Below, one piece after another: positions 1 to 64,000 of a DNA stretch of 64,000 nt. Positions within the stretch are counted from its first letter, which is position 1; each line of letters begins with the position of its first letter. The notes below the pieces were generated by a model that saw nothing but the letters and a program-made list of their open reading frames with translations, searched no databases and was not told the DNA's origin. The position numbers were made by a program, and so were the translations under genes. Origin of the DNA: Desulfopila aestuarii DSM 18488 (lineage in GTDB: Bacteria; Desulfobacterota; Desulfobulbia; Desulfobulbales; Desulfocapsaceae); the NCBI GenBank assembly GCA_945863875.1, contig CAMBBS010000005.1, positions 62,001 to 126,000 on the forward strand, read 5' to 3'.

Positions 1-891
1 GTGCCGCATGCCTATATCTTCAAGGGGCCGGAAGGGGTCGGCAAAAGGCTGTTTGCCAGGGGGGTCGCCGCCGCGGTAAACTGTCGGGATAAAGAACGGA
101 TCGGGGCCTGCGGGGTCTGTGTCTCGTGTAAAAAGTTCCGTTCGATGAATCACCCTGATTTTCAGGTGGTCAGTCCGGAGAAAGGGGTGATCAAAATTGA
201 TCAGATCCGGCGGCTGACGAAGGAACTCAGCTACCCGCCCTATGAATCGACCATGCGCGTCGTGGTGCTGGAAGATGTCCAGACCATGCGCCGTGAGGCG
301 GCCAACAGCCTGCTGAAGACCCTGGAAGAACCGCCGGAAAACAACCTGCTTATCCTCACCGCCGAGGCCTCGCAGGAGATTCTGCCGACCCTGACCTCAA
401 GATGCCAGGTGGTGCCGTTTAGCCAATTGAGTGTTGATGATACGGTGACTATTCTTGTGCAGCAGGGGGTTGAACGCGAAGCCGCCCTCCTTCTGGCGCG
501 GCTTTCCGAGGGGAGTCCCGGCAAGGCCCTGCTGTTTCATAAAACGGCCATGATCGGTCTGTGGCGAAAAACGGTGTCGTTTTTATCGGATAAGGCGATG
601 GATGCCGATCGCGATGTTGGAGAACTCTTGCATTTAGCGGAAAATATGGCAAGTCTGAAAGAAGAGCTGCCATCTCTTCTGGGGCTGCTTAAAATCTGGT
701 TAAGGGATCTTCTCCTCGGAGGCGCCGCAGACGGGTCCGGGGCGATTACCGGCACCATTTCGGGGAAGAGTTGGCATTCGAGTGAACTTTTTGTTAAATT
801 ACAGGCTATTGATCGGGCGGAGAGGGAACTTGCCCGTAACTGTACCCGAAGCCTCGTCTGTGAGGTTCTTTTGTTCAAGTTGCAGTGCTAA
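1..891 (+). CDS. holB: DNA polymerase III subunit delta' (5'-truncated by window edge)
   Basis: This is the clamp-loader AAA+ subunit that helps load the sliding clamp at replication forks. The reading frame is open at base 1. A Walker A motif (GPEGVGK) lies only 9 residues in. The zinc module C-x8-C-x2-C-x2-C is at Cys28, 37, 40 and 43, whereas in E. coli delta' the first of these Cys is near residue 50. About 20-25 N-terminal residues therefore probably lie upstream, and the GTG at base 1 need not be the true start. LLKTLEEPP and a TSRCQ sensor-type motif follow. The next gene, ricT, starts 30 bases downstream, and metG follows. The order holB-ricT-metG recurs in many bacteria. Confidence 0.93.
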   Translation: MPHAYIFKGPEGVGKRLFARGVAAAVNCRDKERIGACGVCVSCKKFRSMNHPDFQVVSPEKGVIKIDQIRRLTKELSYPPYESTMRVVVLEDVQTMRREAANSLLKTLEEPPENNLLILTAEASQEILPTLTSRCQVVPFSQLSVDDTVTILVQQGVEREAALLLARLSEGSPGKALLFHKTAMIGLWRKTVSFLSDKAMDADRDVGELLHLAENMASLKEELPSLLGLLKIWLRDLLLGGAADGSGAITGTISGKSWHSSELFVKLQAIDRAERELARNCTRSLVCEVLLFKLQC

Positions 892-921
892 CGAGCTGAA
901 GCACTAAAGGATACATGCTCT

Positions 922-1824
922 ATGTCAGTCAGTGAAAACGAAATTTATGTCGATGAAGCACCTGCGCAGGAACCGGTGTACTATCGGTTTCAGTTTCGCC
1001 AAGGTGGGCAGCAGTTTACCGGTGCCGGCCCCTTTCCCGGGCTCGTCGCCGGCACCGTGGTGATGGTCAAGACGGATCATGGCCTTGAGCCAGCGCGTAT
1101 AGCGGGCTATTCCCCGATATGCGGATGCCATGGACCGAAGGGGCAGGCCAACCATGAACTTGAACGGGTGGCCCAGGGAGTTGAGCTGGAAAAATTCGTC
1201 AACCTGGCGGAAACTGAAGAAATTGCTTTTAAGGTGTGCCGTTCCTTGATAGAAAAACATAGTCTTGGCATGCATCTTGTCAGGGTGGAACGTTTTTTCA
1301 ACGGCAGCAAAATGATTTTCTATTTTACCGCCGACAGCAGGGTCGACTTCAGGATGCTGGTAAAAGACCTCGTCCAGGAGTTTCGCACCAGAGTGGAAAT
1401 GCGTCAGGTCGGGGTGCGCCATGAAACGAAAATGATCGGTGGTATCGGCACCTGCGGGCGCGAGCTGTGCTGTTCTTCGTATATTAAAAATTTTGAATCG
1501 GTGTCGATTAAAATGGCCAAAGAGCAAGATCTTCCGCTCAACCCGACGAAAATATCCGGGGTGTGCAATCGGCTGCTCTGCTGTTTGACCTATGAGTACG
1601 AAACCTACAAAAAACAACGCAAGAACATGCCGAAGACGGGTAAAAAGGTCAAGGTCGACGGCGAACAGTATCTCGTTAAACGGCAGATGCCGCTGCAGGA
1701 TGCGGTCATTGCCGAAAACAGCGCCGGTGACGATGTCGTGCTGAAAAAAGACCAGTGGGAGTTGTCGCAGCCTTTAAAAAAAGACAATCCCGAGAAGAAA
1801 AGAGAAAAGAAAAAAGGCAAGTAG
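922..1824 (+). CDS. ricT: PSP1/RicT family regulatory iron-sulfur-type protein
   Basis: This is a 300-residue PSP1-domain protein. In Bacillus the homologue YaaT/RicT joins RicA and RicF in a complex that supports RNase Y-dependent RNA maturation. The role in this organism is inferred only. The family's cysteine signature is clear: a CGRELCC motif, then VSIKMAKEQ, LNPTKISG and CNRLLCC. An additional Cys pair (CGCHG) lies in the N-terminal part. The C-terminus is a lysine-rich tail. The gene sits between holB and metG in one direction and is probably co-transcribed with them. Confidence 0.9.
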   Translation: MSVSENEIYVDEAPAQEPVYYRFQFRQGGQQFTGAGPFPGLVAGTVVMVKTDHGLEPARIAGYSPICGCHGPKGQANHELERVAQGVELEKFVNLAETEEIAFKVCRSLIEKHSLGMHLVRVERFFNGSKMIFYFTADSRVDFRMLVKDLVQEFRTRVEMRQVGVRHETKMIGGIGTCGRELCCSSYIKNFESVSIKMAKEQDLPLNPTKISGVCNRLLCCLTYEYETYKKQRKNMPKTGKKVKVDGEQYLVKRQMPLQDAVIAENSAGDDVVLKKDQWELSQPLKKDNPEKKREKKKGK

Positions 1825-1900
1825 GCAACTTTGTTGGGCGACAACGGCCGGATAAAAAGCTTCCTGGCATCGTTTTTACTGCACTCAGAATAATGGAACT

Positions 1901-3841
1901 ATGACAACCTATATTACCACACCGATATATTATGTGAATGCCCAGCCCCATCTTGGTCACGCCTATACGACCATAGTTGCCGACACCTACAGTCGCTTCA
2001 GGCGGCTGTGTGGGGAGAAGGTGCGTTTTCAGACCGGCACCGACGAGCACGGGGACAAGATTGTCAAGGCGGCGGAAAATGACCATGTCCCACCGCAGGA
2101 CTATGTTGACAAGATAAGCGCTCTCTTTCGACAGACCTGGCCGCTGCTGCAGGTGGAACCGGATCATTTCATCAGAACGACGGACGCTGAGCACGTCGCG
2201 GTGGTACAGAGGATTCTTCAGAAGGTCTATGACAGCGGCGATATCTATTTCGATGAGTATACCGGTCTCTACTGCCAGGGCTGTGAGCGCTATCTCACCG
2301 GCAAGGAGCTTGTCGACGGCAACTGCCCCGATCACCAGAAACCGCCCGAGGAAATTGCCGAACAGAACTATTTTTTTCGCATGTCCCGCTACCAGCAGCA
2401 GCTCCTCGACCATATCCATACCCATCCGGAATTTATCACCCCGGAACGATATCGTAATGAAGTCCTGTCGTTTTTGAGTGAGCCGCTGGAGGATCTGTGC
2501 ATTTCACGTCCGAAGTCCCGGCTCACCTGGGGCATCGAGCTGCCCTTTGATGATAAATTCGTCACCTATGTATGGTTTGATGCCTTGATTAACTATCTCA
2601 CCGGCGTGGGCTATCCGGATGGTCCGCAGTTTGCCGAGTACTGGCCGGTGGCGGAACATGTCATCGCCAAGGATATTCTGAAACCCCATGCCATCTACTG
2701 GCCGACCATGCTGCTGGCGATGGGCGCGCCGCTGTATCAGAAGCTGCATGTGCACGGCTACTGGAATATCGACGACACGAAAATGTCCAAGAGCATCGGT
2801 AACGTCGTCCGGCCAAAGGAGTTGGTGCAGGAGTATGGCGTTGATACCGTACGATATTTTCTTCTGCGCGAGATGTCGTTTGGCCTGGACTCGTCGTTTA
2901 GTTCCGAGGCGATTGTCGCCCGGCAGAATGCCGATCTGGCCAATGACCTGGGCAACCTGTTCAGCCGGGCAACCGCCATGGTTCGCAAATATCGGCAGGG
3001 AAAGGTACCGGCACCGGCACAATTCACCGAGGCGGACCGGGAGCTGGTGGCTGGTGCAGAGAACATGCTCCGGGACTACCGGCAGCTGATGGCCGAGTTT
3101 CTTTTTCACCGCGGCCTGCAGGCCGTCTGGGAATTTGTCGGTATGGCCAACAGATATATCGTCACCAATGAACCGTGGGCCCTGGCCAGGGACCCGCAGA
3201 ATGCGCCGAGGCTGGACACTGTTCTGTACAATATCCTTGAGTGCCTGCGCCTGCTCACCCTGGTGCTGCAGCCGGTGATGCCCGGCGCGGCCGGCAGGAT
3301 GGCCACCAGTCTCGGCCTGGCCGAAGATGACGAACGGATATGCTCGCTGGATCAGGGCGGGCAGTGGAATATGCTCCCTCCCGGTACCGAACTGCAGGCG
3401 ATCGATAACCTTTTTCCACGCCTGGATGATGGCGGCAAAGGGGCGGAAAAGGATGCCGCCGCCCAACGGAAGAAGGAAAAAAAGGAACCGCCGGCGGTGG
3501 CCGGGGCGACTCTGCTGCCCTATGAGCATTTTCAGCTGCTTGATCTGCGTGTCGCGGAAATCGTCGCCGTCGAACCGATCAAAAAATCAACCAGGTTACT
3601 GAAACTGACGGTGCGCGCTCCGGAAGAAAGGACGATTGTGGCCGGCATCGCCGAGCATTATACTGCCGATAAACTGATCGGCAAACAGGTGCTCATCGTC
3701 GCCAATCTGCAACCGGTCAAGATAATGGGCGTCAGCTCCCAGGGCATGGTTTTGGCTGCCAGAACAGAAGAAAATGGACAGGAACGGCTGGTTCTTTCCG
3801 CGGTGAGTAGTCCGGTCGTCCCAGGCAGCAAAGTTGCCTGA
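1901..3841 (+). CDS. metG: Methionyl-tRNA synthetase with C-terminal tRNA-binding domain
   Basis: This class I aminoacyl-tRNA synthetase charges tRNA-Met. HLGH is at residues 17-20 and KMSKS at about 294-298. A zinc knuckle of the CQGC...NCPDH type is in the connective-peptide region. A Lys/Glu-rich linker at about 510-535 is followed by an EMAPII/Trbp111-like tRNA-binding domain (LRVAEIVAVEPIKKS, VANLQPVKIMGV) that reaches the C-terminus. The length of 646 aa fits the long, dimeric MetRS form. The codon at 1901 is the only sensible start because MTTYITTPIYY is the canonical N-terminus. Confidence 0.97.
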   Translation: MTTYITTPIYYVNAQPHLGHAYTTIVADTYSRFRRLCGEKVRFQTGTDEHGDKIVKAAENDHVPPQDYVDKISALFRQTWPLLQVEPDHFIRTTDAEHVAVVQRILQKVYDSGDIYFDEYTGLYCQGCERYLTGKELVDGNCPDHQKPPEEIAEQNYFFRMSRYQQQLLDHIHTHPEFITPERYRNEVLSFLSEPLEDLCISRPKSRLTWGIELPFDDKFVTYVWFDALINYLTGVGYPDGPQFAEYWPVAEHVIAKDILKPHAIYWPTMLLAMGAPLYQKLHVHGYWNIDDTKMSKSIGNVVRPKELVQEYGVDTVRYFLLREMSFGLDSSFSSEAIVARQNADLANDLGNLFSRATAMVRKYRQGKVPAPAQFTEADRELVAGAENMLRDYRQLMAEFLFHRGLQAVWEFVGMANRYIVTNEPWALARDPQNAPRLDTVLYNILECLRLLTLVLQPVMPGAAGRMATSLGLAEDDERICSLDQGGQWNMLPPGTELQAIDNLFPRLDDGGKGAEKDAAAQRKKEKKEPPAVAGATLLPYEHFQLLDLRVAEIVAVEPIKKSTRLLKLTVRAPEERTIVAGIAEHYTADKLIGKQVLIVANLQPVKIMGVSSQGMVLAARTEENGQERLVLSAVSSPVVPGSKVA

Positions 3842-3874
3842 CAGAAAATGAGAATATGAGAAAAGGAGAGGCGT

Positions 3875-4171
3875 ATGTTTGTGGTAAATAATTTTATGAT
3901 GGCGATTGCCCAGCTGCTCGACTTTGTGCTGACCGCCTATATGTGGATCATAATCGGGCGGGCGGTGATTTCATGGGTGAATGCCGATCCGCACAACCCC
4001 ATCGTCAGGTTTTTGTACGAGGCCACGGAACCGGTACTGAGCCGTATTCGCCGATATTTACCGATAAGCTTTGGCGGAATAGATTTTTCGCCGATGATCC
4101 TTATCATCGGCATAATGTTTCTGCAGAGTTTTGTCGTCCAGACCTTGAAGCAAATTGCCACGGGAATTTGA
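3875..4171 (+). CDS. YggT family membrane protein
   Basis: This 98-residue protein has two hydrophobic segments. The first is near the N-terminus (LLDFVLTAYMWIIIG) and the second near the C-terminus (FSPMILIIGIMFLQSF). The conserved loop between them (ISWVNADPHNPIVRFLY, then EPVLSRIRRYLP) is diagnostic of YggT. An AAAGGAGAG ribosome-binding site precedes the ATG. YggT proteins often lie beside division or envelope genes. Here the gene precedes a DivIVA-like gene and yggU, a grouping common in Deltaproteobacteria. The biochemical function is not established. Confidence 0.9.
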   Translation: MFVVNNFMMAIAQLLDFVLTAYMWIIIGRAVISWVNADPHNPIVRFLYEATEPVLSRIRRYLPISFGGIDFSPMILIIGIMFLQSFVVQTLKQIATGI

Positions 4172-4258
4172 TAGGCGAGGGGTGATGTTTTTACCCCGGC
4201 TTGCCTGCCGGTTTCCGGGGTTATATAATTTTGACGGACTGAAGTACGTCGCAATTCT

Positions 4259-4320
4259 ATGAAAATTGCCCAGAGGGGGCACGTCCTTTGGGCGAATAAC
4301 GAAGCCGATGAAGAGTTTTT
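4259..4320 (+). repeat. Copy A of a 62-63 nt conserved intergenic element
   Basis: This segment closely matches 21732-21794. The two copies share an identical 5' block ATGAAAATTGC, a GGCG-A-AACG middle block, and an identical 3' block GATGAAGAGTTTTT. Here a 9-bp stem with one G-U pair can form (GCCCAGAGG with CCTTTGGGC, loop of 8). A shorter inverted repeat, GCAATT/AATTGC, overlaps the start. The element lies in the leader of the DivIVA-like gene. It is open in frame with that gene, but the other copy is not coding-equivalent, so I read it as a DNA or RNA element. No known riboswitch class was recognised. Confidence 0.55.
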
Positions 4321-4360
4321 ACGACGCCATCAAGGTGTATATCTTACAAGGGAGCTGGAC

Positions 4361-5233
4361 ATGCTGACACCGCAATCTATCAAGGACCAGGAATTCCAGA
4401 CGAAGTTCAGGGGCTATGAACCGATCGAGGTAAGGGCTTACCTGGAGCTGCTCGCTGAAGATTTCTTTGAATTGACCGAGCAGAATCGTCTGCAGGCGGA
4501 AGAAATCGAGTCTCTTCTGGCCGCACAGGAATCTTTGCAGAGAAGCAGGGATACCCTTGCCGCTGAAGTGAAGATAAGTCAAGAGAACGTCGAGGGCATT
4601 CAAGAAGAAATTCAGGACGGCTATAAACGGAAGGATCAGGAAATAGCCGAGCTGACCGAAAAACTGGCAGCCGTATCGGCGTCGCTTGTTGATCTGGAAG
4701 AGCAGAACGCCGCGTATCGTGATAAGATAGCAGCAATGGAGACACAACTTGCCGCCGGTCCGGGGGCAAGTCTCCAGGAGCAGGTACAGCTTGAAAAACT
4801 TCGCGGCCGCATCGAGCTGCTCGAGGAACAGAACAGGGAGCTGAAACAGGAAGGGATGGATTTTAAAACCACCATCCTTACCGCGCAGAAATTTGCCGAC
4901 GAGTTGCGCCGGAACAGCCAGGAGGATGCCAAAAAAATTATCGAGGAGGCCCGTGCGGAAATTGACCGATTCCGCATGGAGGCGGAGGCGGAACTCGCCC
5001 GGCTGCCGCTGGAAATAAAAGAGCTGCACGGGCAGAAAATGAAGGTGCGCAAAGAGCTGGAAACGACCCTCTATACCTACCTTGAAGCGCTTGAAGCCCT
5101 TGATGCCCCAGCGGTTACGGCGAACGGCGAGAAAGAGGATGATCTTGCCGATCTTTTTCAAAGTATCCAGCTGCCGGACGATGAGAGTGTGGAGCAGGTT
5201 GACATCGACCGGATCAACATGGATCTCACTTGA
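4361..5233 (+). CDS. DivIVA-domain coiled-coil protein
   Basis: This 290-residue protein begins MLTPQSIKDQEF, the typical DivIVA N-terminus, followed by RGYEPIEVRAYLELLAEDF. The rest is long coiled coil rich in Glu, Leu and Gln. DivIVA-type proteins recognise curved membrane and scaffold division or polarity factors; in Gram-negative Deltaproteobacteria the role is mostly unknown. The ATG at 4361 is preferred because GGGAGCTGG lies just upstream and it gives the canonical N-terminus. An in-frame ATG at 4259 would add 34 residues encoded by the repeated element. The gene ends with a 4-base overlap with yggU. Confidence 0.85.
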   Translation: MLTPQSIKDQEFQTKFRGYEPIEVRAYLELLAEDFFELTEQNRLQAEEIESLLAAQESLQRSRDTLAAEVKISQENVEGIQEEIQDGYKRKDQEIAELTEKLAAVSASLVDLEEQNAAYRDKIAAMETQLAAGPGASLQEQVQLEKLRGRIELLEEQNRELKQEGMDFKTTILTAQKFADELRRNSQEDAKKIIEEARAEIDRFRMEAEAELARLPLEIKELHGQKMKVRKELETTLYTYLEALEALDAPAVTANGEKEDDLADLFQSIQLPDDESVEQVDIDRINMDLT

Positions 5234-5583
5234 TTGGTTGCCCCGAGGCCGGAGGAAAGGATGCACCGGAAAGGGCCTATCTCTCGACTTTATCCGACGG
5301 CACGGTATTGCTTAGTCTGCACGTCCAGCCGAAGGCGTCGAAGAGCAGAGTCGTCGGTCTGCATGACGGTTGCCTGAAGGTAGCCGTGGCCGCTCCTCCC
5401 ATCGAGGGCAGAGCTAATAAAGAAGTAGTAAAGCTTGTGGCCGGAATTCTCGGCATTGCCGCGCGGCAGGTGACGGTAAAAACCGGCGCCTTGTCCAGGA
5501 AAAAACTGCTTGTCATCACAGCCTTGCCTGAAGCAGCAATACGTGCGGTGGTTGAAAAGACATTGCAAAAATGTCAAAAATAA
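5230..5583 (+). CDS. DUF167 / YggU family protein
   Basis: This 117-residue protein carries the DUF167 core: LHVQPKASKSRVVGLHDG, then VAAPPIEGRANKEVVKLVA, then VTVKTGALSRKK. It is a small alpha/beta protein of unknown function found across bacteria and eukaryotes. The TTG start at 5230 overlaps the stop of the DivIVA-like gene (TTGA), which suggests translational coupling. The yggT-divIVA-yggU order is a recurrent neighbourhood. Confidence 0.88.
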   Translation: MIGCPEAGGKDAPERAYLSTLSDGTVLLSLHVQPKASKSRVVGLHDGCLKVAVAAPPIEGRANKEVVKLVAGILGIAARQVTVKTGALSRKKLLVITALPEAAIRAVVEKTLQKCQK

Positions 5584-5647
5584 TTTCAGCCTCGCGCGGT
5601 CTAGGTGTTGTCCGGCACCGGCCGGTTCCGGCTGGAGGGAGAAAAAT

Positions 5648-6343
5648 ATGGTACGCTATGTCATCGGTAACTGGAAGAGCCATAAATCAAGTGATGCGGG
5701 ACGTGGCTGGTTGGACAGGTTTGCCGCAATCTATCGACCGCACCCGGATGTCCGGGTGATCATCGCCCCGTCCATGGTCAGCCTGGAAAGCATTGCCCTG
5801 CATCTGAAGGGACTGGAACTCGACAATGTGTTCCTCGCAGCCCAGGACATTTCTCCCTTTCCCAAAGGCAGTTACACCGGCGCGGTCGCCGCGGACCTGG
5901 TGAAAACCCTCGCCGCCTACGCGATCATTGGCCATTCCGAGCGCCGTCGTTATTTTCATGAAACCAGTCAGGATGTGGTGAATAAGGTGACCGAGGCCGC
6001 CGACAGCGGCTTGGTGCCCATTGTCTGTGTCGACAGTTCCAACGCCCATGCCCAGCTGGCGGCCCTGACCTCTGTCGAGTGTGACCGGCTGCTGGTCGCC
6101 TATACTCCCGTCGATGCCCTGAATTTCAATATCCCCGAGTCACCAGCAAAGGTGGCGGAAACGGTCCTGCAGCTCCGGCAGATGTTCCCCGCCTATCCGG
6201 TGGTCTATGGCGGCGCCCTGTTTCCCGGCAATGTTCGGGCCTATCTGCAGCTCTCCGCGCTTGCCGGCGTTTTTATCGGCTCATCGAGCCTGGAACCTGA
6301 ACCGTTCGGCGATATCTGCGCCCAGGCGGCCTTGTCCGCATAG
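5648..6343 (+). CDS. Triosephosphate isomerase-like protein lacking the catalytic Glu
   Basis: This 231-residue TIM-barrel protein clearly derives from TpiA. GNWKSHKS gives the substrate-binding Lys (residue 10), IGHSERR gives the electrophilic His (residue 96), and YGGALFPGN and FIGSSSLEP are phosphate-binding loops. The catalytic-base motif, normally AYEPVWAIGTG, reads AYTPVDALNF: the Glu is Thr153, the following Trp is Asp, and the mobile loop 6 is not conserved. The protein is about 20 residues shorter than usual. Normal isomerase activity is doubtful. It may be a paralogue with another role, with a normal TpiA elsewhere in the genome. GGAGGGA precedes the ATG at 5648. Confidence 0.8.
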   Translation: MVRYVIGNWKSHKSSDAGRGWLDRFAAIYRPHPDVRVIIAPSMVSLESIALHLKGLELDNVFLAAQDISPFPKGSYTGAVAADLVKTLAAYAIIGHSERRRYFHETSQDVVNKVTEAADSGLVPIVCVDSSNAHAQLAALTSVECDRLLVAYTPVDALNFNIPESPAKVAETVLQLRQMFPAYPVVYGGALFPGNVRAYLQLSALAGVFIGSSSLEPEPFGDICAQAALSA

Positions 6344-6407
6344 ATTATTCCCAGGTGGGATGGTTTTAACCGTCGGCACCTCAGCTGCGCATCGGCCCTT
6401 GTCAAGC

Positions 6408-8102
6408 TCAGCCGCTTTTTTTTCTCGGCAGCAGGTAGGAAATTATAAAACCCGCGGTATTGATCCCGGCCAGGATCAGGCCGATGATGCCCAGAGTACC
6501 GATAAATCCGGGTTGCCTGGCCATGCGGTCGGCCAGGATGAGAATGGACGAACCGACTATAAGCGCGGCAATGATCATGGCAATGCCCAGGATCCGACTT
6601 GAGGTGTCGATGCGCTCCGAGAGATGTTCTATGCGTTTGAGCTCAAGATTGAGGGTGAAACGGCTATGCCGGGCGTGGTCGAGAAACCGTTGCAGATCCT
6701 GGGGCAGATCCTCAAGCAGTTCGAGGGAACTGGTCAGGGTTTTATACATCCGCTCTTTTATCGCGCGCATGCTGTATCTGTCCTGGACGATTTCCTGGAT
6801 CTGCGGTTCAACATGGGCGAGGACGTCAAAGGTTGGATCGAAATATTCCGCGACACCCTCAATGGTCGTCAGCGCCTTGGTGAGGAGCATCAGATCGCCG
6901 GGACACTGGATGTGGTAGCGCTGCAGCATGCTAAAGAAGTCCGAGAGCAGACCGGTGATGTTCAGGTGTTTCAGGTCGGTGTTTTGGAAATGGCCGGTGA
7001 GATGCTGCAGCTCGAGGCGAAAATCACGGCTGTCCGTCACCGCCGGATTGACTTCGGTGAGTTCGATAACCACCCGGCAGAGTCGATCAATATCTCCCTT
7101 GACCACTCCTGCGACCAGATTGATGAGCTGGTCGGTCGTTTTTTTGTCCAGTTGCCCGGTCATGCCGCAATCGATAAAACAGAGTTTCCCGCCGGTGAGC
7201 AGGAAGATATTGCCCGGGTGGGGATCGGCATGAAAAAAGCCAAAACGAAGACACTGCTTGAATACCGCATCGGTACCGTTGGCAACAATGGTTCTCCTCT
7301 CGCCCTGGCTCAGCTCTTCCGGCCGGATCGTCGACAGGAGCCGGCCCTGCACTTCCTGCATCGTCAGCACGTTTCGCGTGGTCGCTGACCAGTAGACCTT
7401 GGGGAAGCTGATATTGGCGTCATCATCGAAATAGCGCCGCAGCCGTTCGGTCGATTGCCCTTCAATGACAAGATTGATCTCTTTCAGCAGTTCGCGGGAA
7501 AATTCCTTGACCACGGCCGACGGACTGTAGCCGAGATCGGAAAAATATTGTTCCAGCAGCTGGGCCAGGCTTTCGACCAGATCCATGTCCTCTTCAACCA
7601 GTTGCCTTGAGCCGGGCCGGAGAACCTTTATGACGACCGCGGTGCCGTCTTTCATGGTCGCCCGGTGCACCTGGGCGATGGAAGCAGCTGCCAGCGGCGT
7701 TTCTTCGATGGAGGCAAAGAGCTGGTCCAGCCTGCCGGGAAACTCGAAAATGAGAATTTTATAAATTTCCCCAAAGGAAACCTCCTGGCAGCGATCCTGT
7801 AATTTTTTGAATTCGCTCGCCCATTCCGGGGGAATAAGATCGGGACGGGTGGACAGGACCTGGCCGAGCTTGATGAAGGTCGGACCGAGCTCTTCAAGCA
7901 CCATGCGGACCCGGACGGGTCGAGGCAGACTCTCGGCGTTGTCGCCGGGGGAGGCGTTGAGCGCTTCTTTTGCGGAATCGAGCAAACGGTGCAGGCCGGT
8001 GTCGAGCACCAGCTGACGAAAGCCGAATGCGGACAGTACCTTGACGATTTCGGCCAGTCTTCTGGTATTTCTAATGGTCCGTTTAATGGAGGTTATCTTC
8101 AT
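6408..8102 (-). CDS. ubiB: ABC1/AarF/UbiB family kinase-like protein
   Basis: This 564-residue protein has the atypical protein-kinase-like fold of UbiB/ADCK. The family motif LGPTFIKLGQVLSTRPDLIP is followed by QVHRATMKDG with a VVIKVLRPG lysine strand, then GFFHADPHPGNIFL and a catalytic-type DCGM. Two hydrophobic segments near the C-terminus (ILGIAMIIAALIVGSSILI and GIIGLILAGINTAGFIISYL) anchor it in the membrane. In ubiquinone makers UbiB supports quinone synthesis. In a menaquinone-using sulfate reducer a quinone or lipid-handling role is only inferred. It is downstream of an HDOD gene in the same direction. Confidence 0.9.
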   Translation of the reverse strand: MKITSIKRTIRNTRRLAEIVKVLSAFGFRQLVLDTGLHRLLDSAKEALNASPGDNAESLPRPVRVRMVLEELGPTFIKLGQVLSTRPDLIPPEWASEFKKLQDRCQEVSFGEIYKILIFEFPGRLDQLFASIEETPLAAASIAQVHRATMKDGTAVVIKVLRPGSRQLVEEDMDLVESLAQLLEQYFSDLGYSPSAVVKEFSRELLKEINLVIEGQSTERLRRYFDDDANISFPKVYWSATTRNVLTMQEVQGRLLSTIRPEELSQGERRTIVANGTDAVFKQCLRFGFFHADPHPGNIFLLTGGKLCFIDCGMTGQLDKKTTDQLINLVAGVVKGDIDRLCRVVIELTEVNPAVTDSRDFRLELQHLTGHFQNTDLKHLNITGLLSDFFSMLQRYHIQCPGDLMLLTKALTTIEGVAEYFDPTFDVLAHVEPQIQEIVQDRYSMRAIKERMYKTLTSSLELLEDLPQDLQRFLDHARHSRFTLNLELKRIEHLSERIDTSSRILGIAMIIAALIVGSSILILADRMARQPGFIGTLGIIGLILAGINTAGFIISYLLPRKKSG

Positions 8103-8147
8103 CTGTACCCAGGGTACTTACACCGGCTTATTTCCCGTTTACCGGGG

Positions 8148-9035
8148 TTATGAAGAAAAGGCACTGAGTATTTCCTGATTGTTTTCACGTTGTTGTTGCA
8201 AAAGATTAAACCAGTGACCAAAGTTTTCCGTCTTCCAGGTGAGATTGTTTTTCTGCCATAGGGCTGAGGTCTCCGGGAGAAAATCGGCAAAAATTTTCTC
8301 CACGTCACAACTTTCGATACAATCCGAATGGCAGTACATGAGTGACAGGATATCGGCCACCTGGACGATGAGGGGGTATTCTTTAAAATGTGGCGCCTTT
8401 TCTGGAGAGTGGTGATAGCCGATGGCCATGGCCAGTTTTTCCGGGAGGAGCCATCTGTTGGCGAGTTGCAGGCCGATCATGTCGTGGCTGGTGGCAAATC
8501 TGGTGTTTTCTTCTGTTAAATCGTCGGCATTGGCGGGATTGGACAGTTCCCGCAGGATCGGATAATCGTTTGGAAAGGCCATGAGCATGGCCAGCTTGCC
8601 GATATCGTGAATAAGTCCGGCAATGAACAGTTCGCTGGGTGGCAGATGCAGGTGTTCGCCGATAATTTTTGCGGCCAGTCCGCAGGTAAAGGCGTGTTCC
8701 CAGAACAGACTGATGGTATTTCTGTTTTCTTTGCTGAGCTTTGGAAAAGAAGAGAAGATGGCTTTGCCGATGACAATATTTCTGATCTCCTCAAAGCCCA
8801 GCACAACCACTGCCCGTTCCATGGTGCTCACTCCGCGCGGAATGCCAAAAAAAGCGGAATTAGCGACTTTCAAGATGGTGCTGCACATCGTCTGATCCGG
8901 TAGAATGACCCGCATCAGTTCGTTGGCGGTACTCTCCGGATTGGCTGTGACGGCCATAACCTTTGTGACAATTGCCGGCAGGGCGGGAAGGGATTCTATC
9001 TGGCTGTTTATGGCGCTAAGATATGGATGTGTCAT
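8148..9035 (-). CDS. HDOD domain signalling protein
   Basis: This 295-residue protein is essentially a single HDOD domain. IESLPALPAIVTKVM starts the fold, followed by LKVANSAFFGIPRGVSTMERAVVVLGFEEIRN. GLIHDIGKLAMLMAFP retains an HD-like motif, and AIGYHHSPEKAPHFKEYPLIVQVADILS closes it. HDOD proteins act in signal transduction and cell-cycle or motility control, usually without a proven enzymatic activity. Its start overlaps the stop of the upstream GGDEF/HD-GYP-like gene by 4 bases (ATGA), so the two are translationally coupled and probably act together. Confidence 0.9.
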   Translation of the reverse strand: MTHPYLSAINSQIESLPALPAIVTKVMAVTANPESTANELMRVILPDQTMCSTILKVANSAFFGIPRGVSTMERAVVVLGFEEIRNIVIGKAIFSSFPKLSKENRNTISLFWEHAFTCGLAAKIIGEHLHLPPSELFIAGLIHDIGKLAMLMAFPNDYPILRELSNPANADDLTEENTRFATSHDMIGLQLANRWLLPEKLAMAIGYHHSPEKAPHFKEYPLIVQVADILSLMYCHSDCIESCDVEKIFADFLPETSALWQKNNLTWKTENFGHWFNLLQQQRENNQEILSAFSS

Positions 9036-10654
9036 GATATCAATTTTGGAAAAATGTTGACAAGGTTCTGCTGGGTTTGTTCGAGAAAATCGGCATCGAC
9101 ATGCAACAGGTTGTTCTTCCTGATTACCGCCAGGATCTGCAGTACAAGATAGGGATCAAACTGTTTGCCGGCCTCTTTTTTCAGTTCCTCGATAATCTCC
9201 GTCGGCGTAAGTTTTCTCCGATAGGGGCGTTCGGAGTTCATCGCCGCCAGTGAGTCGACAATGGTGAAAATGCGTGATCCAAGAGAAATTTCGTCGCCTT
9301 TCAGACCCAAGGGATAGCCTGTGCCGTCATATCGTTCATTGTGGCCGAGCAGAACATTGCGTTCTTCGGTAAAATAGTCAAACATATCGGTGAGTTCGTT
9401 TAACTTAAACGGCAAATCCTCGATAGTCTTCTGTTCCTCGCGGGTCAATCGCTCCGGTTTGGACAGGAGGTCATGGTGCAGAAGGAAACGGAAGCTGTTG
9501 TAGAGAGTGATGGAATTTTGAAAGGTCCGGGTATGTTGTTCCGGCAGACCGAGCTGCTGTCCAAGCAAGGCGACGTAGTGAGAAACTTTGTCGATATGCG
9601 ACTGGTGGGCGGAACCGGCAATGTTTTTTGCCAGCAGCTGCAAAGAGGCCAGGGCCGAGGTTTTTGTTTTTTCAAGAATGCGCTGCAGATTGTCGCGCAA
9701 ACAGGCCAGGGAATTCTCCAGGGAGATTTCTTTTGGATCATGGTGCGGGATGTACACCTGCAGCCTGTTTCTGCCTTCGGCTTTCGCCATAAAAAGTGCT
9801 GTTTCGGCCATGCAGATAAAGGCGTTGTCATTGTCCGGCAGATGATCCTGCAGGGAGGCAATGCCCACCGAGATGGTCAGGGATGTAATGGTGTTTCCGT
9901 CGGTAAATGGTTTTTCTGCACAGACCTTGCGTATTTTTGCGGCTGTGGTGCAGGCCTGCTGCAGGTCTGCCCCCGGCAGCAAAACGACAAAATCCTCGCC
10001 GGAGAATCGGTAACAGGTGGCCTCTTTCTCGATCGTCTGGGTGAGTCGGGCAGCCAATTCATTGAGAATGGCATCGCCGAATTCCAGTCCCGACGTCTTG
10101 TTGATGGAATTGAAATAATCGATGTTTAAAAGCAACAGTGACAGGTCGCGGTGTTCCGCCTGGGCAATTTTAAGAATCTGGGTCAGGCGGTTGGTAAAGT
10201 GGCGCCTGTTGAACAGTCCGGTCAGGCCGTCACGGGTGGTGAGAAGGTTGAGTTGCCGGTTGAGGGTCGTCCTGTGCACATAATGTTCCGCACTGATCTT
10301 TTGTACTTGCGAGAGAAGGGCTATTCTGTGCAGGAACATTGGTATTGAGGAGGGCAGAGGCAGATAATCTATTACCCTGGCTGGGCGAAAATTTTCTATG
10401 GCCTCCGGCATGCTGTCGCCCTCACTCAGATAAAGAATCGGGGTATATTCAGCCAGTTGATCGTTTTGCAAAAGAGAGAGGATGTGCTGCGGACCGCCAC
10501 TGGTGACGACAAGCACGCATCTTTGCAGTTCCTCTGGCGCAAGCAGAGTGCCGGGAAAAAAACAAAGTACATGGGGTGTCTTCTCCTCGAGCAGCCGCCT
10601 GATGGTATCGCTTTCGCCGAGGTCCGAGGCCGTGAGGTAGTTTTTCTCTGTCAT
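9032..10654 (-). CDS. Receiver-like / GGDEF / HD-GYP-like three-domain protein, both output domains degenerate
   Basis: In this 540-residue protein, residues about 1-125 look like a receiver or pseudo-receiver fold. Residues about 133-305 are a GGDEF domain (TRDGLTGLFNRRHF) in which the signature reads SGEDF (218-222) instead of GG[DE]EF. Residues about 310-520 resemble HD-GYP: HNERYDGTGYP at 438-448 keeps the GYP half, but the HDxGK motif is missing. At that position the sequence reads LYNSFRFLLHHD. The protein therefore probably senses or binds cyclic-di-GMP, or acts as scaffold, and may not make or degrade it. It is coupled to the downstream HDOD gene by an ATGA overlap. Confidence 0.85.
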   Translation of the reverse strand: MTEKNYLTASDLGESDTIRRLLEEKTPHVLCFFPGTLLAPEELQRCVLVVTSGGPQHILSLLQNDQLAEYTPILYLSEGDSMPEAIENFRPARVIDYLPLPSSIPMFLHRIALLSQVQKISAEHYVHRTTLNRQLNLLTTRDGLTGLFNRRHFTNRLTQILKIAQAEHRDLSLLLLNIDYFNSINKTSGLEFGDAILNELAARLTQTIEKEATCYRFSGEDFVVLLPGADLQQACTTAAKIRKVCAEKPFTDGNTITSLTISVGIASLQDHLPDNDNAFICMAETALFMAKAEGRNRLQVYIPHHDPKEISLENSLACLRDNLQRILEKTKTSALASLQLLAKNIAGSAHQSHIDKVSHYVALLGQQLGLPEQHTRTFQNSITLYNSFRFLLHHDLLSKPERLTREEQKTIEDLPFKLNELTDMFDYFTEERNVLLGHNERYDGTGYPLGLKGDEISLGSRIFTIVDSLAAMNSERPYRRKLTPTEIIEELKKEAGKQFDPYLVLQILAVIRKNNLLHVDADFLEQTQQNLVNIFPKLIS

Positions 10655-10901
10655 AGGGTATCAAATCGTCTGCTGTGTCGGTGATAGCTGGCAGGGCAGG
10701 ACGGCTGGTCTGTTAAAATTGGAGTATCTTCGAAAAGTATATAAGTGCAGGGACTTGAATTGCAATACTCATAACCAAATATTAATCTTCATCGACAACA
10801 TATTAGGCCTGACCATACGCCTTGTATGTCGTTCATTCTCGTTAAATAACAACATATACCTGTATTTAGCGCCTGCCGGTACCCGGCCGGGGGAGATATC
10901 T
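10655..10901. other. AT-rich intergenic spacer
   Basis: These 247 bases separate two minus-strand genes and hold no credible reading frame. The stretch is clearly more AT-rich than its flanks. The end next to 10902 contains a small inverted repeat, CCGG-TACC-CGG, that might terminate the unknown upstream gene. It must also contain the promoter of the GGDEF-HDOD pair, but I could not assign -35/-10 boxes with confidence. Confidence 0.4.
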
Positions 10902-11651
10902 TTAAAACGGACGTCTCTTGGGCTCGGAATGGTCAAAAAGAGGAAAGGCCTGCTTGAGTAAGCCGTCTAAGGTAGCTTTTGCTTCCTGTAAGGGTGGGGG
11001 TTGAACGAGGGAATGCATCCTGGTGGTGACCGGGGGGGGCGGTTGCATGCGCAGCTCCGCGTCCATGTCGCGGCCGGCAAGACTGGCTCTGTCTGCCTGG
11101 AGGATTCCGCTATGGAAACCACCTGGGTTGTCGATTTCGCGAAGAAAATTGAGAATACCGGAAAGATCATTTTTGCGATAAAAGCTATCAATTTCCCTAC
11201 AGATATCCTCCTGCTCTTCTTCGAGTCGGGTAAAGATATCCCGGTAAGCAGCGATCTTGTCGGCGAGTGAGGAATAGATATGGTAGACGAGATTCCGATA
11301 TCGTCTTCTGCGGGTCAAGCCGTTACCTTTCAGACCGGCAAAGAGCAGCTGCCACTGTGACGGGCATTGCGGATTGACGGTACGGCAGGCCATGGAACAG
11401 GCCATGGAAGATGCTAATACGTCAGGCAACCGGATGAAATCAATAAAGGATCGAAAGAGGTCGTCTTTTCTCAGAAGGCAGTGCATCCGTTCCACCTCGG
11501 CAATGATCTCGGCAGTTTTTTCCTTTGCTCCAGCCTGCAGTTTGTCCAGGTACTCGTTCGATGCTGTTTCAATCCGTTTACGAAAACCAAAGTAGCGATC
11601 GGCGATATCTTTTTTAATCTCAAACGTCAGAGCTTTGGTCAGGTCTTCCAT
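10902..11651 (-). CDS. Hypothetical protein, helical, unknown function
   Basis: I do not recognise this 249-residue protein. It is predominantly charged and helical (EDLTKALTFEIKKDI, KEKTAEIIAEVERM, RLEEEQEDICREIDSFY). It has a Cys cluster in the middle (SSMACSMACRTVNPQC) and a proline-rich stretch (QPPPPV, QPPPLQ) before a short C-terminal helix. No signal peptide or membrane segment is visible. The ATG at 11651 has AAGGCGG upstream. A GTG at 11705 would add 18 residues but lacks a ribosome-binding site. It is divergent from dnaG. Confidence 0.6.
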   Translation of the reverse strand: MEDLTKALTFEIKKDIADRYFGFRKRIETASNEYLDKLQAGAKEKTAEIIAEVERMHCLLRKDDLFRSFIDFIRLPDVLASSMACSMACRTVNPQCPSQWQLLFAGLKGNGLTRRRRYRNLVYHIYSSLADKIAAYRDIFTRLEEEQEDICREIDSFYRKNDLSGILNFLREIDNPGGFHSGILQADRASLAGRDMDAELRMQPPPPVTTRMHSLVQPPPLQEAKATLDGLLKQAFPLFDHSEPKRRPF

Positions 11652-11842
11652 GCCACGCCGCCTTGCAGAGTTGGAAAGGGAGTCGAACCCCGGGAAACGG
11701 GCCACCGGTAAAGCAATGGCGGCCGATGAAAATGAGTAGTATAGTATGGAAGCCGGGAAGAAGCACCTCTCTTTTTAAACGTACGCATTTTCAGTGAGAA
11801 TAATATCAAGCAGAGTCCCTGCAACAGAGGATGGCATGGAAT

Positions 11843-13654
11843 ATGGTTATGGGTGAGTCACGAGACGCCATTACGGCGAGGATAAAGGAAGAAGCCGATA
11901 TCGTCCAGATTATCGGGGAGTGTGTCGATTTGAAAAAGAGTGGCACACGATTCCTTGGTCTGTGTCCGTTCCATGGCGAAAAGACCCCCTCTTTTTCCGT
12001 GCATGGCGGACAGCAGTTCTTTCATTGTTTTGGCTGCGGCGAATCTGGCGATGTCTTTAATTTTGTCATGAAATACCATAACCTTGATTTCCCCGAGGCG
12101 GTAAAGACACTGGCAGACAGGTACCACATTCAGCTGCCGGAACGCCGTCGTTCTCAGGAGGAAGAACTGCTCGAGCAAAAAAGACACCTGCTTTTCGCCG
12201 TGAATGAAAAAGCGGCCACGATGTTTAGTCAATACCTGCGAGAGTCGAGCGGAGCGAAGGCCGCAGCGGCTTATCTGCAGAAAAGAGGTGTGACCGGCGA
12301 TACCCTGGAAAAATTTCGCATTGGCTATGCCCCGGCGGTGGAGGTCGAAGGATGGAATTATCTCGGAGGACAATATACCGGTGCTGAATCAAAAGCGGCG
12401 ATCGAGGCTGGACTGCTTGTGGAAAAGGAAAAAGGCGGCACCTACGATCGCTTTCGCGATCGCATTGTCTTCCCCATCTGCGATATAAGCGGCCGCGTTT
12501 GCGGTTTTGGCGGCAGAATTGTCGGTGCAGGACAACCGAAATACCTCAATTCGCCGGAGAGCCCGGTCTTTACTAAAAGCAAACTGCTGCTTGGACTGTA
12601 CCAGCAAAAAGAAGATATCCGGCAAAAGAATGAAGCCGTTCTGGTCGAAGGCAATTTCGACCTCATCTCTCTTGTCGCCGGCGGCTGCACGAATGTCGTG
12701 GCCCCTTTGGGCACCGCCTTGACCCGGGAACAGCTCAGGCTGCTCAAACGGTTCACCGAACGGGTGACGCTTCTGTTTGACGGAGATGCGGCCGGCGCCA
12801 AGGCCGCCGCACGAGCGGTGCCCTTTTTCCTCGCCGAACAGCTTGCCGGCCGGGTGGCACTGCTGCCTGACGGGCATGATCCAGATACCTTTATTCGGCA
12901 AAAGGGACTGGCCGCATTACAGCGGCTCCTTCTGCAGGCGGAGTCATTGCCTGAATTCTATCTCAATCGATTGATTGAGGCATATGGTCTGACCCTCGAT
13001 GGAAAACGCCGGATCGTCGAGGAGCTGCAGCCACTGGTCAAGGCCGCGGTGTCCCCCTTGCAGCGTTCGGTCTTCGTTTCCCATTTCGCCGAAAAACTCG
13101 GTATGCCCATGGAACAGCTCAATGGGCATCTCGATTTCTCCCCGGACAGCCGCCCGGTTTCCCCGTCTCCGCCTGTGCCGAAGGGCAGAGTGGAACGAGT
13201 CACTCCCCTGTCAATATCGCAGAGGCAACTGGTGGAGTTCATGGTTCTCCAGCCGAAATTCTTTACTCGCCTGGAGGAAGGCGGTATACGGCAATGCCTG
13301 GCCGGGGGGGTTGGCGAGATTCTGTTTCTGCAGCTCAAGGCTTTGTTGGCCAAAAAACCGGAAGCGGAACCGGAAGAGCTGCTGACAGTCCTGCCGGAAG
13401 GTGCCGAACGATCTCTGGTTGCCGATCTTCTGCTGCGGGCGTCGAATTGCCGCGAGTCGAGAGACGAAGAGGGTTCCCGGGCCGAATTTTCCGACCTGTT
13501 TGACTATCTCGAAAAATACCATCTCAAAAAGAGTTCCGAGGAATTGATGGTACGTATGCAGCGTGCGCAGCAGGAGGGTGATGTTGGACTGCTGCAGACG
13601 CTTATGGTGCAGAAAATCGCCCTTACCAGGAAACTCCATGGGGAGCAGGTTTGA
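11843..13654 (+). CDS. dnaG: DNA primase
   Basis: This enzyme makes RNA primers for replication. The N-terminal CHC2 zinc domain reads CPFHGEKTPSFSV, then FHCFGCG. The core follows (FRIGYAP, RDRIVFPICDISGRVCGFGGRI, PKYLNSPESPVF). The Toprim domain has EGNFDLISL and LLFDGDAAG. The C-terminal helicase-binding region is divergent. The start is uncertain: ATGs at 11831, 11843 and 11849 are in frame, and an AGAGG at 11826-11830 best serves the later ones. By length to the DIV motif, 11843 or 11849 matches other primases. It is followed by rpoD, the classical dnaG-rpoD pairing. Confidence 0.96.
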   Translation: MVMGESRDAITARIKEEADIVQIIGECVDLKKSGTRFLGLCPFHGEKTPSFSVHGGQQFFHCFGCGESGDVFNFVMKYHNLDFPEAVKTLADRYHIQLPERRRSQEEELLEQKRHLLFAVNEKAATMFSQYLRESSGAKAAAAYLQKRGVTGDTLEKFRIGYAPAVEVEGWNYLGGQYTGAESKAAIEAGLLVEKEKGGTYDRFRDRIVFPICDISGRVCGFGGRIVGAGQPKYLNSPESPVFTKSKLLLGLYQQKEDIRQKNEAVLVEGNFDLISLVAGGCTNVVAPLGTALTREQLRLLKRFTERVTLLFDGDAAGAKAAARAVPFFLAEQLAGRVALLPDGHDPDTFIRQKGLAALQRLLLQAESLPEFYLNRLIEAYGLTLDGKRRIVEELQPLVKAAVSPLQRSVFVSHFAEKLGMPMEQLNGHLDFSPDSRPVSPSPPVPKGRVERVTPLSISQRQLVEFMVLQPKFFTRLEEGGIRQCLAGGVGEILFLQLKALLAKKPEAEPEELLTVLPEGAERSLVADLLLRASNCRESRDEEGSRAEFSDLFDYLEKYHLKKSSEELMVRMQRAQQEGDVGLLQTLMVQKIALTRKLHGEQV

Positions 13655-13871
13655 TTCGTCTTCTAACGATTACCTGTGGCGGCGACGGCGAATTCACCAG
13701 GGGGCGGATGAATTTTCTTGACATTTTCGTCGGTTTCGTTTGATTGGAGAATGGGTCTGGGTTGGTAGTGGTTGTAATATCAGAATAATTGGCAGATGGT
13801 TACATGCAGCCGATGCACTGCAGGAACCTCTGTATGGCGGGCATGCCATATTTTGATACAAGGAGCGGTGC

Positions 13872-15530
13872 GTGACGATGACGGGGAATGGAGACGAAAT
13901 GGGCAGGGATGTTGATGAAACAATGATGGACCGTGGCATGGAAAAAGATTCCTCCTCTTACAACCTGAATGAAAATTCTGTTGATGAGGCCGTTTCTTTT
14001 GAAGATTTTTCCGATATGAACGATGACGGGCGGAGTGACCGACAAGAGCGCCGTAACAATCCGTTTGCTGACAGAAGAAAACAGGACAGGCGCCGGGCCT
14101 CGCGCCACACGGAAGATTCGGATAAGGCTGCCCGATCCCAGACGTTCATTGATCCGATGAATATCTACCTCAGGGAAATGGGTACCCTCACCCTGCTGAG
14201 CCATGAGGAAGAGTTGAAGCTGGCGAAGTTGATGGAGGAGGGGAAACGACGGGTACAGAATGTCGTCTTGAAAACCCCTCTGGCCATACCGGCACTTCTT
14301 GAGGTTGTCAAAGGACTCAACAACAACAATGATAAAATCTGTCAGATTATATCCGGAATAACAGAAAATACCCCGAGCGTCATAAAAAAAGAGAGTAAGC
14401 AGTTCCTAGAGCATGTTGCACGGGCTATCGAACTCAACAAAGACCGGGAAGAGCTGTTGGCGCAGTATCTGAAGCTCGATGCTCAAACCGTGGAAGCCGA
14501 AAACAAACTGGCGGAAATTGAAAAAATCGGCGCAACGGTTGCCGGACTTTTTGCAGAAAAAAACATTTGTTCCGAATGTATCAAGGCGATAGCCGTCGGT
14601 CTTGAGGAACTCTCCAAACGGTTTAGAAAAGTTTTTGTCGAGGTTATGGGCGAGCATGTCGTCAAGGCTGCCGGCTCTGCCGTTGAGGTGGCGCCGGAGA
14701 TAATAGCCCGGCTGGTGAATCGACAAATGCTCGAAGAATCCGGTGTTGATGAGCGACAGTTGCGGCTTATTCTCCAGGAAGTCGATACCGGATGGGAACA
14801 GTATAAACTTGGCAAAGAGGGGCTGGTACGGGCCAATCTTCGCCTGGTCATCTCCGTATCGAAAAAATTTGTCAATCGTGGCCTGCAGTTTTCCGACCTG
14901 ATCCAGGAAGGCAATATCGGCCTGATGAAGGCCGTGGAAAAATTTGATTATCATCGAGGGTACAAATTCAGTACCTATGCCACGTGGTGGATCAGACAGG
15001 CTATCACCCGGGGCATTGCCGATCAGGGGAGAACCATCCGTCTGCCGGTGCATATGATTGAAACGATCAATCGACTGCTGCGGGTCTCGAAGGATTTTAT
15101 GCTCGAGGAACATCGGGAGCCGACGCCCGAGGAGATGGCCGAGCAGCTCGGCACAGATGTGACCAAGGTGAAGTCGGCACTGAAAATTGCCAAAGACGCC
15201 ATTTCGCTCGACACCCCTGTCGGCGATGACGGCGAGACTTTTTTAGGGGATTTTATCGAGGACAAAGAGAAACTGGGACCGGATGAAATATCAATGGTGG
15301 CAAGTCTTCGAGAGTGTCTCAACCAGGTCATGTCATCGCTGTCCCCGCGTGAGGCCAAGGTCTTGAAAATGCGCTATGGTATTGATGTCGACTGTGATCA
15401 TACCCTGGAAGAGGTGGGGCAATGTTTTGCGGTGACCAGAGAACGTATTCGACAGATTGAGGCGCAGGCTATAATGAAACTGAAGCATCCGTCCCGCGTC
15501 GAAGAATTGCGCGTGTTTATGACCGACTGA
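13872..15530 (+). CDS. rpoD: RNA polymerase primary sigma factor (sigma-70)
   Basis: This 552-residue housekeeping sigma factor has a long acidic, low-complexity N-terminus (about 90 residues). Region 1.2 follows ([21 protein letters not shown]), with a non-conserved insert. Regions 2.1-2.4 read [24 protein letters not shown] and [16 protein letters not shown]. Region 3 and region 4.2 ([23 protein letters not shown]) complete it. A normal region 1.1 is not obvious. The GTG start at 13872 has AGGAG six bases upstream. A TTGACA at 13718 lies in the leader, but a matching -10 was not convincing. Confidence 0.97.
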
Positions 15531-15722
15531 AACATGTTTTCTTGGTCATCTGGGGCCGGGGTCATTTTTTTTGACGGCGGCAACGGCAGTGCCGGGCTTT
15601 TTGACCAGTTGAGCCGAGCCGTCCTGTCCAGTTGTCTCATACCTACCTTTGGCATCCGCAGTGCAATCATTGCCGGTTTCCTGCCGCAGCAGCACTATTT
15701 CTCCTGCAGTCCGGAGGGGTCG

Positions 15723-16104
15723 ATGGCTTCAAGCCTCGACTGGATAAACCTGAGTTCTGTTCCCGGCAGAACCGGTCCCCTTGTCGACAGATCGCCCATT
15801 ACCGCGCAGGTGGCCCTTGATTTTGGCCGGGAAGTATTCGCCGTGCGCGGACGGGTCGATTCCTGCTGCAAAAGTGCAGGGCGCGCACTGGCCGTTGCGG
15901 CAAGGGGCAAGACTGGCGCAGCGGCTGGACGGCATTGTCATCGAACTGGATTGGTCGTACGGCAAGGGCCACGCACAAAAAAATGTCGCCGCCCGGAAGA
16001 CCATTTGGACCTCGAGCCCGAGGCCTTGGCACTGCCTGCCTGCATGGAACCCTACCCGCGGTTACGCCGGGTTTTACAGAGGAATACTGCCGAAAAAACG
16101 ATAG
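15723..16104 (+). pseudogene. dprA: Decayed dprA/smf (DNA-processing protein A) remnant
   Basis: Two frames together resemble the ends of DprA. From ATG 15723, which has GGAGGGG upstream, the sequence SLDWINLSSVPG matches the DprA N-terminus. It then runs directly into SPITAQVALDFGREVFAV-GRVDS, the end of the Rossmann core, so about 200 codons between them are missing. Near 15872 the homology moves to the +1 frame: AAKVQGAHWPLRQGARLAQ, then LDGIVIELDW. MEPYP and GYAGFYRGI look like shreds of the winged-helix tail. I infer an internal deletion plus at least one frameshift. Intact DprA loads RecA on incoming single-stranded DNA. The identification is by eye and needs alignment. Confidence 0.65.
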
Positions 16105-16119
16105 CCATAAAGGAGAAGC

Positions 16120-16803
16120 ATGAGCAGGAAAATACAGATAGCGCCGTCAATTTTGTCCGCTGATTTTGGTCGATTGGGCGAGGAGATAGGCGCTGTCGCC
16201 AGCGCCGGTTGCGATGTTATTCACATAGATGTCATGGATGGTCATTTTGTGCCGAACATTACCATCGGCCCTCTCGTCGTCGAGGCCGCCCGGGCGGCTA
16301 CCAGGAAGGAACTGGACGTGCATCTGATGATCACCGATGCGGACAAATATGTTGACGCCTTTGCCGCTGCCGGGGCCGATTGGATTACCGTGCACGTGGA
16401 AGCCTGCGATCATCTGCATCGAACCGTGTCGAGAATAAAGGAACTGGGCAAAAAAGCCGGGGTGGTGCTTAATCCGGCGACATCTCTTGCGACCCTGGAT
16501 TATATTCTCACCGAGGTCGATCTGGTCATGCTGATGTCGGTCAATCCGGGCTTTGGCGGTCAGTCGTTTATTCCCTCAACACTGGCCAAGATCCGCCGGC
16601 TCAGACAACGCATTGATGCCCTGGATCTTGCGGTGGAAATTGAGATCGACGGCGGCATAACCGTCAATACCATCGGCGACGTGGCTGAGGCCGGGGCGAA
16701 CATCTTCGTTGCCGGCTCGGCGATATACGGCAGCAAGGATTATGCGCAGACGATAACTTCTCTGAAGGAAAACGCCGGGGCGGGCGCTGCACGGTATAGA
16801 TAA
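16120..16803 (+). CDS. rpe: Ribulose-phosphate 3-epimerase
   Basis: This 227-residue TIM-barrel enzyme interconverts ribulose-5-phosphate and xylulose-5-phosphate in the pentose phosphate pathway. Signature motifs are APSILSADFGRLGEE, HIDVMDGHFVPNITIGP, LDVHLMITD, LMSVNPGFGGQSF, EIDGGITVNT and VAGSAIYG. Metal-binding His and Asp residues are all present. An AAAGGAGAAGC ribosome-binding site precedes the ATG. pgi follows after about 20 bases, so the two likely share a transcript. Confidence 0.97.
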   Translation: MSRKIQIAPSILSADFGRLGEEIGAVASAGCDVIHIDVMDGHFVPNITIGPLVVEAARAATRKELDVHLMITDADKYVDAFAAAGADWITVHVEACDHLHRTVSRIKELGKKAGVVLNPATSLATLDYILTEVDLVMLMSVNPGFGGQSFIPSTLAKIRRLRQRIDALDLAVEIEIDGGITVNTIGDVAEAGANIFVAGSAIYGSKDYAQTITSLKENAGAGAARYR

Positions 16804-16824
16804 CTAATGAGAGAGGAGAGACCA

Positions 16825-18417
16825 ATGGCAGCTGCTTTTACGTCACTGACGGAAACCCGGGCGTATCAGGAACTCATCCTGTTGGCGAGACACCCCTACG
16901 ATCTCACCGGCAAGCAGGCCCTGCAGGCTGATAATCGTCTGGAACGCTATGTGTGCCGGACCGAACTGCTTGATCTGCATTACGCCACGGAAAGAGTGGA
17001 TGACCAGGTACTGACTCTGCTCCAGGAACTCGCCGATGAGTTGCGGGTGGTTGAACAGTTCCAGATGATGCGGCGGGGTGCGGTGCTGAACAGGATTGAC
17101 GGCTTTGCCAGTGAGAATCGACAGGTGCTGCATACGGCCTGCCGCGATCTGTTTTCACCGGAGCCCGTTGAACCACTTGCCACCGGCCAGGCCAAAAAAG
17201 AGCTGGCTAAGCTGCGGACCTTTTTAGGAAAAATTGATAGCGGAGAACTGTGCAATCAGAAGGAGGCGCGTTTCGACACCCTCATTCATGTCGGCATAGG
17301 CGGCTCGGACCTCGGGCCACGGTGCATGTTTGAAGCCCTTCGGGCCTACGCGCTGCCGGGAAGACAGGTGCATTTTATCGCCAATGTCGATCCCGATGAC
17401 GGTGCGCGGGTGTTGTCCGGGGTAAACCTGGCCAGGACCCTGGTCTGCATCGTCTCAAAGAGCGGCACCACCCTGGAGACCCTGACCAATGAAAAGCTCG
17501 TCTGCCGGGCGTTGGTGGAAGCGGGCCTGGATCCGGCAAAACACTGCATTGCCGTGACCGGGGAAAAGAGTCCCCTCGATGATCCGGCCAAGTATCTCGA
17601 ATCGTTTTACATGGATGATTACATCGGCGGTCGATTTAGTTCGACGTCGATGGTTGGGGCGGTCATGCTCGGTTTTGCCCTCGGCATGGACCGGGTCATG
17701 GACTTTCTCCAAGGGGCTTCGGACATTGACCGGCTTGCCGAAGAAAAAAATATCCGGCGGAATATGCCGCTCCTCTTGGCCCTGATCGGCGTATGGAATC
17801 ATAATTTTCTCGGTTATCCAACCCTTGCCGTCCTGCCGTATAGTCAGGCACTGCATCGTTTTCCTGCGCATCTGCAGCAGTGTGACATGGAGAGTAATGG
17901 CAAGTCGATTGACCGGCAGGGCAGGGCGGTGACCAGCCGGACCGGGCCGATAATCTGGGGGGAACCCGGCACTAATGGGCAGCATGCCTTTTATCAGCTG
18001 TTACACCAGGGGACAGAGATCGTGCCGGCCGAATTCATCGGCTTTAAGCAGTCGCAGATGGCCATTGATCTGCTGGTCCAGGAAACGACGTCACAGCAGA
18101 AGCTGCTCGCCAATCTGCTGGCCCAGGTGGTCGCCATGGCGACGGGCCAATCCTCCGATAACCCGAATAGGAATTTCCCCGGCAATCGGCCTTCCTGCCT
18201 GTTGCTCGCCGAGAAGCTGACGCCCCGAGTGATGGGGGCGCTCCTTGCCGCCTACGAGGCAAAGATAGTTTTTCAGGGCTTTATCTGGAATATTAATTCC
18301 TTTGATCAGGAAGGGGTGCAACTGGGTAAGGTTCTTGCGGGCAGATTCCTGCAGGCCTTAAAAGATCCCTCCGGTTCCGGCGAAAATTTTGAAGGGGTGT
18401 TCTTGAACCAGCTGTAA
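16825..18417 (+). CDS. pgi: Glucose-6-phosphate isomerase
   Basis: This enzyme interconverts glucose-6-phosphate and fructose-6-phosphate. Motifs include HVGIGGSDLGPR, VSKSGTTLET, GRFSSTSMVGAV, MESNGKSIDR, the PGI signature around WGEPGTNGQHAFYQLLHQG, and GALLAAYEAKIVFQG with INSFDQEGVQLGK at the C-terminus. The ATG at 16825 is preferred because GAGAGGAGAG lies just upstream. An in-frame ATG at 16807 would add six residues. Together with rpe, gapA and the TIM-like gene it shows sugar-phosphate metabolism in an organism that also respires sulfate. Confidence 0.97.
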   Translation: MAAAFTSLTETRAYQELILLARHPYDLTGKQALQADNRLERYVCRTELLDLHYATERVDDQVLTLLQELADELRVVEQFQMMRRGAVLNRIDGFASENRQVLHTACRDLFSPEPVEPLATGQAKKELAKLRTFLGKIDSGELCNQKEARFDTLIHVGIGGSDLGPRCMFEALRAYALPGRQVHFIANVDPDDGARVLSGVNLARTLVCIVSKSGTTLETLTNEKLVCRALVEAGLDPAKHCIAVTGEKSPLDDPAKYLESFYMDDYIGGRFSSTSMVGAVMLGFALGMDRVMDFLQGASDIDRLAEEKNIRRNMPLLLALIGVWNHNFLGYPTLAVLPYSQALHRFPAHLQQCDMESNGKSIDRQGRAVTSRTGPIIWGEPGTNGQHAFYQLLHQGTEIVPAEFIGFKQSQMAIDLLVQETTSQQKLLANLLAQVVAMATGQSSDNPNRNFPGNRPSCLLLAEKLTPRVMGALLAAYEAKIVFQGFIWNINSFDQEGVQLGKVLAGRFLQALKDPSGSGENFEGVFLNQL

Positions 18418-18442
18418 GAGAAGGGTGAACGGGGATGTTTCT

Positions 18443-18464
18443 CAACTGAATGGCTGTTCAGTTG
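18443..18464. terminator. Perfect 8-bp inverted repeat downstream of pgi
   Basis: CAACTGAA and TTCAGTTG form an 8-bp perfect stem with a six-base loop. It lies 26 bases after the pgi stop and 26 bases before the -35 box of the putative dsr promoter. There is no T-run directly after it, so it could be a weak terminator for pgi or an operator for the dsr promoter. The sequence does not decide between these. Confidence 0.4.
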
Positions 18465-18490
18465 CCGGTGGGAAATCTATTGGATTTTTG

Positions 18491-18519
18491 TTGACAAAAT
18501 CGCGTAGCAAAGATATTCT
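18491..18519 (+). promoter_or_regulatory. Putative sigma-70 promoter of dsrABD
   Basis: TTGACA (18491-18496) is followed, after a 17-base spacer, by TATTCT (18514-18519). This is a near-consensus sigma-70 promoter. Transcription would start near 18526 and give a leader of about 250 bases before dsrA. It is the strongest promoter-like match in the 359-base gap between pgi and dsrA. Confidence 0.6.
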
Positions 18520-18659
18520 CACACGCTGAATGAGAATTCATAATCACTACCTGCCGTTGGACTTTAGGCGTTGAATCCGGCAGGGGAGTGGTTGGGTACG
18601 TCAATTCTAAAGATAAACCGAAAGTCGATGAGAGTGTCTTAGAGATGGTTATCCCGTAA

Positions 18660-18708
18660 GCGCACCCCGGACAAGGGGCTCTTTTAAAGAACCTCGTTGT
18701 GCGGGGTT
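18660..18708 (+). promoter_or_regulatory. Structured leader of the dsr transcript, possible attenuator
   Basis: A short hairpin, CCCC (18665-18668) with GGGG (18675-18678), is followed by CTCTTTT. A second hairpin pairs AACCTCG (18690-18696) with CGGGGTT (18702-18708) around a five-base loop. ACCCCG at 18664-18669 can pair instead with CGGGGT at 18702-18707, so the two states exclude each other. This is the layout of an attenuator or ligand-responsive leader, but no known riboswitch was recognised. Confidence 0.35.
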
Positions 18709-18776
18709 GGATTTTCAGTTTAGAGTATGAGTATGGTTAAAGCCGAAGTATAAACAGTAATTCAAAGGAGGAAATC

Positions 18777-20057
18777 ATGGCAAAGCATGAGACGCCCTTG
18801 TTGGACCAATTGGAGAGTGGCCCGTGGCCAAGCTTCGTGACCGACTTGAAGCGCCAGGCCGAAAAAAAGCCTGAGTGTTGGGATATTCTAGGTGTCCTGG
18901 AGTTATCCTATAAAGACAGGATTACCCACTGGAAGCATGGCGGTATCGTAGGTGTTTTTGGTTACGGTGGTGGTATCGTCGGGCGATATGTCGATCTCCC
19001 GAAGCAGTTCCCTGGAGTTGAGCATTTTCACACTATTCGTGTTGCCCAGCCGTCATCCAAATACTATTCCACCTCAAATCTTCGTCAGTTGATGGACCTA
19101 TGGGAAAAACATGGTTCTGGAATGACCAACTTTCATGGCTCGACTGGTGATATCATTCTTCTTGGTACGCGTACCGAGAACCTTGAACCTTTTTTCTGGG
19201 ATCTGACCCATGACATGGAACAGGATCTTGGTGGTTCCGGGTCTAACCTGCGTACTCCGGCCAACTGCGTCGGTCAGTCTCGTTGTGAATGGTCTTGCTA
19301 TGACACGGAAGAAGCCTGTTACCATCTGACCATGCACTATCAGGATGAGATCCATCGTCCGGCATTTCCTTACAAATTCAAGTTTAAATTTTCCGGTTGT
19401 CCGAACGACTGTGTTGCCGCTATTGCCCGTTCCGACGTCTCCGTTATCGGCACCTGGAGAGATGAGATTCGCATCGACCAGGCTGCCGTGAAAGAGTATG
19501 TTGCCGGTAATTATCCTCCCAATGGGGGGGCTCATGCCGGTAAAGACTGGGGTCCCTTTGATCTTCAGAAAGAGGTCATTGATATCTGTCCGACCGAGTG
19601 TATGTGGATGGAAGGCGATGAGCTGAAAATTGACGATACTGAGTGTACCCGTTGTATGCATTGCATCAATGTTATGCCCCGCGCTCTACGCCCGGGTGCA
19701 GACCAAGGTGCTTCGATCTGTGTTGGTGCAAAAGCGCCTATTCTTGATGGTGCCCAGTTCTCTACCCTCATCGTACCGTTCATGAAGGTGTCCAAGGACA
19801 ATGAATTCGAAGAACTCATTGAGTTCATCGAGACTATTTGGGACTGGTGGATGGAAGTTGGTAAAAACCGTGAGCGTGTTGGGGAGACCATGCAGCGTGT
19901 TGGCCTGCCGACATTCCTGCAGGTTATGGGGATTGACCCGATTCCACAGCATGTAAAAGAACCACGGTCCAATCCTTACGTATTCTGGAAAGAGGAAGAA
20001 GTACCAGGTGGTTTTGAGCGTGATGTCGTTGAATTCCGTGCTAAACACGCAGCCTAA
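18777..20057 (+). CDS. dsrA: Dissimilatory sulfite reductase alpha subunit
   Basis: DsrA and DsrB form the cytoplasmic siroheme enzyme that reduces sulfite, the last step of sulfate respiration. This 426-residue protein carries the siroheme-[4Fe-4S] ligands Cys164-x5-Cys170 and Cys208-x3-Cys212. The inserted ferredoxin domain follows (CPTEC at 271-275 and CTRCMHC at 290-296). A strong AAAGGAGG site precedes the ATG. Codons favour GGT, CGT and GTT more than in neighbouring genes, consistent with high expression. dsrB follows after 54 bases. Presence of dsrD and absence of nearby dsrEFH indicate the reductive rather than the oxidative type. Confidence 0.99.
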   Translation: MAKHETPLLDQLESGPWPSFVTDLKRQAEKKPECWDILGVLELSYKDRITHWKHGGIVGVFGYGGGIVGRYVDLPKQFPGVEHFHTIRVAQPSSKYYSTSNLRQLMDLWEKHGSGMTNFHGSTGDIILLGTRTENLEPFFWDLTHDMEQDLGGSGSNLRTPANCVGQSRCEWSCYDTEEACYHLTMHYQDEIHRPAFPYKFKFKFSGCPNDCVAAIARSDVSVIGTWRDEIRIDQAAVKEYVAGNYPPNGGAHAGKDWGPFDLQKEVIDICPTECMWMEGDELKIDDTECTRCMHCINVMPRALRPGADQGASICVGAKAPILDGAQFSTLIVPFMKVSKDNEFEELIEFIETIWDWWMEVGKNRERVGETMQRVGLPTFLQVMGIDPIPQHVKEPRSNPYVFWKEEEVPGGFERDVVEFRAKHAA

Positions 20058-20111
20058 TTAACGCTTTTTAATTTGAGCTAAAAATTCATATTAAATATAA
20101 GGAGATTTACC

Positions 20112-21239
20112 ATGGGTTATGATCCAAAAAAACCAATGGAAGGACGTATATCAGATCTTGGTCCCCCAAATTACGAACAGTTTTTTCCACCGGTCATTAA
20201 AGCGAACAAGGGTAAATGGTTGTGGCATGAAATTATTCAGCCCGGCGTATTGATGCACAAATCCGAAACGGGTGACGAGGTTTATACCGTCCGTTGCGGC
20301 ACCTGTCGTCTCGTTTCTGTTGAATATATCCGTGAAGTGTGTGATATCGCTGACAAGCATTGTGATGGCTTTATGCGATGGACCACCCGTAACAACGTCG
20401 AGTTCATGGTTGATTCCAAAGAAAAGGTTCAGCCCCTTCTTGACACTCTCGCCAGCATGGGGAACAGGTTTCCCGTTGGTGGAACCGGCGCCGGTGTGAC
20501 CAATATCGTTCACACCCAGGGTTGGGTGCACTGTCATACCCCGGCAACCGATGCCTCCGGTGTGGTCAAGGCGGTCATGGATGAATTGTTCGACTACTTC
20601 ACATCCATGAAACTGCCGGCGCAGGTCCGTATTGCCTTGGCATGCTGCTTGAACATGTGTGGTGCGGTGCATGCATCCGATATCGCCATCCTTGGTATTC
20701 ACCGTAAGCCACCGATGATCGATCACAGCCGCATCAGTGGTGTATGTGAGTTGCCACTGGCGATAGCCTCTTGTCCTCTTGGTGCGGTGAAGCCGGCGAA
20801 AGTCACGGTTGATGGTAAAGAGATCAAGACCGTCAAGGTAAACAATGAGCGTTGTATGTTCTGCGGTAACTGTTACACCATGTGTCCGGCGATGCCGCTG
20901 GCCGATCCGGAAGGTGACGGCATAGCTATTCTGGTCGGTGGCAAGGTTTCCAACAGAATCAGTGCACCGAAGTTCTCCAAGCTGGTGATTCCGTTCCTGC
21001 CGAATACCACCCCACGCTGGCCTGAAACCGTTCAGGCGGTCAAGCAAATTCTCGAAGCATATGCCGCTGACGCGAAGAAGTATGAGCGTGTCGGGGAGTG
21101 GGCGGAAAGAATTGGCTGGGAAAAATTCTTTGAGAAATGTGACATTCCGTTCACCATGAAGAGCATCGACGACTACCGTCTTGCTTATGACACCTGGCGC
21201 ACTACAACACAGTTCAAGTACACCAGCCATATCAAATAG
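20112..21239 (+). CDS. dsrB: Dissimilatory sulfite reductase beta subunit
   Basis: This is the 375-residue partner of DsrA. The siroheme cluster ligands appear as Cys141 in HTQGWVHC, the Cys178-Cys179 pair, and Cys183 in ACCLNMC, with the spacing expected for DsrB. The ferredoxin domain has [11 protein letters not shown] at 252-262. TRNNVEFMV and [14 protein letters not shown] are conserved DsrB blocks. AAGGAGATTTACC precedes the ATG. A 17-bp perfect hairpin lies between this gene and dsrD. Confidence 0.99.
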
Positions 21240-21257
21240 TAAGGCTAGAGAGTAGTG

Positions 21258-21296
21258 TCTGACGATCAGGTGGTTGTAGACCACCTGATCGTCAGA
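21258..21296 (+). promoter_or_regulatory. 17-bp perfect RNA hairpin between dsrB and dsrD
   Basis: Bases 21258-21274 and 21280-21296 are exact reverse complements around a five-base loop (TGTAG). The hairpin starts 18 bases after the dsrB stop and ends 37 bases before the dsrD start. No T-run follows, so it is unlikely to be a complete terminator. It could stabilise the dsrAB message at its 3' end after processing, partly terminate transcription, or mark an RNase cut site. Any of these would set a lower or different level of dsrD. Confidence 0.75.
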
Positions 21297-21333
21297 TGCT
21301 TTCTTCTTCAAAAACTATACCAGGAGTATACTT

Positions 21334-21570
21334 ATGGCACTCAGTACAGAAGAACTTAAAAACGCCATCGAGGAGAAAGCTACCACATCTCCAAAGCCGC
21401 AGCTGTACATCAAGGATTTCTATGCATGTGATCCTGATTCTAAGCCGCGAGTAATTAAGAATGTAGCAAACGAGATGGTACGGGAGGGCAGGCTGATGTT
21501 CTGGTCCTCCGGATCTACCACCATGTATGGTATTCCATCACGTATTCAGGACGAAGAAGTATCGGAATAG
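21334..21570 (+). CDS. dsrD: DsrD, small winged-helix regulator of sulfite reductase
   Basis: This 78-residue protein is DsrD, a winged-helix-like protein typical of organisms that reduce sulfite with DsrAB. Work on the family links it to activation of DsrAB. The conserved stretches KPQLYIKDFYACDPD, KNVANEMVREGRLMFWSSGSTTMYG are visible. The ORF follows dsrB after 94 bases that contain the long hairpin, and a strong terminator closes the operon just after it. Confidence 0.95.
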   Translation: MALSTEELKNAIEEKATTSPKPQLYIKDFYACDPDSKPRVIKNVANEMVREGRLMFWSSGSTTMYGIPSRIQDEEVSE

Positions 21571-21601
21571 TTTGTTCCGTCTGTTTTACCGTTGTACGTT
21601 C

Positions 21602-21638
21602 AAAGGCACCGAGATGTATTTCTCAGTGCCTTTTTTTA
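21602..21638 (+). terminator. Rho-independent terminator of dsrABD
   Basis: GGCAC-C-GAGA (21605-21614) pairs with TCTC-A-GTGCC (21621-21630) around a six-base loop, with one mismatch. A run of seven Ts follows immediately. It starts about 30 bases after the dsrD stop and ends the dsr transcript. Confidence 0.88.
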
Positions 21639-21731
21639 TTGCCCGGTGCGCCGGTTAGACCATGTGACGACTATAACGGCCATATTCGATCAACTGGTAA
21701 AAAACTTCATCTGCGGAACGTTATATACAAT

Positions 21732-21794
21732 ATGAAAATTGCACCCCAGGGGCTGCTTTCTTCAGGCGGACAACGGGGCAGATGAAGAGTTTTT
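21732..21794 (+). repeat. Copy B of a 62-63 nt conserved intergenic element
   Basis: This is the second copy of the element at 4259-4320. The first 11 and last 14 bases are identical in both copies, and the middle conserves GGCG-A-AACG. It sits between the dsrD terminator and the 3' end of ahcY, with no gene downstream in the same direction, so a cis-regulatory role for an adjacent plus-strand gene is not evident here. CAAT/ATTG at its 5' edge repeats the small inverted repeat seen in copy A. A small RNA, a mobile short repeat, or an orphaned leader element are all possible. Confidence 0.55.
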
Positions 21795-21803
21795 CCTTGG
21801 GTA

Positions 21804-23102
21804 TCAATATCGGTAATAGTCAGGTTTGTACGGTCCATCTACCCCGACACCGATGTAGTCGGCCTGTTCTTTATTCAGTTTTGTCAGGTGTGCGCCTATT
21901 TTATCCAGATGCAGCCGAGCGACCATTTCATCGAGGGTTTTGGGCAGAAAATAGACTTTGTTCTCATACTTTTCGGAATTCTGCCAAAGCTCGATCTGCG
22001 CCAGGATTTGATTGGTAAAAGAATTACTCATGACAAAACTCGGATGGCCGGTGGCACAGCCGAGATTGACCAACCGCCCTTCGGCCAGCACAATAATGCG
22101 CTTTCCGTCCGGAAAAATGACATGGTCAACCTGCGGTTTAATGTTTTCCCACTGAAGATCGCGGATACCGGCTATGTCTATTTCCGAATCAAAATGACCG
22201 ATGTTACAGACGATCGCCTGATTCGGCATTTTTTCCATATCCTGCCGGCTGATGACGCGCAGATTACCGGTGCAGGTGACGAAAATATTACCGATAGCGG
22301 CTACTTCATCCATGGTTACCACGCGGTACCCTTCCATGGCGGCCTGCAATGCGCAAATCGGATCGATCTCGGTAATGTAGACAGTCGCTCCCATGCCCCG
22401 GAGAGCTTGGGCGCAGCCCTTGCCGACGTCGCCGTAGCCGATCACCACGGCATTTTTCCCGGCGATCATCACGTCGGTAGCACGTTTTATGCCGTCTATC
22501 AGCGATTCCCGGCAGCCATAAAGGTTGTCGAATTTTGACTTGGTGACGGAGTCGTTGACATTAAAGGCCGGGCAGGCGAGCGTGCCTTCGGCGGCCATCT
22601 CGTTGAGTCGATGGACTCCGGTGGTCGTTTCTTCACTGATACCGCGAATATTGGCCAGCTCCTTGGTATATTTCTCATGGAGTACCAGGGTAAGGTCGCC
22701 ACCATCGTCGAGGACCATGTTCGGATACCAGCCATCCGGACCAAAAATAGTCTGGTCAATGCACCACCAGAAGTCCTCTTCCGTCTCCCCTTTCCAGGCA
22801 AAGGTCGGGATACCTGCCGCGGCCATGGCTGCTGCGGCGTGATCCTGGGTGGAAAATATATTGCAGCTGGACCAGCGCACTTCGGCACCAAGGGCGACCA
22901 GGGTCTCCATGAGTACGGCGGTCTGGATAGTCATATGCAGGCAACCGGCGACGTGCGCCCCTTTGAGAGGGGCCTGGTCCCGGTATTTTTCGCGAAGTGC
23001 CATGAGACCGGGCATTTCGGTTTCGGCAATGGCTATTTCTTTGCGGCCCCATGCCGCAAGGCTCATATCGGCAACTTTGTAATCTTTAAAGGTTTCAGTC
23101 AT
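21804..23102 (-). CDS. ahcY: Adenosylhomocysteinase (S-adenosylhomocysteine hydrolase)
   Basis: This 432-residue enzyme splits S-adenosylhomocysteine into adenosine and homocysteine, relieving product inhibition of methyltransferases. It begins [23 protein letters not shown]. Motifs are [40 protein letters not shown] and [16 protein letters not shown] (NAD binding). The C-terminus is PYKPDYYRY, ending in the family's conserved Lys-Pro-x-x-Tyr-Arg-Tyr. The frame extends upstream, but 23102 is the correct start by homology. It lies 58 bases downstream of metK, completing the methyl cycle pair. Confidence 0.97.
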
Positions 23103-23160
23103 ATCGGTATTCCATGTAAAATTGTGGTATTTTAATATCGAAGGGGACGACGGCGGTGGC

Positions 23161-24327
23161 TCAGCGAAGATTGGCCTCATCCCGAAGCAGATCTGCCCTA
23201 TCGGTTTTTTCCCAGGTAAAATTTTCCAGCTCCCGGCCAAAGTGACCATAGGCGGCGGTCTGCAGATAAATAGGCCGCAGCAGATTGAGCTGCTGCACAA
23301 TGGCTTTCGGCCTGAGATCGAAGTGTTCGGTGATCAGCCTTTTGATTTCACTGTCGGAGATTTTGCCGGTACCGAAACTGTTAACATTTATTGATACCGG
23401 TTGAGAAATGCCGATGGCGTAGGCCACCTGAACTTCAAATTCGTCGGCAATGCCGGCGGCAACGATGTTTTTGGCAACGTAGCGGCCGTAATAGGAGCTG
23501 GACCGGTCAACTTTGGAGGGATCTTTGCCGGAAAAGGCGCCTCCCCCGTGGGATCCCTTGCCGCCATAGGTGTCCACGATGATTTTTCGACCGGTGACGC
23601 CGCAGTCGCCCACCGGCCCACCGATGACAAAGCGGCCGGTGGGATTAATAAAAAACTTGGTCTTTGCATCGAGCATGTGTGCCGGCAGCACATGTTTGAT
23701 AATCACCTCCATGACCCCCTCTTTCAGATCTTCATAACTGACCGAGGTATCATGCTGGGTGGAAAGGACCACCGCGTCGATTCTTTTCGGGACATTATTG
23801 ACATACTCTATGGTTACCTGGCTCTTGGCATCCGGTCTGAGCCAGGGCAGGATGTTCGCTTTTCGGACTTCAGCCTGCCGTTTGGTCAGCAGGTGAGCAA
23901 AGGTGATGGGCATCGGCATAAGGACATCGGTGTCGCGACAGGCATAGCCGAACATCAATCCCTGGTCACCGGCCCCCTGGTCGAGGTCGAGGCCGGACCC
24001 TTCGTTGACCCCCTGGGCAATATCCGGAGATTGTTTGTCGATGGACGTCAAGACCGCACAGGATTGCCAGTCAAAACCCATGTCAGATGAGTTATAGCCG
24101 ATTTCCTTGATTGTCTGCCGGACAACTTCGGGCATATCCACCCAGGCGGTGGTGGTGATTTCCCCGGCGATAACGGCCATACCTGTGGTGACCAGGGTTT
24201 CACAGGCCACCCTTGCGGCCGGGTCTTGTTCGAGTATTGAATCGAGAATAGCATCTGAAATTTGGTCGGCCACCTTGTCAGGATGGCCTTCGGATACCGA
24301 TTCCGAGGTAAAGAGATAGTCTGACAT
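23161..24327 (-). CDS. metK: S-adenosylmethionine synthase
   Basis: This 388-residue enzyme makes S-adenosylmethionine from methionine and ATP. Motifs are [57 protein letters not shown] and [16 protein letters not shown]. All are near consensus. It is upstream of ahcY in the same direction, and together they supply and recycle the methyl donor. The leader contains a 12-bp direct repeat (see 24369-24393). Confidence 0.98.
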
Positions 24328-24368
24328 ATAAACTCCAAAAGAGAGAATTGAAACAGTTTCTTGGAAGA

Positions 24369-24393
24369 AAATACAGCTGCTAAATACAGCTGC
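24369..24393. repeat. Tandem 12-bp direct repeat in the metK leader
   Basis: AAATACAGCTGC occurs twice, at 24369-24380 and 24382-24393, with one base between. Each copy carries the palindrome CAGCTG. The pair lies 42-66 bases upstream of the metK start codon on the minus strand, a position suited to an operator or to a leader-RNA feature. Confidence 0.45.
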
Positions 24394-24688
24394 GGAAAAA
24401 CCTGTTATTTTACACCATGTGGAGAAAAATGCGACAAAAAGCAGGGGTAGGTGGAAAAAGAGTGATGAATAATCACCACGGTGAAACTCGGCTCTGTCCT
24501 GGCGTGCAGGGCATCGTCGGCAGGGGGGAAGGGCGCATGGCCATCGATGGGAGTTGCCTGGTCGTAAAAAAATGATTACCGTGGGCTGTCTACGGGTGGG
24601 TGCGAGGAGATTCGCAGCAAAAAGGCCAGGTGTTTGCTTTCTTTTGTCGGCAGATTATCAGCGATTTTATATGAGGGGATGTGGCAGG
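24394..24688. other. Divergent intergenic region between metK and kdsD
   Basis: Together with the metK leader this gap is about 360 bases without a convincing gene. A plus-strand reading frame upstream of kdsD is open from 24554, but it lacks homology-like features and a ribosome-binding site, so I treat it as noncoding. I looked on the minus strand for SAM- or SAH-riboswitch hallmarks upstream of metK and saw none. Confidence 0.4.
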
Positions 24689-25660
24689 ATGTCTATTGAG
24701 GCAGCAAAGGAAGTTTTAAGAATTGAAGAACAGGGGCTGGCTGCGGTACGCGAGCGAATAGGCGAGGAATTTGTCCGGGCCGTAGAGGCCGTCTTGTCCT
24801 GCCCCGGGCGACTGGTGATAACCGGAATAGGCAAATCCGGCATCATCGGGCAGAAGATATCGGCAACCTTGAACAGTACCGGCACACCATCGTTTTTTCT
24901 CCATCCGGTTGAGGCGATGCATGGGGATCTGGGCATGGTCATGGCGGGCGATGTTATTTTGGCTATCTCCTATTCAGGAGAGACCGCCGAGCTGAACGGA
25001 TTGCTGGTCAGTTTAAAGGAGAGAGGCAACAAAATAGTGGCCATGACCGGTGGGAGTAACTCCTCGCTGGCGATGGCGGCCGATATTGTCCTGGATATCA
25101 GAGTGCCCAAAGAAGCATGTCCCCTGGGGCTGGCACCGACAGCGAGTACTACGGCGACGCTGGCCATGGGCGACGCTCTCTCCGTTGTTCTGCTCAATCG
25201 AAAGAAATTTCAGGCGAAAGACTTCCGGCTGAATCACCCCGGAGGTAGCCTTGGGCAAAGGCTCAAGGTAAAGGTTACCGAAGTCATGCTGTCCGGCGGG
25301 GATATTCCCGTCGTCTCGCCGGAGGATTCTGCCGCGGATGCAATTCGGGTGCTTAATGAGAAAAATAATGGCGCCGTGTTGGTTGTAGGGCTGGACAATA
25401 CGGTGCTGGGGATCATCACCGATGGTGATGTTCGCCGCGCGGTTGTCAATTTGCAGGGTTTTTCCGTCCTCACTGCGGCGCAGTTAATGACGGGCAATCC
25501 AATCTGCATCGACGGGGAGCGACTGGCGGCGGATGCCTTGAGTATCATGCAGCAGCATGAAATAACCGCATTACCGATCGTTGATGGGGTGAAAAAGCTT
25601 GTCGGCTTGCTTCATCTCCATAACTTACTTGGGAAGGGGGAGTTTCGCTTCCTCGTCTAG
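24689..25660 (+). CDS. kdsD: Arabinose-5-phosphate isomerase (KpsF/GutQ family)
   Basis: This protein of about 323 residues has an N-terminal SIS domain (VITGIGKSGIIGQKISATLNSTG, then ISYSGETAEL) and two CBS domains (VMLSGGDIPVVSPEDS and LMTGNPICIDGE). It converts ribulose-5-phosphate to arabinose-5-phosphate for the Kdo sugar of lipopolysaccharide. PLGLAPTAST and LNHPGGSLG are family signatures. GAGGGG at 24674 serves the ATG at 24689, while longer in-frame starts (24671, 24554) are less likely. It supports a Gram-negative envelope. It is convergent with the UBC-like gene. Confidence 0.93.
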   Translation: MSIEAAKEVLRIEEQGLAAVRERIGEEFVRAVEAVLSCPGRLVITGIGKSGIIGQKISATLNSTGTPSFFLHPVEAMHGDLGMVMAGDVILAISYSGETAELNGLLVSLKERGNKIVAMTGGSNSSLAMAADIVLDIRVPKEACPLGLAPTASTTATLAMGDALSVVLLNRKKFQAKDFRLNHPGGSLGQRLKVKVTEVMLSGGDIPVVSPEDSAADAIRVLNEKNNGAVLVVGLDNTVLGIITDGDVRRAVVNLQGFSVLTAAQLMTGNPICIDGERLAADALSIMQQHEITALPIVDGVKKLVGLLHLHNLLGKGEFRFLV

Positions 25661-25702
25661 TGCGTGTGGCAGGGCGAGCCGCAGACCTGTCATAACCGGC
25701 GG

Positions 25703-28213
25703 TCAACTTTCGGAAAACAGGCTCCATTTGCTCGTTTTTATGTCGTAGGCGTAAAACATGACCAAGGTCAGTGGCCGCCCCCCGCCGGTTTCCGTGCATT
25801 GCATGCGGAAAATTAATTTTGATTCGGTCTTTTTCGTATTGCTGATAACCGGGTTGCTAAGGTTTTCCGGGATAGCCGACGAATAGTTGGCAACAAAAAG
25901 TGTTTGGAAATTGTTTTTCAGGTATTCTTCCTTTTCCGTCATAAATATTTTCTCATCAAGGGCGCGTATGGCGCTGTTCATTTCCTTTTCTGTCTCGTTA
26001 AATTCTTCTTCTGCCCGCAAAGAACTCGCGATAATATTCGCTAAAATTTGCCGATACAGACCCTTGGCCTTCACTAACTCGTCCTTTTCAATGTGGGTTT
26101 GTGCGGTTTGGCGATCTCGAATGATAGACGCCTGAAGAATAATTCTCGACAGTTTCAGGATGTTGATGCCCGAGTCCGCTGTACTTGATACAGCCCCGGT
26201 TTCGCTCAGGAGGTTGCTTGCCTGGTTGTATGCGGCAATGGCATCGTCCCAGGATCCCGAGGCAAAGGCCTTGTTGCCCTTGTTGATGGTGGTGTAGAGT
26301 TCTGCCCGTTTTATATTATTTCGAATGGCGTCTATTGATTCAGGGGACAGGGCCGCTTCCTGTCCCCTGGTCAGCGCAAGATTGTAGGCAGCTATGGCGC
26401 TGAGCCAGTCTGCGCCGGTAAAAGACAGGTCGCCCTGCTCTTTAAGATTGGCAAACTGGCACTTGTGCAGCGCCTCCTGCAGTTGTGCCGAATACCGCTC
26501 ACGCTCCGTTTCCGGAAGAGACATGAGCACCTTCTGGGCCTGGAAGAGTTTTTCTATGGCGTCTTCCCATTGACGGTCGTGCATGGAAATTTGCGCCGGG
26601 TCGTAAGACATTCTAAACTCGGCTATGCGGCGTTTATGCTGCATGTCTTCGATAACCGGCCGCTCAACATCGGTGCTGTTCTCGGTTTGCCTGAGGATGG
26701 TTGTGAAAAGCTGTTCCGCCGCCGGCCATTTTTCATCGAGAAAAAGTGCATTTGCTTCCTTGAGTTGTCCTTGTATTGACAGGAGTTTTTTAGCCTCGTT
26801 TGCTGGGATGTATCTGCCGTCATATAAAATATTGCCGGCCAGGCCGTGGGTGAGTCTTGCCGATTGCAGGGTCTGTCGGAGAGACTGTTCCAGCTGTTGC
26901 GCTTCGTCCTGCTGGATAAACTTTACCTGATCAACCAGGTGTAAGGCCCGAGTGCATAAACGTTCAGCGTTCTTGAATTGATTGTCAGCAAGAGATGCGG
27001 AACATTCTGCCGAGGCCGTCTGAGCCTCCCGCAGGGTATTTTTTGCGGCCTGCCAGAAATAGCCGCTGCCTCCCATGGAGATGGCCAATACCCCAAGGAA
27101 CAGCAGAAAAAAGATCCTGTTTTTATTGTGCGCCTTGGCAGGAATGAGGTCCTGTTGATTATTTTTTGCTGATCGCGACCGCTCTGCGGTTTTTGCAGTC
27201 GCCGTTTTATGCGGAGGCGCTGCGTTGTTAGCGGAATCCGGGGCTTGAGCGGAAGCGTAAGGGTCAAAAATGTCCGTGCCCTTTTCAGGGTGGATAGCAT
27301 CGACACCCGACAGGGTCTGTTGTATGCGATGAATATCAGCGTCTATCGCCGGAAAATCGGCGACAATCAAGGTAATCTGCTGGTATTTTTCAAAAGCAAT
27401 CCGGGCCTCGCCTTTCTTCTCGAATTTTTTGGCGTCCCCGTGCAGTTTTTCGACCAGTGCTATTTTGTCCCTTGCTTTGAGACATAACTTCTGCACCGCT
27501 TCAGTGGAGTAACCGCAGTTTTCGGCGGTTTTCACCAGGGTATAATATTTTTTCTGCTTATCGTGCCGATTGAAGAGTTCAAGGTCAATGACGCTTGAGG
27601 AATCTACCTCGGGAAAAGAGGTGTTCAGGGTAATTTCTTCATCCTGTCCCTTGTTCTCCAAGGCAAGAAAATCAAATTCGCTTTTTAAATCGGCTTCATC
27701 CAGGGTGTCGATAGGGTGGAGGTGGGCGTCGTCGGCGGGTGGTAGTGAGCCCTTCGCGGTTTGCCAGCGTATCCGTGCAAGGGGGAACCTGGTCGAATGG
27801 TCCAGGTACCATGCCGCCGCCTCTTCATTGAAGGCGTTGCTCGTCGAGTAAAATTCGCCATTGATCATTTGTCCGATATGGATGATAAGATCGGAGAGAG
27901 AACGATCCTGGCGCCAGAAATCCCCGAGGCATATCGCGGCAGGATCAAAGTCAGGATGGAAAATGTCACATTTCGGCTTGCAACTCGGCGGAAAATGTGG
28001 AAAACCAAAGGGGATGGCCAGTTCAACCTGGGGATTGACCGATTCGACGATTTTTCCTTCGCCAGTTTTGCAGAGCCCATGGAGCGTGTAGACAATTTTG
28101 TATTGCTCAGGGGGATCGCCCTTCGTCGGAATAACGGAAATCACCGGATGAGAAAGGAAATGTTCCTGGAGCTGTTTGCAGATTTCGTCTAACTGGTTGG
28201 GAGAAGAAGGCAT
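25703..28213 (-). CDS. Membrane protein with N-terminal E2-ubiquitin-conjugating (UBC)-like domain and C-terminal TPR-like repeats
   Basis: In this 836-residue protein, residues about 5-150 look like a UBC/E2 fold. A beta strand (VELAIPFGFPHFPPSCKP) leads into CDIFHPDFDPAAICLGDFW, with HPD at 86-88 in the place of the E2 HPN motif and Cys95 where E2 enzymes carry the catalytic Cys (ICLD). Helix-rich sequence follows to about 300. A single membrane span lies at about 367-388, preceded by basic residues, so the N-terminus should be cytoplasmic and the C-terminal half periplasmic. That half has TPR-like repeats (WLSAIAAYNLALTRG, WDDAIAAYNQASNLL). I saw no E1, ubiquitin-like or JAB gene nearby. 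The domain call is by eye. Confidence 0.6.
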   Translation of the reverse strand: MPSSPNQLDEICKQLQEHFLSHPVISVIPTKGDPPEQYKIVYTLHGLCKTGEGKIVESVNPQVELAIPFGFPHFPPSCKPKCDIFHPDFDPAAICLGDFWRQDRSLSDLIIHIGQMINGEFYSTSNAFNEEAAAWYLDHSTRFPLARIRWQTAKGSLPPADDAHLHPIDTLDEADLKSEFDFLALENKGQDEEITLNTSFPEVDSSSVIDLELFNRHDKQKKYYTLVKTAENCGYSTEAVQKLCLKARDKIALVEKLHGDAKKFEKKGEARIAFEKYQQITLIVADFPAIDADIHRIQQTLSGVDAIHPEKGTDIFDPYASAQAPDSANNAAPPHKTATAKTAERSRSAKNNQQDLIPAKAHNKNRIFFLLFLGVLAISMGGSGYFWQAAKNTLREAQTASAECSASLADNQFKNAERLCTRALHLVDQVKFIQQDEAQQLEQSLRQTLQSARLTHGLAGNILYDGRYIPANEAKKLLSIQGQLKEANALFLDEKWPAAEQLFTTILRQTENSTDVERPVIEDMQHKRRIAEFRMSYDPAQISMHDRQWEDAIEKLFQAQKVLMSLPETERERYSAQLQEALHKCQFANLKEQGDLSFTGADWLSAIAAYNLALTRGQEAALSPESIDAIRNNIKRAELYTTINKGNKAFASGSWDDAIAAYNQASNLLSETGAVSSTADSGINILKLSRIILQASIIRDRQTAQTHIEKDELVKAKGLYRQILANIIASSLRAEEEFNETEKEMNSAIRALDEKIFMTEKEEYLKNNFQTLFVANYSSAIPENLSNPVISNTKKTESKLIFRMQCTETGGGRPLTLVMFYAYDIKTSKWSLFSES

Positions 28214-28381
28214 GTGTATTTATGGTCTGAGTTGGTAAATTGATGACTGTTTTAGTCAGTATAGCAAGGATATTTGAGCAACACCAAAAGAAAGTTCGAC
28301 AGGGGCCAGATTTGTGCTGAAAAGGGTGTGTGGTGCATACAGGACGGCAATTGACCGGCGGTTACTCTTCTCCCATTGTGT

Positions 28382-29464
28382 ATGAAAAATCTTAGCGCAT
28401 TTTTTAGGATCATAAAAGACCAGAATTGTCCGTTGTACAAGGTGGATGAGCGACTCTTTCTCTCGGAAAAGACCCTGTCCTGTCCGCCAGGAAAAGAGAT
28501 GTGTCTCATTCTGATCCGCGATCTGACCGAGTTGTTGTTCAAACTTTTACAGGAGCGGCCGCCTGACCTGGAGAGCTACTCCGACACCATCTTTAATTGC
28601 AGCGGCTGCACCGGCTTGATTAAGTTTTCCCTGGTGCGGGCCGACGCACAGGAAGATACTTTGTCAAGTGGCAAGGCGGGAACAGGCGCAGCGCCACACG
28701 TTGTTGCGACTGTCCTGCAACTATTTGAAAAATTATCTGATTGCGCCCTGCTGCAGGCTATTCCCACTGAGCAGAGAGCGCTGCTGCTCAATCATTTTCG
28801 GCAAATCACCCTCGAAGAGGGGGCAGTCCTTATCCGGCAGGGGGAAAACAATCTCAATTTGTATATTGTTGTTGATGGGGAACTCGTTATCGAGAATGGC
28901 GGCGTGCGCCTGGCAACTCTTGCACATGGACAAATATGTGGGGAAATGAGCTACCTGGGCGCCGATATTGCTGTCGCAACGGTGACGGCGACAAAGAAAA
29001 GCCAGGTATTGGCCATTGCGGGAAATATTTTTGGCAGTCTGCTCGAAAACAATCGGGCGGTGCAGTCCTACATGGCGCAGATGCTCGCCGCAATGTTGCG
29101 CAAAACAAATGAGGCCAGGGCACGTGACTTTGCCTCCTGTATGAGTGGCCGGATTGATGAGATCGTTCCCGCGGAACTCTTCCAGATTTTCCACATGCAC
29201 CAGAAGACCGGGGTACTGTCTCTGGAACTGCCCGATGGAAAAGCAAAGGTGGCCTTCCGGGAAGGGTGTATAATCAATGCCGCTTACAGCGAGCTGGCTA
29301 ATGAAGAGGCGATATTTAAAATCCTCGCGGAAAAAAAAGGTCTTTACCGCTTTACCTCAGGTCTTTCACCCCATGAAATGCGCGCCGCGGAGATCGGAGA
29401 TTTTATGATGCTGCTCATGGAAGGTGTCAAGCGGGTAGATGAGGAGCAGGAACGATCCGGATAA
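28382..29464 (+). CDS. Cyclic-nucleotide-binding domain protein with C-terminal PATAN/DUF4388 domain
   Basis: Residues about 1-80 of this 360-residue protein form a small Cys-containing module (NCPLY, FNCSGCTGLIKF). Residues about 110-225 are a cNMP-binding fold (ILIRQGENNLNLYIVVDGELVI, HGQICGEMSYLG). The C-terminal about 115 residues match DUF4388/PATAN (IFHMHQKTGVLSLELPDGKAKVAFREGCIINAAYSELANEEAI). No helix-turn-helix is evident, so it is probably not a CRP-type transcription factor but a signalling adaptor. It is divergently transcribed from the UBC-like gene, about 168 bases apart. The ATG at 28382 is preferred over a TTG two codons earlier. Confidence 0.8.
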   Translation: MKNLSAFFRIIKDQNCPLYKVDERLFLSEKTLSCPPGKEMCLILIRDLTELLFKLLQERPPDLESYSDTIFNCSGCTGLIKFSLVRADAQEDTLSSGKAGTGAAPHVVATVLQLFEKLSDCALLQAIPTEQRALLLNHFRQITLEEGAVLIRQGENNLNLYIVVDGELVIENGGVRLATLAHGQICGEMSYLGADIAVATVTATKKSQVLAIAGNIFGSLLENNRAVQSYMAQMLAAMLRKTNEARARDFASCMSGRIDEIVPAELFQIFHMHQKTGVLSLELPDGKAKVAFREGCIINAAYSELANEEAIFKILAEKKGLYRFTSGLSPHEMRAAEIGDFMMLLMEGVKRVDEEQERSG

Positions 29465-29549
29465 CGCTGCAGCCGCCCTTGTCGCAGAGTCCGTATCGAG
29501 CAGAAAATTCTCTGCCATGGCTGGATGAGGCCGGCCAGAGAGGTTACAG

Positions 29550-30182
29550 CTAGGGCTGGACCCGCTGAAAGGGTGGCAGGGTGAGGATCTCTAGAAAGCT
29601 GTTGACGTGATATGCCGCCTGAAGGTTGGGGCTTTTGAATGCAATCAGCGGTACGTCGCAGCTTTTGGAGTGCTCCTCATCCACGATCGAATCGCCGATG
29701 AACACCGCTTCCGCCGCTTGGCAGCTGTAGAAGGCAAGGATCTCGAGAAGTCCATCCGGGGCGGGTTTTGGCCGTCTGGCTGTAGCCGCCGTCACCACCT
29801 TGCCGAAATACGCTTGGAGCTTATAGCGTTCGAGCAGGGGAATCATGGTGTTTGTCCGGTTGGTTGAGATCGCCAGATGGTAGCTCCGCCTGGTGATTTC
29901 GAGAAAGTCCACCAGGTCTTTTTCGATCTCCATATGCTGCAAAAACGGTTCGTAGCCGCACAACTCCTTGAAGGCATGAATTTCTTCGAGCGTTGGCCGG
30001 GCATAATGACGGAAGATATGTTGGATTGCATCGGCGACGTTGCTCATATGCACATAATCCTCTTCACTCTGGCTCATCGGGGCAAGGCCGAAATGAGCCA
30101 GCAGGTGGTTGTAGTACATGCAGTTGGCCTTTTTAGAGTCAAACATGACTCCGTCGCAGTCGAATACAATGAGTTTCAGCAT
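29550..30182 (-). CDS. HAD-superfamily hydrolase (phosphoglycolate phosphatase-like)
   Basis: This 210-residue HAD phosphatase-like protein starts MLKLIVFDCDGVMFDS, the DxD catalytic motif. ISTNRTN is motif II, RRPKPAPDG motif III, and FIGDSIVDEE motif IV, with a C1-type helical cap between I and II. It most resembles phosphoglycolate phosphatases and beta-phosphoglucomutases. The substrate cannot be told from sequence. An in-frame TTG at 30224 overlaps the upstream gene's stop, but the ATG at 30182 gives the canonical N-terminus. Confidence 0.85.
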   Translation of the reverse strand: MLKLIVFDCDGVMFDSKKANCMYYNHLLAHFGLAPMSQSEEDYVHMSNVADAIQHIFRHYARPTLEEIHAFKELCGYEPFLQHMEIEKDLVDFLEITRRSYHLAISTNRTNTMIPLLERYKLQAYFGKVVTAATARRPKPAPDGLLEILAFYSCQAAEAVFIGDSIVDEEHSKSCDVPLIAFKSPNLQAAYHVNSFLEILTLPPFQRVQP

Positions 30183-30220
30183 GGGGTAGCTCTGTAGAAG
30201 ATGGTGAAAAAGGCGGAAGG

Positions 30221-30958
30221 TCAAAATGGTGCAAACAGTTGCCGGCTCAGCCAGTCCACTGCAAAGAGTAACAGTTCCTCATCCTGCACCAGACAATTTT
30301 TCTCAGCCGGCGTCAAAGCGACTGCATCGAGTTGGTCGTTTTGCGCTAATTCCCTGAAGCTATCGATATTGTAGAGTGCCAGAACAAAAAGATCGATCTG
30401 TTTTGCCGAAGGGACAAACCCCTTGCGTATCGAATCATGCTGCAGAATTGCGGCGACGGCGTCGTTGAAACGGTTGTACGGCAGCAGTTCCTGATCCCTG
30501 CAGTAGTGCAGGGAATTTTGGCTGATCGGCTCCTGAAAGCCCTTGCAGTGGTCTTCCCTCATGAGGACAAAAAGTTCTTCCATGGTGCCGTTTTCCTGGC
30601 GTATGACCGCGCGGCCAAGAGGGTAGGCCCGGCAGGCACCCGGTCGATGCCCGTAGACGCTGCAGCCCTGTTTGGTGACGAAGACACAGCTTGCCCTGCC
30701 GTCGTCGACCATGGTCAGATAAAACCGGGGAAACGGCTCCCCGGCATCCTGTTCAATGATGATATGGCTCTCGAGCAGCTGCCCGGAGGTGAGCCGGGTG
30801 GCCTTTCGCAACCGCAGTACATCATAGGGGGTGAGGGCGAGTTCCAGCATGCGGCAGCAATCGGTGAAACACCTGACCTCCCGGTGGCAGGAAAATGTAA
30901 AGGTTTCCTGACGATCCAGCCGGCTGAGGTGTGGCGGTACATGAGCTCCTGGTGTCAT
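30221..30958 (-). CDS. YkgJ-type cysteine cluster protein
   Basis: This 245-residue protein has a zinc/iron-chelating cysteine cluster. CHREVRCFTDCCRM lies near the N-terminus, ASCVFVTKQGCSVYGHRPGACRAYPLG in the middle, and a further Cys in HYCRDQ. Such proteins belong to the YkgJ/CxxCxxCC family of unknown function, common in Deltaproteobacteria. It lies just upstream of the HAD gene and 15 bases downstream of secDF, so it is probably in the same transcript. Confidence 0.82.
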   Translation of the reverse strand: MTPGAHVPPHLSRLDRQETFTFSCHREVRCFTDCCRMLELALTPYDVLRLRKATRLTSGQLLESHIIIEQDAGEPFPRFYLTMVDDGRASCVFVTKQGCSVYGHRPGACRAYPLGRAVIRQENGTMEELFVLMREDHCKGFQEPISQNSLHYCRDQELLPYNRFNDAVAAILQHDSIRKGFVPSAKQIDLFVLALYNIDSFRELAQNDQLDAVALTPAEKNCLVQDEELLLFAVDWLSRQLFAPF

Positions 30959-30973
30959 TGCCTGTCCTTGGTT

Positions 30974-33541
30974 CTACGCCGTCTGTTTGCCCCATAGCGT
31001 GAGAAGCGGGCTTGCTATGAAGATGGAGGAGTAGGTGCCGACCACTATACCGGCCAGCAGCACAAAGGCGAAGTCGTGGATGACCGATCCGCCGAGCAGA
31101 TACAGGGCGATGAGGACGAAAGCGGTGGTCAGCCCGGTGATGATGGTTCGGCTGATAACCTGATTGATACTGTTGTTGATGACACCTGTCAGTGTATGGT
31201 CTTCTGATTTATGCATATTCTCTCTGATTCTATCGAAAACCACCACCGTGTCATTGAGGGAATACCCGGCCAGGGTGAGCAATGCGGTGATGAGCAGCAG
31301 GGTGACTTCAAGATCCATCAGCCAGCATATGCCAAGGACGACTATGACATCATGAAAGGTAGCCGTGGCTGCCGCCAGACCAAAACGGATGTCGAAGCGA
31401 ATCGCCAGATAAATGATGACCCCGGCGAGGGAGATGAAAATGGCCTGTATCGCCTTGTTGCGGAGCACTGAGCTGACCGATGAGCCGATTTCCGACTGGC
31501 TCTCCAGACTGAACTGCTTTTCGGCGAGTTCGTTGGCGAGGATATCGCTGACCTTCTCCCCGAAGTTGGCCACCACTGCCTCCGACTTTTTAATCTTGAC
31601 GATGAGCCGATGTTCGTTTTCCACTTCCTGCAGATCAATATCTTTCATGTCGCCTCTGCTGAAAGCGTCCCTTACCTCGGCCATGGTGAAATCCTCGGTC
31701 GCTTTATATTGCAGGAGCGAGCCGCCGGAAAAATCCACCCCCATATTGGCATGGCCCCGGACGATCTGGACAAGGGCGACAAAACCGATGATTACCATGG
31801 TAGCGGACAGTGCATAGGTAATGTGCCTGATTTTCATGTAATCGATGTTTGGTTTTTTGGTAAATTGCATAAAATTGAGCCGCTTCATCGGCCGTACCGA
31901 GTTCAACGTATCAAACACCAGCCGGGAAAAGAAGAGGGCGGCGAAGAGGTTGAAAATAATACCAAGCGTCAGGGTGATGGCAAAACCCTTGATGGGGCCG
32001 GTGCCGAACATGAACAGGGCCAGGGAGGTGATCAGGGTTGTTACCTGGGAGTCGACGATGGTGGAAAAGGCATTGCCGTAACCGCCGTCAATACTCGATC
32101 TGACCGATTTACCCAGGGCATACTCTTCGCGCATCCTCTCAAAAATGAGCACATTGGCGTCCACCGCCATGCCGATAGACAGGATGATACCGGCAATACC
32201 CGGCAGGGTCAGGGTGGCGTTGAGGATGGCCAGACCGGAAAACAGCAGGAGGATATTGAGCATCAGGGCAGTATTGGCAATAAGGCCGGAAAGCCGGTAA
32301 TAGATCAGCATAAAGGCCAGGACGATGATGGCCCCGAAGGCACCGGAAGAGAGCCCCTTGTTGATGGAATCCTGTCCAAGAGTCGCACCGACGGTCATGT
32401 TCTGGACGATATCGACCGGCGCCGGCAAAGCCCCGACTCTGAGGACGATGGCCAGATCAGCCGCCTCCTCGTGGGTAAAACTGCCGCTGATCTGGGCCGA
32501 ACCGCCGAGGATACGTTCGCGGATGACCGGTGCGGAGCGAACGACATCATCTAAAACAATGGCCATCCGTCTGCCGACGTTTTTTTCGGTTATGCCGGCA
32601 AAAATTTTACCCCCTCTGCCGGTCATGTCGAGGCTGACATACGGTTCATTAAAATTACCCCCGATCCGGACCTGCGCGTCTTTAATCATGTCGCCGGTCA
32701 TAAGGATTTTGTTCTCAAGCAGGATAGGGATGAGAGTCTCTCGCTTCGTCTGTTTATCGACATCTTTTTCAAAGTACAGGGAGGTGTTGTCCGGCAGGCT
32801 GCTCTGCAGCGCCCGGTTCAGCTTGCTCACGTTCTCGCCGTCCTGCCACTGCTTCGCCTCCCGTGCCTGGGCCACGAGTTGCTGGAGATCGAGACCGGGG
32901 GTCTCGGCAACTATTCTGAACTCCAGCTGGGCGGTATCGCCGAGGAGTTTCAAGGCGCGTTCAGGGTCTTTCACCCCGGGGAGCTGGATGACAATTTCAT
33001 CCTCCCCCTGACGGATAATGACCGGTTCCGCCACGCCGAATTGATCGATTCGGTTACGGAGAATCTCCAGTGACTGCTCTACTGAGTGGGTCTTGATATA
33101 TTGGATCTTTTCAGGTTTCAGGGTGAGAAAGATACGCGGGAAACTGCCTTCTTTTGCTTCGACCGTCGCATCAATGTCGGGGAAGTCCTCTTTGACAAGA
33201 TTTTTCACCTTGTCGACGGCATTGGTGTTCGGCAGAGTGAAGATGACAGTGTCCGGAGTTGGTGAGGGACTCCGGACCGCGCTGATAGACTCTTCGGTGA
33301 GAGTATCTTTGAGATCGTTGGCAGCGAATTCCAGGGAGTTTTCTTCAGCCTTTGGCAAATTTACTTTCAAAACGAGATGCATGCCGCCCTGGAGGTCAAG
33401 ACCAAGGCGCAGTCCTTCCGGGGCCATGTAGGTTTTCCACCAGGTGGGGGTATCCTTGTAAAAGGACGGCACCACGGTAATAAAGGAGATGCAAATGATC
33501 GATATAAGAAAAGCAAGTTTTACTTTAAGTGCAGTGTTCAT
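30974..33541 (-). CDS. secDF: Fused SecD-SecF protein translocase subunit
   Basis: This 855-residue protein joins SecD and SecF in one chain. It uses the proton gradient to help SecYEG export. The SecD part (residues about 1-545) starts with a membrane helix and GLRLGLDLQGGMHLV. The periplasmic domain (RIDQFGVAEPVI, IVIQLPGV) and six spans with GIILSIGMAVDANVLIFERM follow. The SecF part (from about 550) has GVDFSGGSLLQY and a second span block with YSLNDTVVVFDRIREN. The fusion is normal in some Bacteria. yajC, which often precedes it, is not present in the upstream gap. Confidence 0.97.
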   Translation of the reverse strand: MNTALKVKLAFLISIICISFITVVPSFYKDTPTWWKTYMAPEGLRLGLDLQGGMHLVLKVNLPKAEENSLEFAANDLKDTLTEESISAVRSPSPTPDTVIFTLPNTNAVDKVKNLVKEDFPDIDATVEAKEGSFPRIFLTLKPEKIQYIKTHSVEQSLEILRNRIDQFGVAEPVIIRQGEDEIVIQLPGVKDPERALKLLGDTAQLEFRIVAETPGLDLQQLVAQAREAKQWQDGENVSKLNRALQSSLPDNTSLYFEKDVDKQTKRETLIPILLENKILMTGDMIKDAQVRIGGNFNEPYVSLDMTGRGGKIFAGITEKNVGRRMAIVLDDVVRSAPVIRERILGGSAQISGSFTHEEAADLAIVLRVGALPAPVDIVQNMTVGATLGQDSINKGLSSGAFGAIIVLAFMLIYYRLSGLIANTALMLNILLLFSGLAILNATLTLPGIAGIILSIGMAVDANVLIFERMREEYALGKSVRSSIDGGYGNAFSTIVDSQVTTLITSLALFMFGTGPIKGFAITLTLGIIFNLFAALFFSRLVFDTLNSVRPMKRLNFMQFTKKPNIDYMKIRHITYALSATMVIIGFVALVQIVRGHANMGVDFSGGSLLQYKATEDFTMAEVRDAFSRGDMKDIDLQEVENEHRLIVKIKKSEAVVANFGEKVSDILANELAEKQFSLESQSEIGSSVSSVLRNKAIQAIFISLAGVIIYLAIRFDIRFGLAAATATFHDVIVVLGICWLMDLEVTLLLITALLTLAGYSLNDTVVVFDRIRENMHKSEDHTLTGVINNSINQVISRTIITGLTTAFVLIALYLLGGSVIHDFAFVLLAGIVVGTYSSIFIASPLLTLWGKQTA

Positions 33542-34033
33542 GAGATCCTTGATTATTTCTGTAAAGAGAAGCCTGTTCGTCTGCTGTATGTTGAGAAATG
33601 TTAAACCCTGCGATTATACCCCAATGCCTGAATCTTGCAAGGTTCAGTGCAGGATAATTCGTATCTGAGGGACAGTTTTTCTCGATTTTCACCCTACGTG
33701 GTCAGGGAGCACTGCTGCGAGCAGCTGCTGCGGGCATGCAATCCTTACCGGTGATGCCACTACGCGGGGGATAGGCTTGGCTCCCGGTAGATCTCTGTTC
33801 ACTGGACGATATTTCACTGCCGGGGGACTCGGGGGATTGTTGAGGGTAAAGAAAAAGAACCTTGCGCTTCTTCAGGGCAGAAAGTAAATTTTCCGTTCTG
33901 CCTGTGTACCATCCGTCATGGAATGCTCTTCCGCACTTCTCGCGCCGGTCACGCAGAAAAATATCCACCCGCTGTGGTGGGAAAACAAATTTTTAAGTAA
34001 GCGGTAATTAATTTTTAACGGAGACGGAAAAAG
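33542..34033. other. Divergent intergenic region between secDF and NIL-ferredoxin gene
   Basis: These 492 bases hold no convincing gene. Short open frames on the minus strand near 33702-33968 lack ribosome-binding sites and any recognisable motif. Inverted repeats are present, for example CAGGGCAGAA near 33874 with TTCTGCCTG near 33897, and CCACC/GGTGG near 33966, the latter before AAATTTTTAAG. The region must contain the promoters of secDF (minus) and of the ferredoxin gene (plus), but no strong -35/-10 pair stood out. Confidence 0.4.
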
Positions 34034-34480
34034 GTGTATACCCAGATTTATATATTGCGATTCCCCAAGGAAACCAGTGATCAACCCTTCATCTACCGGC
34101 TGGTCAAAGAATATGATATAGAATTCAATATTCTTAAAGCGGATATTCTTTTGCAGCGCGAGGGGCTGATGATCATTGAACTGAAAGGAAGCAGCAAGAC
34201 GAATGTGAAAGCCGGGCTCGACTATTTACGAAACCTCGGTGTGAAGATTGAGCGCATGGCCGCAAGGATCCGCCGGGATGAAGAAAACTGTTTTCAGTGC
34301 GGAGCCTGTACCGGTGTCTGTCCCTCCGGTGCCCTCTTTGTTTCGCGTCCGGACATGTCGATAGTCTTTGATGCGGAAAAATGTACCGGCTGTAGCCTGT
34401 GCGTGCCCATTTGCCCGGTCCGGGCAATGGAAGTTTCGCTGGATGATAACTGGATATATTCCGATAAATATATGGTGTAG
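34034..34480 (+). CDS. NIL domain / 2x[4Fe-4S] ferredoxin protein
   Basis: In this 148-residue protein, residues about 1-75 match the NIL domain, a small alpha/beta ligand-binding module known from methionine ABC transporter ATPases (IYILRFPKETSDQPFIYRLVKEY). Residues about 80-140 carry two [4Fe-4S] motifs, CFQCGACTGVCPSGAL and CTGCSLCVPICPVRAM. NIL-ferredoxins occur in anaerobes and have been tied to sulfur amino acid metabolism, which fits a sulfur-respiring organism, though the role here is inferred. It starts at a GTG with GGAG upstream and stands alone. Confidence 0.88.
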   Translation: MYTQIYILRFPKETSDQPFIYRLVKEYDIEFNILKADILLQREGLMIIELKGSSKTNVKAGLDYLRNLGVKIERMAARIRRDEENCFQCGACTGVCPSGALFVSRPDMSIVFDAEKCTGCSLCVPICPVRAMEVSLDDNWIYSDKYMV

Positions 34481-34541
34481 CAGGGAGCTCGCCTGCCGGT
34501 CGCCGGAAAGAAATATGGTGGCGAACTGCAGGCGCGGCCTG

Positions 34542-35369
34542 TTAATATTGCGCTGGTTCTGCCGTGCTGTCTTCCTCGTCACTCCGCCCGAAGATTGTCC
34601 AGTCCGGGAGACCGAGCTTGGGAAACCATGCCGTCAGACGTGACCTCGGGGGATCACCGGCTTCAATACGCTTCAGGAGTTCCTGGGCCTTTGCTGCTAT
34701 AGCCGTTTCCGGATACATGGCCAGTAAATATTTCAGGCGAATGGCCGCCTGGTCGTATTTTGCCGTTCGGACATAGTATTCGACCACAAAGTATTCATGG
34801 TTGGCGAGAAACTCGGTTGCCGCAATTATTCGTGCTTCGGCTTCATTGGTGTAGGGGGAATCAGGATACGCTTTCAGTAACTGTTTAAACAACTCAATTG
34901 ATTTGATCGCTCCGGCGGTATCTCGATCGATTCGGTCAATCTGCTTATAATGGCACATAGCCTTCTGAAACATGATGTAGGGCATGCTTTCATTGGTCGG
35001 ATGACGATTTTCAAACTCCTCATACAGCAGTAAGGCTTCCGTGTAACGTTCAAGATGGTAGTTGCAGTCCGCCGCCTTCAGTTCAGCGAGGGTCGCTTCG
35101 GTGCTGAAGGGGTAACGGTTGAGAATATCCTCAAAAAATTCAATGGCGGTAAAATATTTGCCGACGCTGTAGTCATCCATACCTTTCAAAAGCAGGTCCT
35201 GCGCCGGCAGATTCAGCTCCGTGTCGCCAATTTCATTGCCGTCTTCGTCGATTGAGGTGAAATTAAATGTTTTTTTCAAGTCGCCGCAACCACTGCAGAT
35301 CAGCAGCGTGACAAGAACCGGCAGCAGGAACAACAGATGGGTGGGAAGGTATTTTTTAGGCAGTTTCAT
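34542..35369 (-). CDS. bamD: Outer membrane assembly lipoprotein BamD
   Basis: This 275-residue lipoprotein has a signal peptide (hydrophobic LLFLLPVLVTLLI) ending at a lipobox-like CSGC. Five TPR-like repeats follow (LLKGMDDYSVGKYFTAIEFFEDIL, LYEEFENRHP, LFKQLLKAYPDSPYTNEA, RLKYLLAMYPETA). BamD works with BamA in inserting outer-membrane proteins. The start overlaps the stop of trxB (TAATG), so the two are co-transcribed. The C-terminal stretch of about 30 residues is divergent. Confidence 0.88.
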   Translation of the reverse strand: MKLPKKYLPTHLLFLLPVLVTLLICSGCGDLKKTFNFTSIDEDGNEIGDTELNLPAQDLLLKGMDDYSVGKYFTAIEFFEDILNRYPFSTEATLAELKAADCNYHLERYTEALLLYEEFENRHPTNESMPYIMFQKAMCHYKQIDRIDRDTAGAIKSIELFKQLLKAYPDSPYTNEAEARIIAATEFLANHEYFVVEYYVRTAKYDQAAIRLKYLLAMYPETAIAAKAQELLKRIEAGDPPRSRLTAWFPKLGLPDWTIFGRSDEEDSTAEPAQY

Positions 35370-36325
35370 TACGAGTGTAAGAATTTGGATTTTTTAAGGT
35401 TTTGTAAGAATCTTTCCGCGGCGAGGACGGCTACGGCACCCTCACCGGCGGCGTTGATAATCTGCCTGACCTCTTTACTGCAGATATCGCCGGCGGCCAT
35501 GATGCCGGGCAGGGCCGTCTGCGATTCCTTATTGATGGGAATAAAACCCCATTTGTCCGCCTGCAGCAGTTGCAGCGGCAGCCCATCATTATTGGGCGTG
35601 ACACCGATGAGGATAAAAACACCTTGCACCGCCAGGGTGGACGTCGTGCCATCCCTGGCGAGCAGGTTGAGGTGTTCGACTTCTTTTTCGCCTTCGATAG
35701 AGGTTACGGTGTTATTCCAGATAAACTCAATTTTGGGGTTGGCAAAGGCTATCTCCTGGATGATCTTCGTAGCGCGGAGTTCTTCGCGTCGGTGAATGAC
35801 GCTTACCTTGCTGGCGAATTTTGTCAGGTATTCCGCCTCCTGAATGGCGGTGTTGCCGCCGCCGATGACGGCGACATGCATGTTGCGGTAGAAGGGGGCG
35901 TCACATGTTCCGCAATAGGACACCCCTTTGCCGCGCAGCTCCATTTCTCCAGGAATATTGAGGGTATTGGCGCTGGCGCCATTGCATAAGATCAAGGTAT
36001 CACAGCTGACCTGCCCGCCGCCCTCGAGATGAAGAGTGGTAGGCGCGCCGTCGTTAGGTTCAACCCGTGTCACCGAGGCCAATTCAATATTCAGATCGAA
36101 TCTCTTGGCATGCTCGGTCATTTTTTCCACAAGATCAAAACCGGTTAATCCCTCGGGGAACCCTGGATAATTGTCTACCCAGTCGGTGAGGAGAACTTGT
36201 CCGCCCGGAGCCCCTTTTTCAATGAGCACATGGTCGAGACGGGCCCTGGCTGCATACAGTCCGGCCGACAACCCCGCCGGACCGCCGCCTAAAATAACAA
36301 GTTCGTAGTGATCTTTCATTGCCAT
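35369..36325 (-). CDS. trxB: Thioredoxin reductase
   Basis: This 318-residue flavoprotein passes electrons from NADPH to thioredoxin. The FAD site is GGGPAGLSAGLYAAR, the redox site YCGTCDAPFYRN (Cys-x2-Cys), the NADPH site GGGNTAIQEAEYL, and the C-terminal FAD contact ALPGIMAAGDI. It lies downstream of trxA and upstream of bamD. The trxA-trxB pairing is a classic redox operon. Confidence 0.96.
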   Translation of the reverse strand: MAMKDHYELVILGGGPAGLSAGLYAARARLDHVLIEKGAPGGQVLLTDWVDNYPGFPEGLTGFDLVEKMTEHAKRFDLNIELASVTRVEPNDGAPTTLHLEGGGQVSCDTLILCNGASANTLNIPGEMELRGKGVSYCGTCDAPFYRNMHVAVIGGGNTAIQEAEYLTKFASKVSVIHRREELRATKIIQEIAFANPKIEFIWNNTVTSIEGEKEVEHLNLLARDGTTSTLAVQGVFILIGVTPNNDGLPLQLLQADKWGFIPINKESQTALPGIMAAGDICSKEVRQIINAAGEGAVAVLAAERFLQNLKKSKFLHS

Positions 36326-36412
36326 TGGTATGGGAGAAAAAATGATGAAAAAGGCGGTCCTGCCTGTCGGGTTGAGACCACCGAACAGACAAGACGGCTT
36401 AATAAACTTTGT

Positions 36413-36739
36413 TTAATTGGCTTTGTCAATAAGGGCGACGAGCTGTGCCTTGCCTACTGACCCGGTAATCTGGTCGACAACTTGACCATTTTTAAAGAGG
36501 ATAAGTGTTGGAATAGCCCGAATGCCAAACTTGCCCGGAGTAGCCGGGTTGTCGTCGACATTCATTTTGGCAATGGTCACCTTGCCGTCGTATTCAACCG
36601 CAAGGTCTTCAATGACAGGCCCGATGGCTTTACACGGTCCACACCACGGAGCCCAGAAATCGACCAGAGTCGGTTGCTCCGATTTAATCACGGCATCAAA
36701 CTCCGCATCGGTTAATTGCTGGACTTTTTCACTCGCCAT
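36413..36739 (-). CDS. trxA: Thioredoxin
   Basis: This 108-residue protein has the thioredoxin active site WCGPC in FWAPWCGPCKAIGPV, the cis-proline AIPTLILFKNG, and conserved Asp in LVDFW. It reduces disulfides, for example in ribonucleotide reductase and in sulfur metabolism. A strong GGAGAAAATA site precedes the ATG on the minus strand. trxB follows after about 87 bases. Confidence 0.96.
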   Translation of the reverse strand: MASEKVQQLTDAEFDAVIKSEQPTLVDFWAPWCGPCKAIGPVIEDLAVEYDGKVTIAKMNVDDNPATPGKFGIRAIPTLILFKNGQVVDQITGSVGKAQLVALIDKAN

Positions 36740-37042
36740 TATTTTCTCCTTTACCCATGAGATTAGTTTACGTCGGAATGTTTCGATGAGAAGAATCCCT
36801 CTTCGTGTCCACTTCCAGCTACTTTACCTTTTGCTCCAAGGGCTGACAAGTACAAAACATACTCAACCCGGCAAGCAGGACTTTTTACCCTTCCCCTCGT
36901 ACGGAAAAGCAGCTGAACCGACTTCTTGCCTGAAAACGACAAAACCCTGGGTAAGGTAGCCGGCCGGAAATGAACAGATAGACAGATGCCAACCGGACTT
37001 TTACATTGCGCATCAACAAACAAAAATCAAGGGGCTGAATCT
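36740..37042. other. Divergent intergenic region between trxA and hemL
   Basis: About 430 bases separate the two starts, including the hemL promoter and leader. No credible coding frame or RNA gene was found. A plus-strand open frame runs into hemL from 37071, but its first 34 codons lack family similarity. Confidence 0.45.
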
Positions 37043-37072
37043 TTGGCAGAAAAATCCGGGCCGTGCTATATT
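37043..37072 (+). promoter_or_regulatory. Putative sigma-70 promoter of hemL
   Basis: TTGGCA (37043-37048), an 18-base spacer, then TATATT (37067-37072). Transcription would begin about 90 bases upstream of hemL. It is the best match in the gap upstream of the gene. Confidence 0.5.
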
Positions 37073-37172
37073 GCGTGGTCATTACGGTTACGTGGGCCTG
37101 GTCCACAGCCTTGCTGCAGCGTATGCCCTCAGCAGCACAAGGGTTTTTCTATCATACATAAAGGAGTTACAC

Positions 37173-38465
37173 ATGCGATATACAGCCTCGGCCAAACTTT
37201 TTGAGCAGGCGAAAAAATACATTCCCGGCGGGGTGAACAGTCCGGTGCGGGCCTGCCGCTCGGTGGGGTGCGACCCGATATTCATCACCAAGGCGGCCGG
37301 TGCGACTCTTACCGATGCCGACGGCAATGAATATGTCGACTTTGTCAGCTCCTGGGGGCCGATGATTGCCGGCCATGCCCATCCCGATATCATCGGTGCC
37401 GTGCAGAAAACCGCCGCCTTGGGTACGAGTTACGGTGCACCGACGCCGGTAGAAATCGATCTGGCCTCCATGGTGGTTGAGGCGGTGCCGTCGATGGAGA
37501 AGGTCAGGTTTGTCAATTCGGGAACCGAAGCAACGATGAGTGCGGTTCGACTTGCCAGGGGATATACCGGCAAGAAAGTCATTGTCAAGTTTGACGGCTG
37601 TTATCATGGCCATGCCGACTCCTTTCTCGTCAAAGCCGGTTCCGGCATCATAACTCTCGGTATCCCGGGCAGTCCGGGGGTACCGGATGAAATAGTCAAA
37701 AATACCATCTCGATCCCCTATAACGATGTTGATGTCCTTGAGAAAACCTTGCGTGATGAAGGGCTGGCGATTGCCTGTGTCATCGTTGAACCTGTCGCGG
37801 GAAACATGGGCTGTGTGCCCCCGGCACCGGGGTACCTCGAAAAAATGCGCTCACTCACCAGCGAACTGGGCATTGTCCTTATCTTTGATGAGGTCATTAC
37901 CGGTTTCAGGCTCAGTTACGGCAGTGCACAGCAATTTTACAACATATCTCCTGATCTGACCTGCCTGGGCAAGATTATCGGCGGCGGCCTGCCGGTTGGC
38001 GCCTACGGCGGCAGGGCGGAAATCATGAATTGTGTCGCTCCGGATGGTCCTGTGTACCAGGCGGGGACACTCTCGGGTAACCCTCTGGCGATGGCGGCGG
38101 GAATAGCGACACTGAAGCTCTTGCAAAAACCTGGTTTTTACGAGCGGCTCGAAGAAAAAGCGGCGGGGTATGCCGGGCGGCTGGAAAATATCGCTTCTTC
38201 CGTCGGGATTGACGTACAGCTCAACCGTGTCGGCACCATGATGACCGGATTTTTCACCTCGGAACCGGTAACTGATTTTCAGTCCGCCATGAAAGCGGAT
38301 GCCGGCAGATATGCCCAACATTACCGGCAGATGCTCGCCGGTGGAATATACCTTGCACCCTCGCAGTTTGAAACAGCTTTTATTTCAGCGGCTCAGACGA
38401 AAGAGGACCTTGAAAAGGCACTGAAAATGACTGAATGGTCATTCAAAAAATTGCTCGAAAAGTGA
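37173..38465 (+). CDS. hemL: Glutamate-1-semialdehyde 2,1-aminomutase
   Basis: This PLP enzyme makes 5-aminolevulinate in the C5 route to tetrapyrroles, including the siroheme and heme needed by sulfate reducers. The 430-residue protein has YIPGGVNSPVRA near the start, NSGTEATMSAVRLARGYTG, FDEVITGFR and the PLP-lysine motif LGKIIGGGLPVGAYGG, with Lys267. TAAAGGAGTTACAC directly precedes the ATG at 37173, so the upstream in-frame extension is not used. The ATP synthase Fo genes follow. Confidence 0.97.
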   Translation: MRYTASAKLFEQAKKYIPGGVNSPVRACRSVGCDPIFITKAAGATLTDADGNEYVDFVSSWGPMIAGHAHPDIIGAVQKTAALGTSYGAPTPVEIDLASMVVEAVPSMEKVRFVNSGTEATMSAVRLARGYTGKKVIVKFDGCYHGHADSFLVKAGSGIITLGIPGSPGVPDEIVKNTISIPYNDVDVLEKTLRDEGLAIACVIVEPVAGNMGCVPPAPGYLEKMRSLTSELGIVLIFDEVITGFRLSYGSAQQFYNISPDLTCLGKIIGGGLPVGAYGGRAEIMNCVAPDGPVYQAGTLSGNPLAMAAGIATLKLLQKPGFYERLEEKAAGYAGRLENIASSVGIDVQLNRVGTMMTGFFTSEPVTDFQSAMKADAGRYAQHYRQMLAGGIYLAPSQFETAFISAAQTKEDLEKALKMTEWSFKKLLEK

Positions 38466-38544
38466 AAAAATATTGACTTTGCCATGGAGTCATGATACCA
38501 AAGTCGTTTATATTGTCATGTAATCGCAGGCGCAGAAAAAGTGG

Positions 38545-38820
38545 GTGGACAAGATGTCGGATGTCAAGAAGGAATTTGTTCAACTGCTGGCGAATTACGG
38601 TCATATCGGATTCACTTTTGTTGCGGCTATTGTCATCGGTATGGGTGGTGGCATTTATCTTGATCAGAAAGTTTTTGATGGCCGCACCTCGCCGTGGTTC
38701 ACTTTTATCGGTCTGGCCTTTGGCATCGCCGCCGGCTACAAAGCGTTGTTTGAAGTCATCTGGCGGGATAGAAAAGCTGAGGAGAAGAAGGCGCGGGAAA
38801 AGAAGGACCACGAAGGCTAG
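38545..38820 (+). CDS. atpZ: AtpZ/AtpI-type small membrane protein
   Basis: This protein of about 90 residues has two membrane spans (GHIGFTFVAAIVIGMGGGIYLDQ and FTFIGLAFGIAAGYKALFEVI) and a charged tail (EEKKAREKKDHEG). Proteins of this kind precede atpI in many bacterial ATP synthase operons and may aid assembly or magnesium or calcium uptake. Either GTG at 38545 or ATG at 38554 could start it. A 7-bp inverted repeat, GACTTTG/CAAAGTC, lies 40 bases upstream at 38475-38505. Confidence 0.8.
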   Translation: MDKMSDVKKEFVQLLANYGHIGFTFVAAIVIGMGGGIYLDQKVFDGRTSPWFTFIGLAFGIAAGYKALFEVIWRDRKAEEKKAREKKDHEG

Positions 38821-38828
38821 AGGGTTGT

Positions 38829-39251
38829 GTGACCGAGAACGTGTTGTCCCTGCAGAAAATGCAGGTAATCAGTGGCATTGTACTGGCTGTCATGACAGTA
38901 GCTTCAGCGGTGCTCGTTTCTTTGCCGTTTGCCTGGTCGGTATTGGCCGGGGGGCTCGTTTCGATCGCCAGTTTCTGGGTGTCGAATAAGGATGTGATGA
39001 GGTTGGTTGTTTCCGTCACCTCGATTGCATCCCCCGAAGACCGAAAGGCCCAGGCGCAGCAGGGGCAAAAAGGATATTTGCTGAAATTCTGGTTACGTAT
39101 AGTACTTATAGGTATTGTGCTGCTTTTCTTGATAAAGAGCAAAACAGTCAATATCTTTGGCTTGATTTTAGGGTTGTCAACGGTAGTGATCGCCATCACG
39201 TTCATCGCACTGCATGTGGCGGGGCACTATTTCTTCAGAGGGAGGAGGTAA
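38829..39251 (+). CDS. atpI: ATP synthase subunit I
   Basis: This 140-residue membrane protein has four hydrophobic segments (VISGIVLAVMTVASAVLVSLPF, WSVLAGGLVSIASFW, FWLRIVLIGIVLLFLI and IFGLILGLSTVVIAITFIALHV), the pattern of AtpI, an assembly factor for the c-ring. It begins at a GTG 8 bases after atpZ. atpB follows after 8 bases, so all are in one transcript. Confidence 0.85.
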   Translation: MTENVLSLQKMQVISGIVLAVMTVASAVLVSLPFAWSVLAGGLVSIASFWVSNKDVMRLVVSVTSIASPEDRKAQAQQGQKGYLLKFWLRIVLIGIVLLFLIKSKTVNIFGLILGLSTVVIAITFIALHVAGHYFFRGRR

Positions 39252-39259
39252 AAGGAATT

Positions 39260-39982
39260 ATGGAACATCCGATACTATTTATTTCAATCATCCTTGAAAA
39301 ACTGGGACTTCCTGTCCCGCACGGTCCAGTGGGTCATACGTTTCTCGAGCAGCTGTGTGCGCCCTATATGACCTACACCTGGCTGGTTATGGCGTTTCTT
39401 TTCCTCGTCTCGAGACTGACTCTCGGCAATTTGGAAATGATTCCCGGAAAAGGTCAGAATTTCTGGGAATTGGTCATCGGCGGGATGGATGATTTTTTCA
39501 CCGACAATATGGGCAGGGAGATGGCCGATAAATTCTTTCCGATGATCGCCACGTTTGCCCTGTACATCGCCGTTGCCAATCTCATCGGCCTCATTCCCGG
39601 CTTTATGTCTCCGACCTCAAGTCTTAACACCACCCTGGCCCTGACGCTGATTGTCTGGTTCAGTCATCACCTCATCGGCTTCCGTGAGCATGGTCTGCAC
39701 TACTACAAACATTTTATGGGCCCGGTCTGGTGGCTGGTACCTCTCCTGCTGCCGATTGAGATTATCAGTAACCTGGCGCGCCTCCTTTCGCTGTCGATTC
39801 GTCTTTTTGGAAATATCATGGCCAAGGAAACCCTTCTGGCAATCCTGTTTATGCTTGCCGGTGGATTTTTTGCTCCGCTGCCGATTATGATACTCGGTGT
39901 TCTCGTCTCGGTCGTCCAGGCGATGGTCTTTGTCCTCCTGACCGTTGTTTATTTCTCCCAGGCAAGAGAGCATGCACATTAA
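39260..39982 (+). CDS. atpB: F0F1 ATP synthase subunit a
   Basis: This 240-residue integral membrane subunit forms the half-channels for ion flow past the c-ring. NLIGLIPGFMSPTSSLNTTLALTLIVW and NLARLLSLSIRLFGNIMAKE, with the essential Arg of the latter helix, are the family signatures. The C-terminal helix, ending FVLLTVVYFSQAREHAH, is typical. It has GGAGGAGG upstream and precedes atpE by about 120 bases. Confidence 0.97.
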   Translation: MEHPILFISIILEKLGLPVPHGPVGHTFLEQLCAPYMTYTWLVMAFLFLVSRLTLGNLEMIPGKGQNFWELVIGGMDDFFTDNMGREMADKFFPMIATFALYIAVANLIGLIPGFMSPTSSLNTTLALTLIVWFSHHLIGFREHGLHYYKHFMGPVWWLVPLLLPIEIISNLARLLSLSIRLFGNIMAKETLLAILFMLAGGFFAPLPIMILGVLVSVVQAMVFVLLTVVYFSQAREHAH

Positions 39983-40100
39983 AAGATGATTTGTCACCCC
40001 AGGAATTGTCTGGGGAAAATGATCTTCATTTCTCGCAGATTTTGAGTAGGACAAGTAATAAAGAAGAAGGCCAACAACTAAACTTTTTAAGGAGAAAACA

Positions 40101-40352
40101 ATGGAAGGAAATCTTCAATTAGCGTTGATCTGCATCGGTGCCGCACTTTCTATCGGTCTGGCTGGTCTGGGAGCAGGTATCGGTATCGGTTCCGTAGGTA
40201 ATGGTGCATGTCAGGGACTGGCAAGAAACCCCGAAGTACAGCCCAAGTTGATGGTGTTCATGATTCTTGGTATGGCACTGGCCGAGTCTGTTGCTATCTA
40301 TGGACTGGTTATTTCTTTGATTCTTCTCTATGCTAACCCCCTGTTGGGCTAA
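40101..40352 (+). CDS. atpE: F0F1 ATP synthase subunit c
   Basis: This 83-residue two-helix proteolipid forms the rotor ring. The loop RNPEVQPKL and the ion-binding Glu in MALAESVAIYGLV are present. The ES...Y part resembles sodium-type rings, but the helix-1 Gln that completes the sodium site in those rings is replaced by a hydrophobic residue. Proton coupling is therefore more likely. AAGGAG precedes the ATG. A strong terminator follows, so the Fo genes a and c form a unit separate from the F1 operon 18.5 kb downstream. Confidence 0.97.
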   Translation: MEGNLQLALICIGAALSIGLAGLGAGIGIGSVGNGACQGLARNPEVQPKLMVFMILGMALAESVAIYGLVISLILLYANPLLG

Positions 40353-40388
40353 GAATTTGAGAACATAACGATTGAGTACCGGTCGTTG

Positions 40389-40425
40389 AAACGGGCTGCA
40401 GAGTATTCTGCAGCCCGTTTCCTAT
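40389..40425 (+). terminator. Terminator after atpE
   Basis: AAACGGGCTGCAGA (40389-40402) pairs perfectly with TCTGCAGCCCGTTT (40407-40420) around a four-base loop. A short T-rich tail (CCTATTTT) follows. The 14-bp stem is the strongest intrinsic hairpin in this region, and it ends the atpZIBE transcript. Confidence 0.82.
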
Positions 40426-40458
40426 TTTAAAGAGTCTTTAAAAATCTGGAGATGGCAC

Positions 40459-41202
40459 GTGGTCGTTGATTCCGTTGAACATATTGTCATTCACCCGCGC
40501 AGGCATAAAACTGAGAAGCTTCTACCGGAAAACGGTCTCCTGCTGGTCAATCCCTCGGAGGCATCCGAGTGCCTTCGTCGATTAAAGTTGGGCGGCGGAG
40601 AGCAACGCTTTCTCTTCAATTCCGATATGGTTGTCGGCGGGAATCCGCTCTATTTTGTCGCGGGACCGGCTATCGGGGCGCCTATGGCCGCCCTCACCCT
40701 GGAAAAATTGATTGCTCTTGAGGCGAAAAGGGTTATTCTTGTCGGCTGGTGCGGCGCGATTTCGCCAACCCTGCAGGTGGGTGATATCGTCGTGCCTGGC
40801 GAGGCTCTCTCCGGGGAAGGCACGTCCGGATATTACAGTCCGGATAGTGCGGCACCACCCGATGCGGATCTCTCTGCACAGATAGTAAAGGTCTTTGCTG
40901 ACCACCACCTTCCCGTCCACCGCGGCTGTGTCTGGTCGACCGATGCGGTGTACCGCGAAGACAGGCGCCTGTTGAAGAAGCTCTGCCAGGAAAATGGTGT
41001 AGTCGCCGTTGACATGGAATTTTCCGCTCTCTGTGCGGTAGCCGCCTTTCGAAAAATGGAATTTGCCGCCGTACTTACCGTCTCCGATGAACTGTGGGGT
41101 GATTCCTGGCGGCCGGGTTTCTCCAAAAGAAATTTTATGGTACAAAAACAGGCGGCACTGCAGGTGCTGCTGCAACATCTTGCACGTTTTGGGAAAAAAT
41201 AA
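40459..41202 (+). CDS. Nucleoside phosphorylase-family protein
   Basis: This 247-residue protein belongs to the PNP/UDP phosphorylase superfamily. VVGGNPLYFVAGPAIGAPMAALTLEKLIALEAKRVILVGWCGAI gives the phosphate-binding core, and AVDMEFSALCAVAAFRKMEFAAVLTVSDEL matches the substrate motif with its conserved Glu. It resembles uridine phosphorylases more than MTA/SAH nucleosidases, but the substrate is not certain. The GTG start at 40459 has GGAG seven bases upstream. Its stop overlaps the rimO start (TAATG). Confidence 0.82.
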   Translation: MVVDSVEHIVIHPRRHKTEKLLPENGLLLVNPSEASECLRRLKLGGGEQRFLFNSDMVVGGNPLYFVAGPAIGAPMAALTLEKLIALEAKRVILVGWCGAISPTLQVGDIVVPGEALSGEGTSGYYSPDSAAPPDADLSAQIVKVFADHHLPVHRGCVWSTDAVYREDRRLLKKLCQENGVVAVDMEFSALCAVAAFRKMEFAAVLTVSDELWGDSWRPGFSKRNFMVQKQAALQVLLQHLARFGKK

Positions 41203-42536
41203 TGGCCTCTTTTCATCTCATCAGTCTTGGTTGCGCCAAAAATTTGGTCGATTCAGAGGTTATGCTTGGTTCTATGGTTGCAGCCGGCTGGGAACTGGCA
41301 GACAGTCCCGATGACGCGGAGATGCTCATCCTGAATACCTGCGGTTTTATCCAACCGGCGGTGGAAGAGGCCATCGCGGAAATATTTGAGCTGGTCGAGA
41401 TCAAGGCGCGGTCACCGGAAAAAAGGATTGTCGTCGTTGGCTGTCTCGTGCAGCGCTACAAGGAGGGTCTTGCCGAAGAACTCCCGGAAGTGGACCTTTT
41501 TCTAGGTACGGAAGGGGCGGCTGATATTGCCGATTATGTCGCCAAGATGCGCAAGGGCGAGCTGCAGGGCCGGGTCGCCTTGCCGGACAGAATCCTTATG
41601 TCCAGCACGACCCCGCGCATTATCTCCACACCTGCGTATCGGGCGTGGCTGAAGATTACCGAAGGCTGTGACAACAGGTGCTCCTATTGCATGATTCCGG
41701 CGATTCGTGGTCGGTTGCGCAGCCGGACCATTGATGATCTCACCCGTGAGGCGGTGCGGCTTGAGAAATATGGCGTTAAAGAGCTCTCGCTCATTGCCCA
41801 GGACACGACCGCCTATGGCAATGATCTCCAAGGGGGAGACAATCTTGTCCGCTTGATGGATCAGCTGCTGCGGCAAACATCTCTGCCGTGGCTACGCATG
41901 CTCTATCTCTATCCCACCGGCATCAGCGACGCACTGCTGCAGTTGATGGCGGACAATCCGCGGATAGTGCCGTATCTCGATATTCCGCTGCAGCATGTCA
42001 GCGATAAAATCCTCCGTGCAATGAACCGGCGTTACAGTGCAGAGCAGCTTTTCGCAACTCTCAATCGAATCAGAACCGTGCTGCCCGGCATAGCGCTCCG
42101 GACCACTTTTCTTGTCGGTTTTCCAGGAGAAACGGAAGAGGATTTTTTACAGATAGAAACATTTTTGCGAAAGGTGCAGCTCGATCATGTCGGCGTCTTT
42201 GCATATACCAATGAAGAAGGCTGCCCCTCTGAAAAATTCGCCGATCAACTTCCGCAGGAGGAGAAACTGCGGCGGCGTGACTACCTGCTGGGGGTCCAGG
42301 CGGAGTTGTCCCGGGCAATTCAGAAAAAATATATCGGCAGGGTCGAACCGGTTTTGGTTGAAGGGTTGAGCCGCGAGACCGATCTGTTGCTCGAGGGGAG
42401 AACAAGGTATCAGGCACCGGAAGTTGACGGCTGTGTCTATATCAATGCCGGCATCGCCAGCCCGGGAGATATCGTATCCGTACACATCACCGATGCCCAG
42501 GTATATGACTTGATAGGCGAGATAGTTGCACGGTAG
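41202..42536 (+). CDS. rimO: Ribosomal protein S12 methylthiotransferase RimO
   Basis: This 444-residue radical-SAM enzyme adds a methylthio group to an Asp of ribosomal protein S12. The N-terminal UPF0004 domain has SLGCAKNLVDSEVMLG and NTCGFIQPAVEEAI. The radical-SAM cluster is CDNRCSYCMIPAIRG (Cys-x3-Cys-x2-Cys). Downstream motifs are YLDIPLQHVSDKILRAMNR and RTTFLVGFPGETEEDF. The C-terminal TRAM domain ends the protein. The start overlaps the phosphorylase-like stop (TAATG), indicating translational coupling. Confidence 0.96.
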   Translation: MASFHLISLGCAKNLVDSEVMLGSMVAAGWELADSPDDAEMLILNTCGFIQPAVEEAIAEIFELVEIKARSPEKRIVVVGCLVQRYKEGLAEELPEVDLFLGTEGAADIADYVAKMRKGELQGRVALPDRILMSSTTPRIISTPAYRAWLKITEGCDNRCSYCMIPAIRGRLRSRTIDDLTREAVRLEKYGVKELSLIAQDTTAYGNDLQGGDNLVRLMDQLLRQTSLPWLRMLYLYPTGISDALLQLMADNPRIVPYLDIPLQHVSDKILRAMNRRYSAEQLFATLNRIRTVLPGIALRTTFLVGFPGETEEDFLQIETFLRKVQLDHVGVFAYTNEEGCPSEKFADQLPQEEKLRRRDYLLGVQAELSRAIQKKYIGRVEPVLVEGLSRETDLLLEGRTRYQAPEVDGCVYINAGIASPGDIVSVHITDAQVYDLIGEIVAR

Positions 42537-42584
42537 CAGCGGGGGGCCTGATATGTCCGGGAAAAATAATTACCATCCTCAAGA

Positions 42585-42612
42585 CCCGGCACAGGTCGGA
42601 TATGGTGCCGGG
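42585..42612. terminator. Inverted repeat between convergent rimO and HU genes
   Basis: CCCGGCAC (42585-42592) pairs perfectly with GTGCCGGG (42605-42612) around a 12-base loop. It sits between the 3' ends of two convergent genes, so it may serve as a terminator for both, though no T-run directly follows on either side. Confidence 0.4.
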
Positions 42613-42657
42613 GCCTTGTGGGCGTAATCGGGATGGCGGTGGTCAGGCTGCCTGGTG

Positions 42658-42939
42658 CTATTTGCCGTTGTTCACTTTTTCCCGCAGTTCTTTACCGACC
42701 TTGAAGAAAGGGAGCCTTTTCGGTTTGACCTGAATTTTCTTTCCGGTTTTTGGGTTCCTGCCTTCGTAAGAGTCGTATTTTTTTATAACAAAGCTGCCAA
42801 AGCCTCGAATTTCAATACTCTCCCCTTTGGCCAGGGCCTCGGTCATCGTTTCAATAACGGTATTGGTTATTGCGGCGGCCTCGCGATGAGGTACATTAAT
42901 ATCCTGTGCCAATGCCTCGATGAGTTCTGATTTATTCAT
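42658..42939 (-). CDS. HU/IHF-family DNA-binding protein
   Basis: This 93-residue nucleoid protein starts MNKSELIEALAQDINVPHREA. It carries the core IEIRGFGSFVIKKYDSYEGRNPKTGKKIQVKPKRLPFFKVGKEL, with the DNA-bending Pro in RNPKTG. The pattern is closer to IHF-beta than to HU by the FGSF and RNPKTGKK segments, but the assignment to either subclass is uncertain. CAGGAGTTACGCGT precedes the ATG. Confidence 0.93.
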   Translation of the reverse strand: MNKSELIEALAQDINVPHREAAAITNTVIETMTEALAKGESIEIRGFGSFVIKKYDSYEGRNPKTGKKIQVKPKRLPFFKVGKELREKVNNGK

Positions 42940-43164
42940 ACGCGTAACTCCTGTCTTCGGAAAGCAAATTAAGGTTTTTATTCACCTGCATTTGTCGAAT
43001 AATTTATGAAGAGTAGATGAGGCTCACATCTGCGGCTGGAAGCCAGACAAGCAAAAAAACATAAGAATTCAGTCTGTTACGGGGGGTCGATGTGTTCCGG
43101 AAAGCGCTTCTAGCCCCTAACTATTTAGATTTAATCAGCTATTTGGAGATTTGTAAAGAAAATT

Positions 43165-43881
43165 CTATAAAAAGATCTTATTTAATTCTGAAGGGTTAAG
43201 TTGTCTGTAGTCGCCGAGAGCCATCCGGCCAAGTGAGAGTTTGCCATAGGCGGTACGCTTAAGATGGAGGACAGGATGACCGATGAAGGCAAACATTTTC
43301 TTTACCTGTCGCTTCCTGCCCTCGTGGATAATAATCTGCATCAGGCAGTTTCTGCCCGCATGGGCGACAATGGACACCGCCGCCGGCGAGGTCATTTTCT
43401 CTTCGAGAAGAATTCCTCGTTGAAGAAGAGCAATTTTGTCCTTGTGCGGGCAGCCTTTGACCAGGGCCTCATACGTCTTGTCGATACCGTGGCTGGGATG
43501 TTGGATTTTCTGGGCGAATTCTCCATCATTGGTGAGAATCAAGGCCCCTTCGGTGTCAAGATCCAATCTGCCGACCGGAAAAAGGCGGGCCTCGCACGTT
43601 TTAATAAGAGAGGTGACAATCGGTCTGCCCTGGGGATCGGAGAGGGTGGTCACGTAACCTTTCGGTTTATTGAGCAGGAAATAGACCAGCTGTTCTTTCG
43701 CCTCCACCGGTTTGCCATCGAAGGTGACGCGGTTTTTGCCGGGAACTACCTGGGTACCCATCTCTTTGACGATGACGCCGTCCACGGCAATCCGCCCTGC
43801 GGCCATGAGCTCTTCGGCTCTGCGTCTTGAGGCAATGCCGCACTGGGCGAGATATTTTTGTAAGCGCAGGGGACTGCTCAT
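43165..43881 (-). CDS. rRNA pseudouridine synthase (RsuA/RluB family)
   Basis: This 238-residue protein has an N-terminal S4 RNA-binding domain (LRLQKYLAQCGIASRRRAEELMAAGRIAVDG) and the RsuA/RluB catalytic core. NKPKGYVTTLSDPQGRPIV is followed by the active-site GRLDLDTEGALILTNDGE with its catalytic Asp, and by HEGRKRQVKKMF. It modifies a uridine in 16S or 23S rRNA, most probably of the RluB type. The ATG at 43881 overlaps the ubiD stop (ATGA), so the gene is co-translated with the UbiD-family gene. Confidence 0.92.
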   Translation of the reverse strand: MSSPLRLQKYLAQCGIASRRRAEELMAAGRIAVDGVIVKEMGTQVVPGKNRVTFDGKPVEAKEQLVYFLLNKPKGYVTTLSDPQGRPIVTSLIKTCEARLFPVGRLDLDTEGALILTNDGEFAQKIQHPSHGIDKTYEALVKGCPHKDKIALLQRGILLEEKMTSPAAVSIVAHAGRNCLMQIIIHEGRKRQVKKMFAFIGHPVLHLKRTAYGKLSLGRMALGDYRQLNPSELNKIFL

Positions 43882-45656
43882 CGCCACTCAGCAGGAATAA
43901 TTTTGGTGAACTTGCCGTCCACCAGTTCTTTTGTCGCCGCGTCGACCTCGAGAATATCCGTATACCAGGGTTTCATGCGGCAATCTATGGCAATGGGCGG
44001 CTGCAGGCCGACGTGGAAACGGTTGACCGAGGCGGTGCGGGCGTGAATATCCGCCGCCGGTTCGAAGCGGGTGAACATCGACCAGAGGAAGTCCTGCATG
44101 GAAGCGGTGGTTTCATGACAATTATCGACGAGCACGATAACCGGCCACTGCTCGAGTGGACCGCTTTCACAGAGCAGCTTGGCCAGGTTGGGACTTTCGC
44201 GGTAGGGCGTTCCCTGGACGACCAGGGTGCCGGGCAGAAAGACCCTGGGGTGGGTACAGCCGGGGGGCAGCGTGGCGCCAAAGGTTCGCGGCAGCGCGCG
44301 TTTTTTCTCTTTACCGAGGCCCATGAGCATGGCCTTGGAGCCCCTGTTGACCGAAGGTCCGGTGTAATCCAGGGTATCCTGCGAGACATTGGCGAAAACG
44401 AACAGGTCCTCCTGCCAGTGCACCCTTTCAAGCACATGGACCCACAATTGTCCGAAATCAGTGATATCTATATCGCCGTCGGTGATAATGAGAAATTTGG
44501 TCAGGGAAAGCTGCCCTTCGCCAAGAATGCGCAGCCCGCAGGCAAAGGCCTCGCGCGGGTATCTGTTGGCGACTTTTGCCGCGGCCAGGCAGTGAAAACC
44601 GGTTTCGCCAAAGGTTTTCAGCTCTTGCACCCCTTTCATGACCAGGGGAAAGAGGGGCGAAAGCAGGTCCTGCAGGAAATCGCCGATAAAAAAATCCTCC
44701 TGCCTCGGACGGCCGACCACGGTGGCCGGGTAGATAGCCTTGTGTCGATGATAGAGGTGACTGACTTGAAAAACCGGATAATCGTGCTGCAGGGAATCAT
44801 AGCCATAATGATCGCCAAAGGGGCCTTCCGGGTGGCGCAGGTGCGGCGGCACCTGGCCCTTGATGGCGAACTCGGCGTTGGCCACCAGCCGATGCCCGCC
44901 GAAGGGGTCGTCGGTCATCCGCAGTTTGTCGCCGATGAGCAGGGAGGTCAGCAGTAATTCCGGCAGATCCTCGGGAAGCGGCGCAATGGCCGAAAGCATC
45001 AGTGCCGGAGGGCCGCCGATGTAGAGGGTCAGCGGCAGGGAGCGGTTCTGTTTCTCCGCCTCAAAATAATGATAGCCGCCCCCCTTGTGGATCTGCCAGT
45101 GTATGCCGGTGGTCACGTCGTCATGTCTCTGGATCCGGTACATGCCGAGATTATGTCCCTTGCCGTCCGGATGTTCGGTGTAGACCAGCGGCAGGGTGAC
45201 AAAGGGGCCGCCGTCGCTGTGCCAGGAGGTCAGCATGGGCAGAGAGCTCAGCCGTGCCGGCTTCTGCATGTTTTCAAGTATTGCGCCGTTTTTCACCGTT
45301 TTCAGGCCAATTTTCAGGCCATCGCGAACGAGCCCGCGGCTCTCCCAGATTTTGCCGAGCGACAGCGGCATGATCGATTCGGCCAGACGGACGATGTCGC
45401 GGACAAATTGCTGCGGTTTATTGCCAAAGGCCAGTTCGAGTCTTTTGCCGGTGCCGAAGAGATTGGTGGTGACCGGAAAGTCCGAGCCCTTTACCCGGGT
45501 GAACAGCAGGGCTGGCCCCCCCGCGGCAATGATGCGCCGGTGGATCTCGGCGATTTCCAGGGCGGGGTCGACCTCCTCGTCGATGACGAGGAGTTGATGC
45601 TCTTTTTTCAATACGTCCAGGTAACTGCGCAGATCGTCCAGTTTTGCTGTGGCCAT
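43878..45656 (-). CDS. UbiD-family decarboxylase, probably in menaquinone biosynthesis
   Basis: This 592-residue UbiD-family protein begins LDDLRSYLDVLKKEHQLLVI. Motifs include DEEVDPALEIAEIHRRI, NLFGTGKRLELAFG, IHKGGGYHYFEAEKQNR, EFAIKGQVPPHLRHPEGPFGDHYGYDS and ITDGDIDITDFGQLWVHVLERV. These enzymes use prenylated FMN to remove a carboxyl group from aromatic substrates. At about 600 residues it fits the long decarboxylases of the futalosine menaquinone pathway. That pathway assignment is inferred. A small conserved gene lies 3 bases upstream in the same direction. Confidence 0.85.
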   Translation of the reverse strand: MATAKLDDLRSYLDVLKKEHQLLVIDEEVDPALEIAEIHRRIIAAGGPALLFTRVKGSDFPVTTNLFGTGKRLELAFGNKPQQFVRDIVRLAESIMPLSLGKIWESRGLVRDGLKIGLKTVKNGAILENMQKPARLSSLPMLTSWHSDGGPFVTLPLVYTEHPDGKGHNLGMYRIQRHDDVTTGIHWQIHKGGGYHYFEAEKQNRSLPLTLYIGGPPALMLSAIAPLPEDLPELLLTSLLIGDKLRMTDDPFGGHRLVANAEFAIKGQVPPHLRHPEGPFGDHYGYDSLQHDYPVFQVSHLYHRHKAIYPATVVGRPRQEDFFIGDFLQDLLSPLFPLVMKGVQELKTFGETGFHCLAAAKVANRYPREAFACGLRILGEGQLSLTKFLIITDGDIDITDFGQLWVHVLERVHWQEDLFVFANVSQDTLDYTGPSVNRGSKAMLMGLGKEKKRALPRTFGATLPPGCTHPRVFLPGTLVVQGTPYRESPNLAKLLCESGPLEQWPVIVLVDNCHETTASMQDFLWSMFTRFEPAADIHARTASVNRFHVGLQPPIAIDCRMKPWYTDILEVDAATKELVDGKFTKIIPAEWR

Positions 45657-45659
45657 GGC

Positions 45660-45908
45660 TTACTCCTTGTCGTCGTGGTGATGGTGCGTATCGCCAAGAA
45701 AGAGGCCATGGTATTCGTTCTCGCTGAGATGACTTCGTAACAGGTCCATGAAATGATCGACGAAGCGAATAATTTCTTCACTGGAGAGGCGCGAGGCCAG
45801 GAGTTTGGCCAGTTCCTCCTGACCGCCGAGCTGGAGAAAGGTGGCAAGTGATTGTCGATCGAGTTCCTCGGTCAGACCAAAGCATATTTTCGATGCATCT
45901 AATTTCAT
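45660..45908 (-). CDS. Small conserved hypothetical protein with His-rich C-terminus
   Basis: This 82-residue protein is largely helical (LTEELDRQSLATFLQLGGQEELAKLLASRL, EEIIRFVDHFMDLLRS). It ends in a His/Asp-rich tail (GDTHHHHDDKE) that could bind metal. I do not recognise a family. Its stop is 3 bases before the ubiD start, so it is in the same transcript. It may relate to that enzyme's maturation, though nothing shows this directly. Confidence 0.55.
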   Translation of the reverse strand: MKLDASKICFGLTEELDRQSLATFLQLGGQEELAKLLASRLSSEEIIRFVDHFMDLLRSHLSENEYHGLFLGDTHHHHDDKE

Positions 45909-45951
45909 TGTGTCTATTTAAATGGGCTAAAGAGAGTGAGTATGTGTGCAA

Positions 45952-46359
45952 TTATGGCTGGTCGGGGATAATCTTCCAGCGTATGGAACGACTCCGCGGG
46001 CCGTCAAATTCACAGAAAAAGACTTTTTGCCAGGTGCCGAGCTGCAGTTTGCCGTGGTCGATATGGACGGTCAGCGAACTGCCGGTCAGCAGGGCCATGA
46101 GGTGAGACGGGGAATTGCCTTCCGCATGCTGATAGTTCAGGTTGCCGGGCACGATATGGCGCAATCCTGTGATGATATCTCGACAAACATCCGGGTCTGC
46201 GCCCTCATTGATGGTGAGACCGGCGGTGGTGTGCGGATTGAAAAGAGAGAGGATACCGGACGATATCGGCTGTCTGCTGAGCAGCTTGTCGAGCTCTGCG
46301 GTGATGTTGACAAGCTCCATCTGCGCAGTGGTGGTGATTGGTAAGGTGCCGCCGGCCAT
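45952..46359 (-). CDS. YjbQ/UPF0047 family protein
   Basis: This 135-residue protein matches the YjbQ family: SLFNPHTTAGLTINEGADPDVCRDI, then NYQHAEGNSPSHLMALLTGSSLTVHI, then LGTWQKVFFCEFDGPRSR. The His and Glu residues are the conserved metal- and ligand-binding set. Members have been linked to weak thiamine phosphate synthase activity, and the physiological role is unclear. The start MAGGTLPITTTAQMEL fits the family length. Confidence 0.9.
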   Translation of the reverse strand: MAGGTLPITTTAQMELVNITAELDKLLSRQPISSGILSLFNPHTTAGLTINEGADPDVCRDIITGLRHIVPGNLNYQHAEGNSPSHLMALLTGSSLTVHIDHGKLQLGTWQKVFFCEFDGPRSRSIRWKIIPDQP

Positions 46360-46501
46360 AGTTTATCCTGTAATAGTATCCCTTGCCAAGGGAGAACGGT
46401 TTCCTGTGTTATCATCAAGGTATCATTATAGGTTCTTTTTCCCTGCCGGTCAATCTTTGCCGGGAAACATCTTTCCCAAGACAATCGCTCGACCGGCGGG
46501 C

Positions 46502-46529
46502 TTGACATCGGTTCTTTTGCGAATATTGT
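46502..46529 (+). promoter_or_regulatory. Putative sigma-70 promoter of the GT5 gene
   Basis: TTGACA (46502-46507), a 16-base spacer, then TATTGT (46524-46529). The start of the glycogen-synthase-like gene follows at 46555. The match is strong in the -35 box, with a sub-optimal spacer. Confidence 0.5.
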
Positions 46530-46554
46530 AGATAAATTGTATGTGGTGTAAGTG

Positions 46555-48231
46555 ATGGTTCGTCAGGTGCAGAAACGAAGAAAAATAACAGAACATGAGA
46601 CAAACGTGGCCAGACAAGACGAGCAGATAAAAAATATCTGGATGCTCAGCAGGGAGTACGGAAATATTGCAGGTGCCGGCGGCGTCAAGGATGTCGCCTG
46701 CCAGTTAGCCGAAGCCCTCGCCCGTTGGACGGGCCGTTCGGTTCATGTGGTGCTGCCCCTGTATGGCTTTCTCGACGTTCAGGCCCTCGGGTTTCACCCG
46801 CTGGAGGACTTTTTGTGTCGGGACAGAATGCTCCAGCTGCAGATCGACATGCATCGTCCTGATAGTTTCGTCGACGAGAATGTCTCCTATTTTTATCAAA
46901 AAATAAACAGGGTGCACGTCTATCTTGTCGCTGCCGAGCGGTTTCATGACAAGTCCGATGTCTATACCTATACGGAAAAGGATCAGAGCCGGCTGCCCTG
47001 GCAGAAGAAAGCGGTGGGCCATCATGACTATTTCGCCATGAATATCCTGCACCAGAAGGCGGCGCTCGAACTGATAATCAGCCTCGGGGAGAAACCCGAT
47101 GTCATTCATTGCCACGATGGACACACGGCAATACTGCCGGCACTGATCCGGGAAAATCCCGGATACCGCAGTTATTTCCGCGGCACGGGCTGCCTGGTGA
47201 CCATACATAATGCCGGCTACGGCTACCATCAGGAAATTGCCGATATCCCCTATGCCCGGTCGATTACCGGGTTGTCAAGCCAGCTGCTTGACGCCAATCA
47301 ACTCGATCGTAAATTCGATCCTTTGCTGGTTGCCGGCCACTATGCGGTTCTCAATACAGTCAGTGAAAACTACGCTAAAGAACTGCAGGAAACGGAGAGT
47401 GATGCGCTGACCGGCTGGCTGGGCCATGAGTTGCAAAAAAGAAACATCACCCTGGAGGGGGTGACCAACGGCATTGAACCGGCGTTTTTCTCCTCCTCGT
47501 TACTGGCCGGTGGCGATCCCGCTCTGCTGTTTGATCCGGGGAACAGTGCCGATGATCTCTCGGGTAAGGCGCGCTGTAAGACAGCTCTGCTGGCGGAGAT
47601 CGCCGAAGGTGGTCCATTGGCAGGGGTGCAGCGCTTCGGCACCCTGCGCAACCGCGTGGAGGATCCACTCTTTACCTTTATCGGACGTCTCAGTGAGCAG
47701 AAGGGCATTGACACGCTGATGGAGGTGGTGGCGGTCCTGCTGGAAAAAGAAAGGCACATCCAGATGCTTATTCTCGGCAATGGCAATGCAGCCTTCGAGT
47801 CACGGTTGATTGCTCTGTGTGCGGATAAGCGGTTGCGCGGCAGGATGTGCTTTTTGCAGGGGTTCAACCCGGAACTGGCAAACAGGATCTATGCCGCCGG
47901 GGATTTTTTTATCGTGCCGTCAAAATACGAGCCCTGCGGCCTGACGGATTTTATTGCGCAACTTTTCGGCAATATTCCGGTGGTGCACCATGTCGGCGGG
48001 TTGGTGAAGATAAGAGATGGCATCACCGGCATCGCCTATCAGGGGGACACTCCTGAAGAGCTGCTCCTCGCCCTGCAAAGGGCCCTGGCGCTCTTTGCCG
48101 ATGGGCCCGCCAGGCGCAGGATGCAGCAGCAGGCGGTTGAAGAGATCCGGCAACATTACACCTGGTCAAAGGTTATGCGAAAATACCTGCAATTGTACCG
48201 GGAAGCGAAAAAGACGCAGATCTGCCGGTAA
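46555..48231 (+). CDS. Divergent GT5 glycogen/starch synthase-like glycosyltransferase
   Basis: This 558-residue protein has a GT-B fold of the glycogen synthase type. The N-terminal GT5 domain includes NIAGAGGVKDVACQLAEALA, IHCHDGHTAILPALI and LVTIHNAGYGYHQ. The C-terminal domain has FIGRLSEQKGIDTL and PSKYEPCGLTDFIAQLFGN. Bacterial GlgA normally starts with a KTGGL motif whose Lys contacts ADP-glucose. Here the corresponding part reads GAGGV, and EPCGLTQ becomes EPCGLTD. Substrate or activity may therefore differ from GlgA. GTG at 46552 and ATG at 46555 are alternative starts. gapA and a PPDK-like gene follow. Confidence 0.82.
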   Translation: MVRQVQKRRKITEHETNVARQDEQIKNIWMLSREYGNIAGAGGVKDVACQLAEALARWTGRSVHVVLPLYGFLDVQALGFHPLEDFLCRDRMLQLQIDMHRPDSFVDENVSYFYQKINRVHVYLVAAERFHDKSDVYTYTEKDQSRLPWQKKAVGHHDYFAMNILHQKAALELIISLGEKPDVIHCHDGHTAILPALIRENPGYRSYFRGTGCLVTIHNAGYGYHQEIADIPYARSITGLSSQLLDANQLDRKFDPLLVAGHYAVLNTVSENYAKELQETESDALTGWLGHELQKRNITLEGVTNGIEPAFFSSSLLAGGDPALLFDPGNSADDLSGKARCKTALLAEIAEGGPLAGVQRFGTLRNRVEDPLFTFIGRLSEQKGIDTLMEVVAVLLEKERHIQMLILGNGNAAFESRLIALCADKRLRGRMCFLQGFNPELANRIYAAGDFFIVPSKYEPCGLTDFIAQLFGNIPVVHHVGGLVKIRDGITGIAYQGDTPEELLLALQRALALFADGPARRRMQQQAVEEIRQHYTWSKVMRKYLQLYREAKKTQICR

Positions 48232-48412
48232 ACGAGGCGGCCATCCTCGGACAAGTTTCTGGCCACCCCTTGGCAACGAGAAACGGCATACGCACAAGAG
48301 ATATAAACAGAAGAAATAAAAGAATCGGCCGGCTGCTGCAAGGTATTCCGGCCGGAGAAAATGGTCTCCTTCGCTTGGGCGGAGGGGCGGAACTGATAAC
48401 AGGAGATGAGCT

Positions 48413-49417
48413 ATGACGGTAAAGATTGGTATTAATGGTTTTGGGCGGATCGGCAGAAATATTTTCCGGGCGTTGAGTAAAGATAAAGCTTTTTCTGATG
48501 TTGAAGTTGTCGCCATTAATGATTTAACCGACAATGCAACCCTGGCCCATCTGTTGAAATATGATTCCGTTATGGGCATCTATGAAAAAGATGTCCTGAG
48601 CAACGACCAAGGTATCGTGGTCGATGGCCGCGAAATTGCTGTCTCCAGCCACCGCAGCCCGGCCGATATTCCCTGGGGGGCCCTCGGTGTCGAATACGTC
48701 GCGGAATGTACCGGAATTTTTCGCGATAGCGAATCCGCCCAGGGGCACCTCGATGGCGGTGCCGCCAAGGTCGTTATCTCCGCCCCGGCGAAAGGCAATG
48801 TGAAAACCTTTGTCATGGGCGTCAATGAGGATGAGTATGACGCGACAATCCACCATGTCGTCTCCAATGCCTCCTGCACCACCAACTGCCTGGCGCCGTT
48901 TGCCAAGGTCATTCTCGATAAATTTGGTATCAAGCGCGGTCTTATGACCACCATTCACGCCTATACCGGAGACCAGCGCCTGCTTGACTTTCCCCATTCC
49001 GATCCACGCCGGGCGAGGGCCGCAGCCCTGTCGATGATTCCCACCAAAACCGGGGCCGCCGCCGCCGTTTCCCTGGTTATCCCGGAGTTGAAGGGCAAAT
49101 TCGACGGTCTCGCCGTTCGGGTGCCGACCCCGACGGTTTCTCTGGTGGATGCGGTGATGGAAGTGGAAAAAGAAACGACCGTCGATGAGGTGAATCAGGC
49201 CCTGAAGGAGGCGGCCAACAGATATCTCGGCTATACCGATTTACCGCTTGTCTCCATCGATTTCCAGGGCGACCCCCGGTCTTCAGTCATTGACGCCCAG
49301 TCTACCAAGGTCATCGGCACGACGGTAAAGGTGATGAGCTGGTATGATAATGAGTGGGGCTATTCCAACAGGATGATTGACCTTATTCTGCACATGGAGG
49401 CCAACAAGGCAATCTGA
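48413..49417 (+). CDS. gapA: Glyceraldehyde-3-phosphate dehydrogenase
   Basis: This 334-residue type I GAPDH interconverts glyceraldehyde-3-phosphate and 1,3-bisphosphoglycerate. It begins KIGINGFGRIGRN and has VVAINDLTDN, the Asp after the second strand favouring NAD. The active site is SNASCTTNCLAPFAKV, and GAAAAVSLVIPELKGKFDGLAVRVPTP and WYDNEWGYSNRM follow. A GGAGATGAGCT ribosome-binding site precedes the ATG. pgk and a normal tpiA are not adjacent. A strong terminator follows. Confidence 0.98.
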   Translation: MTVKIGINGFGRIGRNIFRALSKDKAFSDVEVVAINDLTDNATLAHLLKYDSVMGIYEKDVLSNDQGIVVDGREIAVSSHRSPADIPWGALGVEYVAECTGIFRDSESAQGHLDGGAAKVVISAPAKGNVKTFVMGVNEDEYDATIHHVVSNASCTTNCLAPFAKVILDKFGIKRGLMTTIHAYTGDQRLLDFPHSDPRRARAAALSMIPTKTGAAAAVSLVIPELKGKFDGLAVRVPTPTVSLVDAVMEVEKETTVDEVNQALKEAANRYLGYTDLPLVSIDFQGDPRSSVIDAQSTKVIGTTVKVMSWYDNEWGYSNRMIDLILHMEANKAI

Positions 49418-49471
49418 CGCAGCGCTTTGCCGTTTCATGCCCGGGCAGATTCGGTGCTGGTCAACGTTTAC

Positions 49472-49520
49472 AAAAAAAAGCGTCTTTGGAGTTGTCTTCA
49501 AAGGCGCTTTTTTTTTTAAC
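49472..49520 (+). terminator. Rho-independent terminator of gapA
   Basis: AAAAAAAGCG-CTTTG-AG (49472-49492) pairs with CT-CAAAG-CGCTTTTTTT (about 49495-49515) with a few mismatches around a short loop. A run of about ten Ts follows. The stem begins about 55 bases after the gapA stop. Confidence 0.85.
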
Positions 49521-49682
49521 CCTTGCCATGGTGAGCAGGTATTCATTATAGTTCACGGTTGAGCGATTACTAAAAAAAATAGCGTCGTTAGCCGGATAAC
49601 CGACAGGCTCCTGGCCGGTAAGCGCAGAGGCAAAACCGATCGCCGGCAATAGCAGAAAGAGTGAAAAGAGACGGGAAAAGAG

Positions 49683-52600
49683 ATGGATATGGAAAAGAAA
49701 GAGAGCAGTGCCGTAATTGAGTCCGATGCGCTGAAGGCAAATTTGCTGGAGACCGCCGGACATGTTGACATCGAGCAGGAGCTCCTTGTTCTGCTTGAGG
49801 TCGTCGACCAATTCAAGGGGTTGCACGCAACACTGGAAAAATTACTCTATGAAGTCTGTCATCCTTTTCGAAACTGGAAAATCATCCTGCCGCAGTTGCG
49901 CAGTTTTGTCCTGAAAAACTTCAATCATTATAAAAGCCATGACAAGGGGCCGGAAGCCTTTCGGCTTTTTTCCCGCCTGTTCATGGAGGCGCTGAAAGAT
50001 ACCAAGCGGGATGGCGCACTCCTGTCCCAGGCCGTCGGGGCCATCATGGTCTGGCTCGATAAGCTGGTCCATGCCTTGAGCCGTGACGATCTGCAGCGGT
50101 TTGCTCCGGAGTTGCATGTGGTCTTTGAGCAGCTGCGGTCGCTTGACAAAAGGGATCGGGTTATCATGATCCAGATTGTCCACGGCCAGCATCCGTTAAA
50201 TAAAATTGTCAGACGACTGCTGGAGATAACCGGCGAGGAGGAGAGATATTTTGATTTTCTCCCTGCGGCCAGGCTGCTGCAGACTATTCTGCGCCGCTGT
50301 TATGATTACTGGCTGCAGGAGGATGACCCCCTCACCTGGTTTCTCGATCGCTGCGCCATTCCCGTGACCGATTTCCATTCTTCCCAGCTGTTCCACACCA
50401 TCTCCCACGAAGTGATGCAGGAACACCTCGCCCTGCTCCAGGCACTGCCCCTGGAACAAGAGCCCATGGGGAGCGTGCAGAGAATGCTCGAATTGCCGGA
50501 CCATATCGATATTGTCAAATATTATCGGGACATGCCGAATAAACTCGTGGAGGCGGAAGAAGTCTTCCTGCGGCTGGAGCAGAAAGGCAGGGCCTTTCTG
50601 CATTATTTTAACGAGAACAGGAAACTGCTTTTTCTCTTTAAGATCATGGATACGAAGGGCCTGTACCTTATCCATGAAGAAACGCTGCGGGAGATTAACC
50701 GCAGCCTGGTGCAGCTGATCCGGGAGCAGAGTTTCGAGGAGATAGAAGAGTTCCTGCTGACTACGTTCGAGCTGCTCAAGGCCAACGTCCGCAAATATCC
50801 GCATACCTCGCTCCAGTGTATCCAGGTCCTTGGCGCCGAGGTCTTTGACCGTGGCAACAGCCGGATGGTCGAGGCGTTTCTCTGGGGGGTGGTGCGTTTT
50901 GGATTTCAGCACGCCAGTGTTGTCGGTGTCGACGAAAACTGGCAGCCCCTGGCCAACCCCGCCCATCTGGCCAATATCAGAGTGTGGCTGCATCTGATCA
51001 TGCGTGAACCCAAATGGTGTTCGACACTTTTTTCTGCCCTGATCATTCATCTGAAGCTTTCCGGGACCTGTATAAAAGATACCGATCTGTTCCAGCGGGA
51101 TATTACCCAGTTGCTCAACCATCCGATCGAGCCGATTTATAACCTGACCAAACAGTTCGCCAAACTGATGCCGGTTTTCTTTAATGAAATCGGCTCGGAA
51201 GGTGAGTTGCGCGACGTTTCCACCGAACTTGACGAAATCCATAAGCGAAAGGATGTCCTGATTCATTTTTTACGCAAGCAGGGGCATGTGGAAAGCTCGA
51301 ATCTCATCGTTGATTTCATCCAGGCAATCATTCTCTTCTGGAAAACGCGGGACAGGATGCTGCTCATTCCCTATATCCCCGAGGATGTCTACAGCCAGGT
51401 GCAGACGCAGGGCGAGTATATTGACGCCCAGTTCGTCCTCAGTCAGAGGTTCTGGCAGGAGATGGGTATAGATCGGGTCGAAGGTATCCTGTCGCAGAAC
51501 AATAACCGGATGACCGCCTTTCTCGACAGGCAGAAAGATCTGCCTGCCCATGAGGTGAGGCGATTTGCCCTGCTGATCCGGATGTATAAGCTCCTGCATA
51601 AAAAATATAATCTGGGGTTTCTGCAGTTGCATTCGGAAATCAGCCGCGCGGTCCATGATGGCTTCCCGGAGATGGAGCTCCTGCTCTCCGGTCTTGACCA
51701 TTCCGACACGGAGACCTGTCTTGAGGCCCTGCTGACCGCCCTGGAGGGACTGCAGGAGATAATCCTGTCGGAAGAAACCTTCGAGGCCCAGGAAGACATT
51801 TATTATAAACGGCATATCGCCGTCGATATCCCCTCCGTCTACGGCCGCTACAAAGAACGTAAATTTGATGCCCTCAGTCTCACCTTTCGTCTGGAGAATC
51901 TGGCCAACCTCTATCTGGAGAAGCTGCCGGAAACGGTCAATCTTTCCATTATCACCCAGGCCACCTTTTATAATATCGTCCGCTGTATCAAGCTTTTTCT
52001 GCGGGCGCTGGTCATCGACGGCATCACCTCCCGCCGGCTGTTTACCTATCTGGCGCTGCTCGAAAATTCGCTGAAGGTGAGGCGTTTTTCCTACACGCAG
52101 TATCTGGATATTTTCCGAGGCATGTCCGAGGGCGTCAAGGATATAATTTATGCCTTCTATACGAACATTCATCAGAATAATCTGTCGATTATCATCCCGC
52201 AGATCGGCCGGGAAAACATCCTTGATAAGTTCAGCAATCTCTACGATGAAGCGGAAACAGGCACCACGGTGCAGCGGTTGTCCGAGGTTTTTTTGCGCGA
52301 ACTCATCTCTTCCACCTTCGGGCTGCAGCATCTGGACAATTTTATTCTGCGTATCCTGCAGACCCTGGAAAACCAGAAAGATCTGCTCGATCAGGAAAAA
52401 CTCGATCTGTTGATGACCTATAACCCGGAACGGGCGCTGTCTCTTCTGCATAGACCCAATCCGTTTACCAACAATCTTATCCACCTGGGCAATAAAGGAT
52501 ATAACCTGGCCACGCTGACCGGAGACGGCAAAAGGGTCCCCCCGGCCTTTGTCATCACCACCGAAATATTTCGCTGCCGGGATATAGTTTTTGGCTATAC

Positions 52601-53966
52601 GAAAACCCGGGAAGAATTTATGCAGAAGGTACGCCACGCCCTCACCGAGATCGAGCTGTTGACCGGCAAGACCTTTGGTTCGCCGGAATCCCCCTTGCTG
52701 TTGTCGGTACGAAGCGGCGGAGCTATTTCCATGCCGGGGATGATGGCCACGGTGCATAATGTTGGTTTTAACGAAGAAATGATCAACGAGTTTATTGCCA
52801 ACAACGGCAATGCCTATCTTGCCTGGGACAATTATCGACGGTTTTTGCAGTCATGGGCGATGATTTCCGGCATCGGCAGGGAAGATTTTCAGACGCTGAT
52901 GAACAATGCCAAGGCGAAATATAATGTCACCCTGAAGCGGCATTTTTCATCGGAACAGATGAAGGAGCTGGCCCTTTCCTACCAGCGTCTGATCAGGCAA
53001 CGGGGACATGGTATTCCCGACGATCCCTGGCTGCAGTTGATGAATGCCATCCAGCTGGTCCTCGATTCCTGGGAAACCCAGAAGGCGGTGGAGTATCGGA
53101 AAATCATGGATGTGTCGGATTCCTGGGGGACAGCGGTGATTGTTCAGGCGATGGTGTTTGGCAACAAGAGTGTCAACGCCGGGGCCGGCGTCGTCTTTAC
53201 CGCGCATCCCTACCGCAAGGTGCAGCGGGTGGCGCTCTGGGGAGATTACGCCTACGGCGATCAGGGGGAAGATATCGTTTCCGGTCTGGTATCCAGCTGT
53301 GCCGTTTCCGTTGAACAGGCCAAGCTTGATGGTCGACCGGTGGACGAGACGATGGAGGTGCGTTTTCCAAAAATCTATTCGAAATTATTGGAGATATCCC
53401 GGGAGCTTGTTTATGACAAGCGCTGGAATCCCCAGGAAATCGAGTTTACCTTCGAGGGACCGGAACCCGATGAGCTCTACCTCCTGCAGACGCGGGATAT
53501 GATTACCATCAAGAAAAAAGAGCATCTTAATGTCTTTGTCGAAAGTGCGGAGCTGGCAACCGCCCACCTTGGGAAAGGTGTTGGTGTCTCGGGATCGGCG
53601 CTGTCCGGCAGGGCGGTGTTCACGGAAGAAAACATTCGTCAACTGAGAAAATCCGACCCCGGTACCCCGCTCATTCTCATCAGACAGGACACCGTGCCGG
53701 AGGATATCAAGGTGGTCAGCGAGGCCGACGGCCTTCTCACCTCTCGCGGCGGACAGACCTCCCACGCCTCGGTTGTCGCCGTCCGGCTTGAGAAGACCTG
53801 TGTCGTCGGATGCAGCACTTTGAAGGTGTATGAAGCGGAGCAGTATTGTGTCATTGCCGGCGTACGTATCGGTTTTGGCGATCCGGTGTCGATCGATGGG
53901 CGAAACGGCCAGGTCTTGAACGGCACGCATCCCATTGTTGAAGAATATCACATTCTGCCGATATAG
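49683..53966 (+). CDS. PPDK-like dikinase with large unassigned N-terminus and no PEP-barrel
   Basis: The last part of this 1427-residue protein resembles pyruvate phosphate dikinase. An ATP-grasp domain runs from about 920 to 1290 (GNKGYNLATLT, SVRSGGAISMPGMMATVHNVGF, GAGVVFTAHP, GDQGEDIVSGLVS, QEIEFTFEGP). The phosphohistidine domain follows, with His1361 in SRGGQTSHASVV. The C-terminal PEP/pyruvate barrel is missing. Residues 1-919 are mainly helical and match nothing I recognise. The His could be phosphorylated from ATP, but the acceptor is unknown. The genes before it are gapA and a GT5 enzyme. The ATG at 49683 follows AAGAGATGG. Confidence 0.75.
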   Translation: MDMEKKESSAVIESDALKANLLETAGHVDIEQELLVLLEVVDQFKGLHATLEKLLYEVCHPFRNWKIILPQLRSFVLKNFNHYKSHDKGPEAFRLFSRLFMEALKDTKRDGALLSQAVGAIMVWLDKLVHALSRDDLQRFAPELHVVFEQLRSLDKRDRVIMIQIVHGQHPLNKIVRRLLEITGEEERYFDFLPAARLLQTILRRCYDYWLQEDDPLTWFLDRCAIPVTDFHSSQLFHTISHEVMQEHLALLQALPLEQEPMGSVQRMLELPDHIDIVKYYRDMPNKLVEAEEVFLRLEQKGRAFLHYFNENRKLLFLFKIMDTKGLYLIHEETLREINRSLVQLIREQSFEEIEEFLLTTFELLKANVRKYPHTSLQCIQVLGAEVFDRGNSRMVEAFLWGVVRFGFQHASVVGVDENWQPLANPAHLANIRVWLHLIMREPKWCSTLFSALIIHLKLSGTCIKDTDLFQRDITQLLNHPIEPIYNLTKQFAKLMPVFFNEIGSEGELRDVSTELDEIHKRKDVLIHFLRKQGHVESSNLIVDFIQAIILFWKTRDRMLLIPYIPEDVYSQVQTQGEYIDAQFVLSQRFWQEMGIDRVEGILSQNNNRMTAFLDRQKDLPAHEVRRFALLIRMYKLLHKKYNLGFLQLHSEISRAVHDGFPEMELLLSGLDHSDTETCLEALLTALEGLQEIILSEETFEAQEDIYYKRHIAVDIPSVYGRYKERKFDALSLTFRLENLANLYLEKLPETVNLSIITQATFYNIVRCIKLFLRALVIDGITSRRLFTYLALLENSLKVRRFSYTQYLDIFRGMSEGVKDIIYAFYTNIHQNNLSIIIPQIGRENILDKFSNLYDEAETGTTVQRLSEVFLRELISSTFGLQHLDNFILRILQTLENQKDLLDQEKLDLLMTYNPERALSLLHRPNPFTNNLIHLGNKGYNLATLTGDGKRVPPAFVITTEIFRCRDIVFGYTKTREEFMQKVRHALTEIELLTGKTFGSPESPLLLSVRSGGAISMPGMMATVHNVGFNEEMINEFIANNGNAYLAWDNYRRFLQSWAMISGIGREDFQTLMNNAKAKYNVTLKRHFSSEQMKELALSYQRLIRQRGHGIPDDPWLQLMNAIQLVLDSWETQKAVEYRKIMDVSDSWGTAVIVQAMVFGNKSVNAGAGVVFTAHPYRKVQRVALWGDYAYGDQGEDIVSGLVSSCAVSVEQAKLDGRPVDETMEVRFPKIYSKLLEISRELVYDKRWNPQEIEFTFEGPEPDELYLLQTRDMITIKKKEHLNVFVESAELATAHLGKGVGVSGSALSGRAVFTEENIRQLRKSDPGTPLILIRQDTVPEDIKVVSEADGLLTSRGGQTSHASVVAVRLEKTCVVGCSTLKVYEAEQYCVIAGVRIGFGDPVSIDGRNGQVLNGTHPIVEEYHILPI

Positions 53967-53969
53967 CCG

Positions 53970-54001
53970 GTCTCCGCCGCTGCTGGAGGTCGTTTTTTTT
54001 G
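53970..54001 (+). terminator. Rho-independent terminator of the PPDK-like gene
   Basis: GGTCTCC (53970-53976) pairs with GGAGGTC (53986-53992) with two G-U pairs around a nine-base loop. A run of eight Ts follows. It begins 3 bases after the stop codon. Confidence 0.7.
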
Positions 54002-54183
54002 ATGCGTTTCTGCCTCTGGAAAGTACAATGGGTAAAGCAGCTGAGGAGATATAGCATGAGAGGAGACGCGGTAAGACATCGATGATGTTGGCAAAGCCAA
54101 ACACCAAAGGTTGGTGAGAGGGTCAAGAAACACCACACGGTACCTTGAGAGGAACAGGTTCCATGAAACCAAAGGGGGGATAT

Positions 54184-54417
54184 ATGTCGGAAAAAAAATA
54201 TAAAAAAGGGCCAAAACTGTTTTCTCTGGCGAGGAAAAGAGCACTTGTGCTTGATATTCCACAGGAGAAAGGAGTGAAGCTGGCGCAACTTATTTGCAGA
54301 ATTCAGGAAAAAGAAGGCAACACGCCCTGTTTTCGTAAAAGAGAGCTTTGCCAAGAGACAGCCTGCTGCTGGCAGGCTTCCTGTGGGGCGATAATGGAAG
54401 ACAAGGTCAGCGAGTAA
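54184..54417 (+). CDS. Small SAP-like, Cys-rich protein
   Basis: This 77-residue protein has a basic N-terminus (MSEKKYKKGPKLFSLARKR), a helical segment (GVKLAQLICRIQEKEGN), and a Cys-rich end (PCFRKRELCQETACCWQASC). The pattern LICRIQ..EGN.PCF...C....CCW...C looks like a family of short proteins with a SAP/Rho-N-type helix pair seen in Deltaproteobacteria. SAP domains bind DNA or RNA. GGGGGGATAT precedes the ATG at 54184. The frame could start earlier at 54145. The family call is from memory of the motif and unproven here. Confidence 0.6.
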   Translation: MSEKKYKKGPKLFSLARKRALVLDIPQEKGVKLAQLICRIQEKEGNTPCFRKRELCQETACCWQASCGAIMEDKVSE

Positions 54418-54432
54418 AGCGGAGGTCAGCAG

Positions 54433-54645
54433 TTACCGGCGATTTTCCGGAACGCCAAGCTTTTTTAAAAGGAACTCGAGGGGACAGAATTTTGAAAATC
54501 CGAACTGAAACAGGTTGAGGCCGACAAAAGCGGTAAAAAAGAGCCAGTAGCTGCTGTGAAAAAACGGGCTTGCCTCAACCCCTAGGGAGAGGCTGAGAAG
54601 AATAAAAAACCCGGCTAGAGCGTGTATCCAGTCTGCAATGATCAT
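54433..54645 (-). CDS. DUF2892 (YgaP-like) inner membrane protein
   Basis: This 70-residue protein has two hydrophobic segments (ALAGFFILLSLSLGVE and WLFFTAFVGLNLFQFGF). It ends with SKFCPLEFLLKKLGV, the hallmark of the DUF2892 family found as the tail of rhodanese YgaP. It is next to an ArsR-family regulator in the same direction, so it could belong to a small redox- or sulfur-stress unit. Confidence 0.82.
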   Translation of the reverse strand: MIIADWIHALAGFFILLSLSLGVEASPFFHSSYWLFFTAFVGLNLFQFGFSKFCPLEFLLKKLGVPENRR

Positions 54646-54697
54646 GGTGATGTGTCCTGTTGGTTGTCAGGAAGGAAAATGACAAAGACATCCTGTG

Positions 54698-54985
54698 CTA
54701 GAAATTCGGGCAAAAGAGTACCCGCATCTTCTGGATAAGTTCCAGGATCCGTTTGTCGGTAATTTTGTTGAAAATGAAATTGGCATCTTTGCGGTAATCG
54801 ATGATCCCCTGACCGCGCAGGATATTCAGATGCTGGGAAACGTTGGCATTGGTGGTCTTGACCTGCTCCCTGATCTCGCCGACGGAGAGTTCCTTGTCCT
54901 GGAGCAAGCAGAGAATTTTCAAGCGTATGGGGTGAGACATCGATTTGAGTAACTTTGACATGGCCTCTATCTGTTCGTCGTGCAT
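54698..54985 (-). CDS. ArsR-family transcriptional regulator
   Basis: This 95-residue winged-helix protein starts with EQIEAMSKLLKSMSHPIRLKILCLLQDKELSVGEIREQVKTTNANVSQHLNILRGQGII, the ArsR HTH pattern. A single Cys lies near the recognition half (ILCLL) and another at the C-terminus (LFCPNF), so metal or thiol sensing is possible. It is transcribed toward the DUF2892 gene and probably regulates it. Confidence 0.9.
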   Translation of the reverse strand: MHDEQIEAMSKLLKSMSHPIRLKILCLLQDKELSVGEIREQVKTTNANVSQHLNILRGQGIIDYRKDANFIFNKITDKRILELIQKMRVLFCPNF

Positions 54986-55252
54986 CTTGTCTCCCTATGG
55001 AAGTATTTCGTTTTTTAATTTAATAGTTGCGCCGAATTTGTAAAGGTATTTTCCTGTCCGGCGCCTTTTTTAATTATAATCAAGGTAACTGTCCGAGAAA
55101 GAACCTCCCGGGACGCTACAACAATACCGCCCAAGACTGTGGTCGTGCAATATATTTTTTGCGCCGATGGAAGGATACACTTGAATCTCCCAGGAGAAAC
55201 GGGTTTATTGGAACAGATTGAAACAACATGTGGTTTTAATAGGGAGAAAATT

Positions 55253-55840
55253 ATGAAAAAGAGCTTGCTGCATCCGGAAAATGTCTGTCTGCAGATTATT
55301 GATGTGCAGCAGAGTCTCATGTCTAAGATCAAGGGAGCGGAGAAGGTCATCGAAACCGTTGCGCTGATGATTAACTGTGCGAAGATCCTTGGCCTGCCGA
55401 TTGTCGCCAATACCCAGTACAAGAAGGGGTTGGGACCCTATGTGGCGGCTGTCGAATCGCTGCTTGAAGGTATTGCGTCCATCGACAAGACCGAGTTCAA
55501 TGCAGTTGCCAACAGCGAAACCGCGTCGTTTGTTGATGGACTGCCCGGCAAGGTGGACACCATGATACTGGTCGGTGTCGAGACGCATATCTGCATCTAT
55601 CAGACGGCCATGGGTCTTTTGGCCAAAGGCCTGGACGTCTGGGTTGTGACCGACGGGGTGTCGTCGAGAAGTATCGACGATCACCGGGTCGGCCTTCGGA
55701 GGCTGCAGAGTATGGGGGTCTGTCTCGGATCCTTGGAAATGCTGGTTTACGAATTGCTTGGCAGGGCAGGGAGCCCTGCGTTCAAAAAAATACTGCCATT
55801 TATTATTGCCCGGGATAAAGAGACTGGAGTCGACATATAA
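55253..55840 (+). CDS. Isochorismatase-family hydrolase
   Basis: This 195-residue cysteine hydrolase-like protein has LQIIDVQQSLMSKI, with the catalytic Asp, and ILVGVETHICIYQTAMGLLAKG, with the catalytic Cys. The Lys of the triad should lie in SIDKTEFNA. It resembles nicotinamidase-type and isochorismatase-type enzymes with unknown substrate. AGGGAG precedes the ATG at 55253. An open frame extends upstream, but with no matching family sequence. Confidence 0.88.
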   Translation: MKKSLLHPENVCLQIIDVQQSLMSKIKGAEKVIETVALMINCAKILGLPIVANTQYKKGLGPYVAAVESLLEGIASIDKTEFNAVANSETASFVDGLPGKVDTMILVGVETHICIYQTAMGLLAKGLDVWVVTDGVSSRSIDDHRVGLRRLQSMGVCLGSLEMLVYELLGRAGSPAFKKILPFIIARDKETGVDI

Positions 55841-55902
55841 CCGTCACATCAAACAGATGTGATCAGCAAGATATTCAATTCAATGCGTGGCACCGGAAAC
55901 CT

Positions 55903-58551
55903 ATGAAAGGAAATGAAATTCGCAGCAGATTTTTAAACTATTTTAAAGATCAGGAGCACACGGTTGTCGAAAGTTCCTCACTCGTACCCAAAGACGACCC
56001 CACCCTCCTTTTTGTCAATGCCGGAATGGTCCAGTTCAAAACCGTCTTCATGGGAGAGGAAAAAAGAGATTACTTACGGGCGGTTACCAGCCAGCGCTGC
56101 GTCCGGGCGGGGGGCAAACACAATGACCTGGAAAATGTCGGATATACTGCCAGGCACCACACCTTTTTTGAAATGCTCGGAAATTTTTCCTTTGGCGACT
56201 ATTTCAAAGAGGAAGCGATAGGTTACGCCTGGGATTTTCTTACGGTTCAGCTTGGCTTGAATCCGCAAAACCTCTGGGTGTCGATCTTTGAAGATGATGA
56301 TGAAGCCCAGGAACTCTGGGAGAGGGTCGAGGATCTGCCCAAAGGACGAATCGTCAGAATGGGCGAAAAGGACAACTTCTGGGCCATGGGCGATACCGGT
56401 CCCTGCGGACCCTGTTCGGAAATTCATATAGATCAGGGGGCAGCGGCAGGGTGTGGACGGGCGGACTGTGCTCTAGGCTGCGACTGCGACAGGTTTCTTG
56501 AGCTGTGGAACCTGGTGTTCATGCAGTTCAATCGTTCCGAGGACGGTACCCTGACCCCCTTACCCAAACCAAGCATCGATACCGGCATGGGACTGGAGCG
56601 GGTGGCCGCAGTTCTGCAGGGCAAACTCAACAATTATGATTCCGATCTTTTCACGCCGATTATCGCAACCATTGAGAATCTCTCGGGGAAAAAATATAAA
56701 GCAGGGAATCAGGACGATACGGCGATGCGGGTCATCGCCGATCACGCCCGGGCGACCACCTTTCTTGTCGCCGACGGTGTCCTGCCGTCCAATGAAGGAC
56801 GGGGCTATGTCCTGCGAAGGATCATGCGACGGGCGGTACGTTACGGCAAGTATCTTGGCCTGGAAAAATCTTTTATGGAGGAGGTCACGACGGCGGTCGT
56901 CCATGAAATGATCGACGCCTATCCGCATCTCGGCGATGCGACCTCTCTGCTCGCCAAGGTTGTCAACAATGAAGAGGAACGTTTCCGGGAAACCCTGGAA
57001 AACGGCCTGGCCTTGCTCGATGAGGAAATTGCCCGACTTGCCCGGGAAAAAGTGTCGACCATTCCAGGCAGTTTTATCTTTAAACTCTACGACACCTTTG
57101 GCTTTCCCTTTGATATCGTCAGAGATGTCGCCCTGGAGAGAGGTCTCGGCTTCGACGAGGTCGGCTTTGTCGGCGAAATGGAAAACCAGCGGCAGAAATC
57201 GAGGCATTCGCGCAGGGGTGAAGGGGTACGGCTGCTCGGCGAGGGTGTGAAAAGTCTCGCGGCAGAAGACAAAACCGCCGAATTCGTCGGTTACGATCAA
57301 TCGTCGGTGCACACCAGAGTTGCCGGTCTGCTCAATATGGCCGGAGAGCGGGTCGCCGTGCTTCACCCAGGCGAGCGTGGTCAATTATTTGTCGAAAAAA
57401 CCCCTTTTTATGCGGAGTCAGGCGGCCAGGTCGGGGACAGCGGCGAGGTACTCTGGACCGGTGGCCGGGCAACAGTGAGCGCCACATCGGTTGAGGGGGA
57501 GAAGATAATCCTGCATACGATCGAAATAGAGCAGGGCGAGTTGGCCGAAAAATGCCAGGTGACCTTATCGGTTGAAGGAGATCGGCGCCAGGCCGTTGCC
57601 GCGCATCACTCGTCGACACATCTTCTGCAGGCGGCCTTGAGGCAGGTTCTCGGCGATCATGTCAAGCAGGCGGGTTCTTTGGTCGGTCCGGACCGGCTGC
57701 GTTTTGACTTCACCCATTTTTCGCCGCTGTCACCTGAGGAAATTGAAGCTGTCGAATATCTGGTGAATGAAAAAATCTGGCGAAATTGCCCGGTGACAAC
57801 GCAGCTGCTGTCCAAGGAAGATGCCCTGAAGGGCGGGGCCACCGCCCTGTTTGGTGAAAAATATGATGAGAACGTGCGCGTCGTGTCCATGGCCGATTTC
57901 AGCAAGGAGCTGTGTGGCGGGACCCATGTCCGGGCAACGGGGGAGATCGGCGTCTTTAAAATTCAGTCCGAAGGCGGTATCGCCTCCGGCGTACGGCGAA
58001 TCGAGGCCCTGGCCGGACGGGCGGCCTTTGCCGAGATGCAAGCCGTGTATCGGCGTGAGCGCCGGCTCGGCGGCCTGCTGAATACCGGGAGCCCCGAAGA
58101 AATTGTCGCTAAAGTGGAAGGCCTGGTGAAGAATTTGAAGTCCATGGAGAAGCAGGTTGCCGATTTATCCAGACAACTGGCCAGCTCCGATCTGGACGCT
58201 GTTTTCGATAATGGTGTCACTGTCGACGGTATCAGGGTGATCAGCGCGCAAATACCACTTGATAGTCCGCAGACGCTGCGCGACGTCGGCGATAAAGTGC
58301 GGGAGAGTCTTGGCTCCGGCATCGCGGTTCTCGGTGGAACCATCAACGGTAAAGCAGCTCTTCTGGCCATTGTCAGCAGTGACCTAACCCCAAGGATCAA
58401 GGCGGGGGATCTCGTCAACAAAGTCGCGAAAATAGTCGGCGGAAAAGGCGGTGGACGGCCGGATATGGCCCAGGCCGGAGGACCGATGGTTGACAAGATA
58501 AATGAGGCGATAAAATCGGTGCCTGATGCGGTGAAAAATCTCTTGGCGTAG
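55903..58551 (+). CDS. alaS: Alanyl-tRNA synthetase
   Basis: This 882-residue class II synthetase has an aminoacylation domain (HHTFFEMLGNFSFGDYFK, GMGLERVAAVLQG). The editing domain has HSSTHLLQAALR (His-x3-His) and CGGTHVRATG (Cys-x3-His). The C-terminal DHHA1 domain reads GGKGGGRPDMAQAGG. Length and motif order are those of full-length bacterial AlaRS. GGAACC-rich sequence precedes the ATG. The F1 ATP synthase operon follows after about 350 bases. Confidence 0.98.
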   Translation: MKGNEIRSRFLNYFKDQEHTVVESSSLVPKDDPTLLFVNAGMVQFKTVFMGEEKRDYLRAVTSQRCVRAGGKHNDLENVGYTARHHTFFEMLGNFSFGDYFKEEAIGYAWDFLTVQLGLNPQNLWVSIFEDDDEAQELWERVEDLPKGRIVRMGEKDNFWAMGDTGPCGPCSEIHIDQGAAAGCGRADCALGCDCDRFLELWNLVFMQFNRSEDGTLTPLPKPSIDTGMGLERVAAVLQGKLNNYDSDLFTPIIATIENLSGKKYKAGNQDDTAMRVIADHARATTFLVADGVLPSNEGRGYVLRRIMRRAVRYGKYLGLEKSFMEEVTTAVVHEMIDAYPHLGDATSLLAKVVNNEEERFRETLENGLALLDEEIARLAREKVSTIPGSFIFKLYDTFGFPFDIVRDVALERGLGFDEVGFVGEMENQRQKSRHSRRGEGVRLLGEGVKSLAAEDKTAEFVGYDQSSVHTRVAGLLNMAGERVAVLHPGERGQLFVEKTPFYAESGGQVGDSGEVLWTGGRATVSATSVEGEKIILHTIEIEQGELAEKCQVTLSVEGDRRQAVAAHHSSTHLLQAALRQVLGDHVKQAGSLVGPDRLRFDFTHFSPLSPEEIEAVEYLVNEKIWRNCPVTTQLLSKEDALKGGATALFGEKYDENVRVVSMADFSKELCGGTHVRATGEIGVFKIQSEGGIASGVRRIEALAGRAAFAEMQAVYRRERRLGGLLNTGSPEEIVAKVEGLVKNLKSMEKQVADLSRQLASSDLDAVFDNGVTVDGIRVISAQIPLDSPQTLRDVGDKVRESLGSGIAVLGGTINGKAALLAIVSSDLTPRIKAGDLVNKVAKIVGGKGGGRPDMAQAGGPMVDKINEAIKSVPDAVKNLLA

Positions 58552-58901
58552 CAAAAAAATATCCCTGCCTCACCCGAAATTCCAGCGAAAAAATAATCAG
58601 GGGCAGGGAGCAGGGCGTGTCCTTTTTGTCTCAGCGAGCCTTTCCACCTGACGGAGGACGGGATTTATAAATTAGTTGACAGCACGCCATATTTACAGTA
58701 AGAATTTTTTGCTGGAGTGAATGGTCGTTCATTTTATTTTGGGTGATTTTAGTCCCTGGGAAAATATTCTGTGCAGGGCTGCTCCCCCTTTACCGGGGTG
58801 AGACCATAATTCTGCCGATACGCCTTACCGCGGTCATCATCCATTACCGCAATGGATGTTAATTTTTTTTTCGTTATCTTAGTTAAGCAGGAGCTACTAA
58901 C
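58552..58901. other. Intergenic region between alaS and the F1 operon
   Basis: These 350 bases hold no gene. TCCCTGCC (58562-58569) pairs with GGCAGGGA (58602-58609) around a 32-base loop, and TTTTT follows 13 bases later, a weak terminator candidate for alaS. A TTGACA at 58676-58681 is a good -35 box for the downstream operon. Confidence 0.45.
58676..58704 (+). promoter_or_regulatory. Putative promoter of the atpF'FHAGD operon
   Basis: TTGACA (58676-58681), a 17-base spacer, then TAAGAA (58699-58704), a poor -10 match. The leader would be about 190 bases long. The -35 box is consensus, but the -10 makes the call tentative. Confidence 0.4.
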
Positions 58902-59327
58902 ATGATTACGACAGATATCACTTTGTTTATTCAGGTTGTTAACATGATTGTACTCATGTTTCTCCTCAACGGGGTCCTCTACAAGCCTATACGGAAGATC
59001 CTGCGGGAGAGATCTGGGAAACTACTCGGAATGCAAGACGAAATCTTGAAATTCGAGAAAAATGCCAAACTTCGCCAGGAAGAAGTCGATGCGAAGATGG
59101 CGCAGGCTTCCGGCAGGGCAAAAGCTGCTTTGGATTCAGCCCGGGCTGAGGCACAAACGGCTGGTGATGAGAAGCTCGCGGCAATCAAGGCGGAGGCCGA
59201 AGCGGCCAAGGAGTCCAAGCTTGCCGAACTCAAGGCTCAAATCGGCAGTGCACGAACCACATTGCATGCCGATTTGTCAGGGTTTGCAACCGATATGGCC
59301 AGTAAAATTCTGGGGAGGAGTCTTTAA
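58902..59327 (+). CDS. F0F1 ATP synthase subunit b'
   Basis: This 141-residue protein has one N-terminal membrane span (TLFIQVVNMIVLMFLLNGVLYKPI) and a long Ala/Glu/Lys-rich coiled coil. It forms one of the two b-type stalk proteins. It is short and lacks a signal sequence, and the b subunit immediately follows. Pairing of b' and b is usual where the stalk is a heterodimer. Confidence 0.9.
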   Translation: MITTDITLFIQVVNMIVLMFLLNGVLYKPIRKILRERSGKLLGMQDEILKFEKNAKLRQEEVDAKMAQASGRAKAALDSARAEAQTAGDEKLAAIKAEAEAAKESKLAELKAQIGSARTTLHADLSGFATDMASKILGRSL

Positions 59328-59329
59328 CA

Positions 59330-60001
59330 ATGAATAGAGTGAAACATATTGCAAGGTTGGCAAGCCTGCTGACAGTAACACTGTGGTTCGCCCTCTCTTT
59401 TGGCCTGGTCTTCGCCTCGGAGCCAGCCGCGCATGCCCCCGCTGCCGATCAGGCGGTGACAGCTGAGGGTGGCCATGGCGCCGAAGCCGGTGCCCATGCC
59501 GTTCCCAACAGCCTTTCCGCAGCCAAGGTAAAAGATCTCGGCTGGCGGGTGGTCAACTTCATCGCCCTGATGATCATTCTGGTGAAATTTGGCGCCAAAC
59601 CTATCGGAGCCGGCCTTTCGTCCCGCCGCAAGAAAATAAAGGATGAGATTGAGACCTTGGAGCTGAAAAGGGTTGAAGCGGAAAAATCCTACAATCAATT
59701 CCAGGAAAAACTCGCCACGGTAGAATCGGAAATAGACAAGGTCGTTGAACGGGCCATCGCTCAAGCGGAGGTCGAGAAGACCAAAATTCTTGAAAAGGCG
59801 GAGCAGGGCGCGGCGGATTTAATGCGCTCGGCAGAGATGGCCGTCCAGAATCAAGTCACTGAAGCCCGCCGGACCCTGAAAAATGAAGTCGCCGAGCAGG
59901 CAGCCGTTCTGGCCGAAGAGATCATTGTGAAGAATCTCACTGCAGATGACCAGGTGAAGATCATTGAAACTTACTTAGAGAAAGTGGGGGCCGTACAGTG
60001 A
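59330..60001 (+). CDS. atpF: F0F1 ATP synthase subunit b
   Basis: The first about 30 of 223 residues form a signal-like hydrophobic segment (ARLASLLTVTLWFALSFGLVFAS), followed by an Ala/His-rich linker. A membrane span (GWRVVNFIALMIILVKFGAKPI) and the coiled-coil stalk helix complete it. The extra N-terminal segment is seen in some Deltaproteobacterial b subunits. Its end overlaps atpH by 4 bases (GTGA). Confidence 0.9.
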   Translation: MNRVKHIARLASLLTVTLWFALSFGLVFASEPAAHAPAADQAVTAEGGHGAEAGAHAVPNSLSAAKVKDLGWRVVNFIALMIILVKFGAKPIGAGLSSRRKKIKDEIETLELKRVEAEKSYNQFQEKLATVESEIDKVVERAIAQAEVEKTKILEKAEQGAADLMRSAEMAVQNQVTEARRTLKNEVAEQAAVLAEEIIVKNLTADDQVKIIETYLEKVGAVQ

Positions 60002-60543
60002 AACAGACAATCCTCGCAAAAAGATACGCCAAGGCAATTTTTACCGTAGGCCAGGAACAGAAAAAATACGAAGCGTATAATGAAGTTCTCCAGGGACTCG
60101 CCGGGTTGTATTCGACGCATCCGGAGGTCATTGACGCTCTGACGAATCCTCTCTACCCTATGGATGTCAAAGAGAAAGTGATGAAAGGAATCGTTGGCTC
60201 CATGAAAGTTGACAAGATCATGGGCAACTTTCTGAACCTTCTCGTGCAAAAAAAACGCGCCGTAATATTGCCGGAAATAGCCGTTGCCTATCAGACCATG
60301 GTGGATGAGGCGAAAAACATCAGTCATGGCAATGTTGTTTCAGCAATCGAGCTGAGTGATCAGTTAAAAGGAAATGTGCAGAAAATTTTAGAAAAGTTAA
60401 CTGGCAAGAAAGTTGAACTCACAACCAGTGTCGATCCATCCATTATCGGCGGCATTATTGCCCAGGTTGGTGATCTGGTTTTGGACGGGAGTATAAAAAC
60501 CCAGCTTGCAGGTTTAAAAGATTCCATTAAGGGGAGAGAATAG
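59998..60543 (+). CDS. atpH: F1 ATP synthase subunit delta
   Basis: This 181-residue OSCP-type subunit links the stalk to the alpha-3-beta-3 head. It begins KQTILAKRYAKAIF and ends with LEKLTGKKVELTTSVDPSIIGGIIAQVGDLVLDGSIKTQLAGLKDSI. The GTG start overlaps the atpF stop, and atpA begins right after, so translation is coupled. Confidence 0.95.
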   Translation: MKQTILAKRYAKAIFTVGQEQKKYEAYNEVLQGLAGLYSTHPEVIDALTNPLYPMDVKEKVMKGIVGSMKVDKIMGNFLNLLVQKKRAVILPEIAVAYQTMVDEAKNISHGNVVSAIELSDQLKGNVQKILEKLTGKKVELTTSVDPSIIGGIIAQVGDLVLDGSIKTQLAGLKDSIKGRE

Positions 60544-62067
60544 ATGCAGATTAAAGCCGCAGAAATTAGTCAGATTATCAAAGACCAGATTGGGGCCTAC
60601 GAGACCAGTGTCGATCTGAACGAGACTGGTACCGTTATCTCCGTGGGCGATGGTATTGCCCGTGTCTATGGCGTACAGAATTGTATGGCTATGGAGCTGT
60701 TGGAATTTCCTGGTGGCATCATGGGCCTGGCTCTGAACCTTGAAGCTGACAACGTCGGTTGTGCTATCCTCGGTAACGTGTCCAATATCAAAGAGGGCGA
60801 TATTGTCAAACGGACCGGAAAAATCGCCGAGGTTCCCGTTGGACCGGCCATGTCCGGCCGTGTTGTTGACGGTATCGGGGCACCGATTGACGGACTTGGA
60901 CCGATCAACTCCGAGTTTTCCTCGAAGATCGAAGTACTTGCCCCTGGTGTTATTGCCAGAAAAGGGGTGCACGAACCCTGCTATACCGGCGCCAAGGCGG
61001 TTGACGCGATGACGCCGGTCGGCAGAGGACAGCGTGAACTGGTCATCGGCGATCGTCAGATCGGCAAAACCGCTCTCTGTGTCGATGCGATTATCGCCCA
61101 GAAAAATACCGACGTTCATTGTATCTATGTGGCGGTCGGCCAAAAGAAATCAACCGTCGCCCTGGTGGTTGAGGCTCTGCGAAAGCATGGCGCCATGGAA
61201 TACACCACCGTCGTCTCCGCCTGTGCCTCCGATCCTGCACCAATGCAGTACATCGCCCCGTTTGCCGGCTGCTCCATGGGAGAATACTACCGCGATAACG
61301 GCATGCACGCCCTGATCATCTATGATGATCTCTCCAAGCAGGCGGTTGCCTACCGCGAGCTGTCCCTGCTGCTCAGACGCCCACCGGGCCGTGAGGCATA
61401 TCCTGGGGATATTTTCTTCAACCACTCCCGTCTGCTCGAGCGTTCTTCCAAGGTAAATGATGAACTCGGCGCCGGGTCACTGACTGCTCTGCCGATCATT
61501 GAGACCCAGGCCGGCGACGTGTCCGCCTTCATCCCGACCAACGTTATCTCCATCACCGACGGCCAGGTTTACCTCGAGCCTAACCTCTTCTTCTCCGGCG
61601 TTCGACCTGCGATCAACGTTGGTCTCTCCGTTTCGCGCGTTGGTGGTTCTGCCCAGGTGAAGGCCATGAAACAGGTTGCCGGCACCCTTCGGCTGGATCT
61701 GGCACAGTATCGTGAACTCGCCGCCTTTGCCGCTTTTGGTTCAGACCTTGATGCCGGTACGCAGGCCAAGCTGACCCGCGGGGAACGACTTGTTGAAATC
61801 CTCAAACAGCCGCAGTATCAGCCGCTGCCGATGGAAAAACAGGTCACTATCCTCTATTCAGGTTCCAACGGCTATCTGGATAAACTCCCTGTCGATACCC
61901 TGGCTGATTACGAAAAAGAGCTGTACAGCTATATTGAATCCAACGAGCCGAGCATTTTTACCGATTTGGTCGAGCAGAAGCAGTTTACCGACGCAATCAA
62001 GGAGAAACTGAACAAGGTACTGACCAGCTTTGGTGATACTTTCAAGGCGACTAAAGGTCTTAACTAA
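60544..62067 (+). CDS. atpA: F1 ATP synthase subunit alpha
   Basis: This 507-residue subunit has an N-terminal beta barrel ([24 protein letters not shown]). The P-loop reads [10 protein letters not shown], where most alpha subunits have GDRQTGKTAL, a conservative change outside the GKT core. [29 protein letters not shown] and [36 protein letters not shown] are canonical. The ATG follows the delta stop directly. Confidence 0.98.
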
Positions 62068-62085
62068 GCACGCAAAGGTCAAAAT

Positions 62086-62955
62086 ATGGCGACTCTCAAG
62101 GAAGTAAAAACCAAGATCTCCGGCGTGAAAAAGACGGCGCAGATCACCAAGGCCATGAACATGGTGGCTGCGGCGAAACTGCGCGGCGCCCAGGAAAAAA
62201 TGGAGGACTTCAGACCTTACACGTCGAAATTCAATGACGCGATGTCCAATCTCTCCGGAGGAGCAAATACCAATGCATTTCCTCTGATGGAAAACCGTGA
62301 CGTTAAAACGGTGGAATTGGTTATTGTCACCTCTGACCGTGGACTGTGTGGATCCTTTAATGCCAATATCATCAAACTTGCTTTACGAAAGATAGCCGAA
62401 TACGAGGCCGCGGGCAAAAAAGTTTCCCTGGTCTGTGTCGGCAAAAAAGGCTATCAGCTTTTAAGAAAAACCGGCAAGGTCAGGAAAAGCTACAATGAAA
62501 CCATGGCCAATTTTCAGATGTTCAATGCCAGGGAAATTGCCACGGACGTGGCCGATAATTTCTTGAAGGGCACCTCGGATAAAGTGGAAATCCTGTACAA
62601 CGAGTTCATCTCGGTTGCCCGTCAGGTTCCAACAGTGGGCTCCTTTCTGCCTGTTCAACCGGTTGAGGCGGCAGAGGGCACGGAGAAGAAAATCTCCGGA
62701 GACTATATTTATGAGCCTTCGAGCGAAGAAATCATGGATGTCCTCCAGCCGCTCTACCTCAATGTTCTCATATATCATGCCATGCTTGAGGTGGGAGCAG
62801 GTGAACATGCGGCGCGGATGACCGCAATGGATAACGCGACCAACGCATGCAAGGATATCGTGAAGAACCTGACCGTCGTTTACAACAAGGCTCGACAGGC
62901 TGCGGTAACAAGTGAGCTGATGGACATCGTTGGCGGTGCAGAAGCCCTGAAATAA
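62086..62955 (+). CDS. atpG: F1 ATP synthase subunit gamma
   Basis: This 289-residue rotor shaft protein begins ATLKEVKTKISGVKKTAQITKAMNMVAAAKLRGAQ. It has VTSDRGLCGSFNANIIK and the terminal helix EHAARMTAMDNATNACKDIVKNLTVVYNKARQAAVTSELMDIVGGAEAL. It links the c-ring to the catalytic head. Confidence 0.98.
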   Translation: MATLKEVKTKISGVKKTAQITKAMNMVAAAKLRGAQEKMEDFRPYTSKFNDAMSNLSGGANTNAFPLMENRDVKTVELVIVTSDRGLCGSFNANIIKLALRKIAEYEAAGKKVSLVCVGKKGYQLLRKTGKVRKSYNETMANFQMFNAREIATDVADNFLKGTSDKVEILYNEFISVARQVPTVGSFLPVQPVEAAEGTEKKISGDYIYEPSSEEIMDVLQPLYLNVLIYHAMLEVGAGEHAARMTAMDNATNACKDIVKNLTVVYNKARQAAVTSELMDIVGGAEALK

Positions 62956-62998
62956 TAATTTATCATCTTGATAATCAAAGACTTTAGAGGAGGGGTAA

Positions 62999-64000
<1,002 letters not shown>

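Follow-up and report, generated by a model that had tools for sequence, protein, structure and literature searches.

A UBC (E2-like) fold on a membrane-anchored, TPR-like protein of Desulfopila aestuarii, with a position-95 cysteine that is replaced in sister families

Introduction

Eukaryotic UEV domains have the E2 fold but are without catalytic activity. The E2-like proteins of bacteria, as set out in the cited part of Iyer et al. 2006 (PMC1779556), come mostly from operons that also encode an E1, a ubiquitin-like protein (Ubl) and a JAB protein, many of them mobile, and the catalytically inactive bacterial versions of the fold appear there as RWD-like domains beside polyUbl genes. BilB is an E2-like protein that the cited part of PMC11354881 places among the E2s of bacterial Ubl operons.

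Here we describe a gene of Desulfopila aestuarii that resembles each of these systems only in part. It was studied within a window of 64,000 nt (the whole stretch of DNA that was analysed) and encodes, at 25703..28213 on the (-) strand, an 836-aa protein with a UBC domain, a membrane span and TPR-like repeats, as delineated by its ORF, Pfam, homologues and a full-length AlphaFold2 (AF2) model. Like eukaryotic E2s (Pfam UQ_con), the protein has the fold over residues 1-147, with an HPx motif and a cysteine at the aligned places; unlike them, it has HPD rather than HPN, is fused to a span and TPR-like repeats, and has its cysteine replaced in sister families. Descent is likely to be shared with the E2s of bacterial E1/Ubl/JAB operons, two of which match our family profile, whereas the window protein is membrane anchored and encoded by a syntenic chromosomal gene without such an operon. 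As in the inactive RWD-like and UEV domains, the E2 fold is kept without the cysteine in sister lineages, but here a single orthologous gene includes forms with and without cysteine, mostly a conserved Arg or Lys stands in its place and, unlike the RWD-like domains, the window gene has no Ubl or E1 beside it. A likeness to DUF4388 signalling proteins is provided by the neighbouring gene, whose product carries DUF4388 and usually also a cNMP-binding domain; we take DUF4388 to be the PATAN domain. A link between DUF4388/PATAN and the UBC fold was not found in the open-licence PMC papers searched, and a published description elsewhere is possible. Families are given below by their search codes (f1, f12, f3 and f6), f1 being the window's own.

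Results

The N-terminal domain

An earlier note on this DNA had read the first ~150 residues as E2-like. Modelling and profile comparison (AF2, Foldseek, VIA-align and a profile searched against the PDB) confirm the predicted UBC/E2 fold of residues 1-147 (27773..28213, (-) strand) as a true one. Pfam UQ_con aligned to residues 61-143 of the query at E = 6e-4 and 19.8 bits, short of the cut-off of 27, and matched 34 of the 37 members of our alignment A2 (query included) at E <= 0.01, with a best value of 1.4e-7. Single-sequence alignments of the query to E2 structures gave E from 0.02, and a profile of 42 homologues retrieved E2 structures from the PDB from E = 8e-5. This profile alignment upheld the motif reading of the earlier note: HPD at residues 86-88 (27950..27958, (-)) shares its columns with the HPN of E2 structures, and Cys95 within AICLGDF (27929..27931, (-)) lies opposite the catalytic cysteine. 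When the AF2 model of residues 1-165 (pLDDT 87.5, pTM 0.83) was searched with Foldseek, the best 50 of 352 matches at E <= 0.001 were all E2s or E2 complexes, with E from 3.6e-6. The 50 matches listed by VIA-align were likewise all E2s, the best being UBE2S (Z 13.7, rmsd 2.5, 126 aligned). The window protein therefore has the UBC fold and a cysteine after the HPN loop, the latter not family-wide, but HPD in place of HPN itself. With Cys95 present it falls outside the UEV/RWD-like class of folds without a catalytic cysteine; its f12 orthologues lack the residue.

Predicted topology and the periplasmic half

In the full-length AF2 model (pLDDT 82.2, pTM 0.46) the UBC domain is followed by a low-confidence linker, a helical stretch at residues 211-307 (27293..27583, (-)) on the predicted cytoplasmic side, another linker of low confidence and then the span, after which helices run to residue 776 and lead to a beta domain. 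Judging from the model, the two linkers that flank residues 211-307 are probably disordered. Span prediction and AF2 place one hydrophobic span at residues 366-387 (27053..27118, (-)), where a single span had been proposed at 367-388, and each of the 37 A2 members is likewise predicted to have one. In 35 of the 37 A2 members Lys and Arg are more frequent ahead of the span than behind it (means of 6.3 and 2.6 per 25 residues), so the N-terminus is predicted to be cytoplasmic, in keeping with the earlier assignment of the E2-like part to the cytoplasm and the TPR-like half to the periplasm.

TPR-like helical repeats, assigned from AF2 and from Pfam matches of A2 members, occupy residues 396-771 (25901..27028, (-)) of the predicted periplasmic part. 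The TPR_2 model matches 31 of 37 A2 members and, weakly and below the Pfam cut-off, the query. Together with the helical hairpins of the AF2 model, these tetratricopeptide matches bear out the TPR-like repeats of the earlier note. TPR proteins were among the full-length Foldseek matches listed, with TPR superhelices at a low TM-score that is uninformative on the ligand. The protein ends in a four-stranded beta domain of the AF2 model (residues 785-832; 25718..25861, (-)). C404 and C420, both predicted to be periplasmic, are invariant in all 37 A2 rows and missing from all six f12 and f3 genes checked; C806, in the beta domain, is near-invariant (35 of 37 A2 rows).

Occurrence and locus

The full protein was matched in 40 of 57 genomes, comprising 33 of 36 from f1 and 7 of 21 from elsewhere in the order; four of these seven (G036, G043, G049 and G055) gave a span/TPR match without a UBC match. 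A UBC profile matched 170 of 257 genomes of the order, which comprises sulfate-reducing bacteria, with at least 10 f1 genomes in this search lacking a match, and 12 of 395 genomes drawn across the phylum, the source genome counted. Named loci with the gene include Desulfopila, Desulforhopalus, Desulfofustis and Desulfocapsa. Across 41 loci, counted by Pfam names on contigs some of which end early, the shared neighbours are HAD (37), secDF (36), CxxCxxCC (35), SIS/CBS (31, presumably KdsD-like), S-adenosylmethionine synthetase (30) and adenosylhomocysteinase (26). The gene for the UBC/span/TPR protein is syntenic and chromosomal in most f1 genomes searched. Among the five f12 loci fetched at sufficient length, the flanks of the window locus recur as secDF plus SIS/CBS in L121 and L122, as secDF in L124 and as SIS/CBS in L119 and L123. 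A role as a defence system is unsupported, given the synteny of the locus, its presence in 33 of the 36 f1 genomes searched and the lack of any match between the UBC/span/TPR protein and the PADLOC-DB defence models at E <= 0.01.

Position 95 and the HPD motif

Position 95 was read in 149 of the 170 UBC-positive genomes (f1 81/83, f12 51/70, f3 16/16, f6 1/1). Residue counts were made on a single row of at least 135 aa per genome (80 f1, 51 f12 and 16 f3 rows), those for f12 resting on 51 of the 70 f12 genomes with a UBC match. Cysteine occupies the position in 75 of 80 f1 genomes, the others having Ser (2), His, Arg or Tyr (1 each). The sister family f12 has Arg in 49 and Ala in 2 of 51 genomes, f3 is divided among Cys (7), Lys (7) and Arg (2), and the one f6 genome has Cys. 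Cys95 is thus missing from all 51 f12 and 9 of 16 f3 genomes read.

HPD is present in 82 of 86 f1, 49 of 51 f12 and 16 of 16 f3 rows. The 86 f1 rows of this count also hold four Cys-less paralogues, a second UBC match being present in some further genomes too, and the four without HPD are a free E2 (HPN) from contig C56 of the window's own genome, two HPE paralogues and a fragment without the HPx columns. Our first alignment, in which the query was entered twice, had Cys95 in 49 of 53 rows; HPD was without exception in the 52 rows spanning its site. Conservation of both features in close homologues had been put forward as a test of the E2 assignment; it largely stands within f1, whereas in the sister families HPD is mostly kept and Cys95 is not. 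Trp100 is common to all 147 one-per-genome rows, and the Cys-to-Trp stretch is presumably shorter in the window protein than in UBE2D-type E2s.

The f12 Arg95 is spelled by five codons (CGC 24, CGT 15, CGG 6, CGA 3 and AGA 1), so that it is the residue that is conserved. A UBC tree was built from 62 rows, without L025 and L063 (fragments), L001 (the query) and L126 (the same gene as L068). It requires at least 5 changes of the Cys state, of which 3 are forced by well supported branches; L080, L110, L111 and L119 form long branches. An 86-row tree requires at least 6 changes. A Cys78-Cys95 disulphide was considered as the reason for Cys95 and is not supported, since Cys78 persists beside Ser, His, Arg, Tyr or Lys at position 95 in f1 and f3.

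Selection on the UBC domain

Median dN/dS of the UBC domain, estimated by NG86 on pairs that share genomes, was 0.092 in f12 (34 usable of 151 pairs, 31 genomes), 0.124 in f1 pairs with Cys (73 of 130, 37 genomes), 0.152 in mixed f1 pairs (10 of 11), 0.119 in Cys-less f3 (5 of 6) and 0.152 in f3 with Cys (10 of 10). Cys-less f1 is represented by a single pair, with a higher value of 0.297. By these estimates the Cys-less UBC domains are under purifying selection. The UBC domain is also the best-conserved part of the protein in both large families, with a median identity of 52% in f1 (378 pairs) and 54% in f12 (10 pairs), where the periplasmic part has 31% in either family. That selection holds the domain once the cysteine has gone points to a binding role that all forms share.

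The divergent DUF4388 neighbour

Divergently from the UBC gene, at 28376..29464 on the (+) strand, lies a gene whose product has a cNMP-binding domain (residues 145-226) and DUF4388 (257-357) by Pfam; it matches Pycsar models of PADLOC-DB over the cNMP domain only. Of 41 f1 loci, 33 have a relative of this neighbour next to the UBC gene in divergent orientation and 6 lack it, the other 2 beginning too near a contig end for a call. Over the four families an adjacent divergent DUF4388 gene was found in 69 of 83 loci judged (f1 32/40, f3 15/16, f6 1/1, f12 21/26). The f12 figure covers 26 of the 51 genomes read, and the count leaves out L271 (the same gene as L052) and, as contig ends, L039, L042 and L051. 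L039 has a HAD gene directly upstream. In the f3 locus L120 the DUF4388 pairing occurs with neither secDF nor the SIS/CBS gene in 16 kb.

The adjacent DUF4388 gene bears a cNMP domain in 38 of 43 Cys forms against 3 of 40 others (exact test 1.3e-14, kinship ignored). Also with kinship ignored, the same contrast is seen within f1 (Cys 31/35, non-Cys 1/5, p 0.003) and within f3 (Cys 7/7, non-Cys 2/9, p 0.003). Among the Cys-less subsets such a neighbour occurs in 0 of 26 f12, 0 of 7 f3 Lys and 2 of 2 f3 Arg loci. Pfam on 13 neighbours found DUF4388 alone in 10 and both domains in 3, in agreement with the cNMP scan. Exceptions are L069 (Ser) and L255 and L258 (Arg), which have cNMP neighbours; L052, L053, L055 and L068, which have Cys and no adjacent DUF4388 gene; and L259 (f6), which has Cys and a DUF4388-only neighbour. 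When 7 independent pairs differing in cNMP were taken on well supported branches, Cys differed the same way in 3.5, the opposite way in 0.4 and not at all in 3.1 (averages); with the roles swapped, 6 pairs gave 2.9, 0.0 and 3.1, and the sign test had a median p of 0.25 in either role. The tendency of Cys95 to go with the partner's cNMP domain is therefore suggestive and, with kinship allowed for, not significant.

Ubiquitin-type partner genes

Within the window nothing matches ThiF at E <= 0.01 or Prok-JAB at E <= 0.001, in keeping with the earlier remark that neither an E1 nor a JAB gene lies beside this one. The operon of E1, Ubl and usually JAB that marks bacterial Ubl systems is thus absent here, and the loci of 41 relatives share the gene's other neighbours. 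A search of the whole genome for ubiquitin-like and E1-like genes, which the same note had advised, did find an E1-Ubl-E2-JAB operon, on contig C56, in the order DnaJ, ThiF-type E1, an 89-aa Ubl-like protein (a weak match, E = 0.009), E2 (HPN, Cys) and JAB. In another family, genome G391 (locus L110) carries an uninterrupted run of genes for E1, JAB, FHA, RING, UBC, DnaJ/Zn ribbon, AAA and subtilase proteins. Our family profile matches both the L110 UBC protein (HPN and Cys) and the free E2 of C56, and the fit of the former suggests that the membrane UBC most likely came from such a bacterial E2.

ThiF-type genes number 2-5 per genome in 15 Cys-form genomes and 1-4 in 15 f12 genomes, of which 13 were read as Arg95 and two (G506 and G511) are unread. 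These counts, which are of family members rather than subfamilies, overlap and hold no exclusive signature, and a dedicated E1 marking the Cys lineages was rejected. Prok-JAB matches are scattered, occurring in 21 of 31 genomes at E <= 0.001 and above the cut-off in 6.

Discussion

The reading that we favour, and consider reasonably probable, is that of a membrane scaffold or receptor whose UBC fold docks the DUF4388 protein. The 836-aa protein would sit in the inner membrane with its C-terminal half, the TPR-like repeats and small beta domain, on the periplasmic side, while the single span and flexible linkers would tether the UBC domain in the cytoplasm. This domain, a putative descendant of a bacterial E2, would be retained chiefly for protein docking, as are UEV/RWD-type domains. 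Its likeliest partner would be the divergently encoded DUF4388 protein, mostly cNMP-bearing in Cys-form genomes, and the pair could in this way connect conditions in the periplasm with a second-messenger signal across the membrane. Docking, the DUF4388 protein as the bound partner and a signalling purpose are what we infer. According to the cited part of PMC7690835, cyanobacterial PATAN regulators are believed to have type IV pili as their target, a precedent that by analogy offers only a hint of a signalling role.

A role as an E2 enzyme is not supported for the family as a whole, in which f12 and more than half of the f3 genomes lack the cysteine and selection is kept. The cysteine appears to be swapped mostly where the neighbour is without a cNMP sensor, and the UBC domain has more the look of a dock for signalling than of an enzyme of the ubiquitin type. 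The retention of Cys95 in most f1 genomes speaks against docking alone. Its link to a cNMP-bearing partner implies that in f1 the cysteine itself probably does something.

A working, membrane-tethered E2 in f1 is possible but on balance unlikely. Cys95 would accept a ubiquitin-like protein, such as a ThiS/MoaD-like carrier that a housekeeping E1 of the ThiF/MoeB type has activated, and transfer it near the inner membrane. The cNMP/DUF4388 protein might control this step, and lineages with Arg or Lys would be pseudo-enzymes of later origin. The clear E2 fold, the prevalence of Cys95 in f1, its suggestive company with the cNMP domain, the profile match to the HPN- and Cys-bearing UBC of the L110 run and the presence of at least two ThiF-type genes in each Cys-form genome counted all favour such an enzyme. 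However, HPD replaces HPN, the cysteine was lost repeatedly with constraint retained, we saw no E1, Ubl or JAB gene of its own accompanying the membrane gene, the ThiF-type counts overlap with those of f12, and Prok-JAB matches are scattered.

We hold only tentatively, and as a rather small chance, that one orthologous membrane protein has had its E2 active site switched, to Cys in one family, Arg in another and Lys in part of a third. The Cys form may then be a working, second-messenger-controlled, tethered E2 that uses a housekeeping E1 and carrier, and the Lys form could hold a modifier by an isopeptide bond. The engineered C85K UbcH5b conjugate (PDB 9yea), with its stable isopeptide bond, is a parallel for the Lys form. 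If true, the switched-site locus would show a conjugating enzyme turning into a signalling scaffold.

Service of the membrane protein to the C56 operon, as a second membrane-bound E2 or a conjugate receptor, is very improbable. The operon sits in the same genome, and a query with the C56 E2 reaches the membrane gene of 16 further genomes, at best with E = 4.8e-9. Yet in 56 relatives, 32 of which belong to the window's family and carry the membrane protein, nothing scores above 75 bits against the operon's E1 (860 for its own gene), and the free E2 matches the membrane gene alone. Six of the 56 gave partial ThiF-type matches to this E1 (57-75 bits, 31-35% identity, E <= 1e-15). A conserved link between the membrane protein and the C56 operon was accordingly rejected, the connection being local at best. 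That the UBC domain is a structural relic, without a partner of its own, on a TPR membrane protein that serves the envelope fits the span/TPR relatives without a UBC match and the flanking secDF and SIS/CBS genes, but is scarcely credible for a domain that is the best-conserved part, lies under purifying selection with and without Cys and keeps its DUF4388 pairing over four families.

In contrast to the operon-borne bacterial E2s, the E2 fold here belongs to a membrane protein that is syntenic and widely retained. The natural Cys, Arg and Lys alternatives in one orthologous gene offer a direct test of the E2 fold without thioester chemistry, and the pairing with the cNMP/DUF4388 gene supplies a concrete candidate partner for the docking role that we prefer. 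Should the Cys form prove active, the protein would be an E2 that is tethered to the membrane and lacks its own operon; if inactive, it would be a bacterial parallel to UEV domains.

Ubiquitin-type gene runs

The window's own genome carries, on contig C56 (locus L080, 3174-5997), consecutive genes for DnaJ, a ThiF-type E1, a Ubl-like protein, an E2 and JAB. The E2 of this run has both the HPN motif and the Cys, and no counterpart of its E1 or E2 was detected among the 56 relatives searched. A single gene run in genome G391 (contig C35; locus L110, 907-11220) comprises E1, JAB, FHA, RING, UBC, DnaJ/Zn ribbon, AAA and subtilase genes.

Relatives and neighbour of the membrane UBC gene

The divergently oriented neighbour (window 28376-29464, forward strand), which encodes a cNMP-binding domain and DUF4388, has five matches in its own genome at E <= 1e-20, itself included. 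The orthologue of the membrane UBC gene at L006/L035 carries a single in-frame TGA, which could reflect error, decay or recoding.

Proteins at four loci (L114-L117) are related to the span/TPR part of the window protein and gave no UBC match. Certain genomes of the window's own family encode a shorter second UBC/span/TPR paralogue (540-553 aa; L112, L113, L125, L249), in which R or P replaces Cys at position 95, opposite the E2 catalytic cysteine. A Cys-less UBC domain, here of HPN type, also occurs in a 1061-aa protein of genome G081 (L111, 6257-9439), where it is followed by long helical repeats.
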